A DNA stretch of 64,000 nucleotides, taken from positions 1,251,501 through 1,315,500 of the forward strand of contig NZ_CP009283.1 of the NCBI RefSeq assembly GCF_000758625.1. The letters are read 5' to 3'. The notes below the pieces were generated by a model. It saw only the letters and a list, made by a program, of their open reading frames with translations. It did no database searches and had not been told where the DNA came from. Positions within the stretch are counted from its first letter, which is position 1. Every line of letters begins with the position of its first letter. This document shows positions 1-64,000 of the stretch, piece after piece. The DNA is from Paenibacillus sp. FSL R7-0273 (GTDB lineage Bacteria; Bacillota; Bacilli; Paenibacillales; Paenibacillaceae). The translations under genes were made by a program, and so were the position numbers.

Positions 1-1
1 T

Positions 2-604
2 GTGCTTAGCCAGCTGGTTACTGTTTTTATCTCATTTATACGGGGAACGCCTATCATCGTACAGCTGTACCTCACCTATAACGGGATACCGCTGCTGCTA
101 AAATTCATTAATCAGGAGTACGGGACAGATTACAATATCAATGCCGTACCGGCGATGCTGTTTGTCCTGGTTACCTTCGCCTTTAATGAAGCGGCCTACA
201 ATTCGGAGACCATCCGCGCTGCGCTGCAATCGGTGAATAAAGGCCAGATTGAGGCTGCAGAATCGCTGGGGATGACCTATCTTCAGGTGCTGAAAAGAGT
301 CATCATGCCTCAAGCGCTTGTTGTAGCTATTCCGCCGCTCGGCAATGCCTTAATTGGACTGCTCAAGGGAACTTCCCTGGCCTTTGTTGCCGGTGTAATC
401 GAAATGACCGCTAAGGGTAAAATTATCTCAGGCAGCAACTTCCGCTTCTTCGAGGTATATCTCGCACTCGCCATTATTTATTGGGTCCTGACTATTATCA
501 TTGAACAGATTCTCAGATATATGGAGAGAAAATTCTCTATTCCGGATTCCGCACAGGCCGTGAACCGCGGCGGCTGGTTTTCCTGGGGAAGGAGAGGAAT
601 CTGA
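2..604 (+). CDS. Amino-acid ABC transporter permease, 5' end outside window
   Basis: Integral membrane subunit of a polar amino-acid (HisM/GlnP type) ABC importer. The visible 200 residues contain the conserved RGTPIIVQLYL segment near residue 14 and the EAA cytoplasmic loop (EAAESLGMTYLQVLKRVIMP, about residues 83-102) that contacts the ATPase. Members usually have some 50-70 residues before the RGTP motif, so the apparent start at base 2 is internal and the gene begins upstream of the window. The stop codon overlaps the ATG of the ATPase gene, so the two are translationally coupled. The substrate cannot be told from this part; cystine or another polar amino acid is plausible. Confidence 0.9.
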   Translation: MLSQLVTVFISFIRGTPIIVQLYLTYNGIPLLLKFINQEYGTDYNINAVPAMLFVLVTFAFNEAAYNSETIRAALQSVNKGQIEAAESLGMTYLQVLKRVIMPQALVVAIPPLGNALIGLLKGTSLAFVAGVIEMTAKGKIISGSNFRFFEVYLALAIIYWVLTIIIEQILRYMERKFSIPDSAQAVNRGGWFSWGRRGI

Positions 605-1356
605 TGATCAAGGTAAGTAACTTATCTAAATCCTTTCACGGCAATCTGATTCTGGATGATCTGTCGGTTGAGATTGAAAAAGGGGACGTAGTCGCCCTGA
701 TCGGCTCCTCCGGTGCAGGTAAATCCACCTTTCTGCGTGCCTTGAACTGTCTGGAGCAGGCGGATAAGGGTGTGCTGGATCTCGAAGGCTTCAAAATCGA
801 TTTTAGCACAATCACGAATAAGCAGCGGCTGGAGCTCCGGAAGCAGACGGCCATGGTCTTTCAGCATTTTAACCTGTTCCAGCACCGGACAGCACTGGAC
901 AATGTCAAGGAAGGCCTGAAGATTGTCAAAAAAATGAATGACCGCGAAGCCGCGCAGATTGCCCTGGAGCAACTGGAGCAGGTGGGGCTCTCGGACCGGT
1001 CCCATTATTATCCGAAGCATCTGTCCGGCGGCCAGCAGCAGCGTGTGGGCATTGCCCGCGCACTGGCGATGAAGCCGAAGCTGCTGCTCCTGGACGAGCC
1101 TACCTCAGCGCTTGACCCTGAGCTCGTTGGCGAGGTGCTTCAGACCATCAAAAAGACGGCGGCCACCGGCCAGACGATGATTCTCGTTTCGCATGAAATG
1201 AGCTTCGTATATGAAGTAGCGAGTAAGGTGCTCTTTTTGGACAAAGGCAAAATAGTGGAGGAAGGCACGCCGGATCAGGTGTTCAATCATCCCAAATCCG
1301 AGCGGGCCAAAGAGTTCCTGCACAACTATTTCCGTAACAAAACCGGCAATCAGTAA
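604..1356 (+). CDS. Amino-acid ABC transporter ATP-binding protein
   Basis: 250-residue ATPase that powers the polar amino-acid importer whose permease lies directly upstream. Visible motifs: Walker [10 protein letters not shown] (34-42), Q-loop Q87, signature LSGGQQQR (140-147), Walker B LLLLDE (160-165) and H-loop His197. Length and order are normal for the GlnQ/HisP/TcyN family. The ATG overlaps the permease TGA, and a strong intrinsic terminator follows 20 bases after the stop, so this is the last gene of the operon. The binding protein must lie upstream, outside the window. Confidence 0.94.
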
Positions 1357-1376
1357 GATCAGCCGGAGTAAAAGAA

Positions 1377-1417
1377 CCCCGGAGAATGCGTGAGCTCACG
1401 CATTCCCCGGGGTTTTT
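1377..1417 (+). terminator. Intrinsic terminator after amino-acid importer operon
   Basis: A long GC-rich hairpin (5' arm CCCCGGAGAATGCGTGA, 3' arm TCACGCATTCCCCGGGG) is followed by TTTTT. It ends the operon. Confidence 0.93.
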
Positions 1418-1631
1418 AATGTAATATAAATGAAACGAATAATAATTAAATTGGTAAATATTATAAATGTAGATTCAACTGCTGAAGAAACTTGTACGAA
1501 ATGAAATGATCCTGTTTGTGCGGGGGCAAAAAGGATTATAAAGTAAGAAGGGACATACCCGTTTTTGTCGGTCGGAATTTCCTTAAGTTGCGTTGAACAA
1601 AGTACATCCTTTAGAGATGAGGAGATTGCAC

Positions 1632-1889
1632 ATGATTATTCTTGGAACCATCGTTGCAATTGTAACCGCTATCATTATATCCTCCTTCCTTGGCCCCTAC
1701 GGGCTGCTTACGATGCTTGCCGTAGGTTTTGGTTTTCTGTTCAGCATTCACGCCCGGCTCCGGGAGGTGCAGAGCGACCTAAAGCAGATTAAGCAGCATC
1801 TGGGGATTACGGAGGTAAAAGAAGCAAAGGTGAGTAATGAAGAGATTGAGGCGGAGCTGGAGCGGGAGATGGTGGTGGCTAGGGAGTGA
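1632..1889 (+). CDS. Small two-helix membrane protein, unknown function
   Basis: 85 residues from the ATG at 1632, which sits 8 bases after GAGGAG; a longer reading from a TTG at 1593 lacks a ribosome site. Residues 1-20 and about 22-40 are strongly hydrophobic with a short GPYG turn, so the protein is probably a hairpin in the membrane. Residues 41-85 are charged and predicted helical (RLREVQSDLKQIKQHL), ending in an acidic tail. I recognise no family. It is monocistronic, with terminators on both sides. Coding is supported by the ribosome site and the sensible membrane topology. Confidence 0.72.
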   Translation: MIILGTIVAIVTAIIISSFLGPYGLLTMLAVGFGFLFSIHARLREVQSDLKQIKQHLGITEVKEAKVSNEEIEAELEREMVVARE

Positions 1890-1913
1890 TGGTTTAATAT
1901 GGGATGAAATAGG

Positions 1914-1958
1914 TGCGTGCTCTCCGTGGGAAAGAAATAGGAGGGGGCGCATTTTTTT
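1914..1958 (+). terminator. Intrinsic terminator
   Basis: TGCGTGCTCTCC pairs with GGAGGGGGCGCA with one mismatch and G-T pairs, followed by seven T. It ends the small membrane protein gene. Confidence 0.75.
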
Positions 1959-2077
1959 GTGGATCAAGGGAGAGATGCGAGCGGGAAGCCTCCATGGATT
2001 ATCTTGTCCATTTCATTGTATTCCCAATAATAAAGTAATTCCTATACGTCAATCATATGTGCTGGCAGGTTGTTATG

Positions 2078-2117
2078 CTTACCTTTAGGTAAGTACATGA
2101 ACTAAAAGTGCGTACTT
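2078..2117. promoter_or_regulatory. Two overlapping dyads upstream of quinone reductase
   Basis: CTTACC-TTTA-GGTAAG (2078-2093) is a perfect six-base dyad, and AAGTAC (2091-2096) with GTACTT (2112-2117) forms a second. They lie 65-105 bases before the reductase start. HxlR/DUF24 regulators bind short inverted repeats of this kind, and an HxlR gene is the reductase's neighbour, so this is a candidate operator. That link is inference. Confidence 0.5.
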
Positions 2118-2181
2118 CCGCCATGGCATGATGCGAGGTATACTCAAGTCCTAAAACTGATTCAACATGGAGGATATGCCC

Positions 2182-2724
2182 TTGAAAACACTTGTTGTCG
2201 TCACCCACCCAAATATCGAAAAATCCGTTGTTAATAAACGCTGGATCGAAGAACTCCGTAAATATCCAGACAAATATACTGTACACGAACTGCACAAAGC
2301 CTATCCCGATGAAAAAATCAACGTGGAAAAAGAACAACAACTGATTGAAGCGCATGATAAGCTGGTCTTGCAATTCCCTGTATACTGGTTTAATAGTCCA
2401 CCTCTGCTAAAAAAGTGGCTGGACGAAGTATTTACTTACGGATGGGCATACGGCTCTAAGAGTGATAAATTAAGAAATCGGAAAACTGCATTAGCTGTAA
2501 CCGCCGGAGGAAGAGAAAAAGATTATAGTGAAGATGGTAAATTCCACTATGGGCTTGACCGGATTTTGTCTCCCTTTGAGCTAACTTTTTTGTACTGCAA
2601 TGCTGATTATCGTTCCTTCTATGCCTTCTATGGCACGGAATTAGAGACGGTAGGAAGTACGGATTATTTTAAAAAATTGGACGTTAGTTCACAAGGCTAT
2701 ATTGAATTTATTGAAAATATGTAA
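2182..2724 (+). CDS. NAD(P)H-dependent quinone reductase, flavodoxin-2 fold (YwrO/KefF-like)
   Basis: 180-residue flavoprotein of the Flavodoxin_2 family, which uses NAD(P)H to reduce quinones in two-electron steps in the cytoplasm. N-terminal beta strand and FMN phosphate loop (TLVVVTHPN), the family motif PVYWFNSPPLLKKWLDE near residues 70-86, and TAGG near 113 are visible. The start is set at TTG 2182 because GGAGG (2169-2173) lies 8 bases before it; ATG 2167 overlaps that ribosome site. It faces an HxlR-type regulator across a shared terminator. This pairing is common for electrophile-response reductases (compare azoR/yodB). Confidence 0.87.
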   Translation: MKTLVVVTHPNIEKSVVNKRWIEELRKYPDKYTVHELHKAYPDEKINVEKEQQLIEAHDKLVLQFPVYWFNSPPLLKKWLDEVFTYGWAYGSKSDKLRNRKTALAVTAGGREKDYSEDGKFHYGLDRILSPFELTFLYCNADYRSFYAFYGTELETVGSTDYFKKLDVSSQGYIEFIENM

Positions 2725-2729
2725 ATTGG

Positions 2730-2772
2730 AACAAAAAGAAGCATTTCCATTAATGGTAATGCTTCTTTTGTT
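2730..2772. terminator. Bidirectional intrinsic terminator
   Basis: ACAAAAAGAAGCATT and AATGCTTCTTTTGT form a long hairpin with A-rich and T-rich flanks, between two convergent genes. It can serve both strands. Confidence 0.85.
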
Positions 2773-3145
2773 AAATCGGAAGCTCTCTCATTGTCCCTTG
2801 TACGACTGGAACGAAGTTTTTCTCTCCCCAAGTGCACATCATATCCATCACCGGAATAAGCGATTGTCCTCTCTCGGTCAATGAATACTCAACTTTAGGA
2901 GGGATTTGGGGGAATTCCTCGCGCCTGACGAGGTTGTCTGCTTCCAGTTCTTTCAACATTACGCTTAACGTTTTAAAGGGTATTGTCCCGATACCCCGCT
3001 GCAGCTCATTGAACCGCACGATCTTGTTTTCAGATAGATAGTAGAGAATAGTCATTTTATATTTACCGCTAATGATAGACAAAGTGTAGCCGAAGTTAGT
3101 GTCCTTCTGTTGAAAGCCAGGCAGTATACAGCTTTCATCGCTCAT
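2771..3145 (-). CDS. HxlR-family transcriptional regulator with Cys6
   Basis: 124-residue winged-helix regulator of the HxlR (DUF24) family. The core reads GKYKMTILYYLSENKIVRFNEL, shown here in part, then a recognition region ending LSVMLKELEADNLVRRE and a wing PPKVEYSLTERG. Cys6 occurs at the same place as the redox-sensing Cys6 of Bacillus subtilis YodB, as I recall that protein; a second cysteine lies near the C-terminus (MCTWGEK). ATG has AAGGAGGG at good spacing. Convergent with the quinone reductase, so it is a likely thiol-based sensor controlling it; the family role is known, the target is inferred. Confidence 0.9.
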   Translation of the reverse strand: MSDESCILPGFQQKDTNFGYTLSIISGKYKMTILYYLSENKIVRFNELQRGIGTIPFKTLSVMLKELEADNLVRREEFPQIPPKVEYSLTERGQSLIPVMDMMCTWGEKNFVPVVQGTMRELPI

Positions 3146-3664
3146 GGCCTATTACCCTCCTTCAGAAGATATTTAACGAAAGGGCTAACGTCTGTTGCCG
3201 CTCCGTACTCAGGTCCCGACTGGATTTATATTTTAAAACTTCCAATAAATCATCTTGCGAGCAACGAACTAACTATACCATTTTGAAACATTTAGTTCAA
3301 AGTACGCGTTACTAACTATCAATCGGCCGATTTTCTCTGTCAAAACTCTAATTCGCCATGCCAAGCTGACAATGCTATCAGCCAAATTACCATCATCTAT
3401 ATTCTATGATGTACAAATGACTATATCAAATATACCGGAGAACGCGAATGAAACTTTTTATGATTTATGAGACAGGGATCAAAACACCTTGCAAGTTTAG
3501 TAGCCAGTCGCGAAAATTTACCGGCGGCTGGCTATTTAGTTTCACTTGAATACGAATGGACTTATAGATGTAGTCTTGATCTGTCTCTATATTTCAGTTG
3601 AAGATTATGATTAAGGATATAACCCTTGCAATACAAATGATGTGTATGATGTGAGAGTACTTCT
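3146..3664. other. Gene-free 519-bp interval
   Basis: No reading frame with a ribosome site is seen. The right part of a promoter for the HxlR gene should lie near 3150-3320. At 3501-3534 a hairpin (TAGCCAGTCGC / GCGGCTGGCTA) is present but has only a broken T-run, so it is a weak terminator at best. Base composition is more AT-rich than the flanking genes. Confidence 0.5.
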
Positions 3665-4219
3665 CTACTCCCCAGCCTTCCTCCGCGCCCGGAACCGCCG
3701 CACCTTCATGAGATTTCCGCACATTTTATCGTCACAATACCGCTTTGAGCGGTTGCGTGTATCATCATAATAAACCCAGAGACAGTCGGGGTTATCACAG
3801 ATACGGATGCGGGATAGTTCTTTCTCCAGCACGCCCTCGGCAAAAGATGCTGCAATCTCAGCCATGACCTGTCTCCAATCGCTGCGCTGCGGCAGGAGGG
3901 CAAGCTCTGGAGGCTGGTCGGGTTTACGGACGATTTGCCGGATAACCGGACCGGCCGTCATATAGCTGTTCAACTGGTCAAGCAGTGCCTGATCCGGTGC
4001 CATTCCCTGTACAAGCTGCTGGACTTCTTCCCACAGCAAACTGCGCAGCTCCTTAAGCTGCTGTAATTCCTCCGGCTTTGCCTGTGCAGCTGCCGGCAGC
4101 CCGTGCCGTTCCAGCCAATCTGCCAGCCACTGCGGATCGTCCAGACGGTCGCGGTCACCACTGCGGTCGCCAGTCCGCCAGTCCCGCCAATAGCTGTTAA
4201 TATAATCATCCCAAAGCAT
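3665..4219 (-). CDS. CGNR zinc-finger (ABATE domain) regulator
   Basis: 184 residues. The N-terminal part is the helical ABATE-type region (a Trp- and Asp-rich start, then LQQLKELRSLLWEEV). The C-terminal CGNR finger is clear: Cys141, Cys146, Cys162 and Cys167, with the CGN triplet at 167-169 followed by the basic helix RRFRARRK, which would contact DNA. Length is normal. ATG is preceded by AAGGAGGG. It stands alone between gene-free intervals. Known family members are transcription factors that respond to stress or small ligands; no target is visible here. Confidence 0.87.
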   Translation of the reverse strand: MLWDDYINSYWRDWRTGDRSGDRDRLDDPQWLADWLERHGLPAAAQAKPEELQQLKELRSLLWEEVQQLVQGMAPDQALLDQLNSYMTAGPVIRQIVRKPDQPPELALLPQRSDWRQVMAEIAASFAEGVLEKELSRIRICDNPDCLWVYYDDTRNRSKRYCDDKMCGNLMKVRRFRARRKAGE

Positions 4220-4465
4220 TGTTACCCTCCTTCCACAACTATATCGGTACTTATTGTTCCTTTGATTGTAACAGTTAAAAGTGACTATTGCTAGTTACTT
4301 GATTCGTTCTTAGAGTTGTGCTATATTTTCGTTGTAACGGTTATATAGGGATTTGAGTAGTTACAATATAAGAAGCAGCTAAGATAGAGCTGAATCATGA
4401 ATTCCAGACAATGAGTGTATCATGTGTTTTACGCTAACTATTATTAAACCCACAGGAGGTATATC

Positions 4466-4957
4466 ATGCAAAACAAAATAAGCGAAGTACTGCTCGAAAA
4501 CTGGGACTACGCCATGGACACTGAGGATTGGGCTCCGCCGCTGAGTGATGCCTTGGAAGGTGTCAATGCGGAGCAGGCGGCCTGGAAGCCGGGCGAAGCG
4601 GGGAACACGATCTGGGAGACGGTGAATCATCTTACCTTTTACAAGGAGCGCCTGCTGCGCAAGCTTAAGGGGCTGGAACAACTTCCAGACCTGGAAAGCA
4701 ACGATGCCACCTTTACTGTTACGGAGAGTGGAGAAGAAGCCTGGACACAGGCTGTTTCCAAGCTGAAATCCGTCCATGCATCCCTTCGGGAGATCATCGA
4801 AGCTCTTGAAGAAGGCGCGTACGACTGGGGCGGCTCCGGACATGCTCCAGGCGAAGAGGTGATGAGCCTGATTCTGCATGACTGCTACCATACCGGACAG
4901 ATTGTACTGATCCGCAAACTGCAGGGCTCCTGGCCGTCGAACCGCAGTTTTAATTAA
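4466..4957 (+). CDS. DinB-family metal-binding four-helix protein
   Basis: 163 residues, length normal for DinB_2. The metal-binding histidines of the family are visible: His55 (ETVNHLTFYK), His138 and His142 (ILHDCYHTGQIVLIRK, with the typical HxxxHxGQI pattern). CAGGAGG lies 7 bases before the ATG. DinB-like proteins of Bacillota are divalent-metal enzymes, some being bacillithiol or mycothiol-dependent transferases, but the precise reaction cannot be inferred from sequence. It is monocistronic with its own terminator. Confidence 0.9.
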   Translation: MQNKISEVLLENWDYAMDTEDWAPPLSDALEGVNAEQAAWKPGEAGNTIWETVNHLTFYKERLLRKLKGLEQLPDLESNDATFTVTESGEEAWTQAVSKLKSVHASLREIIEALEEGAYDWGGSGHAPGEEVMSLILHDCYHTGQIVLIRKLQGSWPSNRSFN

Positions 4958-4999
4958 GGCTGGCTTGTTTAAAATAACGAATTCATTGCACGTTAATCC

Positions 5000-5061
5000 A
5001 ATAGCCGCATCTCCTGCCGTCTGTGTACAATCCGGACGCAGGAAGATGCGGCTATTTGTTT
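5000..5061 (+). terminator. Intrinsic terminator after dinB-like gene
   Basis: AATAGCCGCATCTCCTG pairs with CAGGAAGATGCGGCTATT (one bulge), with a 20-base loop, then TTGTTT. Confidence 0.8.
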
Positions 5062-5122
5062 CAATCTGAAAAATCCGGGGTTAATGGATGTCATAACAGT
5101 TCAAATTTGAAGGGAGAGATTG

Positions 5123-5293
5123 ATGATGGATCCGAATTACAAGGACAGAAGTGTTGAGGTTGAACGCACGGAGGTACGCAAGCACTCGGACTCCAGCGCT
5201 GTCGCATCCACCTTTATTAAATACGCAGCCTACATTATTATTATCTTCGGAATATTGTTCTTCCTGGTGCGGTACGTCTTCCCGATGTTTTAA
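5123..5293 (+). CDS. Small C-terminal-anchored membrane protein, 56 aa
   Basis: An ORF of 56 residues. ATG 5123 (or the adjacent ATG 5126) follows AGGGAGAG at 5110-5117. Residues 1-30 are charged (YKDRSVEVERTEVRKHSDSS), and residues 32-54 form one hydrophobic segment (KYAAYIIIIFGILFFLVRYV). It is therefore a tail-type bitopic membrane protein. I cannot name the family. A terminator follows 43 bases after the stop. Confidence 0.7.
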   Translation: MMDPNYKDRSVEVERTEVRKHSDSSAVASTFIKYAAYIIIIFGILFFLVRYVFPMF

Positions 5294-5335
5294 TTAGAGG
5301 GTGAGCGGACATTCGCTAGAGTAACACTTAAGCCC

Positions 5336-5376
5336 AAAAAGCCGCGCCTACCCGATGGTAGACACGGCTTTTGCTT
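5336..5376. terminator. Intrinsic terminator between convergent small genes
   Basis: AAAAAGCCG...CCTACC / GGTAG...CGGCTTTT hairpin with A-tract and T-tract flanks. It can end both the 56-aa gene and cmpA. Confidence 0.75.
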
Positions 5377-5397
5377 TTGCGCATCGTTTCATTCCAC

Positions 5398-5535
5398 TTA
5401 TACATCCCGCTGGACAAATTCCCGGGAATCACCGGAGTTTCGATAAAAGAACCAGCATTCATTCAGCATTTTGATCTGGCGCCGGTCTTTTTTGAAATAA
5501 GCCTTCATCAGCTGCTGGCAGAGCCACTGCGGCAA
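5398..5535 (-). CDS. cmpA: Cortex morphogenetic protein CmpA
   Basis: A 45-residue protein on the minus strand, read from TTG 5535 with AGGAGG 7 bases upstream. It begins MPQWLCQQLMKAYFKKDRRQ and continues IKMLNECWFFYRNS. This matches what I know of Bacillus CmpA (starts MPSWLKKQL, then IKLLNQCWYFYR). CmpA acts in the mother cell during sporulation, linking coat and cortex assembly through turnover of SpoIVA with ClpXP. The C-terminal tail here (GDSREFVQRDV) is longer than in the 37-residue B. subtilis protein. Its presence shows that the organism sporulates. Confidence 0.88.
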   Translation of the reverse strand: MPQWLCQQLMKAYFKKDRRQIKMLNECWFFYRNSGDSREFVQRDV

Positions 5536-5646
5536 GTGTACCCCTCCTCTAAGCATGCATCCTATGTACAGATAGCATATGGGGAAAGGCGCCCAAAGGT
5601 GCGGCGGCGGGTAACAATTTACCTGAACAGCTTTTACAAAAACAGC

Positions 5647-6006
5647 TTAATGTACGCCTTCTTCTTCCTCTTCGTACCACTGCTCCAGCTGCGCCTGCAG
5701 CGCACGGATTTCGGTCAGCAGCGAGATAAGCGGATATTCCTTCTCCTGAATGGAAGCAAAAGCGCTCTCCAGCCGGTTGATATACCCCAGCCCAGACTCC
5801 AGCGCATACCCTTCACGCAAAAGCTCAAGCGCATCGCATTCCGCAACCGCCAGCGGCAGATCCGGCACATTGTCGGCGGTCAGCTTGTCGATTTCCTTAT
5901 TCAGGCGCAGATTAAGCGCACTCAGTTGGTACGCATATTCCTCTGGCATTTCTACAAATTGAAGTTCCTGGTGCTGCTGCAAAATTACATACCGCATTTT
6001 CGGCAT
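5647..6006 (-). CDS. Conserved-looking hypothetical protein, acidic helical
   Basis: 119 residues from an ATG with GGAGGG upstream. No membrane segment or signal peptide. Sequence is mostly helical, with heptad-like hydrophobic spacing (YQLSALNLRLNKEIDKL; INRLESAFASIQEKEYPLISLL) and ends in an acidic run EEEEEG. I recognise no domain. It lies between cmpA and an sprT-like gene, on the cmpA strand. The long opposite-strand frame here (5371-6042) has no ribosome site and is taken as a shadow. Confidence 0.72.
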   Translation of the reverse strand: MPKMRYVILQQHQELQFVEMPEEYAYQLSALNLRLNKEIDKLTADNVPDLPLAVAECDALELLREGYALESGLGYINRLESAFASIQEKEYPLISLLTEIRALQAQLEQWYEEEEEGVH

Positions 6007-6116
6007 AACGTATTCTCCCTCCGGACTTGTCTTCCTTCTTGACAGTGTAGCCTATGGGCAAGTTACAATTCAAGAGGTGATGTTATTTTTGCAACTTTTA
6101 AAAGGGGGCGGACGCT

Positions 6117-6611
6117 ATGACCAGTACCGGCATCAGTATGAGCAATGAGGAACTGCAGCAGTGGATTGAGCGGGTATCGCTCAGCAGCTTCGGCGTGCCG
6201 TTCCGGCACAAGGCCAGCTTTAACAGCAGATTGACGACGACGGGCGGACGGTATTTTACCAAAAGCCATAATATAGAGATTAATCCGCAACAGCTTGCTA
6301 TTTATGGGCAGGAGGAGACGGAAAAAATCATCAAGCATGAGCTCTGCCACTATCACCTGCATCTGGCGAAGCGGGGATATATGCACCGGGATGCCGATTT
6401 TAAAAGCCTGCTGGCCAAAGTCGGCGGAAGCCGCTACTGTCAGACGCTCCCCGGGGCCAAAGCGCGTAAGCCGCAGCCTTACCGGTACAAGCTGGTGTGC
6501 ACGGCCTGTGATATGGAGTATCCGCGCAAACGGCGGGCTGATCCGGCACGCTACCGCTGCGGCAAATGCTCCGGCAAGCTGAAGCTAATGACGCTCGAAG
6601 CCGGGAAATAA
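6117..6611 (+). CDS. SprT-like zinc metalloprotease-fold protein
   Basis: 164 residues. Metal site HELCH (74-78) followed by YHLHL, and a C-terminal zinc ribbon with Cys128, Cys131, Cys148 and Cys151. This is the architecture of the short bacterial SprT-like proteins (YdcK in B. subtilis), related to the DNA-protein crosslink protease SPRTN. Bacterial function is not established. ATG follows AGGGGGCGGAC at workable spacing. It is monocistronic and ends 4 bases before the end of a convergent gene. Confidence 0.9.
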   Translation: MTSTGISMSNEELQQWIERVSLSSFGVPFRHKASFNSRLTTTGGRYFTKSHNIEINPQQLAIYGQEETEKIIKHELCHYHLHLAKRGYMHRDADFKSLLAKVGGSRYCQTLPGAKARKPQPYRYKLVCTACDMEYPRKRRADPARYRCGKCSGKLKLMTLEAGK

Positions 6612-6615
6612 TCAG

Positions 6616-7281
6616 CTACTTAATAACAAGGCCGAGCAGCCCGGCAAAAGAAGCCGCCTGATCTGCTGAAATAATGCAGCCCGGCAAGTCCTCAAGGTCC
6701 ACCTGCAGTCCGGTGAATTCGCAGCTGCTCAAGTCGGTGTCCTTCAGCTTGACTCCGGCCATGACGGCCTGATCCATTGTGCAGTCCTCAAAGGTAACCT
6801 TTTGAAAGTCAGCCTGATAATAATCAGCGCTGTTCAGCGAGCATTGCCCGAAGGCGGTCAGCTTGAGCTTGCCGAACCGGAAGCTGGCAAAATCGCAGAG
6901 CGAATCAGTCACAGAGACATTCTGAAAGCGGGCGCGGGTAAAGTCGGTACCGATCATTTTGCATTGTCTGAACTCGGTCCGGTGGACGAACGCTTCACTG
7001 AAATCTACATTAGAGAGGTCGCAGTTCTCAAAGATCACATCCGTCAGCTCAATGGCACGGAGTGTGGACTCGCTGATAGTGACGTTTTTGAATAATACCT
7101 TGTCAAAGGAGACCTTCTCCGCCTCCTGATACTCCAGTTGGATATCGCTGATCTGGCAGCGGCTGTATTCCTCCTTGGTCTGCAGTGAATCTAGATGCTG
7201 CGGCGGCAGGAGGGCAGGGTCCGGGAGTTTTGGGGTTTCGATTTTATCGTTTTTTTCAGCTTTATCACTTTTGTTCTTCAT
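6616..7281 (-). CDS. Pentapeptide-repeat protein
   Basis: 221 residues. After a charged, Pro-rich head (1-40), residues about 60-195 show pentapeptide-type repeats with the central Leu/Phe every five residues (for example FENCDLSNVDFSEAFVHRTE, then TDFTRARFQN, SADYYQADF). Such repeats fold into a right-handed quadrilateral beta-helix. No membrane segment. Members mimic DNA, bind partners or have no known role; nothing in the context decides. The promoter region is shared with the divergent amidohydrolase gene. Confidence 0.85.
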   Translation of the reverse strand: MKNKSDKAEKNDKIETPKLPDPALLPPQHLDSLQTKEEYSRCQISDIQLEYQEAEKVSFDKVLFKNVTISESTLRAIELTDVIFENCDLSNVDFSEAFVHRTEFRQCKMIGTDFTRARFQNVSVTDSLCDFASFRFGKLKLTAFGQCSLNSADYYQADFQKVTFEDCTMDQAVMAGVKLKDTDLSSCEFTGLQVDLEDLPGCIISADQAASFAGLLGLVIK

Positions 7282-7310
7282 GTGAGCCTCCAGGTAGCAA
7301 ACGTTTATAA

Positions 7311-7335
7311 ATGAAGATTACCTTCATCTGGTAAT
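7311..7335. promoter_or_regulatory. Dyad cluster in divergent intergenic region
   Basis: ATGAAG-ATTAC-CTTCAT (7311-7327) and ATTACC / GGTAAT (7317-7322, 7330-7335) are interleaved inverted repeats in the 118-base gap between divergent genes. This is a possible operator; no regulator is assigned. Confidence 0.35.
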
Positions 7336-7399
7336 TATTATGCGGTAAACTCTCTCCTGAATGCAAACAAACATTCTGTGCTGGAGGGTTTATTTTCTC

Positions 7400-8557
7400 A
7401 TGAAAAATGAATCAATTGTGCTGAGAAACGGGACGTTGATCGATGGAACCGGAGGTCCGCCTATACCTGACGTAACGATTGAAATCGTAAACGGCCGCTT
7501 CAGAGCCATTACACAGCAAGAGATAAGCAGCCGGATAAAGAATGAGAATGTACAAGAGATTGATTTAAGCGGGCTTACAATCCTGCCGGGATTTATTCAT
7601 GCCCATGCGCACACCGGCTTTAAATGGCTTCAGGGTCAGCCGCTGCACGGATACCACAAGGAATATCTGTCTGCCTGTCTCAGGGAGGGAATTACTACGG
7701 TCCGTGACGAAGGCATGACAACGGACGCAACGATTGACGACGTGATCTTGCATACCAATCAGCTGGACAGCTTGGTTTATCCCAGAGTCCTCACCTCAGG
7801 AAAAGTGTTCACGGCTCCCGGAGGCTACGGCGGACAGGCGCCTATAGGGGTTGCAAGTGTGGAGGAAGCCGGAATCAAGGTCCGGGAGGTGCTGTCGCAA
7901 GGCGTTCATTTTATCAAAACAGCACTGGAAGACGGCTATGATCCCAGCACCTTCGGACTGCCCAAGCTTAATCAGGAACTGCTGCAGGCCATTTGTCAGG
8001 AAGCTGCAAAAAACGGAGCTCATGTGTCTGCCCATGTAACCAGCTCCCGTAATCTGCAGATAGTAGTGGATGCCGGGATTAACGATGCTGCGCATATGGT
8101 CTATGACCGCCTGGACGACGGTCTGATCCGGCAGATGGTAGAGCAGAACATCCGGATCGTTCCCACACTTACTGTGCTGCAGATGTTCCAGGATAAATTC
8201 GGTGCACCGCTGCTGCAGCAAGGTCTGGATAATGTCCGCAGGTTTGTCCTGGCAGGGGGAGAAATTGGTTTTGGGGATGATTTTGTAGAAGAGGAAAGTC
8301 CGTGGTACAGGCTGGGAATGCCGTGGGAAGAGATCCGTCTGCTAGGGGAGGCCGGTCTTACGCCGATGCAAATTATTGTAGCGGCAACCTCAACCGGTGC
8401 AAAGATAGGTAACGTATCTCATGAGCTGGGAACAATCGAAACCGGCAAGAGGGCGGATTTGTTTATTATTGAAGGAGATCCGCTGTCTGACATAGGGAAC
8501 CTCCAAAACGTCAGATTAGTGATGAAGGCCGGTCATATTGTTTTTTCCCGGATATAA
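7400..8557 (+). CDS. Amidohydrolase (imidazolonepropionase/prolidase-like)
   Basis: 385 residues from ATG 7400, which follows GGAGGG (7383-7388); an upstream ATG at 7361 precedes that ribosome site and is not used. Metal-dependent hydrolase of the amidohydrolase superfamily: LRNGTLIDGTG start, PGFIHAHAH metal motif (His67-His71), FIKTALEDG with the bridging lysine, metal histidines in VSAHVTS and DAAHMVYD, and an Asp in GFGDDF. The C-terminal GTIETGKRADLFIIEGDP strand pair closes the beta-sandwich. The substrate (peptide, cyclic amide or other) is not decided by sequence. No signal peptide is present. Confidence 0.88.
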   Translation: MKNESIVLRNGTLIDGTGGPPIPDVTIEIVNGRFRAITQQEISSRIKNENVQEIDLSGLTILPGFIHAHAHTGFKWLQGQPLHGYHKEYLSACLREGITTVRDEGMTTDATIDDVILHTNQLDSLVYPRVLTSGKVFTAPGGYGGQAPIGVASVEEAGIKVREVLSQGVHFIKTALEDGYDPSTFGLPKLNQELLQAICQEAAKNGAHVSAHVTSSRNLQIVVDAGINDAAHMVYDRLDDGLIRQMVEQNIRIVPTLTVLQMFQDKFGAPLLQQGLDNVRRFVLAGGEIGFGDDFVEEESPWYRLGMPWEEIRLLGEAGLTPMQIIVAATSTGAKIGNVSHELGTIETGKRADLFIIEGDPLSDIGNLQNVRLVMKAGHIVFSRI

Positions 8558-8770
8558 ATTACTTCTATAATATAGCGGCAGTCCGGAACGAGCTGAACGT
8601 TGCTTTTTCCGCGGCGGCTGCTTCTTTCTGTCTAATAGCAGGTATACCCGCCCGGCCAGCCGGATGTCCGTACAAATACACCTGCGGCGAGTACAATCAC
8701 ACCTCGTTTTGTAAGCGCTATCAACCTAAGATGGAGGGGAAGTCCATTTTTGCTTAGAGGGGGCGCATTT

Positions 8771-11700
8771 ATGAAACGCTTCAGGTCACTGGTAGCTGGG
8801 CTGCTGGTGCTGCTGCTTATGCTGCCGGAGCTGTCTGTTTTTGGTGCGGGCGGGAGTCCGGCGGAAGCGGCAGGGGTCGGTGGAACAGGGGCAGGGCAGA
8901 TTCCAACAGGCACAGTCCTGATCAGGAACAAGTGGAAAAGCAACTATCTGTATGAGACAAGCGAAGGAGTTGTAAGTTACGGGATGACCAATCCGGCAGA
9001 TACGTCTGCGCACTGGAAGGTGGAAACATCGGAAGGTGTATCAAGGATCAAAAATGTCAAAACAGGCCACTACATCACGCTCGCCGGTAACGCCGGCAAA
9101 GAGGATTCCTTAAAAGCAGCAGCTAGTGCGGGTGAAGGGAGCGCATCCGAGCAGTGGCTGATTGATCTGTCGAACCGAAGCGGGTATATGGTCATCCGCA
9201 GTGCAACTGTGCCCGAAGGCAGGCTGGTCATCCATCAGGAAAATCAGCTCGGCTATGCCCAGGTCAGCTCGGACATTAATGTGACCTTTGAAAGCCCGCA
9301 GTGGGCTTTTATCGATCTGGGCGCAGCGCCTGCGGTGCGGCTGGAGAGCCGGATGCGTCCCGGTCAGGTGATGTATGAAGCAGAAGGCAAGGTACTCTAT
9401 GGCAGAGCAGCGCTGGGCAATGAGGCCGCGCAGTGGTTTCTGGAGCCGGGGGAGGCTGCGGGGACAATAACGATCCGCAACCGTGCGACCGGACATTATA
9501 TCAAGCAGAATACGGAGCACTGGTCCGGTGTTGCAGCGGAGGCTATTGATCCGGCTGACAAAGGGCTGAGCGAATGGTTCCAGGAAGCAGCCCTGGGCGA
9601 TGACGGGGCAGGCTACATCACTCTGCGCAATCACGGACTGACCGACGGAGGCAAAGAGCTGTGGCTGAATCCGCAGTACGGCGATGATAACAATGTGCGC
9701 TCTAACAACTGGCCGGGCTGGGCAGGCAATCACAGTGCGCAGTGGATGATCGTGCCGGTTACAGAGCTGCAGCCTGTGCGGATAGCGGCGTATACCGATG
9801 CGCAGACGGCGGCGGATTACCTCTATGAAGCTTCCGGCGGAGCGTTAGCGCATGGGGCGGTTGCACCGGAGGCGGCAAATGAGAACAGCTATTTATGGTA
9901 TGTCGAGGATTATGACGGCCATAAACGGCTGCGCAACGCGTCGAGCGGTCATTACCTGTCTTACACCGGGGATACGGTAAAAGCACTGGCGCTCAGCGGC
10001 AGCCAGCCGTCCGACCGGTGGATATTCAATGAATCGGATGATTATGACGATTATCAGACGGTTGAAAATGTGCAGAGCCCAGGCGTCTATCTGGCGATGC
10101 TGGCAGGCGGCGGAGCCGGTGCCGGAACGGATGCGGGTACACTTGCGGCGCAGTGGCAGCTGCTTGACCCGGGCACTCCGACCGATAACACTGAGCATTA
10201 TTACAGGATTCAGAACGGCTGGCAGTCCTTTTACTGGTACGAGAGCAAGGAAGGGCTGCTGAAATACGGCAATATGCAGGAGGATGGCTCTGACCAGTGG
10301 CTGGTGGAGAAATATAACGGGCGCAAGCTGTTCAAGAACCGCAAAACCGGCCACTACATCAATATAGCGCAGATGCCGGACGGGCATATTCAGGTGAGCC
10401 CGCTGGCGGACAAAGTCCATGTGGATCAGGCTTACATCTGGACCGGAAAAAATACAGGTGACAGCACCTACGTTATATCCAATGTCATCGATAAGGAGCC
10501 GGGCAAACGTCCTGAAAAATATATTTCCCTGCAAAACCTGACTAAATATGCCGAGTATGGCGTTATTAATCCGGATTGGGGCAGCCCGAAGTGGAGATTC
10601 GTTCCGGTAACGGAGAAGAAGCAGGAGCTGTTCCGCTTCCGGCTTAACAGTGTGAACGGGGAGGAGCAGTATTTGCAGGATGGTCCTGTACCGGCTGCAC
10701 AGGAGAATGGACGGAAGCTGGCGGAAGGCGGGGTTTCGGTTACGGAGGAGGTGTATGGTCAGCATTCCGGACTAGAGGTGCAGATTGCAGATTCTTGTGA
10801 AAAGAGTGCACCGGCCGCTGGGATAGGAAATGAATCCGTAGGGTGGACAACACAGCTGGAACCTGCTGAGGAGCAGGCGGGTTTGCACTCGGGAGCGGCC
10901 GTTACCCCTGCTGCTGTCACTGACATGACGGTCGGCCAGGCGACATACGGTACGCTTGACCCGGAGGATGACAGCTTTGTATGGCAGCTGCAGGAAATCC
11001 CGGGTACCAACGGGGCCGTGAAGATTAAGAACAGGGGGACGGGCAGATATCTCTCGCTGCAAAATTTCGGTGAGGCGATTGAGCAGGAGTCACCGGACCT
11101 GGCTGTTCCTACTGAGCAGACGGTCTATGATGTCTGGGCCAGCATCCGGTGGGTGGTAGATATGCAGCTATCAGGTGTTTCTACTATTAAAAGCGCCTGG
11201 GCCGGCCATTATCTGTACGGTGCAGCCGGTGCAGACGGAGAACCGGTCATCCGCATCAGTAAAGCGGCAGATGCCTCCGCTATGGACAGCTCACAGTTCA
11301 CCGCCGAAGCGGTAACAGAAGCTCCACCTGCGGTTCCGGCATATCCGCTCAGATTCAAGAACGCGCAGACCGGCGACTACCTCTATGAAAATGAGCATGG
11401 TGTAGTCCTCTACGGCCAGCCTGCAGCGGATAACGGCTACTCGCACTGGACGATTTCAGGGGGAACGGACGGTCAATTGATTGTTAACCGGGCTACCGGC
11501 CATTACCTGACGCTGACCGGGGATTATTCATTCCTGGAGGGCGGCGCTGAGCCGGATACGCACGGTGCTTCAGTCTGGAAAGTAAGCCTCGCTGCAGATT
11601 ACCGCAATTACCTGATCCGCAGTTTATACGGGGAATATGACGATGAACTGATTAATCTGAGTCATAAAACCGGCTATGCCGAGCGCGGCCTGCTGCTGGA

Positions 11701-14700
11701 TAGCGAGGCATCCGCGCACTGGGCGCTGGAAGCAGCACCGGCCGAATTCAACAGACCGGCTGGTGAGGCGAGGAACAGTGATACCTCTACACCGGCGCAA
11801 AATGATACCAACATTGTGATAATCGCGCCGCAATCACCGGCTGGGAAAGTACTGGCTGAGAGGGATGGCCAGCCGGTTTATGCAGACAGCAAGGACTTGA
11901 CTGCTAAGGCTGAGTGGCTGGTGCAGGATGTTAACGGCCGCAAAAGGATTAAAAATGTGCAGACCGGACACTATCTCTCACTTGATGAAAAAGGAGCGCC
12001 TGAGCTGACTTCCGGCGGAGGGGAGGCCTCGCAGTGGGTTGTGGAGGAGAAGCTTGGCCTTATGCAGATCAGCAGCGCAGACCGTAGCGCAGTGTTCGCT
12101 GTGGACGGCAATAAGCAATGGGGCTTTGTGCCGGTGCCTAAGAATATTGTGTATCCAGGCAAGGATGCCTTCCATGGCACCGGACTGCTGCGTTTTGCTG
12201 TAAATGCGGAGCAGGCCGGAGAGTACAGTGCGGTACTCCACTATAAAAATGCAGCTTCTGCAGGAGCTGCACTGGATGTAACGGTGAACGGGCTCCCGCA
12301 GGGTACAGCTGCGTTGACATCTGGCAGCGGTAACTGGCACGAGATACCTGTGAAGCTGGCGCTGAGAGCGGGTATGAATACCGTTACGATCAGCAGCGGC
12401 GATGGTGACTGGAGTAAGGTAACCGTTGACAGTCTCACCGTCAAGGACAGTGTGGCCAAAGCCTATCGCGGGGCTACAGTTCCTTATATAAGCTATGAGG
12501 CAGAGGATGCAGCTACGAACGGTGAGCTTATAGGTCCATCCCGCAAGTACCGCAGTGTAGCCTCGGAAGCCTCCGGGCGGCAGGCGGTAGTGCTTAAGGA
12601 TACCGGAGATTATGTCGAGTTCGCCCTTGCTGAGGCAGCGAATTCCATCGTGCTCCGTTATTCCATCCCGGACAGTCCGGACGGTGCAGGGGCTGAGGAG
12701 ACGCTGACGCTGGTGGTGAACGGCAAACGGCAGCAGCTGAGCCTGACCTCCAAATATGCCTGGGAATACGGCAGCTATCCGTGGTCGAATGATCCAAGGC
12801 AGGGCAGCGGGCACCGCTTTTTTGACGAAATTCATGCCCTGATCGGTGATGCTCCGGCGGGGGCTGTGATCCGTCTGGAGAAAAGTGCGCAGGATCAGGC
12901 AGCCTCTTATGTGATCGATCTGGCAGAGCTGGAGCAGGTTGCCCCTGCACTGGAGATGCCGGCAGGGTATCTGCCAGTGACGGATTACGGCGCTGTGCCT
13001 GATGATGAAGGTGATGACACTGCCGCCTTCAAGGCCGCGCTGGCTGCGGCACAAGCAGCCGGAGGCGGTGTCTGGTTCCCGGCAGGCAGCTTCGATGTCG
13101 GCGACGGTCTGCTTGACCTGTATAATGCAGACATCCGCGGAGCAGGGATATGGTACACGAGGCTGAACGGGGCCAAGTTCTACGGCCACGGAGGCAAAAT
13201 CAGAGTACTTGATCTGCTGATCGAGGGCGGTATTAATGTGCGTGATGATGAGGCGGTTACGAACGCTTTTCACGGGGCGTTCGGACAGGGCTCGCTCATC
13301 CAGAATGTCTGGATCGAGCATACCAAAGCCGGGCTGTGGCTGACCCAGCCGGGAGGCGGGAAGGCGCGGACAGACGGCCTGCACATGGTCGGCCTGCGTA
13401 TCCGCAATCTGATGGCGGACGGCATTAACTTTGCCGTGGGCACAGGCAACAGCATGATGGAGCAGAGCGATATCCGCTATCCGGGGGATGACGGGATCGC
13501 GATGTGGTCTTTTACCGATGACAAGCTGAGTGACGTTAACGGCAGTGAGCGGACGCCAAGCTTCAATAATACAGCCCGCTTCAATACCGTTGCGCTGCCT
13601 TGGCTGGCCGATAATATCGTCGTCTTTGGCGGACGGGACAACAAAATTCAGGATAATATCGTTAAAGACACCGTAACGAACGGTGCGGGTATTGCGGTAT
13701 CGACCCGTTTCTCGGCTGAACCGTTCCGGGGGACTACGGTGGTAGAACGCAATACACTGCTTCGCACAGGCAGCTATGATTCCGGCTATGGAGTCAATCT
13801 GGGAGCCATCTGGCTGTACGCAGGCGAAAGCGATCTGAATGCCGATGTGCAGATCCGCGGCAATACGATACTGGACAGTACTTTCTCCGGACTGGTTGCA
13901 CACGGCAATATGAAGCTGGACGGTGTTGTGCTCACGGACAACGTGATTGACGGGGCAGGCACAAGCGGTGTGGAAGTGACGCCTGAGCTGACCGGCAGCC
14001 TGCTCATCGACAACCTGATTATCCGCGGGGAGCGGATGAACCTGCTGGCAAATCCTGCAGCCGGGTTCACTGTCCGCGAGAAGAACCAGGGCATCGCAAC
14101 TGCCGTTAAGCCGTTCACAGTGAAGCTGGCTGACGGGCAGAAGGGGCCTTTTATCCTGAAGCAGGGCACGGCTGCTGAGTTGCAGGTGCTGGATCAGGCT
14201 GGCGCGGATCTTACCGCACAGGCTGAATGGAGCTTTGCGGAAGCAGATGTTGCCGGCATTAAGGACGGCAGGCTGCAGGCTGTTGCAGCAGGGAATACCC
14301 TGCTGAGCGTGAGCGTGAACGGCAGCTCACGGGTGTATGACCTGGCTGTGCTGAAGCCGGACGATACGGAGTCCGGCAGCCCCGGCGGCACCGGAGGCTC
14401 CGGCGGCAGCGCAGGAACTGGCGCTGCTGCGGCGGACGGTGACGCCCGCCTGAGCGCTGCTGCTGCCGCAGGCCAGCGCGAGATCACGGTCGCTGCCGGT
14501 GCCGGCGGCACGGCGCGCTTCAGCGCAGCCGCCCTGCGGAGCGCGGCTGCGGCAGTGCCCGGCGCCGTGCTCGTGGTCACGAGCGGCGGCGCGGCCTACC
14601 GTTTTCCGCTGCACCGCGCGGAAAGCGTGCTTGAGGCGGCCGGCCTTGCAGACGGCACGCTGGAATTTGCGCTGGCTCCGCTAAGCGGCGCAGCGCTTGA

Positions 14701-15796
14701 GAAGCTGCTTGCCGACGCAGGCAAGCAGGACCTTGCGGTGAAGGGTGTGCCGGCAGGCTTCACCCTGAGCGTACTCGGCGGCAGCGGCGCAGCCGCCGTG
14801 CCGGTCAGCGGCTTCGGCGCTGCTTACGCAGAGCGGACGCTGACCGTAGACGAGGCGGTCAGTGCAGGCCGCGCGGCAGCGCTGCTGTACGACGCACAGA
14901 GCGGTACCTTCCGGTATGTGCCGGCCCTGTTTGAGGCAGCCGGCGGCGTAACGAAGGTTACCGTGAAGAGCAGCGTAGCCGGAGGCGTTATAGCCGTTGC
15001 GCTGCACCCGGTCAGCTTCAGTGATCTCTCCGGCCACTGGGCCAAGACCGAGATTGAGCTGCTGGCCGGCAAGCTCATCTTGAACGGCCGCGGCGCCGGC
15101 AGCTTTGCGCCGCAGCAGACCGTCAGCCGGGCCGAATTCGCGGCCATGCTGGTGCGCTCGCTCGGCCTGCTGCCGGAGGCTGCGGCTGACGCCGCCGCTT
15201 TCAGCGACGTGCCGGCCGGCGCATGGTTCGCAGCCGATGCGTCGGCGGCTGCCCGTCTGGGCCTGGTGCAGGGCTACGCGGACGGTACCTTCCGTCCGGA
15301 GGCTCCGGTCACCAGGGAGCAGCTGGCGGTGATGGCCGCCAGAGCACTGAAGCTGGTGCAATCCGCTTCAGCTCTGCCTGAAGCCGTACCTGCCGTAGGC
15401 GCTGGCGGAATGCCAGCCGCCACCGCCGCCGGAAGTGTTATCACCACCGCCGCCGGAAGTGTTATCGCCACTTCCGCCGCAAATGCTGCTGTGACTGGTG
15501 CACCTGTAGCCGTGACTGATATTGCTGCAACCAGCGCAGATCTGGTTGCAGCAAGCCAAATCCTTGACGCTTATGCTGCCGCGATCGGCGAAGGGGCACC
15601 AGCCCCCGACGGCAGCTTCACCGACGCTGCCGACATCGCTTCCTGGGCACAGGAAGCGGTGAACACCCTGACCGCCGGCGGGATCATGCAGGGACGGCCT
15701 TCCGGCAGCTTCGCGCCGCAGGCCGCCGCCAGCCGAGCTGAAGCGGCGGTCATACTGGCCAGGCTGCTGCGGGCCGGCAGATTACTGAACGATTAA
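8771..15796 (+). CDS. Giant S-layer-anchored GH87-like glycosidase (alpha-1,3-glucanase/mycodextranase type)
   Basis: 2341 residues from ATG 8771 (AGAGGGGG 7 bases upstream; the earlier TTG at 8750 lacks one). Signal peptide: MKRFRSLVAGLLVLLLML. Residues about 44-1122 hold roughly seven beta-trefoil-like repeats, each with YLYE...G..YG, QW and I+N..TGHY signatures. About 1125-1227 and 1238-1390 resemble CBM6/35. About 1398-1754 is a right-handed beta-helix starting VTDYGAVPDDEGDDTAAF, with Asp1550 and Asp1573-Asp1574 spaced like the catalytic acids of GH87. Then a Big-like domain (1763-1859), an Ala/Gly-rich GC-heavy stretch, and SLH domains at about 2080-2140, 2143-2198 and 2280-2341. The SLH domains would bind pyruvylated wall polymer, leaving the enzyme on the cell surface. 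Substrate is inferred. Confidence 0.85.
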   Translation: MKRFRSLVAGLLVLLLMLPELSVFGAGGSPAEAAGVGGTGAGQIPTGTVLIRNKWKSNYLYETSEGVVSYGMTNPADTSAHWKVETSEGVSRIKNVKTGHYITLAGNAGKEDSLKAAASAGEGSASEQWLIDLSNRSGYMVIRSATVPEGRLVIHQENQLGYAQVSSDINVTFESPQWAFIDLGAAPAVRLESRMRPGQVMYEAEGKVLYGRAALGNEAAQWFLEPGEAAGTITIRNRATGHYIKQNTEHWSGVAAEAIDPADKGLSEWFQEAALGDDGAGYITLRNHGLTDGGKELWLNPQYGDDNNVRSNNWPGWAGNHSAQWMIVPVTELQPVRIAAYTDAQTAADYLYEASGGALAHGAVAPEAANENSYLWYVEDYDGHKRLRNASSGHYLSYTGDTVKALALSGSQPSDRWIFNESDDYDDYQTVENVQSPGVYLAMLAGGGAGAGTDAGTLAAQWQLLDPGTPTDNTEHYYRIQNGWQSFYWYESKEGLLKYGNMQEDGSDQWLVEKYNGRKLFKNRKTGHYINIAQMPDGHIQVSPLADKVHVDQAYIWTGKNTGDSTYVISNVIDKEPGKRPEKYISLQNLTKYAEYGVINPDWGSPKWRFVPVTEKKQELFRFRLNSVNGEEQYLQDGPVPAAQENGRKLAEGGVSVTEEVYGQHSGLEVQIADSCEKSAPAAGIGNESVGWTTQLEPAEEQAGLHSGAAVTPAAVTDMTVGQATYGTLDPEDDSFVWQLQEIPGTNGAVKIKNRGTGRYLSLQNFGEAIEQESPDLAVPTEQTVYDVWASIRWVVDMQLSGVSTIKSAWAGHYLYGAAGADGEPVIRISKAADASAMDSSQFTAEAVTEAPPAVPAYPLRFKNAQTGDYLYENEHGVVLYGQPAADNGYSHWTISGGTDGQLIVNRATGHYLTLTGDYSFLEGGAEPDTHGASVWKVSLAADYRNYLIRSLYGEYDDELINLSHKTGYAERGLLLDSEASAHWALEAAPAEFNRPAGEARNSDTSTPAQNDTNIVIIAPQSPAGKVLAERDGQPVYADSKDLTAKAEWLVQDVNGRKRIKNVQTGHYLSLDEKGAPELTSGGGEASQWVVEEKLGLMQISSADRSAVFAVDGNKQWGFVPVPKNIVYPGKDAFHGTGLLRFAVNAEQAGEYSAVLHYKNAASAGAALDVTVNGLPQGTAALTSGSGNWHEIPVKLALRAGMNTVTISSGDGDWSKVTVDSLTVKDSVAKAYRGATVPYISYEAEDAATNGELIGPSRKYRSVASEASGRQAVVLKDTGDYVEFALAEAANSIVLRYSIPDSPDGAGAEETLTLVVNGKRQQLSLTSKYAWEYGSYPWSNDPRQGSGHRFFDEIHALIGDAPAGAVIRLEKSAQDQAASYVIDLAELEQVAPALEMPAGYLPVTDYGAVPDDEGDDTAAFKAALAAAQAAGGGVWFPAGSFDVGDGLLDLYNADIRGAGIWYTRLNGAKFYGHGGKIRVLDLLIEGGINVRDDEAVTNAFHGAFGQGSLIQNVWIEHTKAGLWLTQPGGGKARTDGLHMVGLRIRNLMADGINFAVGTGNSMMEQSDIRYPGDDGIAMWSFTDDKLSDVNGSERTPSFNNTARFNTVALPWLADNIVVFGGRDNKIQDNIVKDTVTNGAGIAVSTRFSAEPFRGTTVVERNTLLRTGSYDSGYGVNLGAIWLYAGESDLNADVQIRGNTILDSTFSGLVAHGNMKLDGVVLTDNVIDGAGTSGVEVTPELTGSLLIDNLIIRGERMNLLANPAAGFTVREKNQGIATAVKPFTVKLADGQKGPFILKQGTAAELQVLDQAGADLTAQAEWSFAEADVAGIKDGRLQAVAAGNTLLSVSVNGSSRVYDLAVLKPDDTESGSPGGTGGSGGSAGTGAAAADGDARLSAAAAAGQREITVAAGAGGTARFSAAALRSAAAAVPGAVLVVTSGGAAYRFPLHRAESVLEAAGLADGTLEFALAPLSGAALEKLLADAGKQDLAVKGVPAGFTLSVLGGSGAAAVPVSGFGAAYAERTLTVDEAVSAGRAAALLYDAQSGTFRYVPALFEAAGGVTKVTVKSSVAGGVIAVALHPVSFSDLSGHWAKTEIELLAGKLILNGRGAGSFAPQQTVSRAEFAAMLVRSLGLLPEAAADAAAFSDVPAGAWFAADASAAARLGLVQGYADGTFRPEAPVTREQLAVMAARALKLVQSASALPEAVPAVGAGGMPAATAAGSVITTAAGSVIATSAANAAVTGAPVAVTDIAATSADLVAASQILDAYAAAIGEGAPAPDGSFTDAADIASWAQEAVNTLTAGGIMQGRPSGSFAPQAAASRAEAAVILARLLRAGRLLND
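15422..15469 (+). repeat. 24-bp in-gene direct repeat (two copies)
   Basis: Two 24-base copies, identical but for one base, encode TAAGSVIT and TAAGSVIA in the Ala-rich insertion between SLH domains 2 and 3. Likely slipped-strand duplication. Confidence 0.8.
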
Positions 15797-15830
15797 TCCT
15801 GTTCCTTTTGCCTTCATGCAGCACTAAATA

Positions 15831-15875
15831 AGCCGCCGTCTCAGGAATTCCCTTCCCTTGGCGGCGGCCTTTTTA
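15831..15875 (+). terminator. Intrinsic terminator after giant glycosidase gene
   Basis: GCCGCCG (15832-15838) pairs with CGGCGGC (15862-15868), followed by a T-run. Confidence 0.85.
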
Positions 15876-15910
15876 ATGCTGCTCCAACTCCTGTTTAAAC
15901 TCCACTAATT

Positions 15911-16132
15911 AAATCCGCCCACATCATCTCAAAACGCTAAGTGGAAAAAAGTCACCTATTTCTCCGGAAACGATGGCGGGAAGGAGTTTAGTTGGAAAAA
16001 GGTAACCTAAACTTACTGTTTTCGCGGCTACGGGTGGTTTGAGCCAGGATTAACTGTCGATTTTACAACTAATCATTAAAAATCAGCTGAAATTGCAAAA
16101 TTAGGTGACCAAAATCGAACTAAAAGTAAATA
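15911..16132. repeat. 222-bp intergenic repeat, copy 1
   Basis: First unit of a two-copy tandem repeat. It has no coding frame. It carries AGTGGAAAAAAGTCACCTA and, 50 bases on, AGTTGGAAAAAGGTAACCTA, and near its end TTAGGTGACC, which is inverted with respect to the GTCACCTA motif. The unit may form a long imperfect stem. Confidence 0.85.
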
Positions 16133-16354
16133 AAATCCGCCTACACCATTCCATTGACGCTAAGTGGAAAAAAGTCACCTATTTCTCCGGAAACGATGGC
16201 AGGAAGGAGATTAGTTGGAAAAAGGTAACCTAAACTTACTGTTTTCGCGGCTACGGGTGGTTTCGGCCAGGATTAACTGTCGATTTTACAACTAATCATT
16301 AAAAATCAGCTGAAACTGCAAAATTAGGTTACCTAAATCAACCTAAATCGAACT
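16133..16354. repeat. 222-bp intergenic repeat, copy 2
   Basis: Second unit, well over 90% identical by eye to copy 1. Here the end reads TTAGGTTACC, complementary to the internal GGTAACCTAA motif. Thus copy 1 matches the GTCACC half and copy 2 the GGTAACC half. Confidence 0.85.
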
Positions 16355-16415
16355 AAAGAGCCCGGTTCATAATGAGCTCAGCCAGCGAAGGAATGAAAGC
16401 CCACACAGACTCCCT

Positions 16416-16844
16416 CTACTTAAGCTGCCCCATCCCCAGGTTCACCCGGTAATTGCCGAACTCCAGCAGCTCATCCAAAAAAGCGTTCAGCTCCTCCTGC
16501 CCCCTCAGCCGCACGCGCATCCAGTAGCAGCCTTCGCCGCTGACGCGGTGCAGCTCAATTACACTAGAATGAGCTTTTGCAAACTGCTGGAAAGGGGGAT
16601 GGGCCGCGTTTGAGCTCAAAAATACAGTGACAAAAGCAAGGAGGCTTTCTCCGATTTTGGCCGGATTCCAGCGTACCGTATACCCTTCGATAATCTCCAG
16701 CTCCCGCATTCTGCGGATGCGCGCGCCTACGGCCTGTCCGGTCATATGCACCAGTGCTCCGATGTCCTTGTGGCTGAGCGTGGAGTCCTCAATAAGATAC
16801 TGCAGGATGCGGTAATCGGTATCGTCAATCAGGTTGGAAGTCAT
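16416..16844 (-). CDS. Lrp/AsnC-family transcriptional regulator
   Basis: 142 residues. N-terminal HTH (DDTDYRILQYLIEDSTLSHK, then IGALVHMTGQAVGARIRRM) followed by the RAM ligand-binding fold (GYTVRWNPAKIGESLLAFVTVF; HRVSGEGCYWMRVRL). Length is typical of LrpC/AsnC-type single-gene regulators that sense amino acids. Divergent from the MBL hydrolase gene with a 129-base gap, so it may control that gene and itself; this is inference. Confidence 0.92.
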   Translation of the reverse strand: MTSNLIDDTDYRILQYLIEDSTLSHKDIGALVHMTGQAVGARIRRMRELEIIEGYTVRWNPAKIGESLLAFVTVFLSSNAAHPPFQQFAKAHSSVIELHRVSGEGCYWMRVRLRGQEELNAFLDELLEFGNYRVNLGMGQLK

Positions 16845-16973
16845 ATCGGGTTAATCCTTTCCGGATGAAAATAGAAACGGCTGATCTGTTTCACCCCGCA
16901 ATGTATTGCAGAGCAGAGACCTTCTATAATGAATTGTAGCAGATAGACAGACTGAAGAAAGAGGTGTTCCTGC

Positions 16974-17738
16974 ATGAAAATTCAACTGATCCGCAATGCC
17001 GCACTATGGCTGGAGTATGGCGGGCTTTCCTTCCTGATCGATCCTATGCTGAGCGAAAAGGGGGCCAATCCGCCAATCGTCAATACGGCCAATGACCGCA
17101 GAAACCCGCTGGTTCCGCTGCCCGGGCCCGCTGAGCAATGGCTGAAGCCGGATGTGGTGCTTGTTACACACCTGCATCAGGATCACTGGGATGCGGCTGC
17201 TGTCTCGCTTTTGGCGCATAATCTGCCTGTACTATGCCAGGAGGGAGATCAGGAAAAGATCGGCGGGCAAGGCTTCCTTAATGTTACTGCTGTGCCTGAT
17301 GACAAGCCTCTGCATTTTCAAAATGTCACTTTGACGCGTGCAGGCGGACAGCACGGAACCGGGGAGACCGGGGAGCTGATGGGCAAGGTGTCCGGTTTTA
17401 TTTTTAAGGCGGAGGGTGAGCCTGTACTGTATCTTGCCGGAGATACGATCTGGTGCGGGGAAGTTAAAGAAGCGTTGGATGAGCATCTTCCTGAAGTGGT
17501 AGTTGTTAATGCCGGGGGTGCACAGTTTGTAACTGGCGGGCTGATTACGATGGGTGAGCAGGATGTGGTCGATGTATGCCGCTATGCGCCGGACGCTGCG
17601 GTTATTGCGGTGCATATGGAGGCGATCAACCATTGTCTTGTAACCCGGGAGATGCTTAGAGACCGTTTGGCTGAAGAAGGACTGCTGGAGCGTGTGAGAA
17701 TTCCTATAGACGGGGAATATTGCAATCCGCTTAAATAA
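16974..17738 (+). CDS. MBL-fold metal-dependent hydrolase (UlaG-like)
   Basis: 254 residues. The metallo-beta-lactamase motif is THLHQDHWD (about residues 63-71), with a further Asp in YLAGDTIW and a late His in VHMEAINH. The N-terminus MKIQLIRNAALWLEYGG and FLIDPML fit the UlaG/YycJ-like group of cytosolic hydrolases (lactonases or phosphodiesterases). The start has AAAGAGGTG upstream. It is divergent from the Lrp gene. Substrate unknown. Confidence 0.88.
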   Translation: MKIQLIRNAALWLEYGGLSFLIDPMLSEKGANPPIVNTANDRRNPLVPLPGPAEQWLKPDVVLVTHLHQDHWDAAAVSLLAHNLPVLCQEGDQEKIGGQGFLNVTAVPDDKPLHFQNVTLTRAGGQHGTGETGELMGKVSGFIFKAEGEPVLYLAGDTIWCGEVKEALDEHLPEVVVVNAGGAQFVTGGLITMGEQDVVDVCRYAPDAAVIAVHMEAINHCLVTREMLRDRLAEEGLLERVRIPIDGEYCNPLK

Positions 17739-17789
17739 CGGACATCCAGCTTCCAAATGTAACCGTTACAAAAAAATCTCTGCCTGTGC

Positions 17790-17818
17790 TTGACGGGAAC
17801 CCGAAATCATGATAAATT
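17790..17818 (+). promoter_or_regulatory. Sigma-A promoter of tRNA-Asn/tRNA-Ser
   Basis: TTGACG, 17-base spacer, TAAATT, placed 20 bases before the tRNA-Asn. Confidence 0.75.
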
Positions 17819-17838
17819 ATTTCTTGTTCATGTAATGT

Positions 17839-17914
17839 TCCCTGATAGCTCAGTTGGTAGAGCACTCGACTGTTAATCGAGTTGTCACAGGTTCGAGTCC
17901 TGTTCGGGGAGCCA
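17839..17914 (+). tRNA. tRNA-Asn (GTT)
   Basis: A 76-base cloverleaf with encoded CCA. Acceptor TCCCTGA pairs with TCGGGGA (one G-T), D-arm AGCTCAGTTGGTAGAGC, anticodon loop CTGTTAA, T-arm CAGGTTCGAGTCCTG. The anticodon GTT reads Asn codons. Confidence 0.96.
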
Positions 17915-17919
17915 TTCTT

Positions 17920-18008
17920 GGAGAGATACCCAAGTGGCTATAAGGGGACCCTCTGCTAAGGGGTTAGACTGCGTAAGCGGTGCGAGGGTTCGAATCCCTC
18001 TCTCTCCG
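17920..18008 (+). tRNA. tRNA-Ser (GCT)
   Basis: An 89-base class II tRNA with acceptor GGAGAGA / TCTCTCC, anticodon loop CTGCTAA and a long variable arm. CCA is not encoded. It lies 5 bases after tRNA-Asn on one transcript. Confidence 0.95.
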
Positions 18009-18025
18009 TCGTAATAACAGAAATG

Positions 18026-18054
18026 AAGCTCCCGGTTTCCGGGGGCTTTTTTTG
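18026..18054 (+). terminator. Intrinsic terminator of the tRNA unit
   Basis: AGCTCCCGG / CCGGGGGCT hairpin followed by seven T. Confidence 0.88.
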
Positions 18055-18570
18055 TGTTTTCGATAAGGTTCATGTAGGGGCGGGAGCTAAGCCGCCAGAG
18101 GTTTGGCATACTTCAGTCCGCATACGTCATTTCGTTATGCATTTTTCGTTAGCAGATTGATTAATAACTTCCCTGCGTATCCATCAATAACTTTAGCATT
18201 CTGTTCAGCAATTTCATAAGCCGTTTAACGGCTCCTTCTGCTCAATAATTCCCCTATTCAGGCCAACGAATAAGCATACAGGATTGACTTGTTAATTTTT
18301 TGTGTCTAATGTCAGCTTTTCTTACCGAAAACTACATAAAACTATATAAAGATACAGAATACTAATAATGCAAACCGTTATTCCTTTAACCAGTTGAAGA
18401 ACTGCTGCTGTGAAGAGACAAATGTTATATTATTTGCGTGAAAATAAAGTATTGTATTAGAAAAGAAGACAAAAATTCAAATGATTATCCTCGTAAATGC
18501 TCCGTTTTTCTCCGTTTTGCTCCTGTTTATCAATAAACACCGGAATATATAACTCATAATTTACAAACAT
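18055..18570. other. Gene-free interval upstream of liv operon
   Basis: No credible reading frame or RNA gene. The region becomes very AT-rich from about 18290 on and contains the control region of the liv operon at its right end. Confidence 0.5.
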
Positions 18571-18587
18571 TGTAATGTAACATAACA
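18571..18587. promoter_or_regulatory. TnrA/GlnR box 1 upstream of liv operon
   Basis: TGTAATGTAACATAACA fits the TnrA/GlnR consensus TGTNAN7TNACA at all eight fixed positions. It lies about 150 bases before livH. Known family rule: such boxes give nitrogen-status control in Bacillota. Binding here is inferred. Confidence 0.62.
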
Positions 18588-18646
18588 CCAAAATTCGAAA
18601 ATTATATTAATTACTTGCATTTTTTAGTGACGACACCTAAACCATG

Positions 18647-18663
18647 TGTTAATATAAATGACA
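18647..18663. promoter_or_regulatory. TnrA/GlnR box 2 upstream of liv operon
   Basis: TGTTAATATAAATGACA also fits TGTNAN7TNACA perfectly, 60 bases after box 1 is passed. Spacing between box centres is 76 bases, close to seven helical turns, so both lie on one DNA face. Confidence 0.65.
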
Positions 18664-18729
18664 TCTTAGAAAGAAAAACAGATTGGGAGACAGAGAAAGG
18701 GGATTTTTGATTACTATGGGGAAAAGGGG

Positions 18730-19641
18730 ATGGCGATGGAGTACTTCATTCAGCAACTAATTAACGGAATTTCCGTAGGCAGCATTTACGCTCTGATCGC
18801 CCTTGGCTACACAATGGTTTACGGGATTATCAAGCTGATCAACTTTGCCCACGGTGATGTGTTTATGGTCGGATCGTTCATCGGCCTGTACAGTGCCAAG
18901 TTTCTGGCGAATGCCGGGCTGCCACCGGTGCTGGTGCTGCTGCTGTCGCTGATTATTTCAATGACGATGAGCTCGCTGCTTGGTATTACCATTGAACGGC
19001 TGGCCTACAAGCCGCTGCGCAAATCCACGAGAATTGCCGCGCTGATCACCGCAATCGGTGTATCCTTCCTGCTGGAATATGTCGGTGTGCTGATCCTCGG
19101 GCCTCAGGCCAAAGGATTCCCTGATATTATGGAGAAGAAGCAGTACCAGCTATTCGGAACCTCCATTCAGGTCGATTCCAATCAGGTGATGATCCTGATT
19201 ACTACTATTGTTCTGATGATTATTCTGCAATATATCGTGCGTTACACAAAGACCGGTAAGGCGATGCGGGCTGTATCGTTTGATATGGAGGCGGCACGGC
19301 TGATGGGGATCAACGTAGACCGCACTATATCAGCAACCTTCGCTATCGGCTCGGCGCTTGCTGCAGCGGCCGGTGTAATCTTCGGCATGACCTATAATTC
19401 CGTCGATCCGCTCATGGGCGTAATGCCGGGACTCAAGGCTTTTGTAGCAGCAGTACTTGGAGGAATCGGGAGCATTCCTGGCGCGCTTGTCGGCGGATTG
19501 CTGCTGGGAACCGTTGAGACGGAGATCTCATCGCTTGGCTATTCATCCTGGCGTGACGGTGTTGCTTTTGCTGTGCTGATTCTGATCCTGATCTTTAAAC
19601 CATCCGGGCTGTTTGGCAAGAATGTCCGGGAGAAAGTGTAG
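18730..19641 (+). CDS. livH: Branched-chain amino-acid ABC permease LivH
   Basis: 303 residues. First membrane subunit of the high-affinity branched-chain amino-acid importer. Family start LINGISVGSIYALIALGYTM and the conserved INFAHGD loop near residue 37 are visible; about eight membrane segments; C-terminal GIGSIPGALVGGLLLG and IFKPSGLFG. ATG 18730 or ATG 18736 could be used; AAAGGGGA favours the second slightly. First gene of a five-gene cluster that begins with two nitrogen-control boxes. Substrate class (LIV against short amides or urea) rests on the binding protein. Confidence 0.93.
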   Translation: MAMEYFIQQLINGISVGSIYALIALGYTMVYGIIKLINFAHGDVFMVGSFIGLYSAKFLANAGLPPVLVLLLSLIISMTMSSLLGITIERLAYKPLRKSTRIAALITAIGVSFLLEYVGVLILGPQAKGFPDIMEKKQYQLFGTSIQVDSNQVMILITTIVLMIILQYIVRYTKTGKAMRAVSFDMEAARLMGINVDRTISATFAIGSALAAAAGVIFGMTYNSVDPLMGVMPGLKAFVAAVLGGIGSIPGALVGGLLLGTVETEISSLGYSSWRDGVAFAVLILILIFKPSGLFGKNVREKV

Positions 19642-19653
19642 GTGGGGAACGGC

Positions 19654-20619
19654 ATGAAGAAGCTGAATACAAAATTCTGGCTGGGCACAATCATTGCCCT
19701 GGCGTTCTATGGTATCGTTCAAGTTCTTCTAACAACGGGAATATTTAATGATGTAACCCGGTCTATGCTGCTTCTGGTAGGCGTCAATGTCATGCTGGCG
19801 GTATCGCTTAACCTGATTAACGGAATTACCGGGCAGTTCTCGATCGGGCATGCCGGATTTATGTCCGTAGGCGCGTATACCTCGGCCATCTTGACGCTCG
19901 ATTACAATGTGCCGTTTGTTTTGGCGATAATTATCGGCGGGATCGTTGCTGCCATCTTTGGTGTATTGATAGGGATGCCGACACTCCGTCTTAACGGCGA
20001 CTATCTGGCTATTGCCACGCTGGGCTTCGGGGAGATTATCCGGATTATTCTGCTGAATACGGAGTATGTAGGCGGTGCCTCCGGCCTTAGCGGGATTCCG
20101 GCAAAATCCACCTGGACCATTATCTTCTTCTTTACCTTATTCACGGTTGTGCTTATCAACAACTTTATCCGCTCCACCCACGGCCGTGCCTGTCTGGCCA
20201 TCCGTGAGAATGAAATTGCCGCAGAAGCAATGGGGATCAATACTACCCTGTACAAGGTTATCGCCTTTACCATTGGAGCACTATTTGCAGGTATGGCAGG
20301 CGGGCTTTCCGCGCATACGTTCTATGTTATTACGCCCGGCAGCTTCAACTTCCTGAAATCCTTCGAGATCCTGGTAATGGTCGTTCTTGGCGGTCTGGGC
20401 AGCACAGCAGGCTCCATTGTGGGAGCGGTATTCGTTACTCTGCTGTACACCTATCTGCGTGAATTCCCGGAATGGCGGATGATTATCTATTCCATCGTGC
20501 TGATTATGATGATGATTTTCCGTCCGAGCGGCTTGCTCGGCAAAACCAGAATCAATTTCGGCAAGCTCGGAAAAAAGGAGGCCAAAGCCAATGGCAGCAT
20601 CGACAGCAGTACTCCTTGA
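19654..20619 (+). CDS. livM: Branched-chain amino-acid ABC permease LivM
   Basis: 321 residues from ATG 19654, which follows AGGTGGGG; a GTG at 19642 is possible but overlaps that site. Second membrane subunit: LINGITGQFSIGHAGFMSVGA and the GDYLAIATLGFGEIIRI motif are diagnostic, with VGGASGLSGIP after. C-terminus IFRPSGLLG parallels LivH. Its last 29 bases overlap livG, a sign of tight coupling. Confidence 0.93.
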   Translation: MKKLNTKFWLGTIIALAFYGIVQVLLTTGIFNDVTRSMLLLVGVNVMLAVSLNLINGITGQFSIGHAGFMSVGAYTSAILTLDYNVPFVLAIIIGGIVAAIFGVLIGMPTLRLNGDYLAIATLGFGEIIRIILLNTEYVGGASGLSGIPAKSTWTIIFFFTLFTVVLINNFIRSTHGRACLAIRENEIAAEAMGINTTLYKVIAFTIGALFAGMAGGLSAHTFYVITPGSFNFLKSFEILVMVVLGGLGSTAGSIVGAVFVTLLYTYLREFPEWRMIIYSIVLIMMMIFRPSGLLGKTRINFGKLGKKEAKANGSIDSSTP

Positions 20620-21370
20620 CGTTAAAGGGGCCAGCCGTTCCTTTGGAGGCCTTAAGGCGCTTAGTGAAGTTTCCCTTCATATTAACAAGGGGGAGCTGAT
20701 CGGTCTGATCGGACCGAACGGCGCCGGCAAAACAACCCTATTCAATCTGTTAACCGGGGTGTATCCGCCCTCTACCGGCAAAATCATGCTTAATAATGAG
20801 TCGGTGGGCGGCATGAAGCCTTTTAAAATTAACCATAAGGGTGCGGCGCGCACGTTCCAGAACATCCGGCTGTTTACAGCTATGACCGTACTGGAAAATG
20901 TCAAAATCGCCTTCCACCAGCATGCCAGACATTCACTGTTCAGCTCCATGCTCCGGCTTCCGAAGCACTTCAAGGGTGAAGAAGAGATTACGCAGAAGGC
21001 GATGGATATTCTTAAAATCTTCAATCTCGCTGAGCAGGCCCAGGAGACTGCAGGCAACCTCAGCTATGGTAATCAGCGCCGGCTGGAAATTGCCCGTGCG
21101 CTTGCTGCCGGACCCAAGCTGCTGCTGCTGGATGAACCGGCGGCCGGCATGAATCCGAATGAAACGCGGGATCTGATGAATCTGATTGCCTGGATCCGTG
21201 AAGAATTTGATCTTACCATTCTCCTGATCGAGCATGATATGTCACTGGTTATGGGTGTCTGCAACCGGATCTATGTCCTGGACCGCGGAGTCCTTATCGC
21301 CGACGGTACACCGGTGGAAATCCGGAACAATCCGAAGGTAATTGAAGCGTATTTGGGACAGGAGGCGTAA
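20591..21370 (+). CDS. livG: Branched-chain amino-acid ABC ATPase LivG
   Basis: 259 residues. Walker A GPNGAGKTT, signature LSYGNQRRLEIARAL, Walker B LLLLDEPAAGMNP. The LSYGNQRR form and the C-terminal IEAYLG end are typical of LivG. AAAAAGGAGG lies 8 bases before the ATG, inside the end of livM. Works with LivF as the ATPase pair beneath LivH and LivM. Confidence 0.95.
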   Translation: MAASTAVLLDVKGASRSFGGLKALSEVSLHINKGELIGLIGPNGAGKTTLFNLLTGVYPPSTGKIMLNNESVGGMKPFKINHKGAARTFQNIRLFTAMTVLENVKIAFHQHARHSLFSSMLRLPKHFKGEEEITQKAMDILKIFNLAEQAQETAGNLSYGNQRRLEIARALAAGPKLLLLDEPAAGMNPNETRDLMNLIAWIREEFDLTILLIEHDMSLVMGVCNRIYVLDRGVLIADGTPVEIRNNPKVIEAYLGQEA

Positions 21371-21375
21371 AGGCG

Positions 21376-22077
21376 ATGCTTACAGTACAGGGAATCAACG
21401 TTTACTATGGTGCCATTCACGCATTGAAGGACCTCAGCATCCAGGTTAATGAAGGGGAAATTGTTACGCTTATAGGTGCCAATGGTGCCGGTAAGTCCAC
21501 GCTGCTCAAGACACTGTCCGGGCTGCTGAAGACCAAGACCGGGAGTATCGAATTTCTCGGAAAATCGATTACCGGCCAGAGTGTCCAGGCGATTGTGAAG
21601 CAAGGGCTGATTCATTGTCCTGAGGGGCGGCGCGTATTCGCCAATATGTCAGTAGAAGAGAATCTTGAGCTCGGTGCTTACCTGCAGGATGGAAAAAGCC
21701 TGGCCGCAGATTTCGAGAGGGTCTACAGTATGTTTCCGAGACTGCTTGAGCGCAAGAAGCAGCAGGCCGGAACGCTGTCCGGCGGGGAACAGCAGATGCT
21801 GGCCATGGGCCGCGCGATTATGGGCCACCCCAAGCTGCTCCTGCTGGATGAGCCTTCGATGGGGCTTGCTCCGCTGCTGGTGCAGGATATTTTCAGAATC
21901 ATCCAGGAGGTCAATGCGGCCGGAACAACCGTGCTGCTGGTCGAACAGAATGCCCATCAAGCGCTTAAGATAGCCCACCGCGCCTATGTGCTGGAAACCG
22001 GAAGAGTAGTGCTGGAGGGAGACGCCAAGGAAATGGCGGATTCGGAAGAGATCAAGATGGCCTATCTCGGCCACTAG
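21376..22077 (+). CDS. livF: Branched-chain amino-acid ABC ATPase LivF
   Basis: 233 residues. YYGAIHALKDLS opening, Walker A GANGAGKST (34-42), CPEGRRVFANMSVEENL motif characteristic of LivF, signature LSGGEQQMLAMGRA, Walker B LLLLDEPSMGLAP and C-terminal AYLG. Starts 5 bases after livG. The next gene, the binding protein, begins 68 bases on. Confidence 0.95.
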   Translation: MLTVQGINVYYGAIHALKDLSIQVNEGEIVTLIGANGAGKSTLLKTLSGLLKTKTGSIEFLGKSITGQSVQAIVKQGLIHCPEGRRVFANMSVEENLELGAYLQDGKSLAADFERVYSMFPRLLERKKQQAGTLSGGEQQMLAMGRAIMGHPKLLLLDEPSMGLAPLLVQDIFRIIQEVNAAGTTVLLVEQNAHQALKIAHRAYVLETGRVVLEGDAKEMADSEEIKMAYLGH

Positions 22078-22145
22078 ATAAATATTTCTGGGGCATCACA
22101 GATCCAACACATAGAAACTATATTATTGGGAGGCTGGGAGAAACT

Positions 22146-23342
22146 ATGAAAAAAATTGGGGCCATTCTTTTGTCGACAGTACTGACTGCGGTATTGGCAG
22201 CGGGCTGCGGTAACAACACAGAGAACAGCGCTAACTCTGGAAGCGGCGGAAATGCTGGCGGGGGCACGATCAAAATCGGGGCTAACCTTGAGCTTACAGG
22301 CGGCCAGGCTTCTTTCGGCGACTCCGCATCCAAGGGTGCTCAGCTGGCTGTAGACCAGATCAATGCTGCCGGCGGGATTCTGGGCAAGCAGCTGGAGCTG
22401 GTTGTTGCCGACAATGCCTCTAAATCCGAGGAAGCCACACAGGCGGCGCAAAAGCTGATCACCAACGATAAAGTAGTTACTATTATTGGTGCATCCACTT
22501 CTACTAACACACTGGGTATCGTTCCGGTTGCGACTGAGAAAAAGATTCCGCTTGTAGCTGTTGGTGCGACTAACCCTAAGGTTACTGTTGATGAGCGCAG
22601 CGGCGATGTGAACGAATGGGTATTCCGCGCAGCCTTTATCGATCCGTTCCAAGGCCAGGTTATGGCTAATTTTGCAAGCAACAACCTCAGTGCTAAAACG
22701 GCGGTAATCTACACGGATACTTCGAGTGACTACTCCAAGGGTCTGCAGAAATTCTTCGAGGAAACCTTTAAGGCCAACGGCGGAGAAGTTCTGAGCCAGG
22801 AATCCTATCAGCAGAAGGACTCTGACTTCAAGGCGGTTCTGACCCGTATCAAAGCAGCGAATCCGGATGTGATTTATCTGCCGGGCTACTATGAAGAGGT
22901 TGGTAAAATCGTAAAGCAGGCCCGTGAAATGGGTATTACTGTACCGTTCCTGGGCGGCGACGGCTGGGATTCCCCGCAGCTGGCTGAAATTGCCGGCGCA
23001 GCAGCGCTTGAGAATACGTTTATGTCCAACCACTACTCACCTGAAGATACAGCTACAGAAGTAACTACCTTCGTTGATGCTTACAAAGAAGCTAACGGCG
23101 GCGCAGTACCGGACGGTATGGCGGCTCTGGGCTACGATGCGCTGAAGCTGGTTGCTGATGCCATCACCCGTGCAGGTGAAGCTGATCCGGCAAAGATCAA
23201 GGATGCTCTGGCAGCAACTAAAGATCTGCAGCTGGCAACAGGTAAAATCACGCTGAACGAAACTCATGACCCGGTTAAAGCAGCTGTCGTGCTGAAATTT
23301 GTCGGCGGTGTTCAGACTTTTGAAGCAAAAGTTAATCCATAA
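22146..23342 (+). CDS. Branched-chain amino-acid ABC substrate-binding lipoprotein
   Basis: 398 residues. Lipoprotein signal with lipobox LAAGC (Cys at about 21), then a Gly/Ser/Asn linker and the periplasmic-binding-protein type I fold of the LivJ group: IKIGANLELTGGQASFG, QLAVDQINAAGGILGK, GASTSTNTLGIVPVA, TDTSSDYSKG. It captures substrate outside the membrane and delivers it to LivHM. The LIV-type fold fits amino acids better than urea. Gene order with the binding protein last (HMGF-J) differs from enterobacterial liv. The terminator at 23393 follows. Confidence 0.93.
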   Translation: MKKIGAILLSTVLTAVLAAGCGNNTENSANSGSGGNAGGGTIKIGANLELTGGQASFGDSASKGAQLAVDQINAAGGILGKQLELVVADNASKSEEATQAAQKLITNDKVVTIIGASTSTNTLGIVPVATEKKIPLVAVGATNPKVTVDERSGDVNEWVFRAAFIDPFQGQVMANFASNNLSAKTAVIYTDTSSDYSKGLQKFFEETFKANGGEVLSQESYQQKDSDFKAVLTRIKAANPDVIYLPGYYEEVGKIVKQAREMGITVPFLGGDGWDSPQLAEIAGAAALENTFMSNHYSPEDTATEVTTFVDAYKEANGGAVPDGMAALGYDALKLVADAITRAGEADPAKIKDALAATKDLQLATGKITLNETHDPVKAAVVLKFVGGVQTFEAKVNP

Positions 23343-23392
23343 ACGGTTCTTCCGCATATAATATGGGGAATGAATGAATAATGACTTCAGAG

Positions 23393-23421
23393 AGAAAGGC
23401 TCCTTTGCGGGCCTTTCTTTT
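23393..23421 (+). terminator. Intrinsic terminator between liv operon and ald
   Basis: AGAAAGGC / GCCTTTCT hairpin followed by TTT. It separates liv from ald, possibly incompletely. Confidence 0.7.
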
Positions 23422-23442
23422 GTCAGTGAAGGAGGGACCGAT

Positions 23443-24573
23443 ATGATTATAGGAGTACCCAAGGAGATCAAAAACAATGAAAACCGTGTAGCCCTCACTC
23501 CTGCAGGAGTGGAGGTTTTCTGTAAAGCCGGTCATAAGGTGCTGGTTGAGCAGTCTGCCGGTACGGGCAGCGGCTTCAGCGACAGTGAGTACCTGGATAA
23601 GGGTGCGGTAGTGTATCCGGCAGCTGCCCAAATATGGAATGAGGCGGAAATGGTGCTGAAAGTGAAGGAGCCGCTGCCTGAAGAGTATGTTTTTTTCCGC
23701 AGGGGGCTGATTCTGTTCACCTATCTGCATCTTGCGCCTGAAGCAGAGCTTACCAAAGCGCTGGTGGACGGAGGTGTTACTGCTGTAGGCTATGAAACCA
23801 TCCAGCTTGCGGACGGCTCGCTGCCGCTGCTGATCCCCATGAGTGAGGTTGCCGGACGGATGGCAGTCCAGATTGGAGCAAGGCTCCTAGAAAAGCCGCA
23901 GGGCGGCAAGGGTGTTCTGCTGAGCGGCGTGCCCGGTGTACAGCCCGGTGAGGTAGTTATCGTGGGCGGGGGTATCGTAGGCACCAATGCGGCCAAGATG
24001 GCCCTTGGATTAGGTGCGCGTGTTACAGTGCTGGATAACAATGCCGCCCGGCTCCGTTATCTGGATGATATTTTTGGCGGGCGGCTGATTACGGTGATGT
24101 CAGACTCCTATCATCTGGAGCAGGCGGTCCGCAAGGCTGATCTGCTGATTGGAGCGGTGCTGATTCCCGGAGCCCGTGCACCCAAGCTGGTGAAGGAGTA
24201 TATGGTGCAGCAGATGGGTGAGGGCTCTGTAATAGTTGATGTAGCGATTGATCAGGGCGGCTCCATCGAGACGATCGACCGGACGACAACCCACCAGAAT
24301 CCGACTTATGTGAAGCATGGCGTCGTGCACTATGCAGTAGCCAATATGCCGGGTGCGGTGGCCCGGACCTCCACGCTTGCGCTTACTAATGTAACAGTTC
24401 CCTATGCGCGGCAGATTGCGGGCTTAGGAATTTACAAGGCAGTCCTTGAGAATCCGGCGCTGGCCCGCGGACTTAACGTTGCAGCCGGGCAGGTAACGAA
24501 TTCAGCAGTGGCCAAGAGTCTTGGCTATGAGCCGGTAGGCGGGGCAGAAGCCTTGGCAGTGTATGGCGGATAA
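23443..24573 (+). CDS. ald: Alanine dehydrogenase
   Basis: 376 residues from ATG 23443 (GAAGGAGGG upstream), normal length. Catalyses L-alanine + NAD+ + H2O to pyruvate, ammonium and NADH. Substrate and catalytic residues sit where expected from other family members: Arg15, Lys75 and His96. The dinucleotide fold is [33 protein letters not shown] segment near the C-terminus is present ([18 protein letters not shown]). Its place behind an amino-acid importer fits use of alanine as carbon and nitrogen source or during sporulation. Confidence 0.96.
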
Positions 24574-24619
24574 GACATCTATGAAGCGGTTCTCCATTAA
24601 CGGTACTGCAGACTGCAAT

Positions 24620-24655
24620 GGGGAGGAGTGGAGCCGCGATCTCCGCAGCCTCCCC
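24620..24655 (+). terminator. Hairpin after ald, without T-run
   Basis: GGGGAGG...GTGGAG pairs with CTCCGC...CCTCCCC. It is stable but is followed by GTGAAATAAAAAAAC, so termination is uncertain; mRNA protection is an alternative. Confidence 0.45.
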
Positions 24656-24672
24656 GTGAAATAAAAAAACAC

Positions 24673-24701
24673 TTGTCAAAGTGATTGGAGTTTGATATAC
24701 T
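24673..24701 (+). promoter_or_regulatory. Sigma-A promoter of tRNA-Glu/tRNA-Leu
   Basis: TTGTCA, 17-base spacer, TATACT, 34 bases before the tRNA-Glu. Confidence 0.85.
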
Positions 24702-24735
24702 CATTTTTGTTGTGGTAAACATAACTTCTCAGCTA

Positions 24736-24810
24736 GGCCCGTTGGTCAAGGGGTTAAGACACCTCCCTTTCACGGAGGTAACAGGGGTTCGAATCCCCTA
24801 CGGGTCACCA
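24736..24810 (+). tRNA. tRNA-Glu (TTC)
   Basis: 75 bases with encoded CCA. Acceptor GGCCCGT / ACGGGTC, anticodon loop CTTTCAC, T-arm AGGGGTTCGAATCCCCT. Confidence 0.96.
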
Positions 24811-24813
24811 TAT

Positions 24814-24896
24814 GCGGTAGTGGTGGAATGGCAGACACGCTATCTTGAGGGGGTAGTGGGCGTATGCTCGTGGAGGTTCGAGTCCTCTCTACCGCA
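24814..24896 (+). tRNA. tRNA-Leu (GAG), copy 1
   Basis: 83-base class II tRNA. Acceptor GCGGTAG / CTACCGC, anticodon stem CTATC / GGTAG with loop TTGAGGG (anticodon GAG), variable arm GGGC-GTAT-GCTC. CCA is not encoded. A second copy lies at 33606. Confidence 0.94.
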
Positions 24897-24905
24897 TAAT
24901 ATGCT

Positions 24906-24950
24906 AAAAGCAAAAGAGCCTTGATTTATCAAGGCTCTTTTGCTTTTTTT
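24906..24950 (+). terminator. Intrinsic terminator of tRNA-Glu/Leu unit
   Basis: AAAAGCAAAAGAGCCTTG / CAAGGCTCTTTTGCTTTT, then a run of T. Confidence 0.92.
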
Positions 24951-24963
24951 TGTTTGATAAATA

Positions 24964-24998
24964 AAAACAATCTGATTTTTCAGGTTGTTTTATTTTTT
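24964..24998 (+). terminator. Second, backup terminator-like hairpin
   Basis: AAAACAATCTGA / TCAGGTTGTTTT hairpin followed by ATTTTTTG. Confidence 0.6.
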
Positions 24999-25227
24999 GC
25001 TAATTTGATGTGATGATCATGTTATGTTAATGGCTTTTAATAGTATTTCCTGATTTAACATGTAACTTATTATACGTTTGGATGCACTATTTTTCTTGAT
25101 TGGTGAGTTAAAAGGAGTTTTTGTTGTGCATTTTTCCGAAAATATGTTACATATATTGACGTTAATATGCATTGAAACTATCATTGTATTCAATTAAGAA
25201 TCCATTCTTGATTAGCTTGTATCTCTA
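24999..25227. promoter_or_regulatory. AT-rich control region of ureide cluster
   Basis: No gene. TGTTACATATATTGACG at 25145-25161 fits the TnrA/GlnR consensus TGTNAN7TNACA at seven of eight fixed positions (last base G instead of A). The core promoter is not clear. Confidence 0.45.
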
Positions 25228-25242
25228 ATGAGAGACGGAGTG

Positions 25243-25914
25243 ATGCCGGATATGACTAAAAGAAAGGAGATGGAGATCTACAGGGACATTAAACTCGCAA
25301 TCACGCAACACAAGCTGCTGCCGAATACACAGCTGGTTGAGGATGCGCTGGCTGAAGCGTTTCAGGTCAGCCGTACGCCCATAAGGAATGTTCTAAGAAG
25401 ACTGGCGATGGAGAAGCTGGTTACAGTCATTCCATACCGGGGGGCCTTTGTCTCCTGTCCCAGTGTCGATGAGGCGAGAGAGGTCTTTGAAATGCGGCGG
25501 GTCATCGAAACATCAATGGTCCGGAAGCTGTGCGCAATCGTGAAGCCTGAGCAACTAGCCCCGCTGGAGATTCTTATCCGGGAGGAGCATGAGGCTAGTC
25601 ATGAAGGTGATATTGTCGGGGCGCTGGATGTCACAGTAGATATACATCTAAAGCTGGCAGAGCTGGCGGATAACTATTATTACTATCATTTTTTAGAGGA
25701 GCTGATCTCACTCACCTCGGTTATCATTTCCCTCTACGGGACGAATCAGAGCTTCTGTCATGACCATGAGGAATTATTAGCGGCCATTCTGCGGCAGGAC
25801 GGAGAGCAGGCGGCTCATATTATGGAAGAGCATCTCTGGCAGATCGAGCGTTCGCTGAATTTTACCGAGACGACGACCAATGTGCTGAATTTTAAGGAAA
25901 TTTTTCATAAGTGA
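25243..25914 (+). CDS. GntR-family regulator, FadR-type FCD ligand domain
   Basis: About 223 residues. N-terminal winged HTH (LPNTQLVEDALAEAFQVSRT, then PIRNVLRRLAMEKLV, with PYRGAFV wing) and an all-helical FCD domain (EVFEMRRVIETSMVRKL; acid- and His-containing DVTVDIHLKLAEL; FCHDHEELLAAI), which usually binds a carboxylate through a metal. Start is uncertain: ATG 25228, 25243 and 25252 are all in frame; CGGAG precedes the last two. First gene of a same-strand run through 32112, so a probable local regulator of transport and hydrolysis genes. Confidence 0.88.
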   Translation: MPDMTKRKEMEIYRDIKLAITQHKLLPNTQLVEDALAEAFQVSRTPIRNVLRRLAMEKLVTVIPYRGAFVSCPSVDEAREVFEMRRVIETSMVRKLCAIVKPEQLAPLEILIREEHEASHEGDIVGALDVTVDIHLKLAELADNYYYYHFLEELISLTSVIISLYGTNQSFCHDHEELLAAILRQDGEQAAHIMEEHLWQIERSLNFTETTTNVLNFKEIFHK

Positions 25915-25988
25915 TTTTTTTTGAACCAGATTGTATCCAATTTCGGATGCCAAAGAATCAGAAAATGCATACAAAGGAGTGGGGAGAA

Positions 25989-27326
25989 TTGAAAAAACGG
26001 GCATTCATGCTGGGTATGATGACGGCGGCAACGACTGTACTGGGCGCTTGCGGAAGCGAAGCCAATGAGGGGGCGGCGGCTGAAAGCGGCAGCACCATCA
26101 CCATAACGCTTATGCATAGATACCAGGACTCCAATATCGGCAAAAGCCCGGAGGATACTGCAGTGCTTGACGGGCTGAAGCGGTTCCGTGCAGATTATCC
26201 GAATGTCGAGGTCATTGAAGAGCAGCTGCAGAACGAGGATTACTCCATCAAGGCCCAGGCACTGGCAGCGGCTGATGATATGCCCGATGTATTCATCGTC
26301 CCCGGCTCATGGATGACCAATTTCGTAGATAACGAAATCGCACTTCCCCTGAACGCTGAACTGGATAAGCGTACCGAGTGGCGCGACGGTTACCGCGCAG
26401 GAACACTGGATGCCGGAACACGTGAAGGTCAGGTGTATGGCATTCCAATCGCAGCCGGGCCAACCCATCTGATCTATTACAACGCAGATATGTTCGCAGA
26501 GGCCGGATACAGCCAGTTCCCTGCGACCTGGCAGGAGCTGATGGATGCGGGCGGAAAGCTGGCCGAGAAGGGTGTTAATCTGTTCTCATACGGAGACAAG
26601 TCTAAAGGCTACGCGATGTCCAGCTGGATAAGCGCCTTAACCGACCGGATAAGCGGACCGGAATGGACCGAATCCATCCTGACAGGAGGCGGAGCGAAAT
26701 TCACAGACAAGGGCTTCGTGCAGGCAATCGGTATAATGAGTGATCTGGCCAAAGCCGGTTATCTGAACAAGGATCTGAATTCTGTTGATTCCGATACTAT
26801 GGTCAACTATTACTTCGAAGGCCGCTCCGCGGCATTTGTCAGCGGCATCTGGTCAGCAATGAACGTGGTGAACAATGCACCGGCAGAAATCACTGATGCT
26901 ACGCGAGTGGCCGTATTCCCGGGTGTTGACGGGGGTCTGGGCAATCCGCTCAGTTCTTCCGGAGGAGCCGGCGTCTATTACAGCGTCAATGCGGGCGTCC
27001 AGGCTGGTGAGAAGCTTGATGCCATTATGACTATGCTTGATTATATGACCGGTTCCGGCAGCGCCAAGCTGATGGCTGAGGTCGGGGGCTTTCCGGCTTT
27101 TGATCCCGGAGCATTTGATACGGCCAAGCTTCATCCGGTTGCACTTGCGGCTTATGAGGCCAGTGCGGCAGCCGACGCAACCAAAATCTTCGACCTTTGG
27201 TTCGACGCCTCGATTGTTGAAGTCATCAATACAGGAATTCAAGGTGTAATGGCAGGGTCCAGTACACCGGAACAGCTGGCCCAGGAAACCCAGAAGGCCT
27301 ATGAGACCTTTTTGGCCAATCCTTAA
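25989..27326 (+). CDS. CUT1-type ABC substrate-binding lipoprotein
   Basis: 445 residues from TTG 25989, chosen because AAAGGAG lies 9 bases upstream and the product then opens with KKR and a lipoprotein signal ending in lipobox VLGAC. Family 1 solute-binding fold: MHRYQDSNIGKSPED, ADDMPDVFIVPGSW, YGIPIAAGPTHLIYYN, and typical late LMAEVGGFPAF. CUT1 transporters mostly carry oligosaccharides or polyols; however, this gene sits with an allantoinase and a DUF6282-like hydrolase, so the ligand may be a ureide or other nitrogen heterocycle. It has no ATPase in the cluster; a shared MsmX-like ATPase elsewhere is likely, as usual for CUT1. Confidence 0.88.
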   Translation: MKKRAFMLGMMTAATTVLGACGSEANEGAAAESGSTITITLMHRYQDSNIGKSPEDTAVLDGLKRFRADYPNVEVIEEQLQNEDYSIKAQALAAADDMPDVFIVPGSWMTNFVDNEIALPLNAELDKRTEWRDGYRAGTLDAGTREGQVYGIPIAAGPTHLIYYNADMFAEAGYSQFPATWQELMDAGGKLAEKGVNLFSYGDKSKGYAMSSWISALTDRISGPEWTESILTGGGAKFTDKGFVQAIGIMSDLAKAGYLNKDLNSVDSDTMVNYYFEGRSAAFVSGIWSAMNVVNNAPAEITDATRVAVFPGVDGGLGNPLSSSGGAGVYYSVNAGVQAGEKLDAIMTMLDYMTGSGSAKLMAEVGGFPAFDPGAFDTAKLHPVALAAYEASAAADATKIFDLWFDASIVEVINTGIQGVMAGSSTPEQLAQETQKAYETFLANP

Positions 27327-27402
27327 CCGGAACCAGGATGCATTTAGGGGGCTGGGCGGGGTAAAGCCGGTTTCCGGAGATTATTTCTAGAGGGGTGAGG
27401 AC

Positions 27403-28302
27403 ATGGGCAAGGCGCTGCGCCCGAAGGGCTGGGTGCTTCTGGCATATCTGCTTCCGGGACTTATAATATATTCCTTTGTTGTGCTGGTTCCCATATTTTC
27501 CGCTTTCCGTTACAGCTTCTACTCATGGACGGGAGGCCCCAAAAAAACGTATATCGGTATAGGCAACTACCTGGAGCTGCTCCGGGATGAGGTGTTCTGG
27601 CATTCATTCCTGAACAATGTGCTTATGACGGTATACGGCCTGATTGGACAAGTAGGGCTCGCCTTTATTTTTGCTCTGCTGCTGATGTCCAAAATCGTCA
27701 AGCTGAAGGGCCTGCACCGGACGATGAGCTATTTTCCATCCACACTGGCTCCTGTGATCATCGCATTCCTCTGGATGCTGATCTACAACTATAATTACGG
27801 GCTGTTGAACGCCGGATTGACCAAGCTCGGTCTTGGTAACCTGGTGCAATCCTGGCTCGATCTGACAGGTCCGATTGTCCTCCTGGTGTCCATTCCTCTA
27901 TCCTGGCAAAATATCGGGTTCTTTACACTGCTGATGCTGGCGGGGCTGTCATCGATTAACAAGGAGGTTTTGGAGGTTGCTGAGCTGGACGGGGCTACAG
28001 GTGTCCGTAAGGCCTGGTATGTCATTATTCCATTGGCCAAGCCTACGCTGGTCGTTGCCTCTCTGCTCTGCATCGCCAATAATATGCGCGGCTTCGAGCA
28101 TATCTACGCAATGACCGGAGGGGGGCCGGGCAATGCATCCTCAGTAATGGCGCTGTATGCGTACCAGACCTCGTTCCTCCGCTTCCGCTACGGATATGGT
28201 TCGGCACTGGCTATTGCCATTATTGCACTGACCATGCTCATGATCCTGCTCTCGACACTTGCGCTGAAACGCGGGGAGAATCAAAAGGGAGGTGCGTATT
28301 AA
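27403..28302 (+). CDS. CUT1-type ABC permease (MalF/UgpA class)
   Basis: 299 residues, six predicted membrane segments. Opening WVLLAYLLPGLIIYSFVVLV and FRYSFYSWTGG are typical of sugar permeases of this class. EAA loop: EVLEVAELDGATGVRKAWYV then IIPLAKP (about 187-213). GAGGGGTGAGG precedes the ATG. Its stop overlaps the ATG of the partner permease. Partner of the lipoprotein upstream. Confidence 0.92.
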   Translation: MGKALRPKGWVLLAYLLPGLIIYSFVVLVPIFSAFRYSFYSWTGGPKKTYIGIGNYLELLRDEVFWHSFLNNVLMTVYGLIGQVGLAFIFALLLMSKIVKLKGLHRTMSYFPSTLAPVIIAFLWMLIYNYNYGLLNAGLTKLGLGNLVQSWLDLTGPIVLLVSIPLSWQNIGFFTLLMLAGLSSINKEVLEVAELDGATGVRKAWYVIIPLAKPTLVVASLLCIANNMRGFEHIYAMTGGGPGNASSVMALYAYQTSFLRFRYGYGSALAIAIIALTMLMILLSTLALKRGENQKGGAY

Positions 28303-29171
28303 TGGAGCTCCAGCTGGAATTAAAATCGCAGGCCAGCTCCCGCCGGCTGCTTCCGGGTCCGGCCAAGCTGATGGTGAACGCATTAATGCTGCTTTTTACC
28401 GCCAGCTGCATTATACCGCTGCTCTGGATTGGTTATTCATCCCTGAAAACGCAGGCGGAGTTCGCCAACAATATTCTCAGCCTGCCCAGTGCCCCGCAGT
28501 TCGGAAATTATCTGGAGGCCATCAAAATCACCAATATGCTCCAGCTGTCCTGGAACAGCGCGAGAGTGACGCTCCTGTCGGTTATCGGTATTACGGCAAT
28601 TTCGTTCGTAACAGGCTACATCACGGCCCGGCTCGACTTCAAGGGAAAGAAGGCAATGATATTTTACTACCTGTTCGGTATGCTTGTGCCGATTCACGCC
28701 CTGCTTGTTCCGATCTATCTCTTATTCAAAAATTTCGGCTTGGCAGACGAATGGTACACGCTGATTATTCCGTATATTGCCTTTAACCTGTCTCTTCCAA
28801 TCATGCTGGTCAGCAGCTACGTGGTCGGCATTCCTAAAGAAATCGAAGAAGCGGCAGCTATTGACGGTCTCAGCTTCAGCGGAACGATGTTCCGTATCAT
28901 TTTCCCGATCGCAGTGCCGGTGCTGACTACGGTCGCTATTCTGCAGTTTTTCTCCTGCTGGAACGAATTTTCCTTTGCACTGGTGCTGCTCAAGGATGAG
29001 TCGCTGCGGACAGTTCCGCTTGGAATGTCGTATTTTAAGTCTCAGCACAGTACCAACTATCCGCAGCTGATGGCGGGGATGGTCCTGTCGATGCTTCCTG
29101 TTACCTTAGTCTATTTTACATTCAGCTCGCGCATTATCGCCGGCGTCATGTCAGGCGCAGTCAAGGGATAA
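28302..29171 (+). CDS. CUT1-type ABC permease (MalG/UgpE class)
   Basis: 289 residues, six membrane segments. The EAA loop reads EIEEAAAIDGLSFSGTMFRI then IFPIAVP, as expected. Starts at the ATG overlapping the preceding stop (TAATG). The FFSCWNEFSFALVLLKDES segment after the fifth helix is the usual MalG-type motif. Forms the membrane channel together with the preceding permease. Confidence 0.92.
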   Translation: MELQLELKSQASSRRLLPGPAKLMVNALMLLFTASCIIPLLWIGYSSLKTQAEFANNILSLPSAPQFGNYLEAIKITNMLQLSWNSARVTLLSVIGITAISFVTGYITARLDFKGKKAMIFYYLFGMLVPIHALLVPIYLLFKNFGLADEWYTLIIPYIAFNLSLPIMLVSSYVVGIPKEIEEAAAIDGLSFSGTMFRIIFPIAVPVLTTVAILQFFSCWNEFSFALVLLKDESLRTVPLGMSYFKSQHSTNYPQLMAGMVLSMLPVTLVYFTFSSRIIAGVMSGAVKG

Positions 29172-29212
29172 ACCGCTTGGCCGCTATAACTTCACACTAA
29201 TGGAGGGATATT

Positions 29213-30268
29213 ATGCTAAATAACAATTACAATCAGGAACAGACTCAGCTGCGGACACCAGACCGGTCACGCTGGAATGAATCCTTTTACCGCAGATCAA
29301 TGGAGCTGCCGGATGAGCTGCTGATTGGTGCTATTGACAGTCATGTGCATGCCGGTCCTGTATTGAATTCGAACCCCGGACATCTTGATCCGATCCAGGT
29401 GGCACAGGAAGCGGCTGCTGCAGGCATGAAAAGCATTGTGTATTATGATGTTTTTGGCTGGGCTTCAGGAATGGCGTGGGTTGTAAACCGGCATGTTCCG
29501 GGGATTCATACGTATGGAGGCTATTTGATGAATTCCTGCCATGGCGGCATGAATCCGCGTTCGGTGAAAACTGCGCTGCACATGGAGGAGGGCTGCCGCT
29601 TCATCAGCTTTGGATCGCATTGTACCCGCCATTCCGCAGAACGGGAGTCTACACTTATTGACGGGAAGCTGGTTCCATTCAAGGACGCTTTTCCGAAATT
29701 CGCAGAGAAGGAGCTGCCTGTGGCAACATCAATCCCGCTGGAAGGGCCTGTATCGGAAGAGTTGGACGAAATTCTGAGCATGGTGGCGGAGCATCCGGAG
29801 GTGTATCTGAACACGGGGCATGTATCTGTCCCTGAGGCGCTCCGTCTGCTGGATCTTGCGGAGCAATACGGTATAGCTAAGGTGCTGATCGCCCATCCGG
29901 TGCGCGGCCAGATGACGATAGAGGAGCAGAAAGCGGCCGCGGCCAGGGGCGCTTTTCTGGAAGCCTGTCTTGTGGACTGGCTGTATCCTGATGTTCCCCG
30001 GACACATTATTATGTCGAGCGGGAATACATGGACATGGGTGCTGAGCTAGGGCGCTTCTCAAATGCGACAAAATGGATGAAGACGATCCGCGAAGTCGGG
30101 ATCGGCCAGTTCGTGCTCGGCACCGATTATGGCATCCGCGCAGCGTCAACACCGGTACAGGGGATGAGGACAATGATCGCCAGCATGCTGGATTACCAGT
30201 TCTCCCCGGACGATATATACCGGATGGTAGCCACCAATCCTGCAAGGCTAATCGGCATCGAGTCGTAG
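29213..30268 (+). CDS. DUF6282-like metal-dependent hydrolase
   Basis: 351 residues. TIM-barrel hydrolase of the amidohydrolase superfamily: first metal motif DSHVHAGP (about 42-49), a histidine pair region FGSHCTRHSAER, then NTGHVS, LIAHP and the final LGTDYG acid. TNPARLIGI at the C-terminus is typical of urease/amidohydrolase-related folds. I assign DUF6282 from its overall look; this is family recall, not a search. Sits 41 bases after the permease and 51 before allantoinase, so it probably acts on the imported compound or its product. Confidence 0.75.
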   Translation: MLNNNYNQEQTQLRTPDRSRWNESFYRRSMELPDELLIGAIDSHVHAGPVLNSNPGHLDPIQVAQEAAAAGMKSIVYYDVFGWASGMAWVVNRHVPGIHTYGGYLMNSCHGGMNPRSVKTALHMEEGCRFISFGSHCTRHSAERESTLIDGKLVPFKDAFPKFAEKELPVATSIPLEGPVSEELDEILSMVAEHPEVYLNTGHVSVPEALRLLDLAEQYGIAKVLIAHPVRGQMTIEEQKAAAARGAFLEACLVDWLYPDVPRTHYYVEREYMDMGAELGRFSNATKWMKTIREVGIGQFVLGTDYGIRAASTPVQGMRTMIASMLDYQFSPDDIYRMVATNPARLIGIES

Positions 30269-30319
30269 ATTGCCGCGGTATGCGCGGTTACAATCAGCAA
30301 GGACAGGAGGAGAGAGGGC

Positions 30320-31726
30320 ATGGAATCCGCGACTTCATATGATCTCGTTATCACCGGGGGACATATCGTTACAGAATCAGCTGTAGAGCGTAAGGATATT
30401 GGCATTGTAAATGGTGTGATTGCAGAAATTTCAGAGAATATCGATCCCGAAGGGGCCGCAGTGGTAGATGCCCGGGGGCTGACGGTGATGCCTGGTGTAA
30501 TTGACTCGCACGTGCATTTCAATGAGCCGGGATTAGGGTCCTGGGAAGGGTTCCGGACGGGGTCGGCTGCGCTTGCAGCCGGCGGGGGCACCTGCTTTTT
30601 GGATATGCCGCTCAATGGTATTCCTCCAACCGTTTCCCTCAGTGCACTTCAGCAGAAGAGAGCGTGTGCTTCGGGCAGGACGTATGCCGATTACGGCTTC
30701 TGGGGCGGGTTAATGCCCGGTCATCTTAAGGACCTGCCTCTGCTGGCACAGGCGGGAGTAATCGGGTTCAAGGCATTCATGTCCTCTCCGGGTGATAAGG
30801 ATAAGGAAGCATTCCGCCGTTCGGACGACCGGACCCTTAAGGAAGGAATGCGGATTATCGCTGAAACGGGAAAGGTGCTGGCACTTCATGCGGAGCACGA
30901 GCCTACCGTGGCACGTCTAACCCGGGAAGCCCGCAGCCAGGGGCGTCTCGGTGCGGCGAGCTATACCGCCTCCCGTCCCATAGCAGCGGAGGTGGAGGCG
31001 GTGGAGACGGCGCTGCGTTATGCAGCCGAAAGCGGCTGCCGGCTGCATTTTGTCCACATTAGCAGCGTGGCTGCTGCGGGACTCATCCGGGATGCCCGGA
31101 AGTCGGGGCTCGATGTGACACTGGAGACCTGCCCCCATTATCTTTGTCTGACCGACAGTGATTTTGCGGCCATAGGTGCGGCGGCAAAATGTGCGCCTCC
31201 CCTGCGTGATGCGGAAGAGCAGGCCGTGTTGTGGAGAAAATTACAGGAAGGCTGGTTCGATTTCCTGGCTTCCGACCACTCGCCTTGCCCGGCAGAGTTA
31301 AAGACCGGTACGGATATGTTCGAGGCCTGGGGCGGCATCGCGGGTGTACAGAGCACCCTTGAGCTAATGCTGGATGAAGGGCATCTGAAACGGGGAATTC
31401 CTCTGCCGCAGCTGGCACGTCTGCTGTCAGCGGCTCCCGCTGAGCGGTTCGGGCTGGCTCCTGCGAAGGGTCGCATTGCCATAGGCTGTGACGCCGATCT
31501 GGCGCTAGCCGATCTGAATACCTCCTATACGCTGCAGGAAACAGACCTCTATCAGCAGCACCGGACTTCGCCGTATATCGGCCGCTCATTCGGGTGCAGG
31601 GTAAAAAAGACACTGCTGCGCGGACGGAGCATGTATAACGGCAGTGAAGGGCTTCTGAATCCAGGGAGCGGCAGGGAACTAGAGCTAAGGCCAGTACATT
31701 CTGGTGCTATGAACATAAGCCTATAA
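30320..31726 (+). CDS. Allantoinase (cyclic amidohydrolase)
   Basis: 468 residues, usual length. Opens the hydantoin-type ring of allantoin to give allantoate. Binuclear metal motifs: DSHVHFNEPG (about 62-71), carbamylated lysine in GFKAFMSSPGD, histidines in ALHAEHE and LHFVHISS, ETCPHYL, and Asp in ASDHSPC. These match AllB/PucH better than dihydroorotase or dihydropyrimidinase (SHSPC region and GGIAGVQ). ATG has AGGAGGAGAG upstream. No allantoate amidohydrolase or ureidoglycolate gene is in the window, so the pathway is incomplete here. Confidence 0.88.
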   Translation: MESATSYDLVITGGHIVTESAVERKDIGIVNGVIAEISENIDPEGAAVVDARGLTVMPGVIDSHVHFNEPGLGSWEGFRTGSAALAAGGGTCFLDMPLNGIPPTVSLSALQQKRACASGRTYADYGFWGGLMPGHLKDLPLLAQAGVIGFKAFMSSPGDKDKEAFRRSDDRTLKEGMRIIAETGKVLALHAEHEPTVARLTREARSQGRLGAASYTASRPIAAEVEAVETALRYAAESGCRLHFVHISSVAAAGLIRDARKSGLDVTLETCPHYLCLTDSDFAAIGAAAKCAPPLRDAEEQAVLWRKLQEGWFDFLASDHSPCPAELKTGTDMFEAWGGIAGVQSTLELMLDEGHLKRGIPLPQLARLLSAAPAERFGLAPAKGRIAIGCDADLALADLNTSYTLQETDLYQQHRTSPYIGRSFGCRVKKTLLRGRSMYNGSEGLLNPGSGRELELRPVHSGAMNISL

Positions 31727-31773
31727 TCAGGCTGAAGGTTAACGGCACGGGATTATCCGAAGGAGGGAAGGCG

Positions 31774-32112
31774 ATGATATCAACAGCCGGCGGATTATCC
31801 GCCGTTCAAGAAGAGCTCATGCTGCTTGTCCGGGGAATTCCCAGAGAGCAGATGCGGCTATACGTCGACCGTTATCTCGGCAGCCTGCTGGCAGGAGACG
31901 GGTACGATCCTGAACTGCTGCTGACGCTGGAAACATATGCGTCCTGCAACGGCCACATGAATGAAATGTCCTCCCGGCTGTACATCCACCGCAATACGGC
32001 AGCATACCGGCTTGATAAGCTGGAGCGGCAGCTTGGTATTTCGCTTCGAGAATCTGAAAACCTGCTGCTGCTAAATATGCTATTTTTGTTCCGGCGCATG
32101 CTTGATGCTTGA
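31774..32112 (+). CDS. Stand-alone PucR-type C-terminal HTH protein
   Basis: 112 residues that correspond only to the C-terminal DNA-binding part of PucR/CdaR regulators: YVDRYLGSLL, LLLTLETYASCNGHMNEMSS, LYIHRNTAAYRLDKLERQLG. Full PucR has about 400 more residues before this. GGAGGG lies upstream of the ATG, and only 47 bases separate it from allantoinase, so the N-terminal domain is not merely frameshifted but absent. PucR activates purine catabolism in B. subtilis; here the domain may work alone or as a partner. A deletion relic is the alternative. Confidence 0.82.
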   Translation: MISTAGGLSAVQEELMLLVRGIPREQMRLYVDRYLGSLLAGDGYDPELLLTLETYASCNGHMNEMSSRLYIHRNTAAYRLDKLERQLGISLRESENLLLLNMLFLFRRMLDA

Positions 32113-32148
32113 TGACTGAGACTTATTGAGAGCATATATATAGCAGAA

Positions 32149-32778
32149 CTACTGGTTCAGAACTCCGGCATATTGCGGATAGAGCTGACGGATGCAATCC
32201 GGACAGATATCATGGGTGAATTGCAGGGACAGCTGTAATTGAAGGAAGCGTTCAACGGTAATCCATTCTTCCTTATTGCCGCGGACTGATTTGCAGGAGG
32301 CACAGATGGGCACGAGACTGCCGGCAATACGGCGGGGACGCAGAGGATGACAGCTTCGGACATGATCATGCTGACGGGGCTCAGCGGGTCCCTTGTCATG
32401 CAGGGTGAGAAGGAGAAGCTGAATGCCGCAGGAACGCTCTGTAAATAACGGAAAAGCGTCCAGACTGAACACATGGTCGGATTTATCAGGGATATGCAGA
32501 ATGAACTCTGAGCTGGAGATCAGGACTCCGCCCTGAAGGACATGCTGCAACGCATTATCCAGTGCTGTGAGCTGAACAGGAATGGCAATCCACTCTTCAA
32601 ACAGCTCCAGATAGTGGCTGCCCGTCATCATAATGGCCGGAGGCAGCCCGCAATGCTCCAAATATGCGTTATAATGATCATTGATAAACAGGATGATTCC
32701 GCTTCTGTCTATGACCAGAACCTTCTGTGTCAGCGTGTTAAGGGAAGAAGTAAGGGATGTAGATAAGCTTAATGGCAA
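32149..32778 (-). CDS. PAS-like protein with CxxC / CPxC C-terminal motif
   Basis: 209 residues from TTG 32778, chosen since AAGGAG lies 8 bases upstream; a frame-opening TTG at 32817 has none. Residues about 10-120 look like a PAS fold (KVLVIDRSGIILFINDHYNA). The C-terminus reads LVPICASCKSVRGNKEEWIT and ends FTHDICPDCIRQLYPQYA. This pair of Cys motifs is known from the tails of many PAS/GAF signalling proteins, where metal binding is suspected. No kinase or output domain is present. It lies 35 bases after a small HTH gene. Confidence 0.72.
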   Translation of the reverse strand: MPLSLSTSLTSSLNTLTQKVLVIDRSGIILFINDHYNAYLEHCGLPPAIMMTGSHYLELFEEWIAIPVQLTALDNALQHVLQGGVLISSSEFILHIPDKSDHVFSLDAFPLFTERSCGIQLLLLTLHDKGPAEPRQHDHVRSCHPLRPRRIAGSLVPICASCKSVRGNKEEWITVERFLQLQLSLQFTHDICPDCIRQLYPQYAGVLNQ

Positions 32779-32813
32779 GATTATCGCTCCTTGAGTGCTT
32801 GCAGGATAGGTAG

Positions 32814-33011
32814 TCAAGACGGAGGCAGGTTCAGAAGCTCGGATACCTGGCGGCGGTAGCGCTCGGCCTTCCGTGTACCATGGATGAGATTGGACAGGCG
32901 GTAAGGCGGTATACCGTAGATTTCACAGAACTTTTTCTGATCCAGCTGCATCTCTGTCAGCCTCTGCTTGATTGCCCAGCCATAGGGGGTCACCGGACGT
33001 TTGCTGTTCAA
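32814..33011 (-). CDS. Small HTH DNA-binding protein, 65 aa
   Basis: 65 residues from TTG 33011 with AGAGGTGA upstream. A single helix-turn-helix: WAIKQRLTEMQLDQKKFCEI, then YGIPPYRLSNLIHGTRK. Size and layout resemble small Cro/XRE-type repressors. Upstream of, and probably co-transcribed with, the PAS-like gene; divergent from a second XRE gene across an operator-like repeat region. Confidence 0.72.
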   Translation of the reverse strand: MNSKRPVTPYGWAIKQRLTEMQLDQKKFCEIYGIPPYRLSNLIHGTRKAERYRRQVSELLNLPPS

Positions 33012-33085
33012 CAGGCTTCACCTCTTATCGACCATCCAGCCGTATGATATAATCATCTGGAACTAATAATAACCAATTATACACT

Positions 33086-33126
33086 TTTTTACGTCATTTT
33101 ACAATAAAATTAACGTTTTTACGTCA
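33086..33126. promoter_or_regulatory. Direct-repeat operator candidate in divergent promoter
   Basis: TTTTTACGTCA occurs twice, at 33086-33096 and 33116-33126, exactly 30 bases (about three helical turns) apart, between two divergent HTH genes. Likely binding site of one or both. Confidence 0.55.
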
Positions 33127-33154
33127 ATAAATATGTGGTGGAGGTAACTGAGCG

Positions 33155-33520
33155 ATGCAGTCCATATATGAGCGGATTGAATATTTGATCAAGCAGAGGG
33201 GAATTACGAAAAAGTATTTTTATGAGCATCTCCATATCAGCTCAGGTAATTTCGGGGACTGGAAGCGCGGAAAGTCTACGCCGGGAACTCAGCATCTGAT
33301 TAACATCGCAGAATTTTTTCATGTCAGTCTGGATTGGCTCATTTTAGGCAAACAGGCTGCGGATGAGGTCCGTGAAGAAGGAGAGGCCTATTTGTCTGCC
33401 CAAATACGGCAATACAATTGCCATAGTGAAGAGCTTTTGCCAAAAGAGCAGGAGTTCATCAAGGAATACATAGCGTTTACCCGGTACCGCCGGCAGAAGC
33501 CCGCAGATGAAAATTCCTGA
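33155..33520 (+). CDS. XRE-family transcriptional regulator
   Basis: 121 residues. HTH domain (IYERIEYLIKQRGITKKYFY; HLHISSGNFGDWKRGKSTPG; IAEFFHVSLDWLILG) over residues 4-66, followed by a charged helical tail likely used for dimer contact. GTGGAGG precedes the ATG. Divergent from the 65-aa HTH gene with the direct-repeat operator candidate between them. The promoter of the following tRNA begins just after its stop. Confidence 0.88.
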   Translation: MQSIYERIEYLIKQRGITKKYFYEHLHISSGNFGDWKRGKSTPGTQHLINIAEFFHVSLDWLILGKQAADEVREEGEAYLSAQIRQYNCHSEELLPKEQEFIKEYIAFTRYRRQKPADENS

Positions 33521-33529
33521 GCGGGTAGC

Positions 33530-33558
33530 TTTACAATTGCCTTAAACGGGTTTATAAT
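33530..33558 (+). promoter_or_regulatory. Sigma-A promoter of tRNA-Leu copy 2
   Basis: TTTACA, 17-base spacer, TATAAT; 47 bases before the tRNA. Confidence 0.85.
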
Positions 33559-33605
33559 ATTGAATGTTGACCTCAGACAAAGCTTTGACTTTTGTAACAC
33601 ACCGC

Positions 33606-33688
33606 GCGGTAGTGGTGGAATGGCAGACACGCTATCTTGAGGGGGTAGTGGGTGTATACCCGTGGAGGTTCGAGTCCTCTCTACCGCA
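33606..33688 (+). tRNA. tRNA-Leu (GAG), copy 2
   Basis: 83 bases, identical to copy 1 outside the variable arm, which reads GGGT-GTAT-ACCC here against GGGC-GTAT-GCTC. The changes keep and improve pairing. CCA not encoded. Confidence 0.94.
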
Positions 33689-33700
33689 TACTATTTATGG

Positions 33701-33739
33701 AGCAAAAGTCCTTGATCACCAAGGGCTTTTGCTTTTTTT
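33701..33739 (+). terminator. Intrinsic terminator of tRNA-Leu copy 2
   Basis: AGCAAAAGTCCTTG / CAAGGGCTTTTGCT followed by T-run. Confidence 0.9.
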
Positions 33740-33863
33740 ATTTTCAATGAGAACCGGCTGAGACAGCCGGTTCTTTTCTTTGCCTTTGCGCTGGCATACC
33801 TGAGCAAAAAAAGGATGTTGACCCTTACGTATACTAGAGGGTTTACAATGCAGAGAGGAGGCG

Positions 33864-34772
33864 ATGATAATGAGTTCATTTTTGCGTTCCAGGCATGGGG
33901 TCACAGGGCAGCGTCCATATAAGTGGCTGGCTGTTACACTGCTTGGCTGGGTAGCCATGACTCTAGGTTTGTTCGTGGCTACTGTTGTAGCCCATTCCTT
34001 AAGGACTGCGGGATTCCCCCAGAATGGAACTGCAGCGATTCAAGCATTGACCTCAGCTTTGATCATTGTACCGGCTGTTTATATAATCAGGCGTCGTTTT
34101 CAACTGACAATGGGTCTGATGCCGCTGACATCAGGAGCAATCCTGCATTTACTGGGCGGTGCTGCGCTGGGCGTTATAATGGCTGTCCTTGGTTTCCTGA
34201 TTACCGGATTGCTGGGTTGGATCACCATTGAAGAATGGCATCTCTCTATTGATTTAATTCTGAGTATGTCATTCAATTTATGCATCGCCTTTCTATACGA
34301 GGCACTGCCGGAGGAATTGTCGCTGCGCGGTATCGTATACAGCGGGCTGCGGCTGCGATTGCCAAACTATGCGGCCTATATGGGTCAGCTGCTGTTGTTC
34401 GTACTGGTGCCTCTCACAGTGAATGTGCTGCAGAGTCTTGTTGGAATAGAGAAAGGAAACTTTATTAATTGGGAATATGTAATTTTGCTCGTCTGCTTTG
34501 GCACTGTCCTGCAACAGTTGCGGAGTCTAACCGGATCATTGTGGGCCTCAATCGGCTTTCATTTGAGCTACCTGGAAATTGCACGGTTTGTTATACTCCA
34601 GCGGGACAATCGATTGCTGACTTACAGTGAGCTTGATGCGGGTACAGGTACAGTAGTAATCCAATTTGGTATAATTGTAGTGGGTAGCTCTGCAATATTG
34701 GCGCTGCTACTCTTATGGCGCGGGTCCAGACCCGTTAATGGTACCAATGGTACAGGCAGTTTAAAGATCTGA
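33864..34772 (+). CDS. CPBP-family (CAAX/Rce1-like) intramembrane protease
   Basis: About 302 residues with seven to eight membrane segments. Motif 1: LPEELSLRG (EExxxR; acid pair and Arg), motif 2: SIGFHLSY (FxxxH-like). Both are the catalytic signatures of CPBP glutamic intramembrane proteases. ATG 33864 or 33870 may be used; GAGAGGAGG lies upstream. Its stop overlaps a region from which the MerR gene is read 39 bases later, so the two are probably co-transcribed. Bacterial members process peptides or give bacteriocin self-immunity; no bacteriocin is visible here. Confidence 0.85.
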   Translation: MIMSSFLRSRHGVTGQRPYKWLAVTLLGWVAMTLGLFVATVVAHSLRTAGFPQNGTAAIQALTSALIIVPAVYIIRRRFQLTMGLMPLTSGAILHLLGGAALGVIMAVLGFLITGLLGWITIEEWHLSIDLILSMSFNLCIAFLYEALPEELSLRGIVYSGLRLRLPNYAAYMGQLLLFVLVPLTVNVLQSLVGIEKGNFINWEYVILLVCFGTVLQQLRSLTGSLWASIGFHLSYLEIARFVILQRDNRLLTYSELDAGTGTVVIQFGIIVVGSSAILALLLLWRGSRPVNGTNGTGSLKI

Positions 34773-34810
34773 TGCAGTACCCACATTATGAACCTAATGG
34801 AGATGAGCCG

Positions 34811-35557
34811 ATGTATACTGTAGGACAATTGTCTAAGTTAACCGGTGTTTCTGCACGCACACTCCATTATTATGAGAAACTGGGCCTGCTGCTGCCAACC
34901 AGGAATAACGACAATGGCTACCGGCTCTACAGCGAAAAAGAGATCCTGCGGCTGCAGCAAATCGCTGTACTGAAAAATATGCATTTTAAGCTGAGTGAGA
35001 TTGCGGCTATTCTCCATAAGGGAGATGTCACTCCTAATGACGTTACTGTATGGAGCCAAGCGCTGGAAGAACAGCTCGCAGTCGTAAGGCAGCAGCAGGA
35101 CAACTTGCAAAAGGTCGAGCATTTGCTGTATTCTACGCAGTACGCTATGCGGGCAAGTGGACAAGTGGATATTGAAAAAATACTTCAGTTTATCCGCGAA
35201 CTGGAGCAGCCTTCTCAGGGATTGAACATGCGGCAGCAGGTTTTCACTCCGGAAGAATTGAAGCTGCTGCCGCTAAATAAATTCGACGATCCCCTGGCTA
35301 TGGAATGGGCCGACATTCTTAGAGAGGTCCTGGCGCTTAAGGGAGAGCCCCCCGATTCGGCGGCGGCGCAGCAGCTTGCCGCCCGTATTATTGATTATGC
35401 CGGCGAGACGTTCAATGGAGACGAGCAGCTCACTTTAAAGTTTTGGCAGTACATAGCACCCCCGGATAATCAGTCGGAAAGGGTATACGGTATGACAACG
35501 GAAGTTATGCAGTATATAGATCGCATTGTAGATATTTACTTGGGAGAAGTGAAATGA
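34811..35557 (+). CDS. MerR-family regulator with C-terminal ligand domain
   Basis: 248 residues from ATG 34811 (GGAGA upstream). MerR winged HTH: MYTVGQLSKLTGVSARTLHY, YEKLGLLLPTRNNDNGYRLY, then a long dimer helix (residues about 80-120). The C-terminal half (about 150-248) resembles the TipAS-type helical ligand domain, which binds drugs or peptides (FTPEELKLLPLNKFDDPLAM). Follows the CPBP protease gene, which may be its target. The MerR part is certain, the TipAS comparison less so. Confidence 0.86.
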   Translation: MYTVGQLSKLTGVSARTLHYYEKLGLLLPTRNNDNGYRLYSEKEILRLQQIAVLKNMHFKLSEIAAILHKGDVTPNDVTVWSQALEEQLAVVRQQQDNLQKVEHLLYSTQYAMRASGQVDIEKILQFIRELEQPSQGLNMRQQVFTPEELKLLPLNKFDDPLAMEWADILREVLALKGEPPDSAAAQQLAARIIDYAGETFNGDEQLTLKFWQYIAPPDNQSERVYGMTTEVMQYIDRIVDIYLGEVK

Positions 35558-35567
35558 TATGAATTGC

Positions 35568-35652
35568 CTGTTCAGAGCACCGGCGTATTTGGGATATAAC
35601 TGACGGATGCAATAGGGACAAATATCGTGAGTGAACTGCAGAGAAAGCTGCC
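35568..35652 (-). pseudogene. Relic of the PAS/CPxC gene C-terminus
   Basis: Reading on the minus strand gives LSLQFTHDICPYCIRQLYPK then YAGALN, nearly the same as the end of the gene at 32149 (QFTHDICPDCIRQLYPQYA). DNA at 35568-35652 and 32154-32238 agrees at about four bases in five by eye. The upstream part of the gene is missing, so this is a truncated duplicate. Confidence 0.72.
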
Positions 35653-35669
35653 GCATCATATTTTAACAG

Positions 35670-35725
35670 AACAACAGGGCAGTAATCTCTATTATAGATG
35701 AGAGTTGCTGCCCTGTTGTTTTTTT
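35670..35725 (+). terminator. Intrinsic terminator after merR gene
   Basis: AACAACAGGGCAG...CTCT / AGAG...CTGCCCTGTTGTT followed by T-run. Confidence 0.9.
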
Positions 35726-35762
35726 CTTTAACCTAAAACTGATTTTATGGAGGAAGGTTCAG

Positions 35763-36149
35763 ATGATTTTTAAATCTCCTGGGGGCTCCATTTTTCCGTA
35801 TCATTACAAGGGCGGAGAGATACACTGTTTGAAGTACGGAAGCTTTCATACCGATAGCAATTCCTTGTTTGAGTTAATGAAAGCGGAGGAGGCGTTTATT
35901 TTAGGGCAGCCTAAGCGTCTTGCTGTATGGGTGGATTTATATGAAACACAGCTTACGAAGGAAGTCATGCTTGAATTTGCAGGGAATATGACCCGGCTGG
36001 AGCCTCGCATCAGAAAGCTGGCGGTCGTCGGAAATTATTTCAGCAGACATCGGCTTCACAGGTATTTACGCAAACATGCTGACCCATTTACGGCTCCGAT
36101 CCAGTACTACGATGATCCTGAGGAAGCAAAGACGTGGCTGGTGATGTAG
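35763..36149 (+). CDS. STAS/SpoIIAA-like small protein, tentative
   Basis: 128 residues; GGAGGAAGG precedes the ATG. Pattern of alternating strands and helices: IHCLKYGSFHTDSNSLFELM, RLAVWVDLYETQLTKEVMLE, IRKLAVVGNYFS, DPEEAKTWL. This resembles SpoIIAA-like (STAS/SEC14-type) single-domain proteins, which often end in EEAKxWL. Assignment by general pattern only. Monocistronic. Confidence 0.6.
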   Translation: MIFKSPGGSIFPYHYKGGEIHCLKYGSFHTDSNSLFELMKAEEAFILGQPKRLAVWVDLYETQLTKEVMLEFAGNMTRLEPRIRKLAVVGNYFSRHRLHRYLRKHADPFTAPIQYYDDPEEAKTWLVM

Positions 36150-36250
36150 TTAGTTTTAGATGGTAAGTGTATTAAGTATAAAATAAATTGTGTAAAATAT
36201 TATTGTTGGTGATATAATATGCGTACAATTGACTTTTGGAGGGGAATTAC

Positions 36251-36613
36251 ATGACAATAAGTGTGGTGCTGGTTGCGGTTATTGCTTTGCTGCATATCTA
36301 CATACTCTATCTTGAAATGTTCCTGTGGGCGACACCGAAGGGGCAGAAGGCCTTTGGCACTACGGCTCAGGCGGCACAGGATTCGAAGGGGCTCGCTTTT
36401 AACCAGGGACTGTATAACGGGTTTCTGGCAGCGGGGCTGATCTGGGGGATTTTCTATCCGGATGCAGCTGTGGGCCAGCATATCCAGTTGTTTTTTCTCA
36501 GCTGCGTGCTGATTGCCGGAATTGTCGGCAGCCTGACAGCCAAGAGATCCATTTTGTATATTCAATCCGTACCTGCATTGATCGCCATTATTGCCGTTCT
36601 CATGAAGTGGTAA
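36251..36613 (+). CDS. DUF1304 membrane protein
   Basis: 120 residues from ATG 36251, GGAGGGG 6 bases upstream. Four predicted membrane helices. HIYILYLEMFLW near the N-terminus and NQGLYNGFLAAGLIWG in the middle are typical of the DUF1304 family. Function unknown. Ends at a bidirectional terminator shared with the convergent peroxidase gene. Confidence 0.87.
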   Translation: MTISVVLVAVIALLHIYILYLEMFLWATPKGQKAFGTTAQAAQDSKGLAFNQGLYNGFLAAGLIWGIFYPDAAVGQHIQLFFLSCVLIAGIVGSLTAKRSILYIQSVPALIAIIAVLMKW

Positions 36614-36624
36614 TTCTGTGTGAT

Positions 36625-36673
36625 AAAAAAACTCCCCGTTCACAGCTTATAGGGCTGTTACAGGGAGTTTTTT
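36625..36673. terminator. Bidirectional intrinsic terminator
   Basis: AAAAAACTCCC...CAGC / GCTG...GGGAGTTTTTT between convergent genes. Confidence 0.9.
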
Positions 36674-36694
36674 GCATTGTCAACGGTACATGAA

Positions 36695-37174
36695 TTAGTC
36701 CAGCAGCTTGGCTATATCGGCTTCAATCTGGTCAGGGGTGGTGGAAGGGGCAAACCGCTTCAGCACACGGCCCTCCTGGTCTACCAGGAATTTGGTGAAG
36801 TTCCACTTCACGCTTTTGGAGCCCAGTACACCCGGAGCTTCCTTGGACAGGTATTTAAAGAGCGGATGTGCGCTGTCCCCTTTGACGTCGACTTTTTCGT
36901 ACATTGGAAAGGTTACTCCGTAATTAATCTCGCAGAATTCGGCGATATCCTCGCTTTGGCCCGGCTCCTGGCTGGCAAACTGGTTACTCGGGAAACCGAG
37001 CACCTCAAAACCGCGGTCCTTGAATTTATCGTAGACCTCCTGGAGACCCTTATACTGGGGGGTGAAGCCGCATTTACTGGCTGTGTTCACAACGAGCAGA
37101 ACTTTACCTTTGTACTTGGACAGCGACTCTTCCTGGCCGCGCAGGGTATTAGCTTCATAATCATAAATGCTCAT
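36695..37174 (-). CDS. Glutathione peroxidase-family thiol peroxidase (BsaA-like)
   Basis: 159 residues, normal length. Peroxidatic Cys35 in NTASKCGFTPQ, catalytic Gln65 in GFPSNQF, and Trp124-Asn125 in KWNFTKF make up the Gpx tetrad. With Cys in place of selenocysteine, bacterial members reduce peroxides using thioredoxin. GGGAGG lies before the ATG. Divergent from the Ohr gene over a 172-base region with an OhrR-like box, so the two may be induced together by organic peroxide. Confidence 0.94.
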   Translation of the reverse strand: MSIYDYEANTLRGQEESLSKYKGKVLLVVNTASKCGFTPQYKGLQEVYDKFKDRGFEVLGFPSNQFASQEPGQSEDIAEFCEINYGVTFPMYEKVDVKGDSAHPLFKYLSKEAPGVLGSKSVKWNFTKFLVDQEGRVLKRFAPSTTPDQIEADIAKLLD

Positions 37175-37202
37175 GAATTTAGCCTCCCGAACATAAATTT
37201 AT

Positions 37203-37217
37203 CACAATTTAATTTTA
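37203..37217. promoter_or_regulatory. OhrR-like operator candidate
   Basis: CACAATTTAATTTTA agrees at 12 of 15 positions with the OhrR site TACAATTAAATTGTA as I recall it. It lies just upstream of gpx and about 130 bases before ohr. No ohrR gene is in the window. Confidence 0.4.
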
Positions 37218-37346
37218 CACTATTTATATCAGGATGCAAGCGTACGGATTGTGACAACATGGGCAGCTTCGTTTCAAATCACACCTGTTGTTTAATTTTA
37301 AGTGTGTGTAAGTCTAAAATTGAGTCCAAAAAGGAGCAAATTAACG

Positions 37347-37775
37347 ATGACCACATTAAAAGCTTTGTACACAGCAACAGCAACAGTCCGTGGAGGACGT
37401 GAAGGCTCTCTAGAATCCTCAGACGGTGTGCTGAAGCACGATCTGAAGATGCCTAAGGAGCTTGGCGGACCCGGCGGGAACGGCACGAATCCGGAGCAGC
37501 TGTTCGCAGCAGGATACGGGGCATGTTATGAAAGTGCGCTTGCCAATATTGCCCGCAAGGAAGGCGTAAAGCTTCAGGATGTTAGTGTTACCTCCAACGT
37601 GATGATCGGCAAGGATGAGAGTGACGGCGGCTTTAAGCTGGGTGTGAAGCTGGATGTCAGCCTGCCGGGCATTGAACGTTCCCAGGCCGAGGAATTGGCC
37701 AAAAAAGCGCATGAATTCTGCCCTTACTCCAAGGCGACCCGCGGAAATATTGAAGTTGAGCTCAATGTGCTGTAA
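37347..37775 (+). CDS. Organic hydroperoxide resistance protein (Ohr/OsmC family)
   Basis: 142 residues from ATG 37347; AAAGGAG lies upstream, whereas the longer frame from 37302 has no ribosome site. Reactive Cys60 (GYGACYESAL) and Cys125 (EFCPYSKATR), plus the Arg-containing TVRGGREGS loop, are the Ohr signature. Reduces organic hydroperoxides to alcohols with lipoyl or similar thiols. GGPGGNGTNPEQLFAAGY is the conserved family stretch. Confidence 0.95.
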   Translation: MTTLKALYTATATVRGGREGSLESSDGVLKHDLKMPKELGGPGGNGTNPEQLFAAGYGACYESALANIARKEGVKLQDVSVTSNVMIGKDESDGGFKLGVKLDVSLPGIERSQAEELAKKAHEFCPYSKATRGNIEVELNVL

Positions 37776-37963
37776 CCGCAGTATAAAGCTCTGTTTTGGG
37801 GAATAATGGCTAAATATAGACGGAAACCGGTTTAAGGGGATAATTGGCAGGCGGCAGCGCGTACTTCGGTTGACATCACTCCCAAAAATCTTTATTATGT
37901 CTAAGTACTTGTTAAAGCTACGTGTGCTATTAGAACCAAAAATTTAGATAATGGGTGATGAAG

Positions 37964-38242
37964 ATGTCTTACAGACCGAAAATTACGAACGTGACCAAAG
38001 CCAGCAGCAATGATAAAGTGGGCTTGTACGAATTTATTATTAAGACTGCTGACGGAACACAATGCCGCGCTTTCTACAGCCGGAATCCGGAATGGAAAAT
38101 GACGAACATCAGCCGCCTGCTCAAAACCCCATGCCCGGTGTGCCGCAAGGACTTCATCTGTAAATGCATGGAAGCCTACACTGCTGAATTCGAAGATCAG
38201 ATGATCGGTGACCAGTGGATTGAAAAGGCAATTGCCGAATAA
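37964..38242 (+). CDS. Small four-cysteine protein, unknown function
   Basis: 92 residues from ATG 37964 (in-frame ATG 37958 and GTG 37955 also possible; the ribosome site GGGTGA is weak). A beta-rich N-terminal half (VGLYEFIIKTADGTQCRAFY) is followed by Cys57, Cys60, Cys66 and Cys68 (TPCPVCRKDFICKCME), a likely zinc site. No family recognised. It has its own terminator. Confidence 0.7.
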   Translation: MSYRPKITNVTKASSNDKVGLYEFIIKTADGTQCRAFYSRNPEWKMTNISRLLKTPCPVCRKDFICKCMEAYTAEFEDQMIGDQWIEKAIAE

Positions 38243-38264
38243 CCGAACGGACGGATAATGAATG

Positions 38265-38290
38265 CGCGGGAGCTATCCCGCGTTTTTGTT
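38265..38290 (+). terminator. Intrinsic terminator
   Basis: CGCGGG-AGCTAT-CCCGCG followed by TTTTTGTTTT. Confidence 0.9.
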
Positions 38291-38337
38291 TTATATATGG
38301 AACGGATGTAGCAGGCTGCGTCAGAAGGAGTGGGCAT

Positions 38338-38763
38338 ATGCTTATGGAAAAGGGTAAGAAACGGGAAAGCGGCCAGACCGTTGTGCTGATCGACGGGGTC
38401 TGCCATCTGTGCCAGGGGCTGGTCCGGTTTATTATTCCGCGTGATCCCGCAGGCCGGATAAAGTTTACTTCTCTGCAAAGTGACAAGGGGATTACGCTGC
38501 TGCTGGCTGCAGGACTTGAGCCTGGACGCCTGGATACGGTGGTCGTTCTGGAGAACGGCAGAGTGTATACTGAATCTTCTGCTGTGCTGCGCATTGCTCG
38601 AAAGCTGCGGCTTCCGTGGCCTGCTGCCTATGCTTTTATAATCGTGCCCCGACCGCTCCGCAACTCGTTGTACAGGCTGGTAGCACGGAACCGTTACCGC
38701 TGGTTTGGCAGAGATGAGGCGTGCCTGCTGCCATCACCGGATATTAAGAGCAGATTTCTGTGA
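38338..38763 (+). CDS. DCC-family (DUF393) thiol-disulfide oxidoreductase-like protein
   Basis: 141 residues. Conserved IDGVCHLCQ with Asp19, Cys22 and Cys25, followed by FIIPRDPAGRIKFTSLQS, the standard DUF393 opening. Later VYTESSAVLRIARKLRLPW and NRYRWFGRDEACLLP complete the family pattern. Often called thioredoxin-like; activity is not proven. AAGGAGTGG lies before the ATG. Convergent with the next gene. Confidence 0.92.
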   Translation: MLMEKGKKRESGQTVVLIDGVCHLCQGLVRFIIPRDPAGRIKFTSLQSDKGITLLLAAGLEPGRLDTVVVLENGRVYTESSAVLRIARKLRLPWPAAYAFIIVPRPLRNSLYRLVARNRYRWFGRDEACLLPSPDIKSRFL

Positions 38764-38774
38764 GGGAAAATACA

Positions 38775-38807
38775 AAAAGGCAACGGGAAGGGCTCCCGCT
38801 GCTTTTT
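38775..38807. terminator. Bidirectional intrinsic terminator
   Basis: AAAAAGGCAACGGGA / TCCCGCTGCTTTTTT between convergent genes. Confidence 0.8.
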
Positions 38808-38824
38808 TGTGTTGTTCCAGTGTG

Positions 38825-40009
38825 TTATTTAAGCGCTTCGGAGGAAAGCAGATAGCTTTGCACAAGCTTCCATTTGCCGTCTGCTGATTTTTTGAGCGTA
38901 GTGATTGTGGTGTTGCGGTTATCCTGGAACTGCGGACCCTTAAGCTTTTTGATTGTCTGTACGGAATACAAGACGGCTGTATCGCCAGTATAGTCGATGA
39001 TTTTTGAAGATTCGATGGAGCTCTCAAGGTCATAGGCCTGGAAAAGCTGAGTTGCTACAAGCCGGTTCTGCTCATAACCAGGGGCAGACTCGTCAATGGT
39101 GGACATTACACCATCGAGGTCTTCTTTGTTGGTGTAATCCAGATTGGCGGTAAATACAGCCTTGATTGCATCCTCATCTGCTTTTGGAACCGTCACCTCT
39201 GCGGTCAGGGCCCCCTCCGGAAGGATATACTTTACAGCCTGAAGCTGGAGATTGCTGATCTTCCAGCCGGCATCCTTGGAGCTGCGGGTCAGGGAGTAGA
39301 CATATTCAGTCTGGCTGTCCGGCATGAACGGCCCGCTGATTTTTTTGGTGGATTCAATGGTATGTACGGTTGCTTCATTGGCCTTAAGCTCGATGATGTT
39401 GAGCTGGTCTACCGAATTTTTGAGATTATACATTTCGAACTGCTGCTTGATCTGCGGACCGATCTGGGCAATCGGCGATTTGGAGTCAATCAGGCTCATG
39501 AAGCCGTCATAGTTCTCTTCATTTGAGTACTTTACATAATTACTGAAGAAATCGGCTACCGTGACTGTATCATCTGAGCTTTGCAGGCTGGTAATTTCAA
39601 CTGTTCTCGTAGTCGCATTCCAGACCACGTTGTTGCCGGTAGCTTCGCTGACAAACCGGACTGGCACATAGGTAACATTCTTGATCATCTTGGGAGCGGT
39701 CTGGAGCGGCTTAATGATGCCGTTGATGCTGGCATTTTTGCTGCCGAGCTGCAGCTTGATAACTACGCCTTCCTTGGTTGCGGTAATGGTGCTGGTCTTG
39801 GCATCAAAAACGACGTTCAGACCCAGCTTTTCAAAGATCGGCCGCATAGGCACGAGAATCGCATGGCCGTCATTCAAAGGGGCGTTTGTGGTCAGCTGCA
39901 GCTGCTCCTGGTCGATCTGTACTGTAATCGGTTTCTCAGCTGCTGATGCAGAGAGGCTGATCGCGCTGGATAGAGTAAGAACGGCGATAAATCCGGGTAA
40001 TAGTTTCAT
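38825..40009 (-). CDS. Exported protein with copper-amine-oxidase-N (stalk) domain and two repeats
   Basis: 394 residues. Signal peptide MKLLPGFIAVLTLSSAISLS with AxA cleavage (SASAA). Residues about 30-135 are the Cu_amine_oxidN1 / stalk domain common in Paenibacillus wall proteins (HAILVPMRPIFEKLG; NVTYVPVRFVSEATGNNVVW). Two related NTF2-like units follow at about 150-260 and 270-394 (YSNEENYDGFMSLID against YTNKEDLDGVMSTID). Extracellular or wall-associated; no catalytic residues seen. AAAAGGAGATT precedes the ATG. Confidence 0.87.
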   Translation of the reverse strand: MKLLPGFIAVLTLSSAISLSASAAEKPITVQIDQEQLQLTTNAPLNDGHAILVPMRPIFEKLGLNVVFDAKTSTITATKEGVVIKLQLGSKNASINGIIKPLQTAPKMIKNVTYVPVRFVSEATGNNVVWNATTRTVEITSLQSSDDTVTVADFFSNYVKYSNEENYDGFMSLIDSKSPIAQIGPQIKQQFEMYNLKNSVDQLNIIELKANEATVHTIESTKKISGPFMPDSQTEYVYSLTRSSKDAGWKISNLQLQAVKYILPEGALTAEVTVPKADEDAIKAVFTANLDYTNKEDLDGVMSTIDESAPGYEQNRLVATQLFQAYDLESSIESSKIIDYTGDTAVLYSVQTIKKLKGPQFQDNRNTTITTLKKSADGKWKLVQSYLLSSEALK

Positions 40010-40046
40010 CTGCGGGGAATCTCCTTTTCATATATATAGTAATAGT

Positions 40047-40064
40047 ATGGTAAATGTTTACCAT
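40047..40064. promoter_or_regulatory. 18-bp dyad upstream of stalk-domain gene
   Basis: ATGGTAAA-TG-TTTACCAT is a perfect eight-base inverted repeat, 38 bases before the start of the minus-strand gene and in the region shared with the Tad operon. Operator candidate; the regulator is unknown. Confidence 0.45.
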
Positions 40065-40103
40065 TTAAAAGTATAACACTTAATGTTATTTGGGGATATA
40101 TCC

Positions 40104-40109
40104 TATAAT
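40104..40109 (+). promoter_or_regulatory. Perfect -10 element of putative Tad leader promoter
   Basis: TATAAT with no good -35 (TAATGT at 17 bases). If used, transcription would begin near 40115, at the 5' side of the leader's closing stem. Confidence 0.45.
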
Positions 40110-40114
40110 GGACA

Positions 40115-40223
40115 TGGTAATCCAGAGCTGCGAAAGCCTCTAAAGCAAGATTTTTCAAAAAAAGGATTGCTGCTCTACTACATATATGCTACTATAGCTG
40201 TAAATTATAGGATTACGAGCGGA
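40115..40223 (+). ncRNA. Structured 5' leader of Tad operon (candidate riboswitch/attenuator aptamer)
   Basis: Nested complementary segments: closing stem GTAATCC (40117-40123) with GGATTAC (40210-40216); AGAGC (40124-40128) with GCTCT (40172-40176); AGCAA (40144-40148) with TTGCT (40167-40171); GCTA-CTA-TAGC (40188-40198). An unpaired purine-rich loop (TGCGAAAGCCTCTAA) lies inside. The structure is followed by an intrinsic terminator that faces the Tad genes. I cannot match it to a known riboswitch class. Confidence 0.45.
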
Positions 40224-40270
40224 AGCACCGTTCAATGACCGTTTCTACGGTTATTGACGGTGCTTTTTTT
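40224..40270 (+). terminator. Intrinsic terminator directly upstream of Tad operon
   Basis: AGCACCGTTCAATGACCGT pairs with ACGGTTATTGACGGTGCT, then seven T. There is no plus-strand gene upstream that it could end. It lies 27 bases before the first Tad gene, so it probably works in attenuation. Confidence 0.85.
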
Positions 40271-40296
40271 GCTTTGTCTGAAGGGAGAGTGGCAAT

Positions 40297-41466
40297 ATGG
40301 CGGCGAGGATTGTGCTGGCCGTGCGCGAGAGTCAATATATAGAGCCGTTACTGCATTATGTGCACCACAGTGATTACGGGGATTTGGTGCGGATTTCCGC
40401 ATTCAGCAGGCTGGATACCTTTATGGAGTATATGGGCAGCGGCGAACCGGCTGATGCGGTCGTGGGTGATCCTTCCTTTATCGAGGCCTGGCTGGTAGAG
40501 GGGAGGAGCAGGGTGCCCTGGGCTGTTCTCAGTGAGGATAGCAGAATAGCAGGAGGCAGTGACAATCTCGCCGGCGGGGCGGTTATCCAGAAATATCAGT
40601 CTTTACCGTCCCTGCTGGAGGCTGTGCTTCAGTTATGCGAAGTGAGGCGGCCCCGCGCGGATTCTGCGCTCAGAGAGGACACCATGCTGCTTGGAGTAGT
40701 TTCAGCCAGCGGCAGCAGCGGCAAAACAACGCTCGCGCTTAATATGTCCAAGCAGCTGGCGGCAAAGGGGCTGTCGGTATTCTATTTGAACCTGGAGAGC
40801 ATAGACAGCAGCGGGCTGCTGGTACAGATGCCCTCACCCAAGGCTCAAGGTCTGGAACGGCTGCTGTATGAGCTGAAGGCAAGGCAGGCGGACGGCAGTG
40901 AGGATGCGGCGGTAAAGCTTGAGCTGGGCAGGTATGTATGCAGACATGAAGCACTCCGCAGTGACGGGTTCAGGCCGGTGGACAATTTTAAGGAGATGCT
41001 GCAAATGACACAGCCGGATACGCTGGACCTGCTAAATCTGCTTAGTACAGCCGGTAACTATGACGTAGTGGTGATTGATACTGGCAGCCTTGAGGAGGAG
41101 CGTACTCAAGCGGTATTGAAGCGCAGCGGGACACTGCTCTGGTTGCTCCGGAATGATGAGCCGAGCTTCTATAAGACAGAGAAATGGCTGCAGCACGGCA
41201 GCTATGCCCATTCAGGCTGGCCGCAGGACATTCAGGATAAAAGCCGGTTTATACTGAATTTCGCTTCAGCATCCGGCAAGAATAATCCGGCTCACCGGGG
41301 AATTACACCGGATAACCAGCTTCCCTATATCCCGTCCTGGGCGCTGCAGCACCATGTGGATCTGTGTCTGGAATCCCCGCCCTTTATAACAGGCGTTGAG
41401 CAGATCTGCAGGGAAATCGTAGAGCCGCTGCTGCCGGGAGTGTTCACAGGTAGCCCGCATGAATGA
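40297..41466 (+). CDS. CpaE/TadZ-like ParA-type ATPase of Tad pilus
   Basis: 389 residues. N-terminal receiver-like domain without the usual phosphorylation residues (1-120), then a ParA/MinD-type P-loop domain: SASGSSGKTTLALNMSKQL (Lys143), VVVIDTGSLEEE and late QICREIVEPLLPG. The deviant Walker A signature lysine is replaced by Ser. TadZ/CpaE proteins place the pilus machine at its cell site. GAAGGGAGAG precedes the ATG. Its end overlaps the tadA start by 8 bases. First gene of the nine-plus gene operon, directly behind the leader terminator. Confidence 0.85.
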   Translation: MAARIVLAVRESQYIEPLLHYVHHSDYGDLVRISAFSRLDTFMEYMGSGEPADAVVGDPSFIEAWLVEGRSRVPWAVLSEDSRIAGGSDNLAGGAVIQKYQSLPSLLEAVLQLCEVRRPRADSALREDTMLLGVVSASGSSGKTTLALNMSKQLAAKGLSVFYLNLESIDSSGLLVQMPSPKAQGLERLLYELKARQADGSEDAAVKLELGRYVCRHEALRSDGFRPVDNFKEMLQMTQPDTLDLLNLLSTAGNYDVVVIDTGSLEEERTQAVLKRSGTLLWLLRNDEPSFYKTEKWLQHGSYAHSGWPQDIQDKSRFILNFASASGKNNPAHRGITPDNQLPYIPSWALQHHVDLCLESPPFITGVEQICREIVEPLLPGVFTGSPHE

Positions 41467-42727
41467 GGAAATGTTCAGAAAGCTGAAACGCGATCTCCGT
41501 GCGGGACTGGATGTTACTTCGGCTGTGGGGAACCGTGAGCTTAGCAGCTATATTGAACAGACTATCCTTGAGATGCACAGTTTGCGTTATTTGACGGCCC
41601 AGGAGAAGCATGAGCTGGTAAAAAAGCTGTTCGATTCCTTCCGCGGCCTGGATATTCTGCAGCCGCTCGTTGATAACCCGGCTATTACCGAGATTATGAT
41701 CAACAGTCATGAGGAGATTTTTGTGGAGGAGGAGGGCCAGATCCGGCGGCTGCCGCTGGCTTTTGAGTCCCGCAGCAGGCTAGAGGATATTATTCAGACT
41801 GTGGTTTCCGGAGTGAATCGGGTGGTGAATGATTCTACCCCGATTGTAGATGCGCGGCTGCGTGACGGCTCCCGTGTCAATGTGGTGCTTCCTCCGGTTG
41901 CATTGAAGGGGCCGGCCATGACCATCCGCAAATTTCCCGAAACGCCGCTGACCATGAATGATCTCGTGCAGCGGGGGGCAATAAGCGCAGAAGCGGCAGA
42001 GCTGCTGCAGATTTTCGTAGCTGCGGGCTACAACATTTTTATAAGCGGCGGAACAGGCTCCGGCAAAACAACGTTTCTGAACGCCTTGTCCCAGTTCATC
42101 CCGCCCCAGGAGCGGGTCATTACAATCGAGGATTCCGCCGAGCTGCAGATCGTTACCGTGCCCAATCTGGTCTCTCTGGAGACGAGAAATGCGAACACGG
42201 AGGGACGCGGGGAGATTACCATCCGTGATCTGATCCGCTCCTCCCTGCGGATGAGACCCAACCGTATTGTAGTGGGTGAGGTCCGAGGAGCGGAGTGTCT
42301 CGATATGCTGCAGGCGATGAATACCGGTCATGCCGGAAGCTTGTCCTCGGGGCATTCCAACAGTGCGCGGGATATGGTCAGCAGGCTGGAGACGATGGTG
42401 CTCAGCGCAGCCGATCTGCCGGTTGCTGTGGTCAGGCAGCAGATCAGCTCGGCTATTGATATCTTCGTACATCTCTCCAGGCTGAGGGACCGCTCACGCC
42501 GGGTAGTAGAAATCTGTGAGGTTGCCGGACTACGGGAAGGGGAGGTGGTGCTTAATCCGTTATACGGCTTCCGGGAAGCGGGAGAATGTGAGGGAGTGAT
42601 TGAAGGCGGACTTGCCGCATGCGGCAATCCGCTGCTGCATACCGGAAAGCTGAAGCTGGCAGGCATATCTCATTATCCGCTGGCGGAATTTGCAGCAGGA
42701 GCAGAAGCGGAGGGGGCGGCATGCTGA
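41459..42727 (+). CDS. tadA: Tad pilus motor ATPase TadA/CpaF
   Basis: 422 residues. Secretion ATPase of the type II/IV family which drives pilus assembly. ITEIMINSHEEIFVEEEGQI in the N-terminal domain, ARLRDGSRVNVVLPPVA, Walker A GGTGSGKTT (197-205, Lys203), Asp box ITIEDSAELQ, Walker B RIVVGEVRGAE, and a His box that reads GSLSSGHSNS where the usual form is GSLTTxHANS. The reading frame ends inside the tadB start (ATGCTGA overlap). Confidence 0.95.
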   Translation: MNEEMFRKLKRDLRAGLDVTSAVGNRELSSYIEQTILEMHSLRYLTAQEKHELVKKLFDSFRGLDILQPLVDNPAITEIMINSHEEIFVEEEGQIRRLPLAFESRSRLEDIIQTVVSGVNRVVNDSTPIVDARLRDGSRVNVVLPPVALKGPAMTIRKFPETPLTMNDLVQRGAISAEAAELLQIFVAAGYNIFISGGTGSGKTTFLNALSQFIPPQERVITIEDSAELQIVTVPNLVSLETRNANTEGRGEITIRDLIRSSLRMRPNRIVVGEVRGAECLDMLQAMNTGHAGSLSSGHSNSARDMVSRLETMVLSAADLPVAVVRQQISSAIDIFVHLSRLRDRSRRVVEICEVAGLREGEVVLNPLYGFREAGECEGVIEGGLAACGNPLLHTGKLKLAGISHYPLAEFAAGAEAEGAAC

Positions 42728-43563
42728 AGCAGACAGACAAGCGGAAGCGGCAGATCCGGAGGCGTCAAAGGTCTGGAGAGCAAGCTGCAGTGGACAGGAG
42801 GAAACCGGACAGCAGGCCGCAGCTTCCGGATTATACAGTGTATATATTGTCCCCCCGGCTGAGAATATCAGCTCTGTTGGCCGGCGGGCTGCTGATGCTC
42901 GGCATTGGCTACCTGTTCTATCATCAGCTGCTGATTTCCATGCTGCTGGTGCCGGCGGCGGCTTATGCACCGGGAGTATTGCGTAACTATCTGCGGGACC
43001 GCCGCCGTGCCGCACTTCATCTGCAGTTTAAGCAAACGCTGTTTTCTCTCTCCTCCTCGCTGTCTGCCGGGCGTTCTGTAGAGAATGCGTTCCGCGAAGC
43101 TGTGGCTGATCTGCAGATGTTTGATCCGGAAGGGAACAGCGATATGCTCGCAGAGCTGACCATTATCTGCACCCGGATGGAATATAACCAGCCTATTGAG
43201 GAGGCGCTGCATGATTTCAGCCGCCGCGCGGGAATGGAGGACGTGGAGCGGTTCGCTGATGTGTTCACTGTCTGCAAGCGCACCGGCGGTGATCTGGTTG
43301 AGGTGGTGCGCCGGACCTCCTCCATAATCGGCGAGAAGCTGGATATTCAGCAGGATATTGCGGTAAGCATTGCCCAGAAGAAGTTCGAAGCCAAGGCATT
43401 GCTGGTTGCTCCGCTGCTGATGGTATTGTTCATGAGCCTGACAGCGGGCGATTATATGGAGCCCATGTATACAGGTGCAGGGATGGCAATTTCTACACTG
43501 TCACTTGCCGGATTATTCCTGTGCTACCGCTGGACGTCTAAGATCATGGATATTCCGCTCTAG
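42721..43563 (+). CDS. tadB: Tad pilus platform protein TadB
   Basis: 280 residues from ATG 42721, which overlaps the tadA stop and has GGAGGGGGC upstream; a longer in-frame reading from 42619 lies within tadA and is rejected. Strongly basic N-terminus, membrane pair at about 50-95, T2SF (GspF) cytoplasmic domain (FKQTLFSLSSSLSAGRSVEN; MEYNQPIEEALHDFSRRAG; TGGDLVEVVRRTS), and a C-terminal membrane pair. Forms the inner-membrane platform with TadC. Confidence 0.92.
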   Translation: MLKQTDKRKRQIRRRQRSGEQAAVDRRKPDSRPQLPDYTVYILSPRLRISALLAGGLLMLGIGYLFYHQLLISMLLVPAAAYAPGVLRNYLRDRRRAALHLQFKQTLFSLSSSLSAGRSVENAFREAVADLQMFDPEGNSDMLAELTIICTRMEYNQPIEEALHDFSRRAGMEDVERFADVFTVCKRTGGDLVEVVRRTSSIIGEKLDIQQDIAVSIAQKKFEAKALLVAPLLMVLFMSLTAGDYMEPMYTGAGMAISTLSLAGLFLCYRWTSKIMDIPL

Positions 43564-43583
43564 GGCTGTAAGGAGGAGAGAAG

Positions 43584-44456
43584 ATGCGGTGGTTAAGCGG
43601 TGCCGCAGTAATTGTGCTTGCTCTCGGCTGGCTGCTGCTGCGACTGAAATGCGGCCGCCGGTATGACGTGCTGCGCAGCCTGCCTATGGAAGGACTGAAG
43701 CTGCGTGCAGCCGGAGAGCCCCTTCTGCTGCTGGCCGAGAAATGGCGGATCGGCAGCCATCTGCCCTCGGTGATGCTGAGGATTCAGCGCTCCCTTCAGC
43801 GCAGCTACGGACAGCGGCACAGTCCGGAGCGGACGCTGCTGTTCATGGGGGAAATGCTCTGCTACAGCTGGCTGTTTCTGCTAAGCGGAAGCCTGCTGAC
43901 TTTAGTAAGCGGCGAGGAGGCAGGAATCATACTCGGGGTCCTGCTGGCGCTGATTCTGCCGGTCGCTCTGGTCAGTGACCTGCACAAGAAGGTGAAGCAG
44001 CGAGAGCAGAGTATTGTGCTGGAGCTGCCGGAGCTGCTGAACAGCATTGTCCTGCTGGTTGGCGCCGGCGAGACTGTGCAGCGGGCCATTATCCGCTGTG
44101 TGGAGAGCCGCAAGGGCGACGACAGCCATCCGCTCTACAAGGAGCTGCTTACCATGATTACTGAATGGGAAAGCGGTTATTCCTTCCAGCAGGCTTTTGA
44201 ACAGTTCAGCAAACGCTGCGCTGTGCAGGAGGTATCGCTGTTTACGACTACGGTGCTGCTGAATTACCGCAGGGGCGGTGCGGATTTTGTGCTTTCGCTG
44301 CGTGATCTTTCACGGATGTTATGGGAGAAGCGCAAGGCGCTCAGCCGGACGCGCGGGGAACAGGCTTCCTCGAAGCTGGTATTTCCAATGGTGCTTATCT
44401 TTTTGATTGTAATTGTGCTGGTGGGGACACCGGCGCTCATGATGCTCAAAATGTAG
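43584..44456 (+). CDS. tadC: Tad pilus platform protein TadC
   Basis: 290 residues. N-terminal membrane helix (1-18), central membrane pair (about 90-130), T2SF domain (LELPELLNSIVLLVGAGETV; ESGYSFQQAFEQFSKRCAVQ; YRRGGADFVLSLRDLSRMLW), and C-terminal membrane helix. AAGGAGGAG lies before the ATG. Standard partner of TadB. The stop is followed at once by the ribosome site of the pilin gene. Confidence 0.92.
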   Translation: MRWLSGAAVIVLALGWLLLRLKCGRRYDVLRSLPMEGLKLRAAGEPLLLLAEKWRIGSHLPSVMLRIQRSLQRSYGQRHSPERTLLFMGEMLCYSWLFLLSGSLLTLVSGEEAGIILGVLLALILPVALVSDLHKKVKQREQSIVLELPELLNSIVLLVGAGETVQRAIIRCVESRKGDDSHPLYKELLTMITEWESGYSFQQAFEQFSKRCAVQEVSLFTTTVLLNYRRGGADFVLSLRDLSRMLWEKRKALSRTRGEQASSKLVFPMVLIFLIVIVLVGTPALMMLKM

Positions 44457-44469
44457 GAGGATGAGGAGA

Positions 44470-44658
44470 ATGATGATAACGATGGCAGAAGCCGCCAAGC
44501 GGCTGTGGAAGGATGAGGAGGGACTGGGCACGCTGGAAATGATTATGATCATCGCCGTATTAATCGCGGTAGTTCTCGTATTCCGCACAGAAATTGTTAA
44601 GGTGGTCAGGGATCTGATCAGTACGGCGGGAAGCAAGAGCCAGGAAGTTTTTGAATAA
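44470..44658 (+). CDS. Flp-like type IVb pilin, 62 aa
   Basis: 62 residues from ATG 44470, which has AGGAGG (44455-44460) 9 bases upstream; an ATG at 44461 abuts that site and is less likely. Short basic leader, then EEGLGTLEMIMIIAVLIAVV: a prepilin-type G/T boundary followed by Glu at position +5-like spacing and a single hydrophobic helix. C-terminal tail is short, as in Flp1. Probably the main pilus subunit, cleaved by the prepilin peptidase encoded at 48661. Confidence 0.85.
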   Translation: MMITMAEAAKRLWKDEEGLGTLEMIMIIAVLIAVVLVFRTEIVKVVRDLISTAGSKSQEVFE

Positions 44659-45323
44659 TGGATTTGCGGAGTGATGAAGGCAGTTTCACTCTTGAAGCGT
44701 CTTTACTGCTTCCCATAATTATGATGATTATTATGCTGCTCCTGTTCTTTAGCCTGTATACCTATCAGCGGACGATGCTGCTGCAGGTTTCTTCCCTTAC
44801 AGCAGAGCGGGCTGCCTATAACTGGGACAATAGCCATAAGGGGGCAGACGGAGCGTTTGCGGCCGGTAGCTACGATTCATTATACTGGCGGATCGGCGAC
44901 GACGGGCTGCTGGAATCCCTGTTTGATACGGGGGAGGTAAACGGGGGAGTGAAGGTGGCTGTGCCGGTATCCGGGACTCAAGGGCCTTTGCTGCCGGAGA
45001 TTAAGCTTCAGCAGCCGGCGCAGAGGATTCCTGCCAATATGACCGGGGAGATGACCTACAGCTACAATCTTTCCGGCCGGATGATAAGGACTGAACTGCA
45101 GCGTGTACTTCTGCTGCCGATGCTGGATGGGCTTATGGAGGATGCTGCACAGCCTGTGGTAATGACACAGGCTGCTGTAACAGAACCGGTGGAATTTATC
45201 CGTACAGTTGAACTGATGCGTTATTACGCTGCCAAATTTAAGAAGGGTAAGCAGGATAACGGCTCGGGGACAGGCATGGATAAGCAGGAGGCAGGCGAGA
45301 TGATGAAAACGCTGAAGAAGTGA
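44658..45323 (+). CDS. TadE-like pilus assembly protein
   Basis: 221 residues starting at an ATG that overlaps the pilin stop. RSDEGSFTLEASLLLPIIMM is the TadE-type prepilin motif (acidic-Gly, then Glu and a hydrophobic helix). The rest is an extracellular domain with no Cys. TadE/TadF pseudopilins are minor subunits needed for pilus assembly. Confidence 0.87.
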   Translation: MDLRSDEGSFTLEASLLLPIIMMIIMLLLFFSLYTYQRTMLLQVSSLTAERAAYNWDNSHKGADGAFAAGSYDSLYWRIGDDGLLESLFDTGEVNGGVKVAVPVSGTQGPLLPEIKLQQPAQRIPANMTGEMTYSYNLSGRMIRTELQRVLLLPMLDGLMEDAAQPVVMTQAAVTEPVEFIRTVELMRYYAAKFKKGKQDNGSGTGMDKQEAGEMMKTLKK

Positions 45324-45352
45324 AGCTGCCGATAGCAGGAAGGAGGGAAGGG

Positions 45353-47611
45353 ATGAGATCTCAGCAGCAGGCAGATTCGGCACGAGGCAGCCGGCGGAGA
45401 AGGGGAGACAGCTGTGAAACAGACGGCTCGGTTTCTGTCTTCCTCATTATGGTGCTCGCTTTTGTCTTTCTGTTCACCGCTGTATTAATTGACTATGCGC
45501 GTATTGCGGCCGCCAATGTGCAGCAGGAGCGCCTGGCCCGGGCGGCGGTACGCTCGGTAATGTCTTCCTATGACCTGAGTCTGCAGCAAAACTACGGCTT
45601 GTTTGCTTTTGGGGGAGATGACGGGGATCAGCTGCTGTCCGCAGTACTGAACGACAATCTGTATGAAAGCGGCCGTGGGGATGCCTTTAATCTGCTGCCG
45701 GTCAGGCTGGACAGCTCTTCCTTGTCCTGGAGCCGGTCTATCGGCAGCTACGATATTTTCCGACGGCAGATTGCCGAGGAGATGAAATACAAAGCGCCTA
45801 TTGATTTTGCCCTTGAGCTGGCAGGTAAATTCAAGCCGCTGGCGTCTGCAATGGGAGAGGCTTCGCGTTCAACGAAGGTGCTCGGCAAGCTTCAGCCCCT
45901 TTACGATGCCCGTGAAGCGGCGCTTGACCGGATGCTTGAACAGCGGCGGAAGGCAGCCGAAGGAGCAAGAAGCCTGCAGCAGATCATCATGAATCCGCCG
46001 CAGGATTATATCGGCACCCGTTCACTAAGCGGTGTGGGTACGGCTGCTGATATTGTGGCTATGTATAACGATTATGTAGGCAAATACTATACTGACCTTT
46101 ACCGTGACCGGGAGAAGGAGCATGCAAGATACCAGTATGATATCAGCCAATATTTACAGCAGTCGGAGAAGCTGCTCTCCGGAATGCCGGAAGTGCTGTC
46201 TGTCTTTAGTCAGCAGCATGATTCTCTTATGGCTGAAGCCAGAGCGGCTCTGCAGGAGGCGGCTGAGCTTAACACCAGAATGAAAACAGTGCTTGAGCAG
46301 TCCAGAGCCGGCGGGGTTGAAAGCGGGCAGGCATCGGCAGGCAGCTGGGATATTCCCGGCAGCGATAATAACGGACCTGATGCCGGGGCGTTATCCGGGC
46401 TGCGTGATCAGGAGGATGCCTTGCTCCTTACTCCGAATGAACTCAGTGCAATGGAGCGGAATATGGCTGTCCAGGAACAGGCTGCACGTAGAGTGGAGCC
46501 GACGGCTTCTTCCCTGCCCGCTGTATTGGCTGAAGCTTCCGGGCTGTACGCTAATCTGTCCCGTATGGAGTCTGCTGTCCTGGATGCTTCAAAGACGGTC
46601 AGCAGTTACCTGCAGAACTATGGTAATTCAGGTGCTGTCCTTTCTGCCGAAACTGCCCAAATCGAGGCCCGCCGTACTTCTGACGGTGAACGCAAGCAGA
46701 TGGAGCAGCAGGCTAAGGTCAAGCTGGGGGAAGCCATGCAGCTGGTGGATCAGCTGCGCAGCCTTGGTGACAGCGCGGCAGCAGCGCAGCAGCAGTACAA
46801 TACCCTCCATCAATATTACGAGGATAGCATCCGGTTTAATCAGTCCCAGGATCAAGCTGGGCGGGCAGAGGCCGGGAGCGCGGATATATATACTGCGGGC
46901 AGTTCCGCAATGGGTAATGTAGACGGACTTTATACTGCAATAGGCAGCATTATGACGGGGGCGAGAGACAGGCTGTTCCAGGCCGAATATGCGGCACATT
47001 ATTTTCCTCACTTTGACTTCTCCCTGCTGGCTGCGGCTTCGGATTCCGGAGGCAGCACGCTCTCGGCCCTGACCGGACAGCTTGATCCTCATGGCCAGGA
47101 GCTGGAATACATTCTGTACGGCTTCCATAATCCTGCGGGGAATGTAGCGGCGGCCTATGGTGAAATATTTGCCCTGAGGCTGGCCATCCGGACAATGGAG
47201 GGATTTATTGAGCATGCCCGCCTCAGCAATCCCCTGGCTATTTTGGCGGCGGCGCTGCTGCACGGGGTTGAGCAGGCGGTGCAGGATATGCTCCAGCTTA
47301 GTAACACGGGTGAGGTCGCATTATCCAAATACCTGCCGGCTATGCTGGACTACCGCGGTTACTTACGGCTGTTCATGCTGCTGCATGGGGCCGGGGAAGC
47401 CCAGCTGTCCCGTATGCTCGCCCTGATCAGGCTGAACACAGGGATTAACCCGCAGGACAAATTCACTTATGCCTCTGCCGGGATCCGTATGGGACTCAGG
47501 CTGTGGTTTTTACCGGGGGCAGTGAAGCTGCTGAATTACAGCACCGGTCTGCCGGGCGGGGTAGAGGGCAACGTATATTACCGTTCTGTGCATGCGGATT
47601 TTTCTTATTAG
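45353..47611 (+). CDS. Large Tad-associated exported protein (DUF5702-like)
   Basis: 752 residues from ATG 45353 (AAGGAGGGA upstream), rather than GTG 45320, which lies inside the preceding gene. Basic N-terminus, then DGSVSVFLIMVLAFVFLFTA and VLIDYARIAAANVQQERLAR, the start typical of DUF5702/TadG-like proteins. A long helical, Gln/Ala-rich region with coiled-coil character (about 170-560) follows, then a more ordered C-terminal domain. Probably a single-pass protein with a large outer part that helps pilus assembly or adhesion. Confidence 0.78.
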   Translation: MRSQQQADSARGSRRRRGDSCETDGSVSVFLIMVLAFVFLFTAVLIDYARIAAANVQQERLARAAVRSVMSSYDLSLQQNYGLFAFGGDDGDQLLSAVLNDNLYESGRGDAFNLLPVRLDSSSLSWSRSIGSYDIFRRQIAEEMKYKAPIDFALELAGKFKPLASAMGEASRSTKVLGKLQPLYDAREAALDRMLEQRRKAAEGARSLQQIIMNPPQDYIGTRSLSGVGTAADIVAMYNDYVGKYYTDLYRDREKEHARYQYDISQYLQQSEKLLSGMPEVLSVFSQQHDSLMAEARAALQEAAELNTRMKTVLEQSRAGGVESGQASAGSWDIPGSDNNGPDAGALSGLRDQEDALLLTPNELSAMERNMAVQEQAARRVEPTASSLPAVLAEASGLYANLSRMESAVLDASKTVSSYLQNYGNSGAVLSAETAQIEARRTSDGERKQMEQQAKVKLGEAMQLVDQLRSLGDSAAAAQQQYNTLHQYYEDSIRFNQSQDQAGRAEAGSADIYTAGSSAMGNVDGLYTAIGSIMTGARDRLFQAEYAAHYFPHFDFSLLAAASDSGGSTLSALTGQLDPHGQELEYILYGFHNPAGNVAAAYGEIFALRLAIRTMEGFIEHARLSNPLAILAAALLHGVEQAVQDMLQLSNTGEVALSKYLPAMLDYRGYLRLFMLLHGAGEAQLSRMLALIRLNTGINPQDKFTYASAGIRMGLRLWFLPGAVKLLNYSTGLPGGVEGNVYYRSVHADFSY

Positions 47612-47629
47612 CAGCAGAAGGAGGACCGA

Positions 47630-48640
47630 ATGAAGTACCGGAATCAGCGGACAAGGAAGCGCCGGGATGAAGGAAGTATGGTTGTTGAGGCGGCAATGGT
47701 GCTCCCGGTGTTTCTGCTGTTTGTCCTGTTTTTAATTTACATCATTCAGATGACCCTCTATTCGACAGCCCTGCAGAGCACTGCCTCCGACACGGTTAAG
47801 ATGATCTCGACGCATGTTTATCCGGCGACATTGGCTGCACAGAAATGGGCTGATGCAGCAGATGCTGGTGCTAATCCGGCAGGAAACGGCGGCTCTGATT
47901 CGAACGGCAGCGTAGGAGCAGCGGCTGGAGGACACGCCTCCGGGAAGTGGAGCATTCCCCGCCTGTCGCTTGAGGAATGGAGCGGAAGCTATGCAGAAGC
48001 CATGCCTCCTCCTATTGATGATTGGGTCAGAGCTGCGGTACAGAGGGCGGAAGGGCCGCTGCAGGAGCTTCAGGCTGAGGCATCACAAGCTGTGCTAGAT
48101 CTTGCGCTGAAGCCGTTAATGAAGCCTTATCTGGCAGCGGATTGGCTGGATTATGAGCGGATCCATGTTTCTAATGTCACGATTCCTGAGCTGAAGGAGG
48201 GCACACGCCCTTACTTCGGATTAGTGGTCAGCTATGAGCTGCCGATGAAGGTACCCTTCCTGAATAAAGCGATTGTGCTGGAGGCCAGCAGTGTTGAACG
48301 CGTCTGGATCGGAAATACCGATGCAGCCGGACAAAGCGGGGAAAGCGGTAATGAGCCGCAAGGATATATCATCATCATAGAAAAGCCTGATCCGGGCGTG
48401 GCGAACAAGCAGGGCAGGATTAGGGTTAAGGTTCCACCCGGAGCATCGGCGAATCTTTCTATTTTCTATAAAACCGGCCAGAGTACAGCAAAATATCTGG
48501 GCTGGAAGCAGGCAGATGAAGCCGGATTTATCGATTGGGAATGGAAAATCGGGGTCAATACGACGCCGGGCACCTGGACTTTTGTAATTACGCTTGAAGA
48601 CGGAACCAGCCTGGAGGCAGCCTTTAAGGTTGTGAAATAA
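47630..48640 (+). CDS. TadE/pseudopilin-like protein with Ig-like C-terminal domain
   Basis: 336 residues. RRDEGSMVVEAAMVLPVFLL is a TadE-type prepilin motif with the conserved Glu in the helix. Residues about 85-110 are a Gly/Ser linker; the C-terminal 100 residues (GASANLSIFYKTGQSTAKYL ... TTPGTWTFVITLEDGT) look like an Ig-like beta-sandwich domain. Likely a minor tip or surface subunit. AGAAGGAGG precedes the ATG. Confidence 0.82.
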   Translation: MKYRNQRTRKRRDEGSMVVEAAMVLPVFLLFVLFLIYIIQMTLYSTALQSTASDTVKMISTHVYPATLAAQKWADAADAGANPAGNGGSDSNGSVGAAAGGHASGKWSIPRLSLEEWSGSYAEAMPPPIDDWVRAAVQRAEGPLQELQAEASQAVLDLALKPLMKPYLAADWLDYERIHVSNVTIPELKEGTRPYFGLVVSYELPMKVPFLNKAIVLEASSVERVWIGNTDAAGQSGESGNEPQGYIIIIEKPDPGVANKQGRIRVKVPPGASANLSIFYKTGQSTAKYLGWKQADEAGFIDWEWKIGVNTTPGTWTFVITLEDGTSLEAAFKVVK

Positions 48641-48660
48641 TTGTAGGTGGGGAGGAATTA

Positions 48661-49176
48661 ATGTTGGCAGGATGGGCCTTTTGGGGCTGCCTGAGCATTC
48701 TGGCAGGAGCCTTTGCTACGGATTTGCGGTGGATGAGGATACCGAATTGGATTTCGGTAACGGCTCTGGTTACCGGATTGCTGTTACGGGGCATTGCAGA
48801 TGGCGGCAGCGGTCTGCTGTTTGCACTCTCCGGCGCGGCTGCAGGCTTTGCCGCCCTGCTGCTTATGTATATGATGGGGGCGGTCGGAGCCGGGGATGTA
48901 AAGCTTTTTGCAGGTATCGGAGCCTGGACAGGAATCTGGTTTACACTCCAGGTCATTATGTACTCTGTGCTGTTCGGGGCGGTGATAGGCTGGATTATCG
49001 TACTGTTCAGGCGGGAAACAGCTGTGAGGATCCGCAGTATAGTCAGCAGAACTGCCGGCTTTCTGCTGATGCGGAAGCCGGGTCTGCTTATAAACGGCAT
49101 ACACGGTCAGGGGCTGAGATTTCCGTTCATGCTGGCTGTAATTCCCGGATTTGTTTATACCTATTTCTGCTTTTAG
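48661..49176 (+). CDS. tadV: Prepilin peptidase TadV/CpaA (A24 family)
   Basis: 171 residues, five to six membrane helices. Aspartic catalytic residues Asp21 (ATDLRWMRIPN) and Asp79 in GAGDVKLFAGIGAW are both present. It lacks the methylase domain, as TadV-type enzymes do. Cleaves the Flp-like pilin and TadE-like pseudopilins. It is the only prepilin peptidase in the window and could also serve the second Tad-like operon. Confidence 0.94.
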   Translation: MLAGWAFWGCLSILAGAFATDLRWMRIPNWISVTALVTGLLLRGIADGGSGLLFALSGAAAGFAALLLMYMMGAVGAGDVKLFAGIGAWTGIWFTLQVIMYSVLFGAVIGWIIVLFRRETAVRIRSIVSRTAGFLLMRKPGLLINGIHGQGLRFPFMLAVIPGFVYTYFCF

Positions 49177-49194
49177 ACAGGGAGGCGAATACTA

Positions 49195-50805
49195 TTGTTC
49201 GGATTAACCCGGGATTTTATCCAGCAGGACGGCATATCCATGCAGCTTGGTACCGCTGAAGGATTATCAGCAGCCCAGCTTAATATGGTGCAGGCGAGAA
49301 TGCTGGCTAATACCGTCATCCCGCATCATCTGCGCCTGGTGCTTAGAGAGATTGATCTTCAAATAACGCTGGAGTATGCAGTTTCCCGCCGCAAGATGCT
49401 CAGTCATCTGCTGAAAAGCGAACGGCTGAGCATGGGCGAGCTGTTCAGCCTGCTGCTGCAGGTAGTGCGTGGAATGGAGGAAGGAAGGCTCTACATGCTG
49501 CGTGCTGAGCAATATGCATTGCATGAGGATTATATATTTATCGAAGGTCCGCTGAGCAGCGGCAGGGTCTTTTTAACTTACATACCATTACAGTCAGCAG
49601 AGCAGCCGTCACTCTCAACGGGGGATGCGGTAAAATCTCTGGTTATGGTGCTCATGGCATCGGTTACGGAGCTGTCCGGAAACGGGCTGCAGAGGCTGCT
49701 TCAATATTGTGGAAGTATGGAGTTTACTCCGGCCGGGCTCAAAAGCCTGCTGGCTGAGCTGCTGGCGGAAGACAGCCCGGAAGGCAGCCCGGAAGGCAGG
49801 CTATTAGACAGTACAGAAGTAGTTGCTCCTCCCATTCCTTATACGGTCCCAAGACAATCATGGGCCCGCCCCCAGGAAGCAGCAGCTGCCGGCAATCCAA
49901 ATAAAGAACAGATATGGGCAAGCTCTTTTCCTAAGCTGAAGCTTACTGATGAAACGGATCTGCCTGAGTCTCAGGCTGCTGATGAGGGAGAGGATGATGC
50001 CAGACCATCGTCCTACCGGACTTACGTGGCATTAGGTGCTGTTCTGATTGATGCGCTGCTGTGGAAGTTCCTGTATCTGGACAGTCCGGCAACGCTCTGG
50101 CTGGCCGTTTGTCTTGGAGCCACTGCCATACTAGCATGCCTATGCTGGATGGTTTGGAGCGGAAGGATACTATCCGGAACCATTCAGGATGAGGACGAGA
50201 TCAGGGGGGGCTTTGAAGCGGAAGCCGCAGAGACGGAGGAGCGTCCTATGAGCATGAACCGCAGGCCAAAGGAATCCGGATGGGATTTCTCCAGAAATCC
50301 GGTAATGCCTGTCAAAACGCATGCTCCCCCAGTTGTTGAACAGAAGCTGCCTCTTCAGGTGTCCCCGGATTCCGGCAGCTTAATGTTTGGCAATCCGGCA
50401 CCCGCAAGGACCCCGGCTGCTCCAGAGGCGGCAACTGCGCTGTTGACGGTTCGGGATAAGGATGTCACGGGCAGGGCAAAGACACAGCCCGAGCGGACAG
50501 GCCCGTTCCTTGAGCGCACAGGTTCAGATGAGGATGGGGCAGCAGAGAAGATTGAGCTCGACAGGCCCAGCTTCATCATCGGCCGTTCACCTGATGTGGC
50601 CCAATACGTCGAGAAATCGGAGGGGGCCTCCAGAGTGCATGCGGAAATATCCAGAGGAGCTGGGGGGTATATCATCAAGGATCTGGACTCGCGCAATGGG
50701 ACCCTGTATCAGGGAGCTCCTATGGTTCCCTACAAGGAGTATCCGCTGACCGAAGGCAGCGTGTTTACAATTATTAAGGGCAGCTATACCTTCCGTTCTG
50801 CCTGA
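49195..50805 (+). CDS. FHA-domain membrane protein with DUF6382-like N-terminus
   Basis: 536 residues from TTG 49195 with GGGAGG upstream. Residues about 1-190 resemble the DUF6382 region found before FHA domains in Bacillota (DGISMQLGTAEGLSAAQLNM). Two membrane segments lie at about 276-315, then a low-complexity linker. C-terminal FHA domain: FIIGRSP, SRVHAEI, DLDSRNGTLYQG. FHA binds phosphothreonine, so the protein may couple a Ser/Thr kinase to the pilus. Last gene of the first Tad operon; it ends 16 bases before a convergent gene without a visible terminator. Confidence 0.85.
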   Translation: MFGLTRDFIQQDGISMQLGTAEGLSAAQLNMVQARMLANTVIPHHLRLVLREIDLQITLEYAVSRRKMLSHLLKSERLSMGELFSLLLQVVRGMEEGRLYMLRAEQYALHEDYIFIEGPLSSGRVFLTYIPLQSAEQPSLSTGDAVKSLVMVLMASVTELSGNGLQRLLQYCGSMEFTPAGLKSLLAELLAEDSPEGSPEGRLLDSTEVVAPPIPYTVPRQSWARPQEAAAAGNPNKEQIWASSFPKLKLTDETDLPESQAADEGEDDARPSSYRTYVALGAVLIDALLWKFLYLDSPATLWLAVCLGATAILACLCWMVWSGRILSGTIQDEDEIRGGFEAEAAETEERPMSMNRRPKESGWDFSRNPVMPVKTHAPPVVEQKLPLQVSPDSGSLMFGNPAPARTPAAPEAATALLTVRDKDVTGRAKTQPERTGPFLERTGSDEDGAAEKIELDRPSFIIGRSPDVAQYVEKSEGASRVHAEISRGAGGYIIKDLDSRNGTLYQGAPMVPYKEYPLTEGSVFTIIKGSYTFRSA

Positions 50806-50821
50806 AGGCTTCTTACTTCTC

Positions 50822-51727
50822 TTACTTCTCTGACTTCAGCTGCTCGAGGGCCGGCTGGAGTGTAGGATAGTTGAAGGTAAAGCCGTGCTTGACGGCTTTG
50901 GATGGCAGCACCCGTTGGCCCTTCAGCAGAATTTCCGACAGCTCACCGGCGGCCGTCTTTAATAGAAAGGCAGGAACCGGGAACCAGTGCGGACGATGGT
51001 AGACTTTGCCGATCATCCGGCCGAACTGCCCGTTAGTCACCGGATTGGGGGCGGTGGCATTTACGGGGCCGGCAATTTCCGGAGTGATGATGCAGAAGTC
51101 GATCAGTCTGGCGATATCCTCCAGGTGAATCCAGGAAAGCCACTGCTTTCCGCTGCCGATTCTGCCGCCGAAGCCGAGCATATAAGGCAGCTTCATTTTG
51201 GGGAAGGCTCCGCTCTCATTGCCGAGCACCACACCGGTCCGGAGCTTGATCAGCCGTGCTCCTGTATAAGCTGCATCAGCTGCAGCTTCCCAGGTATGAA
51301 CTACCTCAGACGGAAAGTCCATCACCCGGACAGGAGAGTCTTCATTATAGGTATCGGTGAGTGATGTGCCGTAAATGGCGACAGCAGAGGCTTGCACAAT
51401 GACTGGCGGCTTATGCTGCAGAGCTGATACCAGTCTTCCGGCAGCCTCCACCGTATTAAGCCGGGACTGCATAATAGCGCGCTTACCGTCAGCACTCCAG
51501 CGCTGGCTGAGCGAAGCTCCGGCCAGATTGACCAGCGCATCGGCGTTCTCTGCCAGCTCCGGATTGGCGGCAAGGTCGTCCCAGGTTGTATAGCTGAGAG
51601 CAGGATGAGAAGCTGCGGATTTAGGCAGGGTTCGCCCGGCGACAATGAGCTGATGTCCGGCTGCGAGCCACAATTCAGTAAGCTCACGGCCAATAAAGCC
51701 GCTGCCGCCGCAGATGATATATTTCAT
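50822..51727 (-). CDS. TIGR01777-type NAD(P)-dependent epimerase (SDR family)
   Basis: 301 residues. Nucleotide-binding motif IICGGSGFIGREL at the N-terminus, DALVNLAGASLSQRWS (the family's LAG-A signature), QASAVAIYG, WEAAA and WLSWIHLEDIARLI. The C-terminal DUF1731 segment (LKTAAGELSEILLKGQRVLP; F+Y PTL) is present. Cytosolic. The function of this group is not established (YfhF in B. subtilis, YfcH in E. coli). CGGAGG before the ATG. Confidence 0.92.
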   Translation of the reverse strand: MKYIICGGSGFIGRELTELWLAAGHQLIVAGRTLPKSAASHPALSYTTWDDLAANPELAENADALVNLAGASLSQRWSADGKRAIMQSRLNTVEAAGRLVSALQHKPPVIVQASAVAIYGTSLTDTYNEDSPVRVMDFPSEVVHTWEAAADAAYTGARLIKLRTGVVLGNESGAFPKMKLPYMLGFGGRIGSGKQWLSWIHLEDIARLIDFCIITPEIAGPVNATAPNPVTNGQFGRMIGKVYHRPHWFPVPAFLLKTAAGELSEILLKGQRVLPSKAVKHGFTFNYPTLQPALEQLKSEK

Positions 51728-51755
51728 AGAAGAAGCCTCCGTTTCAGGATGCGGT

Positions 51756-52220
51756 TTACTTGATCAGATGGCGGTAAGGAGAATAGTCAATTCCGTTCTT
51801 TTCCAGAAAGGAGATAAGAAATTTGTTGTCACGGCGCGGAGTAGCCAGTATGTAGCCCTGGATGCAGTGCTCGCGGGTTACTGCCGGAGCTTTGCTCTCG
51901 ACTGTAATTTTGCCGATCTCGGCTGCAATGGAATGCTTGGCGATATCGCGGAAGGGTCCGGGTACCGGCTGCACCAGCTGATCCAGAAAAGCCTTCATCT
52001 CGTCGCTCCACAGCGGCCGGCTGCGTTCCACCCAATAATTCTGCCAGTCCAGCTTGGATCTGCCGTCTGCTTTGGGCAGCACCTTCAGAAACTTGCGGAA
52101 CATGAAAAAACCGCCGATACACATGCAGCCCAGCAGTAAAAAGGTCCAAAATGCGATGGAGTTCATAAACCAGTTGCTTGGCCCTGACGATAATAACCTG
52201 AAATCTAAAGTAGAAGACAT
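51756..52220 (-). CDS. DUF2621 family membrane-anchored protein
   Basis: 154 residues from ATG 52220 (AAAGGCGGTG upstream). One membrane helix at about 21-41 (SIAFWTFLLLGCMCIGGFFM), then a soluble domain with WSDEMKAFLDQLVQPVPGPF, HSIAAEIGKITVESKAPAVT and ILATPRRDNKFLISFLEKNG. These are typical DUF2621 features; the family is limited to spore-formers and its role is unknown. Lies just upstream of the epimerase gene, 28 bases apart, so they may form an operon. Confidence 0.86.
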   Translation of the reverse strand: MSSTLDFRLLSSGPSNWFMNSIAFWTFLLLGCMCIGGFFMFRKFLKVLPKADGRSKLDWQNYWVERSRPLWSDEMKAFLDQLVQPVPGPFRDIAKHSIAAEIGKITVESKAPAVTREHCIQGYILATPRRDNKFLISFLEKNGIDYSPYRHLIK

Positions 52221-52392
52221 GTATACACCGCCTTTGACAATGAGGATTGTCACAAACTGATTTCACCTCTAAAGTATAGCGTATTTCCAAAGTTTTGCGA
52301 AGCGGAAGCAGCCTGCCGGGGCTTGCCTAGATTTATTTTCCCGATCACGGTAGAATAAGGGTTAATTCGTGAAGGAAAGAGGGAAAAAAGGC

Positions 52393-53520
52393 ATGCTGAA
52401 AATAGGTTCACATGTGTCCTGCGCGGACAAGGGTCTCTTGAGCGCAGCCAATGAAGCAAATGAGTATGGTTCCAGTTCGTTCATGATATATACGGGAGCG
52501 CCGCAGAATACGCGCCGCAAGCCGATTGAAGCGATGTACCCTGCTGAAGGCAAGCTGGCAATGAAAACGAACGGCGTTGAAGAGATTGTCGTTCATGCTC
52601 CCTATATCATTAACCTGGGCTCCTATAAGGATAATACCTATCAGCTCGCTGTTGATTTTCTGCAGGAGGAGATCCGCCGTACCCATCAGCTGGAGGTCAA
52701 GCATATCGTACTTCATCCGGGGGCATATACGGACAAGGATGCGGAATACGGTATCCAGCGGATTGCCGATGGCCTGAATGAAGTGCTTGGCGGTACGAAC
52801 GAGACGGAAGTGCATATTGCCCTGGAGACGATGGCCGGCAAAGGAACGGAAATCGGCCGCAGCTTCGAGGAGATTGCCTCCATCATCGATAAGGTCGAAC
52901 ATAACGAGCGTTTGTCCATCTGTCTGGACACCTGTCACATTCATGATGCGGGCTATGATATCGTAGGCGATCTGGACGGGGTGCTTCGTCAGTTCGATGA
53001 AATTATCGGCCTCAAGCGGCTTGGTGTAATCCACATCAATGACAGCAAAAATCCGCGCGGAGCAGGTAAGGACCGTCATACTCCGATTGGTTCAGGCTGG
53101 ATTGGCTTCGAGACCATTAACAAGGTCGTTCACCACGAGGCGCTTGCAGGACTGCCGTTTATTCTGGAAACCCCATGGATCGGGAAGGATGCCAAGAAGC
53201 TCCGTCCGATGTATGAGATCGAAATCGCCCTGCTGCGCGGGAATGTGGCAGAACGCTTCGGACCGGAGTTCCTGCAGGAGGTGGAGGAGCTGCATTCATT
53301 CTTCGCCAAGCAGGAGATCGATTCGCGCCGCTATGTGCTTGATGTGTGGGAGCTGCTCAAGAATGATGCCAAGGCCAAAAAGGCAGATCCGCGTGAACCG
53401 CTGGAGCGGCTGTATGACAATGTCCTGGCAGCAGGACTTTTCCCGCAGCTTAGCGAGGAGGCGCTTAATCAGCGTCTGATCGCTTATCTTGCAGGCAAGC
53501 AGGTGCTGGTTAACGCTTAG
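52393..53520 (+). CDS. nfo: Endonuclease IV with C-terminal extension
   Basis: 375 residues from ATG 52393. Cuts DNA 5' of abasic sites in base-excision repair. Trinuclear zinc site residues visible in [77 protein letters not shown] and ETP. The core ends near residue 285; another 90 helical residues follow ([20 protein letters not shown] onward), longer than the 280-300 residues of most Nfo proteins. The ribosome site is weak (AGAGGG, 13 bases away). Confidence 0.93.
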
Positions 53521-53567
53521 GCAGAACTATAGATTGCGCTAGCAGATGAGAGGATGGACAGGGGACT

Positions 53568-54464
53568 ATGGAATTGCATGTGAAAAGAGATCATTCTTCA
53601 GGCGGACAATATCCGGACCGGGCGCGGATGCTCATATCTTGCCCGGACGGACCGGGTATTGTAGCGGCTGTCTCGCATTTTTTGTATCAGCATGGAGCGA
53701 ATATCGTCCAGTCGGACCAGTATACAATGGACCCGGACGGCGGTATGTTCTTCATGAGAGTAGAGTTTGACCTGCCCAAGCTGGATGAGCGGCTGGATGA
53801 AGTGCGCAATATTTTTGGCGGAGTTGCCGAGCGCTTTAAGATGGACTGGCAGATCTTTAGGGTGTCCCATAAGAAAAGACTGGCGATCTTTGTGTCCAAA
53901 GAAGACCACTGTCTGGTTGAGCTGCTCTGGCAATGGCAGGCCGGTGATCTGGATGCGGATATTGCGATGGTCGTCAGTAACCACACCGATATGCAGGCAT
54001 ACGTCGAATCCTTCGGTATTCCGTTCCATCATATTCCGGTTACAGCTGACACTAAGGCTGAAGCCGAAAAACGCCAGCTTGAGGTTATCGGCAGCGATAT
54101 CGATGTGATCATTCTGGCCCGCTACATGCAGATCATCTCACCATCGTTCATTGAGCATTACCGACACCGGATTATCAATATCCATCACTCGTTCCTGCCG
54201 GCTTTTGTCGGCGGTAAGCCTTATGCGCAGGCCTACCAGCGGGGGGTGAAAATTATCGGGGCAACCGCCCACTATGTAACGGAAGAGCTGGATGGCGGAC
54301 CGATTATCGAGCAGGACGTGCAGCGGGTCAGCCACAGCGATGATGTGAATGAGCTGAAGCGGATCGGCCGTACGATTGAGCGGGTCGTGCTGGCGCGGGC
54401 TGTGAAGTGGCATATTGAAGACCGTATTCTGGTGCATCACAACAAAACTGTAGTGTTTAACTAA
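53568..54464 (+). CDS. purU: Formyltetrahydrofolate deformylase
   Basis: 298 residues. Hydrolyses 10-formyl-THF to formate and THF. N-terminal ACT domain (ARMLISCPDGPGIVAAVSHF; DPDGGMFFMRVEF) and a C-terminal formyltransferase domain with NIHHSFLPAFVGGKPY and ATAHYVTEELDGGPII, holding the catalytic Asn-His-Asp set. Monocistronic with its own terminator, 48 bases after nfo. Confidence 0.95.
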   Translation: MELHVKRDHSSGGQYPDRARMLISCPDGPGIVAAVSHFLYQHGANIVQSDQYTMDPDGGMFFMRVEFDLPKLDERLDEVRNIFGGVAERFKMDWQIFRVSHKKRLAIFVSKEDHCLVELLWQWQAGDLDADIAMVVSNHTDMQAYVESFGIPFHHIPVTADTKAEAEKRQLEVIGSDIDVIILARYMQIISPSFIEHYRHRIINIHHSFLPAFVGGKPYAQAYQRGVKIIGATAHYVTEELDGGPIIEQDVQRVSHSDDVNELKRIGRTIERVVLARAVKWHIEDRILVHHNKTVVFN

Positions 54465-54508
54465 TCTAATAGCTCTGAACAGCATTACAGGTAAAAAAGC
54501 ATTTTACC

Positions 54509-54545
54509 GGCATTTTGGCGAAGTCTGCCAAGGTGCCTTTTTTTG
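54509..54545 (+). terminator. Intrinsic terminator between purU and second Tad-like operon
   Basis: GGCATTTTGGC-GAAGTCT-GCCAAGGTGCC followed by seven T. It ends purU and leaves 34 bases before the next start, so the next operon's promoter must be very close or lie within purU. Confidence 0.88.
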
Positions 54546-54578
54546 TTCCCAAAAAGAGTTCCCAAGGGAGGTAAGGGC

Positions 54579-55346
54579 TTGGCTTCACAGCGCGGACAAC
54601 TGTTAAAACGCAATTATCTGTTTGCTTTTCTTATTCTGTTCACCGGCTTCGGCGGGCTGCTCGGCTACGACCTCTACTTTAAGCCATATGTATTATCTCA
54701 GACGGTGGTCAAAATTAAAGCAGCCGATGGCGGATTCATACCGAAAAACTATCTGCTGCAGCAAGATGACCTCTATCTCGATTCCGTCCAGACCAAAGAC
54801 ATTCCTTCAGGCGTCATTACGGAGCTGAGTCAGGTGGAGAACAAAATTACTAATGTGAATCTGATGGACGGCAGTATTCTGACGGCTTCGCTGGTCGATG
54901 TGAGTGATCTGGAGCCGCAGGCGGATGAGGGGATATTCCCCATCCCGAAGGAAGCGATTTATGCCATCAACGGCTCGCTGCGCAGCAGAGACAAGGTGGA
55001 TATTTACTTAGTAGAGGGTGATAAAGCCAACAACCCGGGAAGCAGAAGCACCAGCATAGGGAGTTCTCAGCAGCCCGCAGGCATTACTGCTTCTGAAGAC
55101 GGGGCAGAGGGAGCAGGACTTACACCGCCTGTACCAAAGGCATTTTTGAGCGGCGTAACTGTAAACTATGTGCGGTCAGAGGATAACAATGATGTGCTGG
55201 ATTCAGAGAATGGCAACACCAACAACCGCGTTACTTCTACCGGCAAGGTGGCAGCCCCCGAATTAAAGCTCAAAAAGAGCGACGGTGAGCTGCTGGGGCA
55301 GTATCTGGAGCAGGGCCTGAAGCTGTGGATCGTGCGCGTAGAATAA
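54579..55346 (+). CDS. SAF/CpaB-like pilus assembly protein
   Basis: 255 residues from TTG 54579 (AGGGAGGT upstream; the earlier frame start at 54543 is within the terminator T-run). N-terminal membrane helix (about 13-32, LFAFLILFTGFGGLLGYDLY), then an SAF-type domain: VVKIKAADGGFIPKNYLL, SVQTKDIPSGVIT, DGSILTASLVDVSD. After a Ser/Gly/Asn linker the C-terminal part has LGQYLEQGLKLWIVRVE. This matches the layout of CpaB/RcpC. The first Tad operon lacks such a gene. First gene of the second operon. Confidence 0.77.
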   Translation: MASQRGQLLKRNYLFAFLILFTGFGGLLGYDLYFKPYVLSQTVVKIKAADGGFIPKNYLLQQDDLYLDSVQTKDIPSGVITELSQVENKITNVNLMDGSILTASLVDVSDLEPQADEGIFPIPKEAIYAINGSLRSRDKVDIYLVEGDKANNPGSRSTSIGSSQQPAGITASEDGAEGAGLTPPVPKAFLSGVTVNYVRSEDNNDVLDSENGNTNNRVTSTGKVAAPELKLKKSDGELLGQYLEQGLKLWIVRVE

Positions 55347-55374
55347 AGCATAAGAAAGGAAAGGAGGGAGCTCT

Positions 55375-56439
55375 ATGAAAATCTTCAGTTTAGGTATCGA
55401 GCAGCTGACGATTAACGAGATGAAGCTGGCGGGATTTACGGTTATTACGCAAAATGTGCTGCCTGAGCCGGCGCATGCCGAAGGCCAGCTGCTTCTGGTT
55501 ACCAGTGAACAGGTGCCTGTATCCGCACTGACCGAGCTAAGCCGCAGGTTTGTGAAGTCCATCATTCTGTACCTGTATCTGCAAAGAGGAGTCCGCGGTT
55601 ATCAGGCTGTCCATATGCTATGCGAAAGTCTGGGCATCTTCTTTATTCCCCCGCGCTCCACAGCCTCGGCCATTATTGAAAAGCTTCGTTACATCATGGA
55701 GGAGGAACGCGAGGAGCGGAGCAGTCTGGTCGGCTTTTTCGGCTCCGGCCCGGGAATTGGCTGTACCAGTGTAGCCAAGCTGTTCGCCAGAAGGATTGCA
55801 GCGGCTGGATTCCGGGTGATTCTGCTGGGGCTGGATTTGTACGATCCCGGATATGACCGTAAGACGGCAGTCAGCCTGGACAGGCTACGGCCGCGTATTA
55901 CGGGCAAAATGCTTAACGGCGAGGATTTTGAAGGGTTTGTTAAGCAGGACGGATATCTGTACCTGCCCGGTAACTTTGACTATCTGAGTGTCCATGACTA
56001 TCAGGAGGAGGAGATTGCCTATCTGCTGGCAGAGGCGCATCTGCATGCGGATGTGGTCGTGGCTGATTTCGGCTCAGTTCCGGAAAGCGCCGCATGGTAC
56101 ACCGGAATGCAGAGATCAGCACTGCGCATGATGGTTACCCATCCCCGGCACGAATACCGGCTGCAGGCTCTGATGGAGCTAGCCGGACATATGGATCTGC
56201 ATCCGCAGGATTTTCAGTGGATCGTGAACCGCAGCAATGTAGAGGAGATGACCTCACCCAAAAGCCTGGCGCTGCGCTTTGGCTGTGAGATTCTGCTGGA
56301 GCTGCCGCATTATCAGCCGCTGCTGGACAATCTGCCCTTAGGCAAAAAGGAACTGCAGCATGTGGATGATAAGGTTCACGCTCTGTTAGTGTCACTGGGA
56401 CTTGCGGTTGAGGTGCGGAAGAAGGGGATCTTTCAATGA
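55375..56439 (+). CDS. CpaE/TadZ-like protein lacking the P-loop lysine
   Basis: 354 residues. N-terminal receiver-like half (1-110), then a ParA/MinD-type fold with GFFGSGPGIGCTSVAKLFAR at 120-139. Where a Walker A would give GKT/S, the sequence reads GCTS (Cys130), and the signature lysine is also absent. LDLYDPGYD and VVVADFGSVPESA keep the shape of switch regions. It may bind nucleotide weakly or only serve as a placement scaffold. AAAGGAGGG precedes the ATG. Its stop overlaps the start of the motor ATPase gene (ATGA). Confidence 0.75.
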   Translation: MKIFSLGIEQLTINEMKLAGFTVITQNVLPEPAHAEGQLLLVTSEQVPVSALTELSRRFVKSIILYLYLQRGVRGYQAVHMLCESLGIFFIPPRSTASAIIEKLRYIMEEEREERSSLVGFFGSGPGIGCTSVAKLFARRIAAAGFRVILLGLDLYDPGYDRKTAVSLDRLRPRITGKMLNGEDFEGFVKQDGYLYLPGNFDYLSVHDYQEEEIAYLLAEAHLHADVVVADFGSVPESAAWYTGMQRSALRMMVTHPRHEYRLQALMELAGHMDLHPQDFQWIVNRSNVEEMTSPKSLALRFGCEILLELPHYQPLLDNLPLGKKELQHVDDKVHALLVSLGLAVEVRKKGIFQ

Positions 56440-57896
56440 TTGAATTCAAAATGGACCCGCCACAGGAAGCGCGGCAGCTGTTCTCCCTGAAACAGAGCGT
56501 GCTCCGCACAAGCAAGCCGGGAAAAGAAGATTTTTATACCTTCCTGCACAGGATGAAGCAGGACATGAACGCCGGGCTGGAACGGGAGGATGACAGCTAT
56601 TTTGAGCTTAATGCCAAGGCACTGACGGGTGATCCGCAGGCAGTCAGCTTTTTTATGAATGAGATTGAAAAATATCTGCGTAAAACACCGTTTACCGGCA
56701 GGGTACCGGAGGCTTACCGTACGGCTGCGGAGGCGCTTTTCCATGAATGGAAGGGGTTTGGTCCGGCTTACCGCTGGTTCACTGAACGTGCCTATAGCGA
56801 ATCAACCGGGCTGCAAATGATCGGACGGCAGATCTTTTATAATCACCGCGGTACATTTGTCGCTTATCCGTATGATATGCCCTCGCTGGACCGGGTGGAG
56901 CAGCTCAAACGCGCACTTCTCAAGAGTGATCCCGACAAAAAGCTGAACAAGGACAATCCTTCGGTCGAGTTCAAGATGGATGATCCGCTGTGGCCCGGCC
57001 GGTTCATCCGGCTTGCGATATGGGTGTCACCCAGAGTATGGGAGGGCTTCACAACCATCTCCATGCGGCGGCAGGTGGTTGAGTTCCTTGATCTGGAGGA
57101 TCAGGCGGGCACGGAATGTATCCCTGCGGAGGCCATTGAGCTGATCCGTGCACTCACGGCCACCTTCCGTAACACCATTATCGCGGGTGCCGTCGGTTCA
57201 GGGAAAACCACCTTTGCGAATACCATTGTAGGCGAACAGCTGCTGGGCTCAAGCTCCTGCATGGGTGTGGTGATGATAGAGAAGCATCCGGAGTCGATTT
57301 TGCCGTATCAGATCAAGGGTCACCGGATTATTCCGATCCAGGCTGCTAACGAGGAACTGATGGAGGTTGGTGTGGAGTCGCTGCGCCATGATCCGAATAT
57401 TCTCTATATGACTGAAATGAGATACAACGAGTGGGAGTTCTATCTGTGGAGCGGCGAGAAGGGATATGACGGCATTACAGGAACCTTTCATACAGTTGAT
57501 TCCGAGGATATTCCGTACCAGGGTGCTTTTGCGGTCTCTACCCGGATCGGCGGCAGCCTGAAGGGTCATCTGATCTCGGCGCTGAAATCCTGTGAGCTGG
57601 TGTTTATTCTGGAAAGTGTCCCGGACGGGAAGAAGCGGCTGGCGCGGATCTCCGAGGTGTTTTATGACGAAGAATGCAATTCGGTATTTGCCAATGATCT
57701 GATGCGCTGGGAGGATGAGCGGTCGGCCTGGAGCTATAATGACAAGCTGACCGGGAAGCTGATGACCAAGATGACCAAAAAGAATGCCGCAGCGATGCGT
57801 ATATTCATCCGGGAGCTGGGGCACCTGGCAGCAATGAAGCCGATGGAGGAGCCGCTGAAGGAAAGCCTGAAGTCCAGAATCGTCTTGAACGAATGA
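56436..57896 (+). CDS. Divergent CpaF/TadA-like secretion ATPase
   Basis: 486 residues. ATPase core: Walker A GAVGSGKTT (251-259, Lys257), Asp box region VVMIEKHPE, Walker B-like NILYMTEMRYNEWE with the glutamate, and His-box region GITGTFHTVDSED. The N-terminal domain (1-230) is not like TadA of the first operon and carries FKMDDPLWPGRFIRLAIWVS. Probable motor of the second pilus-like system. Starts at ATGA with the preceding gene. No close family can be named with certainty. Confidence 0.83.
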   Translation: MIEFKMDPPQEARQLFSLKQSVLRTSKPGKEDFYTFLHRMKQDMNAGLEREDDSYFELNAKALTGDPQAVSFFMNEIEKYLRKTPFTGRVPEAYRTAAEALFHEWKGFGPAYRWFTERAYSESTGLQMIGRQIFYNHRGTFVAYPYDMPSLDRVEQLKRALLKSDPDKKLNKDNPSVEFKMDDPLWPGRFIRLAIWVSPRVWEGFTTISMRRQVVEFLDLEDQAGTECIPAEAIELIRALTATFRNTIIAGAVGSGKTTFANTIVGEQLLGSSSCMGVVMIEKHPESILPYQIKGHRIIPIQAANEELMEVGVESLRHDPNILYMTEMRYNEWEFYLWSGEKGYDGITGTFHTVDSEDIPYQGAFAVSTRIGGSLKGHLISALKSCELVFILESVPDGKKRLARISEVFYDEECNSVFANDLMRWEDERSAWSYNDKLTGKLMTKMTKKNAAAMRIFIRELGHLAAMKPMEEPLKESLKSRIVLNE

Positions 57897-57909
57897 GGGG
57901 GAGTTAAGC

Positions 57910-58959
57910 GTGGAGCTTGTCTTTTATATGATCCGCCTGGCCCTCCACTTACTGGTTGTGTTCGGTCTATGGCTGATGGTAAAACCGCTGATTGAGCGGC
58001 ATTTGAGGCAGCTTGGGCAAAAAATTGATCTGCAGATGAACCTCAGGAGAAGTCTGCTCCGCAAAAAGGCCAGCAGGGCGGACAAGCGGATCTGGCTGTA
58101 CCGGCATCTGGATGATCTGCTGTATTTTGCACACCGGAGATATGAGCCTGGAATCAGTGTAATGCGCTTTTCGCTGCAGACCGTATGTTTATTTGCTGCG
58201 GTATTTCTGTCCACGCTGCTTACGCTCAAGGAGCTGCCCGGGCATATGAGCTTCAGTAATCCTTTTCTGGAGGGGGTCAGCTTCGGTGAACGGATGCCGG
58301 TTCAGGAGGCCTGGCGACTTCCGCTGTTTATCTCCGTCATCGCAGCGAGTGTTCCGTATTTGCGGATGAGATATACCTATGCCCAGCGAAAGGTGCGCGG
58401 CAGCTACGATTTGCTGGATGTGATCAAAATTGCCTCCAAATTCACGCATCTGTCGGTGGACAGCATTTTATCAAGAACGGCGGATTTTTTAACTGAGGAT
58501 AATGTGCTGAAGACCCCGTTGAGGCTGCTGGGTGCGGCTTTTTCCAACTACAGCAATGAATATGAGCTCAAAGAGGAGGCGCTGCGGTTCTCCGGTGCGA
58601 TTGGCACTACGTTTGCCATAGAATTTGTGTCGGATCTGCTGTACTGCGAGAAGGAAGGCACCCGTTATCTCAAAAGCTCGCTTATGATGCTCAACCGCTC
58701 GATGGAGCAGCAGCGCGAGACCATTATGACCGTAAAAGCGGGCAGCCGGGATGCAATCAGCCTGGGATTGTACGGCAATCTGGTTGTACTGGTGTCCTCC
58801 GTAGGAACTTTTATGTACATGCTGAAGCCTGACGTCTATTTCAAGCTGCAGTTTCAGACGAAGGTCGGTCTTGCCTTTCTAATGGTCATTATTTCCGGTC
58901 TGTTTGTTTCCTTCATAATCAGTACCATACTTGCCAGGCCTAAACTGGACTACCACTGA
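57910..58959 (+). CDS. TadB-like platform membrane protein, divergent
   Basis: 349 residues from GTG 57910 with GAGGGGGAG upstream. Membrane helices at about 8-25, 85-105, 135-150, 295-315 and 325-345. Between them is a helical cytoplasmic domain (YDLLDVIKIASKFTHLSVDS ... FVSDLLYCEKEGTRYLKSSL) with T2SF-like arrangement but little motif identity to the first operon's TadB. Position after a CpaF-like gene supports a platform role. Confidence 0.7.
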   Translation: MELVFYMIRLALHLLVVFGLWLMVKPLIERHLRQLGQKIDLQMNLRRSLLRKKASRADKRIWLYRHLDDLLYFAHRRYEPGISVMRFSLQTVCLFAAVFLSTLLTLKELPGHMSFSNPFLEGVSFGERMPVQEAWRLPLFISVIAASVPYLRMRYTYAQRKVRGSYDLLDVIKIASKFTHLSVDSILSRTADFLTEDNVLKTPLRLLGAAFSNYSNEYELKEEALRFSGAIGTTFAIEFVSDLLYCEKEGTRYLKSSLMMLNRSMEQQRETIMTVKAGSRDAISLGLYGNLVVLVSSVGTFMYMLKPDVYFKLQFQTKVGLAFLMVIISGLFVSFIISTILARPKLDYH

Positions 58960-58970
58960 GGTGAATTGAG

Positions 58971-59840
58971 ATGGAGCGGTTATTGCTTTTGATTGCGGTG
59001 TGCGGGGTTGTGTATCTGTCATTGCTGGTGTTTGTGAGCAGCAGCACCAGGCAGGAGCGATATGCGTTAAGGCTTGGCATCAAGTGGGCCTCATTTGGTG
59101 AAAAGCTTGAGAATGAGCGGCTGCAGCAGCTGCTATATTCAAGCGGTCTGTCAGTATCTGCAGGTAAAATAACGATTTTCCGGTACTCGGCAGCATTGAT
59201 TTATCTGGCTGTTCAGGCGGTCGGCAGATTTGTGCGGGTAGCACCGTTTTCCGGTACAGACCTGCTGGTTGCTCTGCTTATTCTGATGATCAGCAGTCCA
59301 ATGCGTTATCTGCCGTTTGGCTGGCTGCTCGCCTGGCTGCATCAGAAAACGCTGATCCAAAAGGACGGTGAGCTGATCTCCTTCATCCGGCTATATGAGA
59401 ACAACAGGCTGCGTAAGCGCGGGTATGTGCAGTTCGGTGCCTTCTGTGCAGGAACGGCCAATCAGTTTTATCATATCCGTCAGGATTTGTTTGAGCTGTC
59501 CGAACGGGCGGTGGATGAAGGAACAGAAAAGGCTATCGAGTGGTTTTGCAGCAAGTTTCCGGAGGGCCATGCTTTTATTAATGATATCCGTTCGATTCTG
59601 CTGGCGACAGAAGGGATGGATGACGATACCGAAGCCGCCAATTATTTGCGGGAGCAGGGCAAAATCATTACCAAAATATCAAGCGATCAGTATTTGAAAA
59701 AATGGTCCTTCATCGGTGATGTCTCCACGCTTATTAATGTAATTCCGTCGATTGCCACGTTTCTGATGATCGTCTCGCTGGCGATGCAGTATATCATGCT
59801 GATAAAAGGGAATTTCAACGGGGTAGGAATGTTTCAGTGA
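58971..59840 (+). CDS. TadC-like platform membrane protein, divergent
   Basis: 289 residues; GAGGTGA lies before the ATG. Membrane helices at about 3-22, 65-80, 90-125 and 255-280. Middle domain FIRLYENNRLRKRGYVQFGA, ERAVDEGTEKAIEWFCSKFP, then FINDIRSILLATEGMDDDTE could be a T2SF-like helical domain. It is the second of a pair, as TadC follows TadB. Sequence similarity to known TadC is low by eye. Confidence 0.65.
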   Translation: MERLLLLIAVCGVVYLSLLVFVSSSTRQERYALRLGIKWASFGEKLENERLQQLLYSSGLSVSAGKITIFRYSAALIYLAVQAVGRFVRVAPFSGTDLLVALLILMISSPMRYLPFGWLLAWLHQKTLIQKDGELISFIRLYENNRLRKRGYVQFGAFCAGTANQFYHIRQDLFELSERAVDEGTEKAIEWFCSKFPEGHAFINDIRSILLATEGMDDDTEAANYLREQGKIITKISSDQYLKKWSFIGDVSTLINVIPSIATFLMIVSLAMQYIMLIKGNFNGVGMFQ

Positions 59841-59940
59841 TTTTACCATGGCGCTTGGTGGCCGGGAATTTACTTATATGAGGATTTTGCTATATTCAAG
59901 CACTGATTAAAAATATAAAATGAAAAGGGAGATTTTAACA

Positions 59941-60156
59941 ATGAAAAAAGATGCTATTTCTACCGGTTTGTTTATCGCTATCGGTTTTCTGTGTGTGGCT
60001 ATTGTTATTGCGATTCTGGTTCCTGTAGTCCGGGATGTAGTCAATGATGCGGATGATAACAGACCGGATATTCCTGGTGTGAGCGTAACTATGATTCAAC
60101 CCCATGAACATGAGCAGTTGAATGCTGATGCTGCTTTGCTTTATTCTGCGGTCTGA
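59941..60156 (+). CDS. Miniature pilin-like membrane peptide 1 (71 aa)
   Basis: 71 residues from ATG 59941 with AAAGGGAG upstream. MKKDAISTGLFIAIGFLCVA then IVIAILVPVV gives one hydrophobic helix (about 8-30) after a short KKD leader. The outer part is acidic and short (DVVNDADDNRPDIPGVSV). No classical prepilin G-x-x-x-x-E cleavage site is seen. A possible promoter lies in the 100-base gap before it (TTACTT ... TATATT). Strong paralogy to the next 47-aa peptide. Confidence 0.72.
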   Translation: MKKDAISTGLFIAIGFLCVAIVIAILVPVVRDVVNDADDNRPDIPGVSVTMIQPHEHEQLNADAALLYSAV

Positions 60157-60162
60157 TCAGCT

Positions 60163-60306
60163 ATGAAAAAGGATTCCATTTCAGTCGCCATGTTTTTGGC
60201 CATCGGTTTTGTGGTCGCCGGGATATTCATCGCAGCGGCTACGAATATAATCGGCGGCAGCCAGGATGATATCATCGAGCACACCAAGCAAGTTGAGCAG
60301 TACTAG
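60163..60306 (+). CDS. Miniature pilin-like membrane peptide 2 (47 aa)
   Basis: A very short gene: 47 residues from ATG 60163 to TAG 60306. It reads MKKDSISVAMFLAIGFVVAG then IFIAAATNII, a clear paralogue of the preceding 71-aa peptide (KKD-IS...F-AIGF shared), and ends in a polar tail (GGSQDDIIEHTKQVEQY). It lacks a good ribosome site of its own, and starts 6 bases after the preceding stop, so translation is probably coupled. Confidence 0.72.
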   Translation: MKKDSISVAMFLAIGFVVAGIFIAAATNIIGGSQDDIIEHTKQVEQY

Positions 60307-60320
60307 AGGGAGGAGCCGGG

Positions 60321-60701
60321 ATGAAGGAAACCGTCCTGCGGGCATTGTTCATGTGGCTGGTCTTATTTATCCTCCTTCAGCCTATTTTCACTTATATTGA
60401 TTATCTTCTGGATCTGCAGGTCAAAGCCAACACCTCGTATATTACACAAAAGGCTGCTACAGAAGGTCTGGTCACCAGCTCTATGAAAAGTGAAGTTATA
60501 GCCAATCTTAAGGCTGTGGGCTTTCCCGAGGCATCCATTGATATTTCGAGCAATACGGAGACAGTGCAGGAGCGCAAGCAGCGGCTTGATGTGTACATTA
60601 GTGCGCCCCGGTTAAATTTGTTTCCTTATGATTTCTCGGGAAAGTCTCAGCCGTCACGTTATTACGGACACGGTTCAATAATGAGTGAATATTTAGACTA
60701 A
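60321..60701 (+). CDS. Bitopic membrane protein of second Tad-like operon (a)
   Basis: 126 residues; AGAGGGAGGAG lies upstream. One membrane helix at about 8-28 (RALFMWLVLFILLQPIFTYI), then an outer domain QKAATEGLVTSSMKSEVIAN and RKQRLDVYISAPRLNLFPYD. Size and topology are similar to minor pilin or TadE-like proteins, but the conserved Glu is missing. No family recognised. Confidence 0.7.
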   Translation: MKETVLRALFMWLVLFILLQPIFTYIDYLLDLQVKANTSYITQKAATEGLVTSSMKSEVIANLKAVGFPEASIDISSNTETVQERKQRLDVYISAPRLNLFPYDFSGKSQPSRYYGHGSIMSEYLD

Positions 60702-60721
60702 TTGAGGAATGGTTCTGAGCT

Positions 60722-61219
60722 ATGGACTACATAATCAAACTGGCCTTTGTCCTGCTGATCTTTGTCTACTCCTGGTTTTTTCAGATTCAAAATCAGGAGT
60801 GGGACATTCTGCGCAGCATGCTGAAGGATGCCAACAACATGGCTGTACATGATGCATCACAGGAGCTTGATGAAGCTGAGCGGTCACAGGGCCGTCTGGT
60901 CATTGATCCCGCTGAGGCTTACACCACCTTCCGGGAGTCATTGCAGTACAACCTGGGACTGGATTCCGGCTTGTCGCCCTTGGCAGGCAGCAGACTGCAG
61001 ACACAAGTGAAGGTTGTAAAATTCGATATTGTTGATGATTCAACAGGAGTTGCTTTTCCATTTCTCTATGAAGACAGTGCTTATGGCATTACAAAATACA
61101 TACAAGGCCCTTCGGTTATAGCGGTCATTGAAACACAGCATCCCGTCCTTATTTCACGATCGAAGGTCCAGGAGGCCATCGTTGTTCCGGCGGTGCAGGA
61201 GTATAGGACGGAAGATTAA
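60722..61219 (+). CDS. Bitopic membrane protein of second Tad-like operon (b)
   Basis: 165 residues. N-terminal membrane helix at about 4-21 (IIKLAFVLLIFVYSWFFQIQ), then an outer domain with MLKDANNMAVHDASQELDEA (reminiscent of the AxxDAA region of TadE/TadG-like proteins) and VIAVIETQHPVLISR near the end. Probably a minor pseudopilin-like part. No sure family. Confidence 0.7.
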   Translation: MDYIIKLAFVLLIFVYSWFFQIQNQEWDILRSMLKDANNMAVHDASQELDEAERSQGRLVIDPAEAYTTFRESLQYNLGLDSGLSPLAGSRLQTQVKVVKFDIVDDSTGVAFPFLYEDSAYGITKYIQGPSVIAVIETQHPVLISRSKVQEAIVVPAVQEYRTED

Positions 61220-61250
61220 AATCAGATGAACATTAAAGGAGAGATTTCAA

Positions 61251-61889
61251 ATGAAGAAGACAATTCTTAAAGTAACTGCAGCTGCGCTATTGGTGAGTCA
61301 ATTCTTGACTCTGGGTGCCGGATTCCAGGAGAATACAGCATCAGCTGCCGCACCCGTAAGCACTGCTAAGCCGGTTCCTGTTATGACAGATAATTTGTTT
61401 AAATATGGTCTTAAAAAAGATGTGGAACTGCCTGTAACGGTTACTGCAGGCGGGCTTAGCTATACGCTTGAAAAGATTATGATTTATGATTACAACTCTA
61501 AAGATGCTTTGGCGTTGAGGAAACTTTATAATTACGGGAAAAATGCAGGTTCGATTTCAAATCCTAAATATTTCATTTGGACTAAAGTCACAATTAAAAA
61601 TAACTCTCAAAAAGTTGCCCAAAAGAATTATAAGGACTTAAACCCTAAATGGCGTTTGTTTTTTGATACATCCCTGGCAAAGGGAGAAGCATTTACCCCA
61701 ATGCCGTATGCATTAAAAACGGAAAACAATGAAAAAGCACTATTCACATATTCTATTGCACCAGGAAAATCACTTTCTAGTTACCAAGCTTATTTGTATC
61801 AAGGAGACTTTAAATTTTTCCGAATTTTAATGCAATTCAATAATGAGTCAAAACTCCAATCTATAGTAAATGATACGGAGGCAAAGTAA
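61251..61889 (+). CDS. Exported protein of unknown function, 212 aa
   Basis: Signal peptide MKKTILKVTAAALLVSQFLT with ASAAA cleavage near 33. The mature part has beta-strand character (VELPVTVTAGGLSYTLEKIM; YFIWTKVTIKNNSQKVAQKN), similar in look to DUF4352-like extracytoplasmic domains. AAAGGAGAG precedes the ATG. Clearly more AT-rich than the genes around it. Its stop overlaps the start of the next gene (TAATG). Confidence 0.72.
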   Translation: MKKTILKVTAAALLVSQFLTLGAGFQENTASAAAPVSTAKPVPVMTDNLFKYGLKKDVELPVTVTAGGLSYTLEKIMIYDYNSKDALALRKLYNYGKNAGSISNPKYFIWTKVTIKNNSQKVAQKNYKDLNPKWRLFFDTSLAKGEAFTPMPYALKTENNEKALFTYSIAPGKSLSSYQAYLYQGDFKFFRILMQFNNESKLQSIVNDTEAK

Positions 61890-64000
61890 TGAAGAAATTT
61901 ATCATCTATATGCTAGTCGCTTTTTTAGTGGCGATTAGCATACCGATGGCTCCGGTAGAAGCAGCAAATTCGACCTCTGTATCAATTCCAGTTACAACAG
62001 GTGTAATAGGGAATGATGGTAGTGCAAAATCTTTTATACTTGATCTTCCAAGTAACGTAGTATCCTCAAGCATATCAACATCCAGTTTAAAGTATGTTGG
62101 ATCAAATGAAGTGGTTGGAAGTATTGCTTTAGAAAACGGGAAAATTAAAGTTACTTTAAAAGGTGTGAGCAATTCAAAGACTATAGACGTTTATGGTTAT
62201 AATTCTGGAAATGGGCTTGCTTTCAACAGTAATATAGGAAACTCAATATGGCGCTATTCAGATGGTAGAAGGTGGCAAATTAACGATTATAATCCTACCA
62301 CAGACCGTATGGAGAGTAGAGATAAAAACGCAGAGGATTCAGCGATGCCATCTAAGAGAGTTCCAATTACAATGGTTAACGCGAAATCAAACCAAATTAC
62401 AGCTGGACGTTACTGGTATACCAGTGCAGGTGAAAAAATTGATTCTCAATACATAGTTACAAATACAATTAAAACTGAGCTTATGGACAAATCTGCATAT
62501 GTAAAAGAAGTTAAATTCCCCAATAGCAATATCGTTACTACTTATAAAATTCCTATCGATGATTTGGATGAAGATTGGTTAGATGTTACTGAGACAGCAA
62601 CAATGCCAATTACACAGCATGTTGAGGGCCGATTCTATTCTGCTTGGGTAGCGTATTATTATAAGGCAACGGCAAAACTGACGTCTTATAGCTATGGTGG
62701 GAAGGTTTCCTTCGACTACTCACCGCCAACTGAGCCTACACTCGACGGCAGCGTAAGTGTCCTTAAGCCCTCCCCGAATCCAGCAAAGTTTGAGGGAAAG
62801 GACACTGCTGTGTCCTTGAAGGTAAAAGGCGATCTATTGGCTTATATTAATTCATCTAACATCGAAGAATGGGTGTTTTATGCCAAAGAAACCGGATCTA
62901 CTGATGTGAAGACAAAGAAGGATTACAACAAGGTCCTCACCAGTACGCAAGCCTTTGATAACTTTGTTATTTCTAAGAGTAGGGGCAGTAATGTCAAGCA
63001 AGAGTATACCCTTACGGTTACGGTTCGGTTCTCTAAACCAGTAGTGACCGGGAGCGGAACAATTTCATCACTCTCAAAAACGATGAAAGCAACCGTAGAA
63101 GTCTCCGATGCTCCTGTGTTTTCACCTCCGCCAGTCAATAACAATAAGCCACCTGTTGCAGTACTGGACGTCCCGGGTGAAGTAAAGGCCGGATCTGAAT
63201 TTTTGATGTACGGTAAGGATTCCTATGATCCTGATGGGAAGATTGTAAAGTATTACTATAGTGCTCCCAATACCATGGAACCGGTTGATGGAGCGTTCGG
63301 ATTTACCTGGTATCCGCTAACTGCGCTGGGTGAGCATTCGGTGCTGCTAACGGTAACCGATAATGGCGGATTAACCGGATCAACCAGTGCCCAAATCAAT
63401 GTCATTCAGCCAACCCCTGTAGCAGAGATTTTCGTGGATGGCACAAAGAAAGAGAACCGGAAAGTAACGTTGGTCAGTAGAAGCCGAAGTCCGGAGCATT
63501 ACCCTATTGACGAGTCGAAAACGCAGTGGACCATTTCCGCAGTATCCGGAGGTACTGCAGCTGATATTAAGTACCTTGGCTCGCTATCAGGAATGAACTC
63601 CAAAGATGTTCTTTTTAAGAAACCTGGGACATACCGAGCCACTATTACCGTAACCAATACAGCCGGATTTAGCCATTCTACAAGTACAACTTTTGAGATT
63701 GTACCGGATGAAGTGCCAGTCGTATACATCTCTGTGCCTAATAAGATTTACCGTGACCCCGGTCAAGGCAATATGGCAAGTGCTGCACTGACAGATATGT
63801 CATTTTCCCCGGACTTTGACTTCATAGGCCGTCGTATTTGGGAGTACCGGTATGACTCCAACAATGACGGGAATTTCACAGATGAATCCTGGGTGATCTT
63901 TTCTAATGAGAACAAAAGTGCATTTAATCTGCAGCTGGGGAAAGTCGGGCGGTATGAAATAAAGCTCACTGTAATTGAAGAGTTTGATCAGCCGACCATC
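61889..64000 (+). CDS. Large exported PKD-type surface protein, 3' end outside window
   Basis: Open for 704 codons from ATG 61889 to the window edge without a stop. Signal peptide MKKFIIYMLVAFLVAISIPM with AxA cleavage (VEAA). Unknown beta-rich region to about residue 410, Pro/Asn linker (SPPPVNNNKPP), then at least one PKD domain (PVAVLDVPGEVKAG; SYDPDGKIVKYYY; GEHSVLLTVTDNGG) and more Ig-like units after it, with FDFIGRRIWEYRYDSNNDG near the edge. The first 800 bases are AT-rich, unlike the upstream operon. Likely the adhesin or tip protein displayed by the second pilus-like system; this role is inferred from position. Confidence 0.82.
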   Translation, partial: MKKFIIYMLVAFLVAISIPMAPVEAANSTSVSIPVTTGVIGNDGSAKSFILDLPSNVVSSSISTSSLKYVGSNEVVGSIALENGKIKVTLKGVSNSKTIDVYGYNSGNGLAFNSNIGNSIWRYSDGRRWQINDYNPTTDRMESRDKNAEDSAMPSKRVPITMVNAKSNQITAGRYWYTSAGEKIDSQYIVTNTIKTELMDKSAYVKEVKFPNSNIVTTYKIPIDDLDEDWLDVTETATMPITQHVEGRFYSAWVAYYYKATAKLTSYSYGGKVSFDYSPPTEPTLDGSVSVLKPSPNPAKFEGKDTAVSLKVKGDLLAYINSSNIEEWVFYAKETGSTDVKTKKDYNKVLTSTQAFDNFVISKSRGSNVKQEYTLTVTVRFSKPVVTGSGTISSLSKTMKATVEVSDAPVFSPPPVNNNKPPVAVLDVPGEVKAGSEFLMYGKDSYDPDGKIVKYYYSAPNTMEPVDGAFGFTWYPLTALGEHSVLLTVTDNGGLTGSTSAQINVIQPTPVAEIFVDGTKKENRKVTLVSRSRSPEHYPIDESKTQWTISAVSGGTAADIKYLGSLSGMNSKDVLFKKPGTYRATITVTNTAGFSHSTSTTFEIVPDEVPVVYISVPNKIYRDPGQGNMASAALTDMSFSPDFDFIGRRIWEYRYDSNNDGNFTDESWVIFSNENKSAFNLQLGKVGRYEIKLTVIEEFDQPTI

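Follow-up and report, generated by a model that had tools for sequence, protein, structure and literature searches.

The chromosome of Paenibacillus sp. FSL R7-0273 carries, beside a standard Tad operon, a 12-gene operon whose gene content marks it as a divergent Tad-family machine, belonging to a wide, unnamed family in Bacilli. We consider it likely that this operon encodes a self-contained, type IVc-like machine for a filament or pseudopilus, with subunits that are translated without a leader. The evidence consists of gene content and conservation, of an operon in which neither the leader motif nor a peptidase gene occurs, and of two machine-bearing genomes without a detectable prepilin peptidase. 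From these we infer fibre formation, the roles of the subunits, their lack of processing and adhesion.

The stretch analysed (the window) comprises 64,000 nucleotides, positions 1251501-1315500 of a host genome assembled as a single contig of 7.29 Mb. The initial annotation had listed a same-strand set of genes with overlaps or short gaps, and all of them were found on the + strand. The operon runs from 54579 past the window end to about 68045, in the order CpaB/SAF-like protein, CpaE-like protein, CpaF-like ATPase, two platform proteins, two tiny membrane peptides, two bitopic proteins and three exported proteins (Table 1). Intergenic gaps range from -4 to 31 bases, with the exception of 100 bases ahead of the first tiny peptide, p1, for which an alternative in-frame ATG at 59920 would add 7 residues. 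A GGAGG site is located directly 5′ of the TTG start at 54579. Beyond the window, the PKD protein ends near 64126 and is followed by a 1,300-aa exported Ig/PKD protein, ending at about 68045, and then by a gene on the opposite strand. Terminator-like sites are not in excess in the window region as a whole (10 found vs. 12.6 expected).

Table 1. Features of the divergent operon and comparison genes of the standard Tad operon (window coordinates).
Feature	Position	Strand	Basis or remark
Terminator-like hairpin before operon	54509..54537	+	12-pair stem with T run; consensus scan only
B, CpaB/RcpC-like SAF-domain protein	54579..55346	+	SAF E 6.5e-4, TIGR03177 E 1.6e-3, both below cut-off
E, CpaE/TadZ-like protein	55375..56439	+	TIGR03815 E 3.8e-4, below cut-off; P-loop without lysine (by eye)
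F, CpaF-like motor ATPase	56436..57896	+	profile vs. PDB and NCBIfam
T1, TadB-like platform protein	57910..58959	+	hhalign to TadB 95.1%; PF00482 on some relatives
T2, TadC-like platform protein	58971..59840	+	hhalign to TadC 87.5%
p1, 71-aa leaderless membrane peptide, candidate pilin	59941..60156	+	
p2, 47-aa leaderless membrane peptide, candidate pilin	60163..60306	+	
bt1, bitopic protein, candidate minor pilin (TadE-like position)	60321..60701	+	
bt2, bitopic protein, candidate minor pilin, family marker	60722..61219	+	
Exported 212-aa protein	61251..61889	+	signal peptide by eye
Exported 745-aa PKD protein	61889..64000, runs on to about 64126	+	
Standard Flp pilin with leader (comparison)	44461..44658	+	
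A24 peptidase TadV of standard Tad operon (comparison)	48661..49176	+	

The standard Tad operon of the same window extends from about 40.3 to 50.8 kb and contains, by Pfam, CpaF (PF00437), TadC (PF00482), Flp (PF16982), an A24 peptidase and an FHA protein; its CpaE-, TadB- and TadE-like genes were named from position and similarity. Four other ORFs lie between it and the divergent operon, which by its gene content is separate from this adjoining set and distantly related to it. The initial annotation had proposed that the divergent operon has no classical Flp pilin or prepilin peptidase, and this held: neither gene is present in it, and both are found in the standard operon.

Profile searches place the motor and the platform in the Tad family. 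With the F profile, CpaF structures were the best PDB matches (E 1.1e-45), ahead of VirB11 and PilT, and TIGR03819 was the top NCBIfam match, but far below its cut-off. The order of T1 and T2 matches that of TadB then TadC in hhalign comparisons. PF00482 (T2SF) is precomputed on some T1 relatives; the window copies of T1 and T2 gave no direct Pfam match to it, nor did T1 match any of the PDB sequences. Taken together, the ATPase and both platform proteins are, by profile, divergent Tad relatives. The Flp Pfam family is absent from the genes of the divergent operon, the tiny peptides have no detectable match to the Flp profile (hhalign 2.9%), and p1, p2, bt1 and bt2 lack a profile match to Flp or TadE. 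A standard Flp pilin in disguise was thus ruled out, as the tiny peptides matched in neither Pfam nor hhalign. Fold searches with bt1 and bt2 returned nothing firm, and their predicted models show a pilin layout. On leader-bearing relatives Pfam gives sub-threshold Tad matches only (PF13400, E 0.00096 in locus L104); through these members of the same family the bitopic proteins can be tied, loosely, to Tad pseudopilins. The earlier statement that the operon differs from the standard one at each component therefore needs refining, since the ATPase, T1 and T2 are related to their standard counterparts. Neither kind of counter-evidence named in the initial annotation turned up: the peptides lack a detectable Flp match and the window's platform genes a T2SF match of their own, and the gene set is present as a unit in related genomes. 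Its proposal of a separate pilus-like machine is supported by the lack of Flp and peptidase and by the behaviour of the gene set as a unit.

Among 23 loci related by the platform gene, those with species names (Paenibacillus camerounensis, P. typhae, P. jilunlii and others) agree with an assignment to Paenibacillus. Within the genus, copies of ATPase F that are 87-100% identical occur in 20 of the 22 sampled genomes (host included), while G150 and G191 gave weak ATPase matches only. Among these 20 positive genomes 14 loci were fetched, and all 14 have the 12 genes in identical order followed by the same opposite-strand gene. Median pairwise dN/dS, taken from those of 91 pairs with unsaturated dS, was 0.044-0.095 for the 8 machine genes besides p1 (ATPase 0.044, 33 pairs; p2 0.047, 65 pairs; bt1 0.050, 63 pairs; bt2 0.068, 43 pairs) and 0.19 for p1 (83 pairs). 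These low values indicate that the tiny ORFs are real genes and that the small genes of the operon are under purifying selection; together with the gene order they rule out chance ORFs or gene decay. The three exported proteins have medians of 0.24 (63 pairs), 0.14 (11 pairs) and 0.18 (5 pairs), and the difference suggests a machine that is kept, with exported partners that change faster.

As for the wider distribution, 114 of 197 genomes of the taxonomic family match the bt2 profile, two of these no better than 7e-5. Across the class, 40 of 299 genomes match it; 31 of the 40 are from outside the family (13 with E below 1e-15, the rest weaker). In the database 436 proteins match bt2, with no Pfam domain among the 120 of 436 listed. 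The core order B-E-F-T1-T2-p-bt1-bt2 recurs in distant Bacilli, so that the gene set, as the initial annotation suggested should be checked, does travel as a unit in relatives. Large Ig/PKD, S-layer-homology or PF07833 proteins are encoded downstream in clade C and others. The chromosomal clade B has no large exported protein downstream in 17 of 18 loci (only L137 differs, with an exported-looking ORF of 975 aa), which implies that the core can exist without such proteins.

We scanned for the class III motif, defined as Gly/Ala, four uncharged residues and Asp/Glu followed by a hydrophobic stretch. Frames of bt1, bt2 and the standard genes were read from stop to stop, which makes the scan free of the chosen start; we relied on this reading because automatic start choice misplaces starts in some rows of both sets. 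The motif was found in the standard Flp, TadE and second TadE-like frames (11/11 each, 33/33 together), in none of the 11 standard TadG-like proteins, in 2/52 bt1 frames (L104 and L106) and in 0/58 bt2 frames. The Flp profile also picked up two frames from the divergent family, that of L106 with the motif and that of L104 without it. The stop-to-stop scan was confined to these frames, and the tiny peptides were judged from their N-termini. In the surveyed loci they begin within a few residues of the helix, except in L104 and L106, where leaders occur; for L048, L056 and L057 the preferred upstream start adds 10-22 residues, though an ATG stands at the conserved place. This survey yielded no candidate from L039 and L053, and its coverage was of loci other than L105, L107-L110 and L113. 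In L111 and L112 a leader-like stretch is found on bt1 and bt2 and none on the tiny peptides. In nearly all family members, then, the pilin-like subunits are predicted to begin directly with the hydrophobic helix and to lack a class III leader.

The A24 profile detected a prepilin peptidase gene in all 11 standard Tad stretches (that of the window among them) vs. 1 of 58 fetched family stretches; the latter is L106, a locus with leaders, where it is the next gene after bt2. Outside the fetched stretches, A24 genes lie 36 kb away in L104 and about 8 kb (L111) and 11 kb (L112) from bt2. A peptidase hidden within the operon was sought with the A24 profile and none was found. A24 genes near the family operons of G214, G377 and G433 were considered as counter-evidence and set aside, as they belong to standard Tad operons. 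Of 145 machine-bearing genomes found, 114 were tested for an A24 gene anywhere (19 of the other 31 are of the genus); 112 have one, and none was detected in G088, a closed contig of 5.75 Mb, and G017, a draft of 110 contigs. With TadV as query, nothing was found in G088 and a match of E 0.01 at best in G017. PF06750 gave nothing above cut-off in either genome; it says little on TadV-type enzymes, since the A24-bearing G023 and G043 are negative as well. The operon genes of G088 are uninterrupted. In both genomes the family ATPase F is the sole T2SSE match, while six relatives from the same two genera have 3 to 7. With no detectable A24 gene and no other T2SSE match in them, the machine seems to have persisted there after every other recognisable type IV system and the peptidase were lost.

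To place the leader-bearing loci we used a tree of 56 ATPases, a quick search with long branches (L104 above all) that was rooted by choice on standard Tad. Standard and divergent rows separate with an SH-aLRT of 100. L104 and L106, which bear leaders, diverge near the base, and L111 and L112 stand beside leaderless f22 rows. Two changes are needed for the 35 leaderless rows, not counting the fused-platform rows L007 and L113, which were judged leaderless by eye and treated apart. Alignment of mature leader-bearing pilins with leaderless peptides gave 47.6%, a weak score, in register with a two-residue offset at the start; 30 permuted controls reached at most 20.5% (0/30 as high). These data would be explained most simply by a shift of the start codon to the cleavage site together with loss of the peptidase gene. 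More broadly, we lean towards the view that a branch of type IV filaments has dropped its defining step, with translation starting at the mature N-terminus, leader and peptidase lost together, a fibre built of unprocessed subunits and survival without any peptidase.

In the machine that we propose, p1 and p2 would be embedded in the membrane, their helix preceded by no more than a few residues, and motor F, acting on the platform of T1 and T2, would draw them into a thin fibre. The bitopic proteins bt1 and bt2 may start or cap this fibre, and E and B may place and guide it. A prepilin peptidase would not be needed, because translation already begins at about the position of the mature N-terminus. 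The fibre would serve to display or anchor the exported Ig/PKD proteins, from which it would gain its binding function. We favour such an adhesive fibre presenting Ig/PKD proteins as the probable function, because the genes share an operon, the exported proteins change faster and large exported proteins accompany the machine in several clades.

Alternatively, the subunits of a Tad-like pilus could still be processed, at an unusual site, by the TadV of the adjoining standard operon. This gene is only 6 kb upstream of the divergent operon, the same arrangement of adjoining standard Tad operons recurs in the three genomes named above, almost all tested hosts have an A24 gene, and peptidases exchanged between systems are reported in PMC6668835. 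Yet the frames lack the class III motif, almost no room is left ahead of the helix, and two machine-bearing genomes have no detectable A24, which makes such processing improbable. Of the two options given in the initial annotation, a shared peptidase or unprocessed subunits, the second is favoured by the evidence, though not proven. A machine without a fibre, in which motor and platform would transport the exported PKD proteins, with a structural role for the small membrane proteins, is also unlikely in our assessment. The position of the exported genes at the operon end and the lack of any match between the subunits and known pilins agree with it, as does the fact that the fibre itself is an assumption drawn from genes. 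On the other hand, clade B loci mostly lack a large exported protein, the exported proteins have Sec-type N-termini (by eye), clear pilin-type leaders are carried by the leader-bearing members, and the predicted models of bt1 and bt2 have the pilin layout.

A further reading, possible though doubtful, concerns origin and use and is compatible with the leaderless filament machine. In this reading the operon would encode a pilus by which conjugative plasmids make mating contact; it would have become fixed in Paenibacillus chromosomes, where it might still function in contacts between cells. Family ATPases (E up to 1e-20) are carried by 29 plasmid records, and in at least 15 of them a coupling protein is located at a distance of 6-11 kb. 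Of these cases, 14 came from tblastn, in a listing of 60 of 74 coupling-protein rows, and one came from annotation. Five of these 15 are near-identical Cytobacillus plasmids and hence not independent events. Two further records have a coupling protein 57 and 38 kb away, and the remaining 12, a B. velezensis plasmid among them, have none among the matches listed. Three plasmids inspected further also carry T4SS genes elsewhere, and the contig of L048, the nearest relative outside the genus, has a TubZ gene and a coupling-protein match. Given the plasmid members and the L048 contig, a plasmid past of the Paenibacillus copy is likely. Against this reading, neither the window nor the loci fetched from the genus and from clade B yielded a coupling protein, and on the B. 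velezensis plasmid no coupling protein is annotated within 14 kb. For a VirB4-type ATPase, the host genome gave no AAA_10 match above cut-off. A likeness exists to the thin type IV pilus of IncI plasmids such as R64, an adhesive type IV fibre of Gram-negative bacteria that is encoded beside a conjugation system, as the plasmid members of the family are, and that has processed pilins.

Compared with the Tad/type IVc pilus (TadABCZEFGV, RcpC, Flp1), the family shares a CpaF-type motor, a platform split into TadB then TadC, candidate major pilins of tiny size and two bitopic proteins as candidate minor pilins; its putative CpaE-like and CpaB-like partners match below curated cut-offs. It differs in the missing class III leaders and locus peptidase gene and in its ATPases, which form a separate clade. 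A TadV gene may lie apart from its Tad locus according to PMC6668835, the same source (Denise et al. 2019) in which MSH systems are described as loci without a prepilin peptidase that always co-occur with another, peptidase-bearing system; the peptidase-less loci are shared, whereas here two genomes lack any detectable peptidase. Tad-like loci of Clostridium and Desulfitobacterium in which no gene encodes a protein with an apparent prepilin motif are described, in Imam et al. 2011 (PMC3244431), as containing tadV. By that description the clostridial loci resemble ours in tad-like genes and the missing prepilin-motif gene, and differ in that here the peptidase gene is missing too. The Kil/Tad pilus of Myxococcus xanthus, as portrayed in PMC12075869, has special tip complexes used in cell contact; a Tad-type fibre would be common to both systems, but the Kil/Tad minor pilins have predicted processing sites and its tips are minor pilin complexes, not Ig/PKD proteins.

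According to a 2023 review (PMC10191384), the leader invariably ends in Gly or Ala, and its cleavage by the prepilin peptidase is necessary before, and precedes, assembly of type IV filaments. By title and abstract, the open literature that was searched gave no leaderless or peptidase-independent Tad-like filaments and no description of this family. What appears to be new is the combination of leaderless subunits in nearly all members with a missing peptidase, motif-less tad-like loci with tadV having been known since 2011. If our reading is true, a widespread family would demonstrate that assembly does not intrinsically require cleavage, and it would offer a peptidase-free motor system to study. 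It would also provide a working idea for many database genes now called "hypothetical", including those on large Bacilli plasmids rated non-mobilizable.

No recognisable prepilin peptidase was found in the closed contig G088:C1 or in the draft genome G017 (both Paenibacillaceae), and the single T2SSE match in each was the family ATPase, i.e., a relative of the CpaF-like motor of the leaderless operon, indicating that neither genome has a recognisable competence pilus. This is contrary to the statement of Imam et al. 2011 (PMC3244431) that the com operon and pilD/comC are present in all Bacillales examined. The G088 operon (L137) is followed by a 975-aa exported-looking ORF, the sole case among 18 loci of chromosomal clade B.

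The 243-aa protein at the 3′ end of the leaderless operon, encoded on the opposite strand, was present in 14 of 14 Paenibacillus loci and had no Pfam match. In L104, a leader-bearing member near the family base, consecutive pilin paralogues, each with a full class III leader, adjoin the divergent Tad-like ATPase (722-kb contig). The earliest ATG/GTG/TTG of p1, a candidate pilin, in the Paenibacillus copy L039 falls within the conserved helix, which implies either an alteration of the gene or translation from a different start codon. The strain's own genome also carries a third Tad-like cluster (L007), with a 698-aa apparent TadB–TadC fusion, a possibly WXG100-like ORF, and three short membrane proteins that are paralogues of one another and on visual inspection lack a leader.

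Coordinates of the features described
Feature	Location	Strand
243-aa protein	L006:14592-15323	-
Five pilin paralogues	L104:7117-8949	-
Third Tad-like cluster	G000:C1:2284000-2297000	
975-aa ORF	L137:877-3801	-
p1 copy	L039:7516-7695	
Standard Tad and leaderless operons	window 40300-64000	

Three large Bacilli plasmids (NZ_CP015507.1, NZ_CP077640.1, and NZ_CP068596.1) were typed as non-mobilizable in PLSDB; they encode a coupling protein, T4SS genes and replication-relaxation proteins, and may therefore be conjugative.

A peptidase-bearing standard Tad operon lies upstream of a leaderless operon in the window and in L146 (G214), L147 (G377), and L150 (G433). The pairing spans three taxonomic families of the class, and this adjacency may reflect functional coupling or old linkage.
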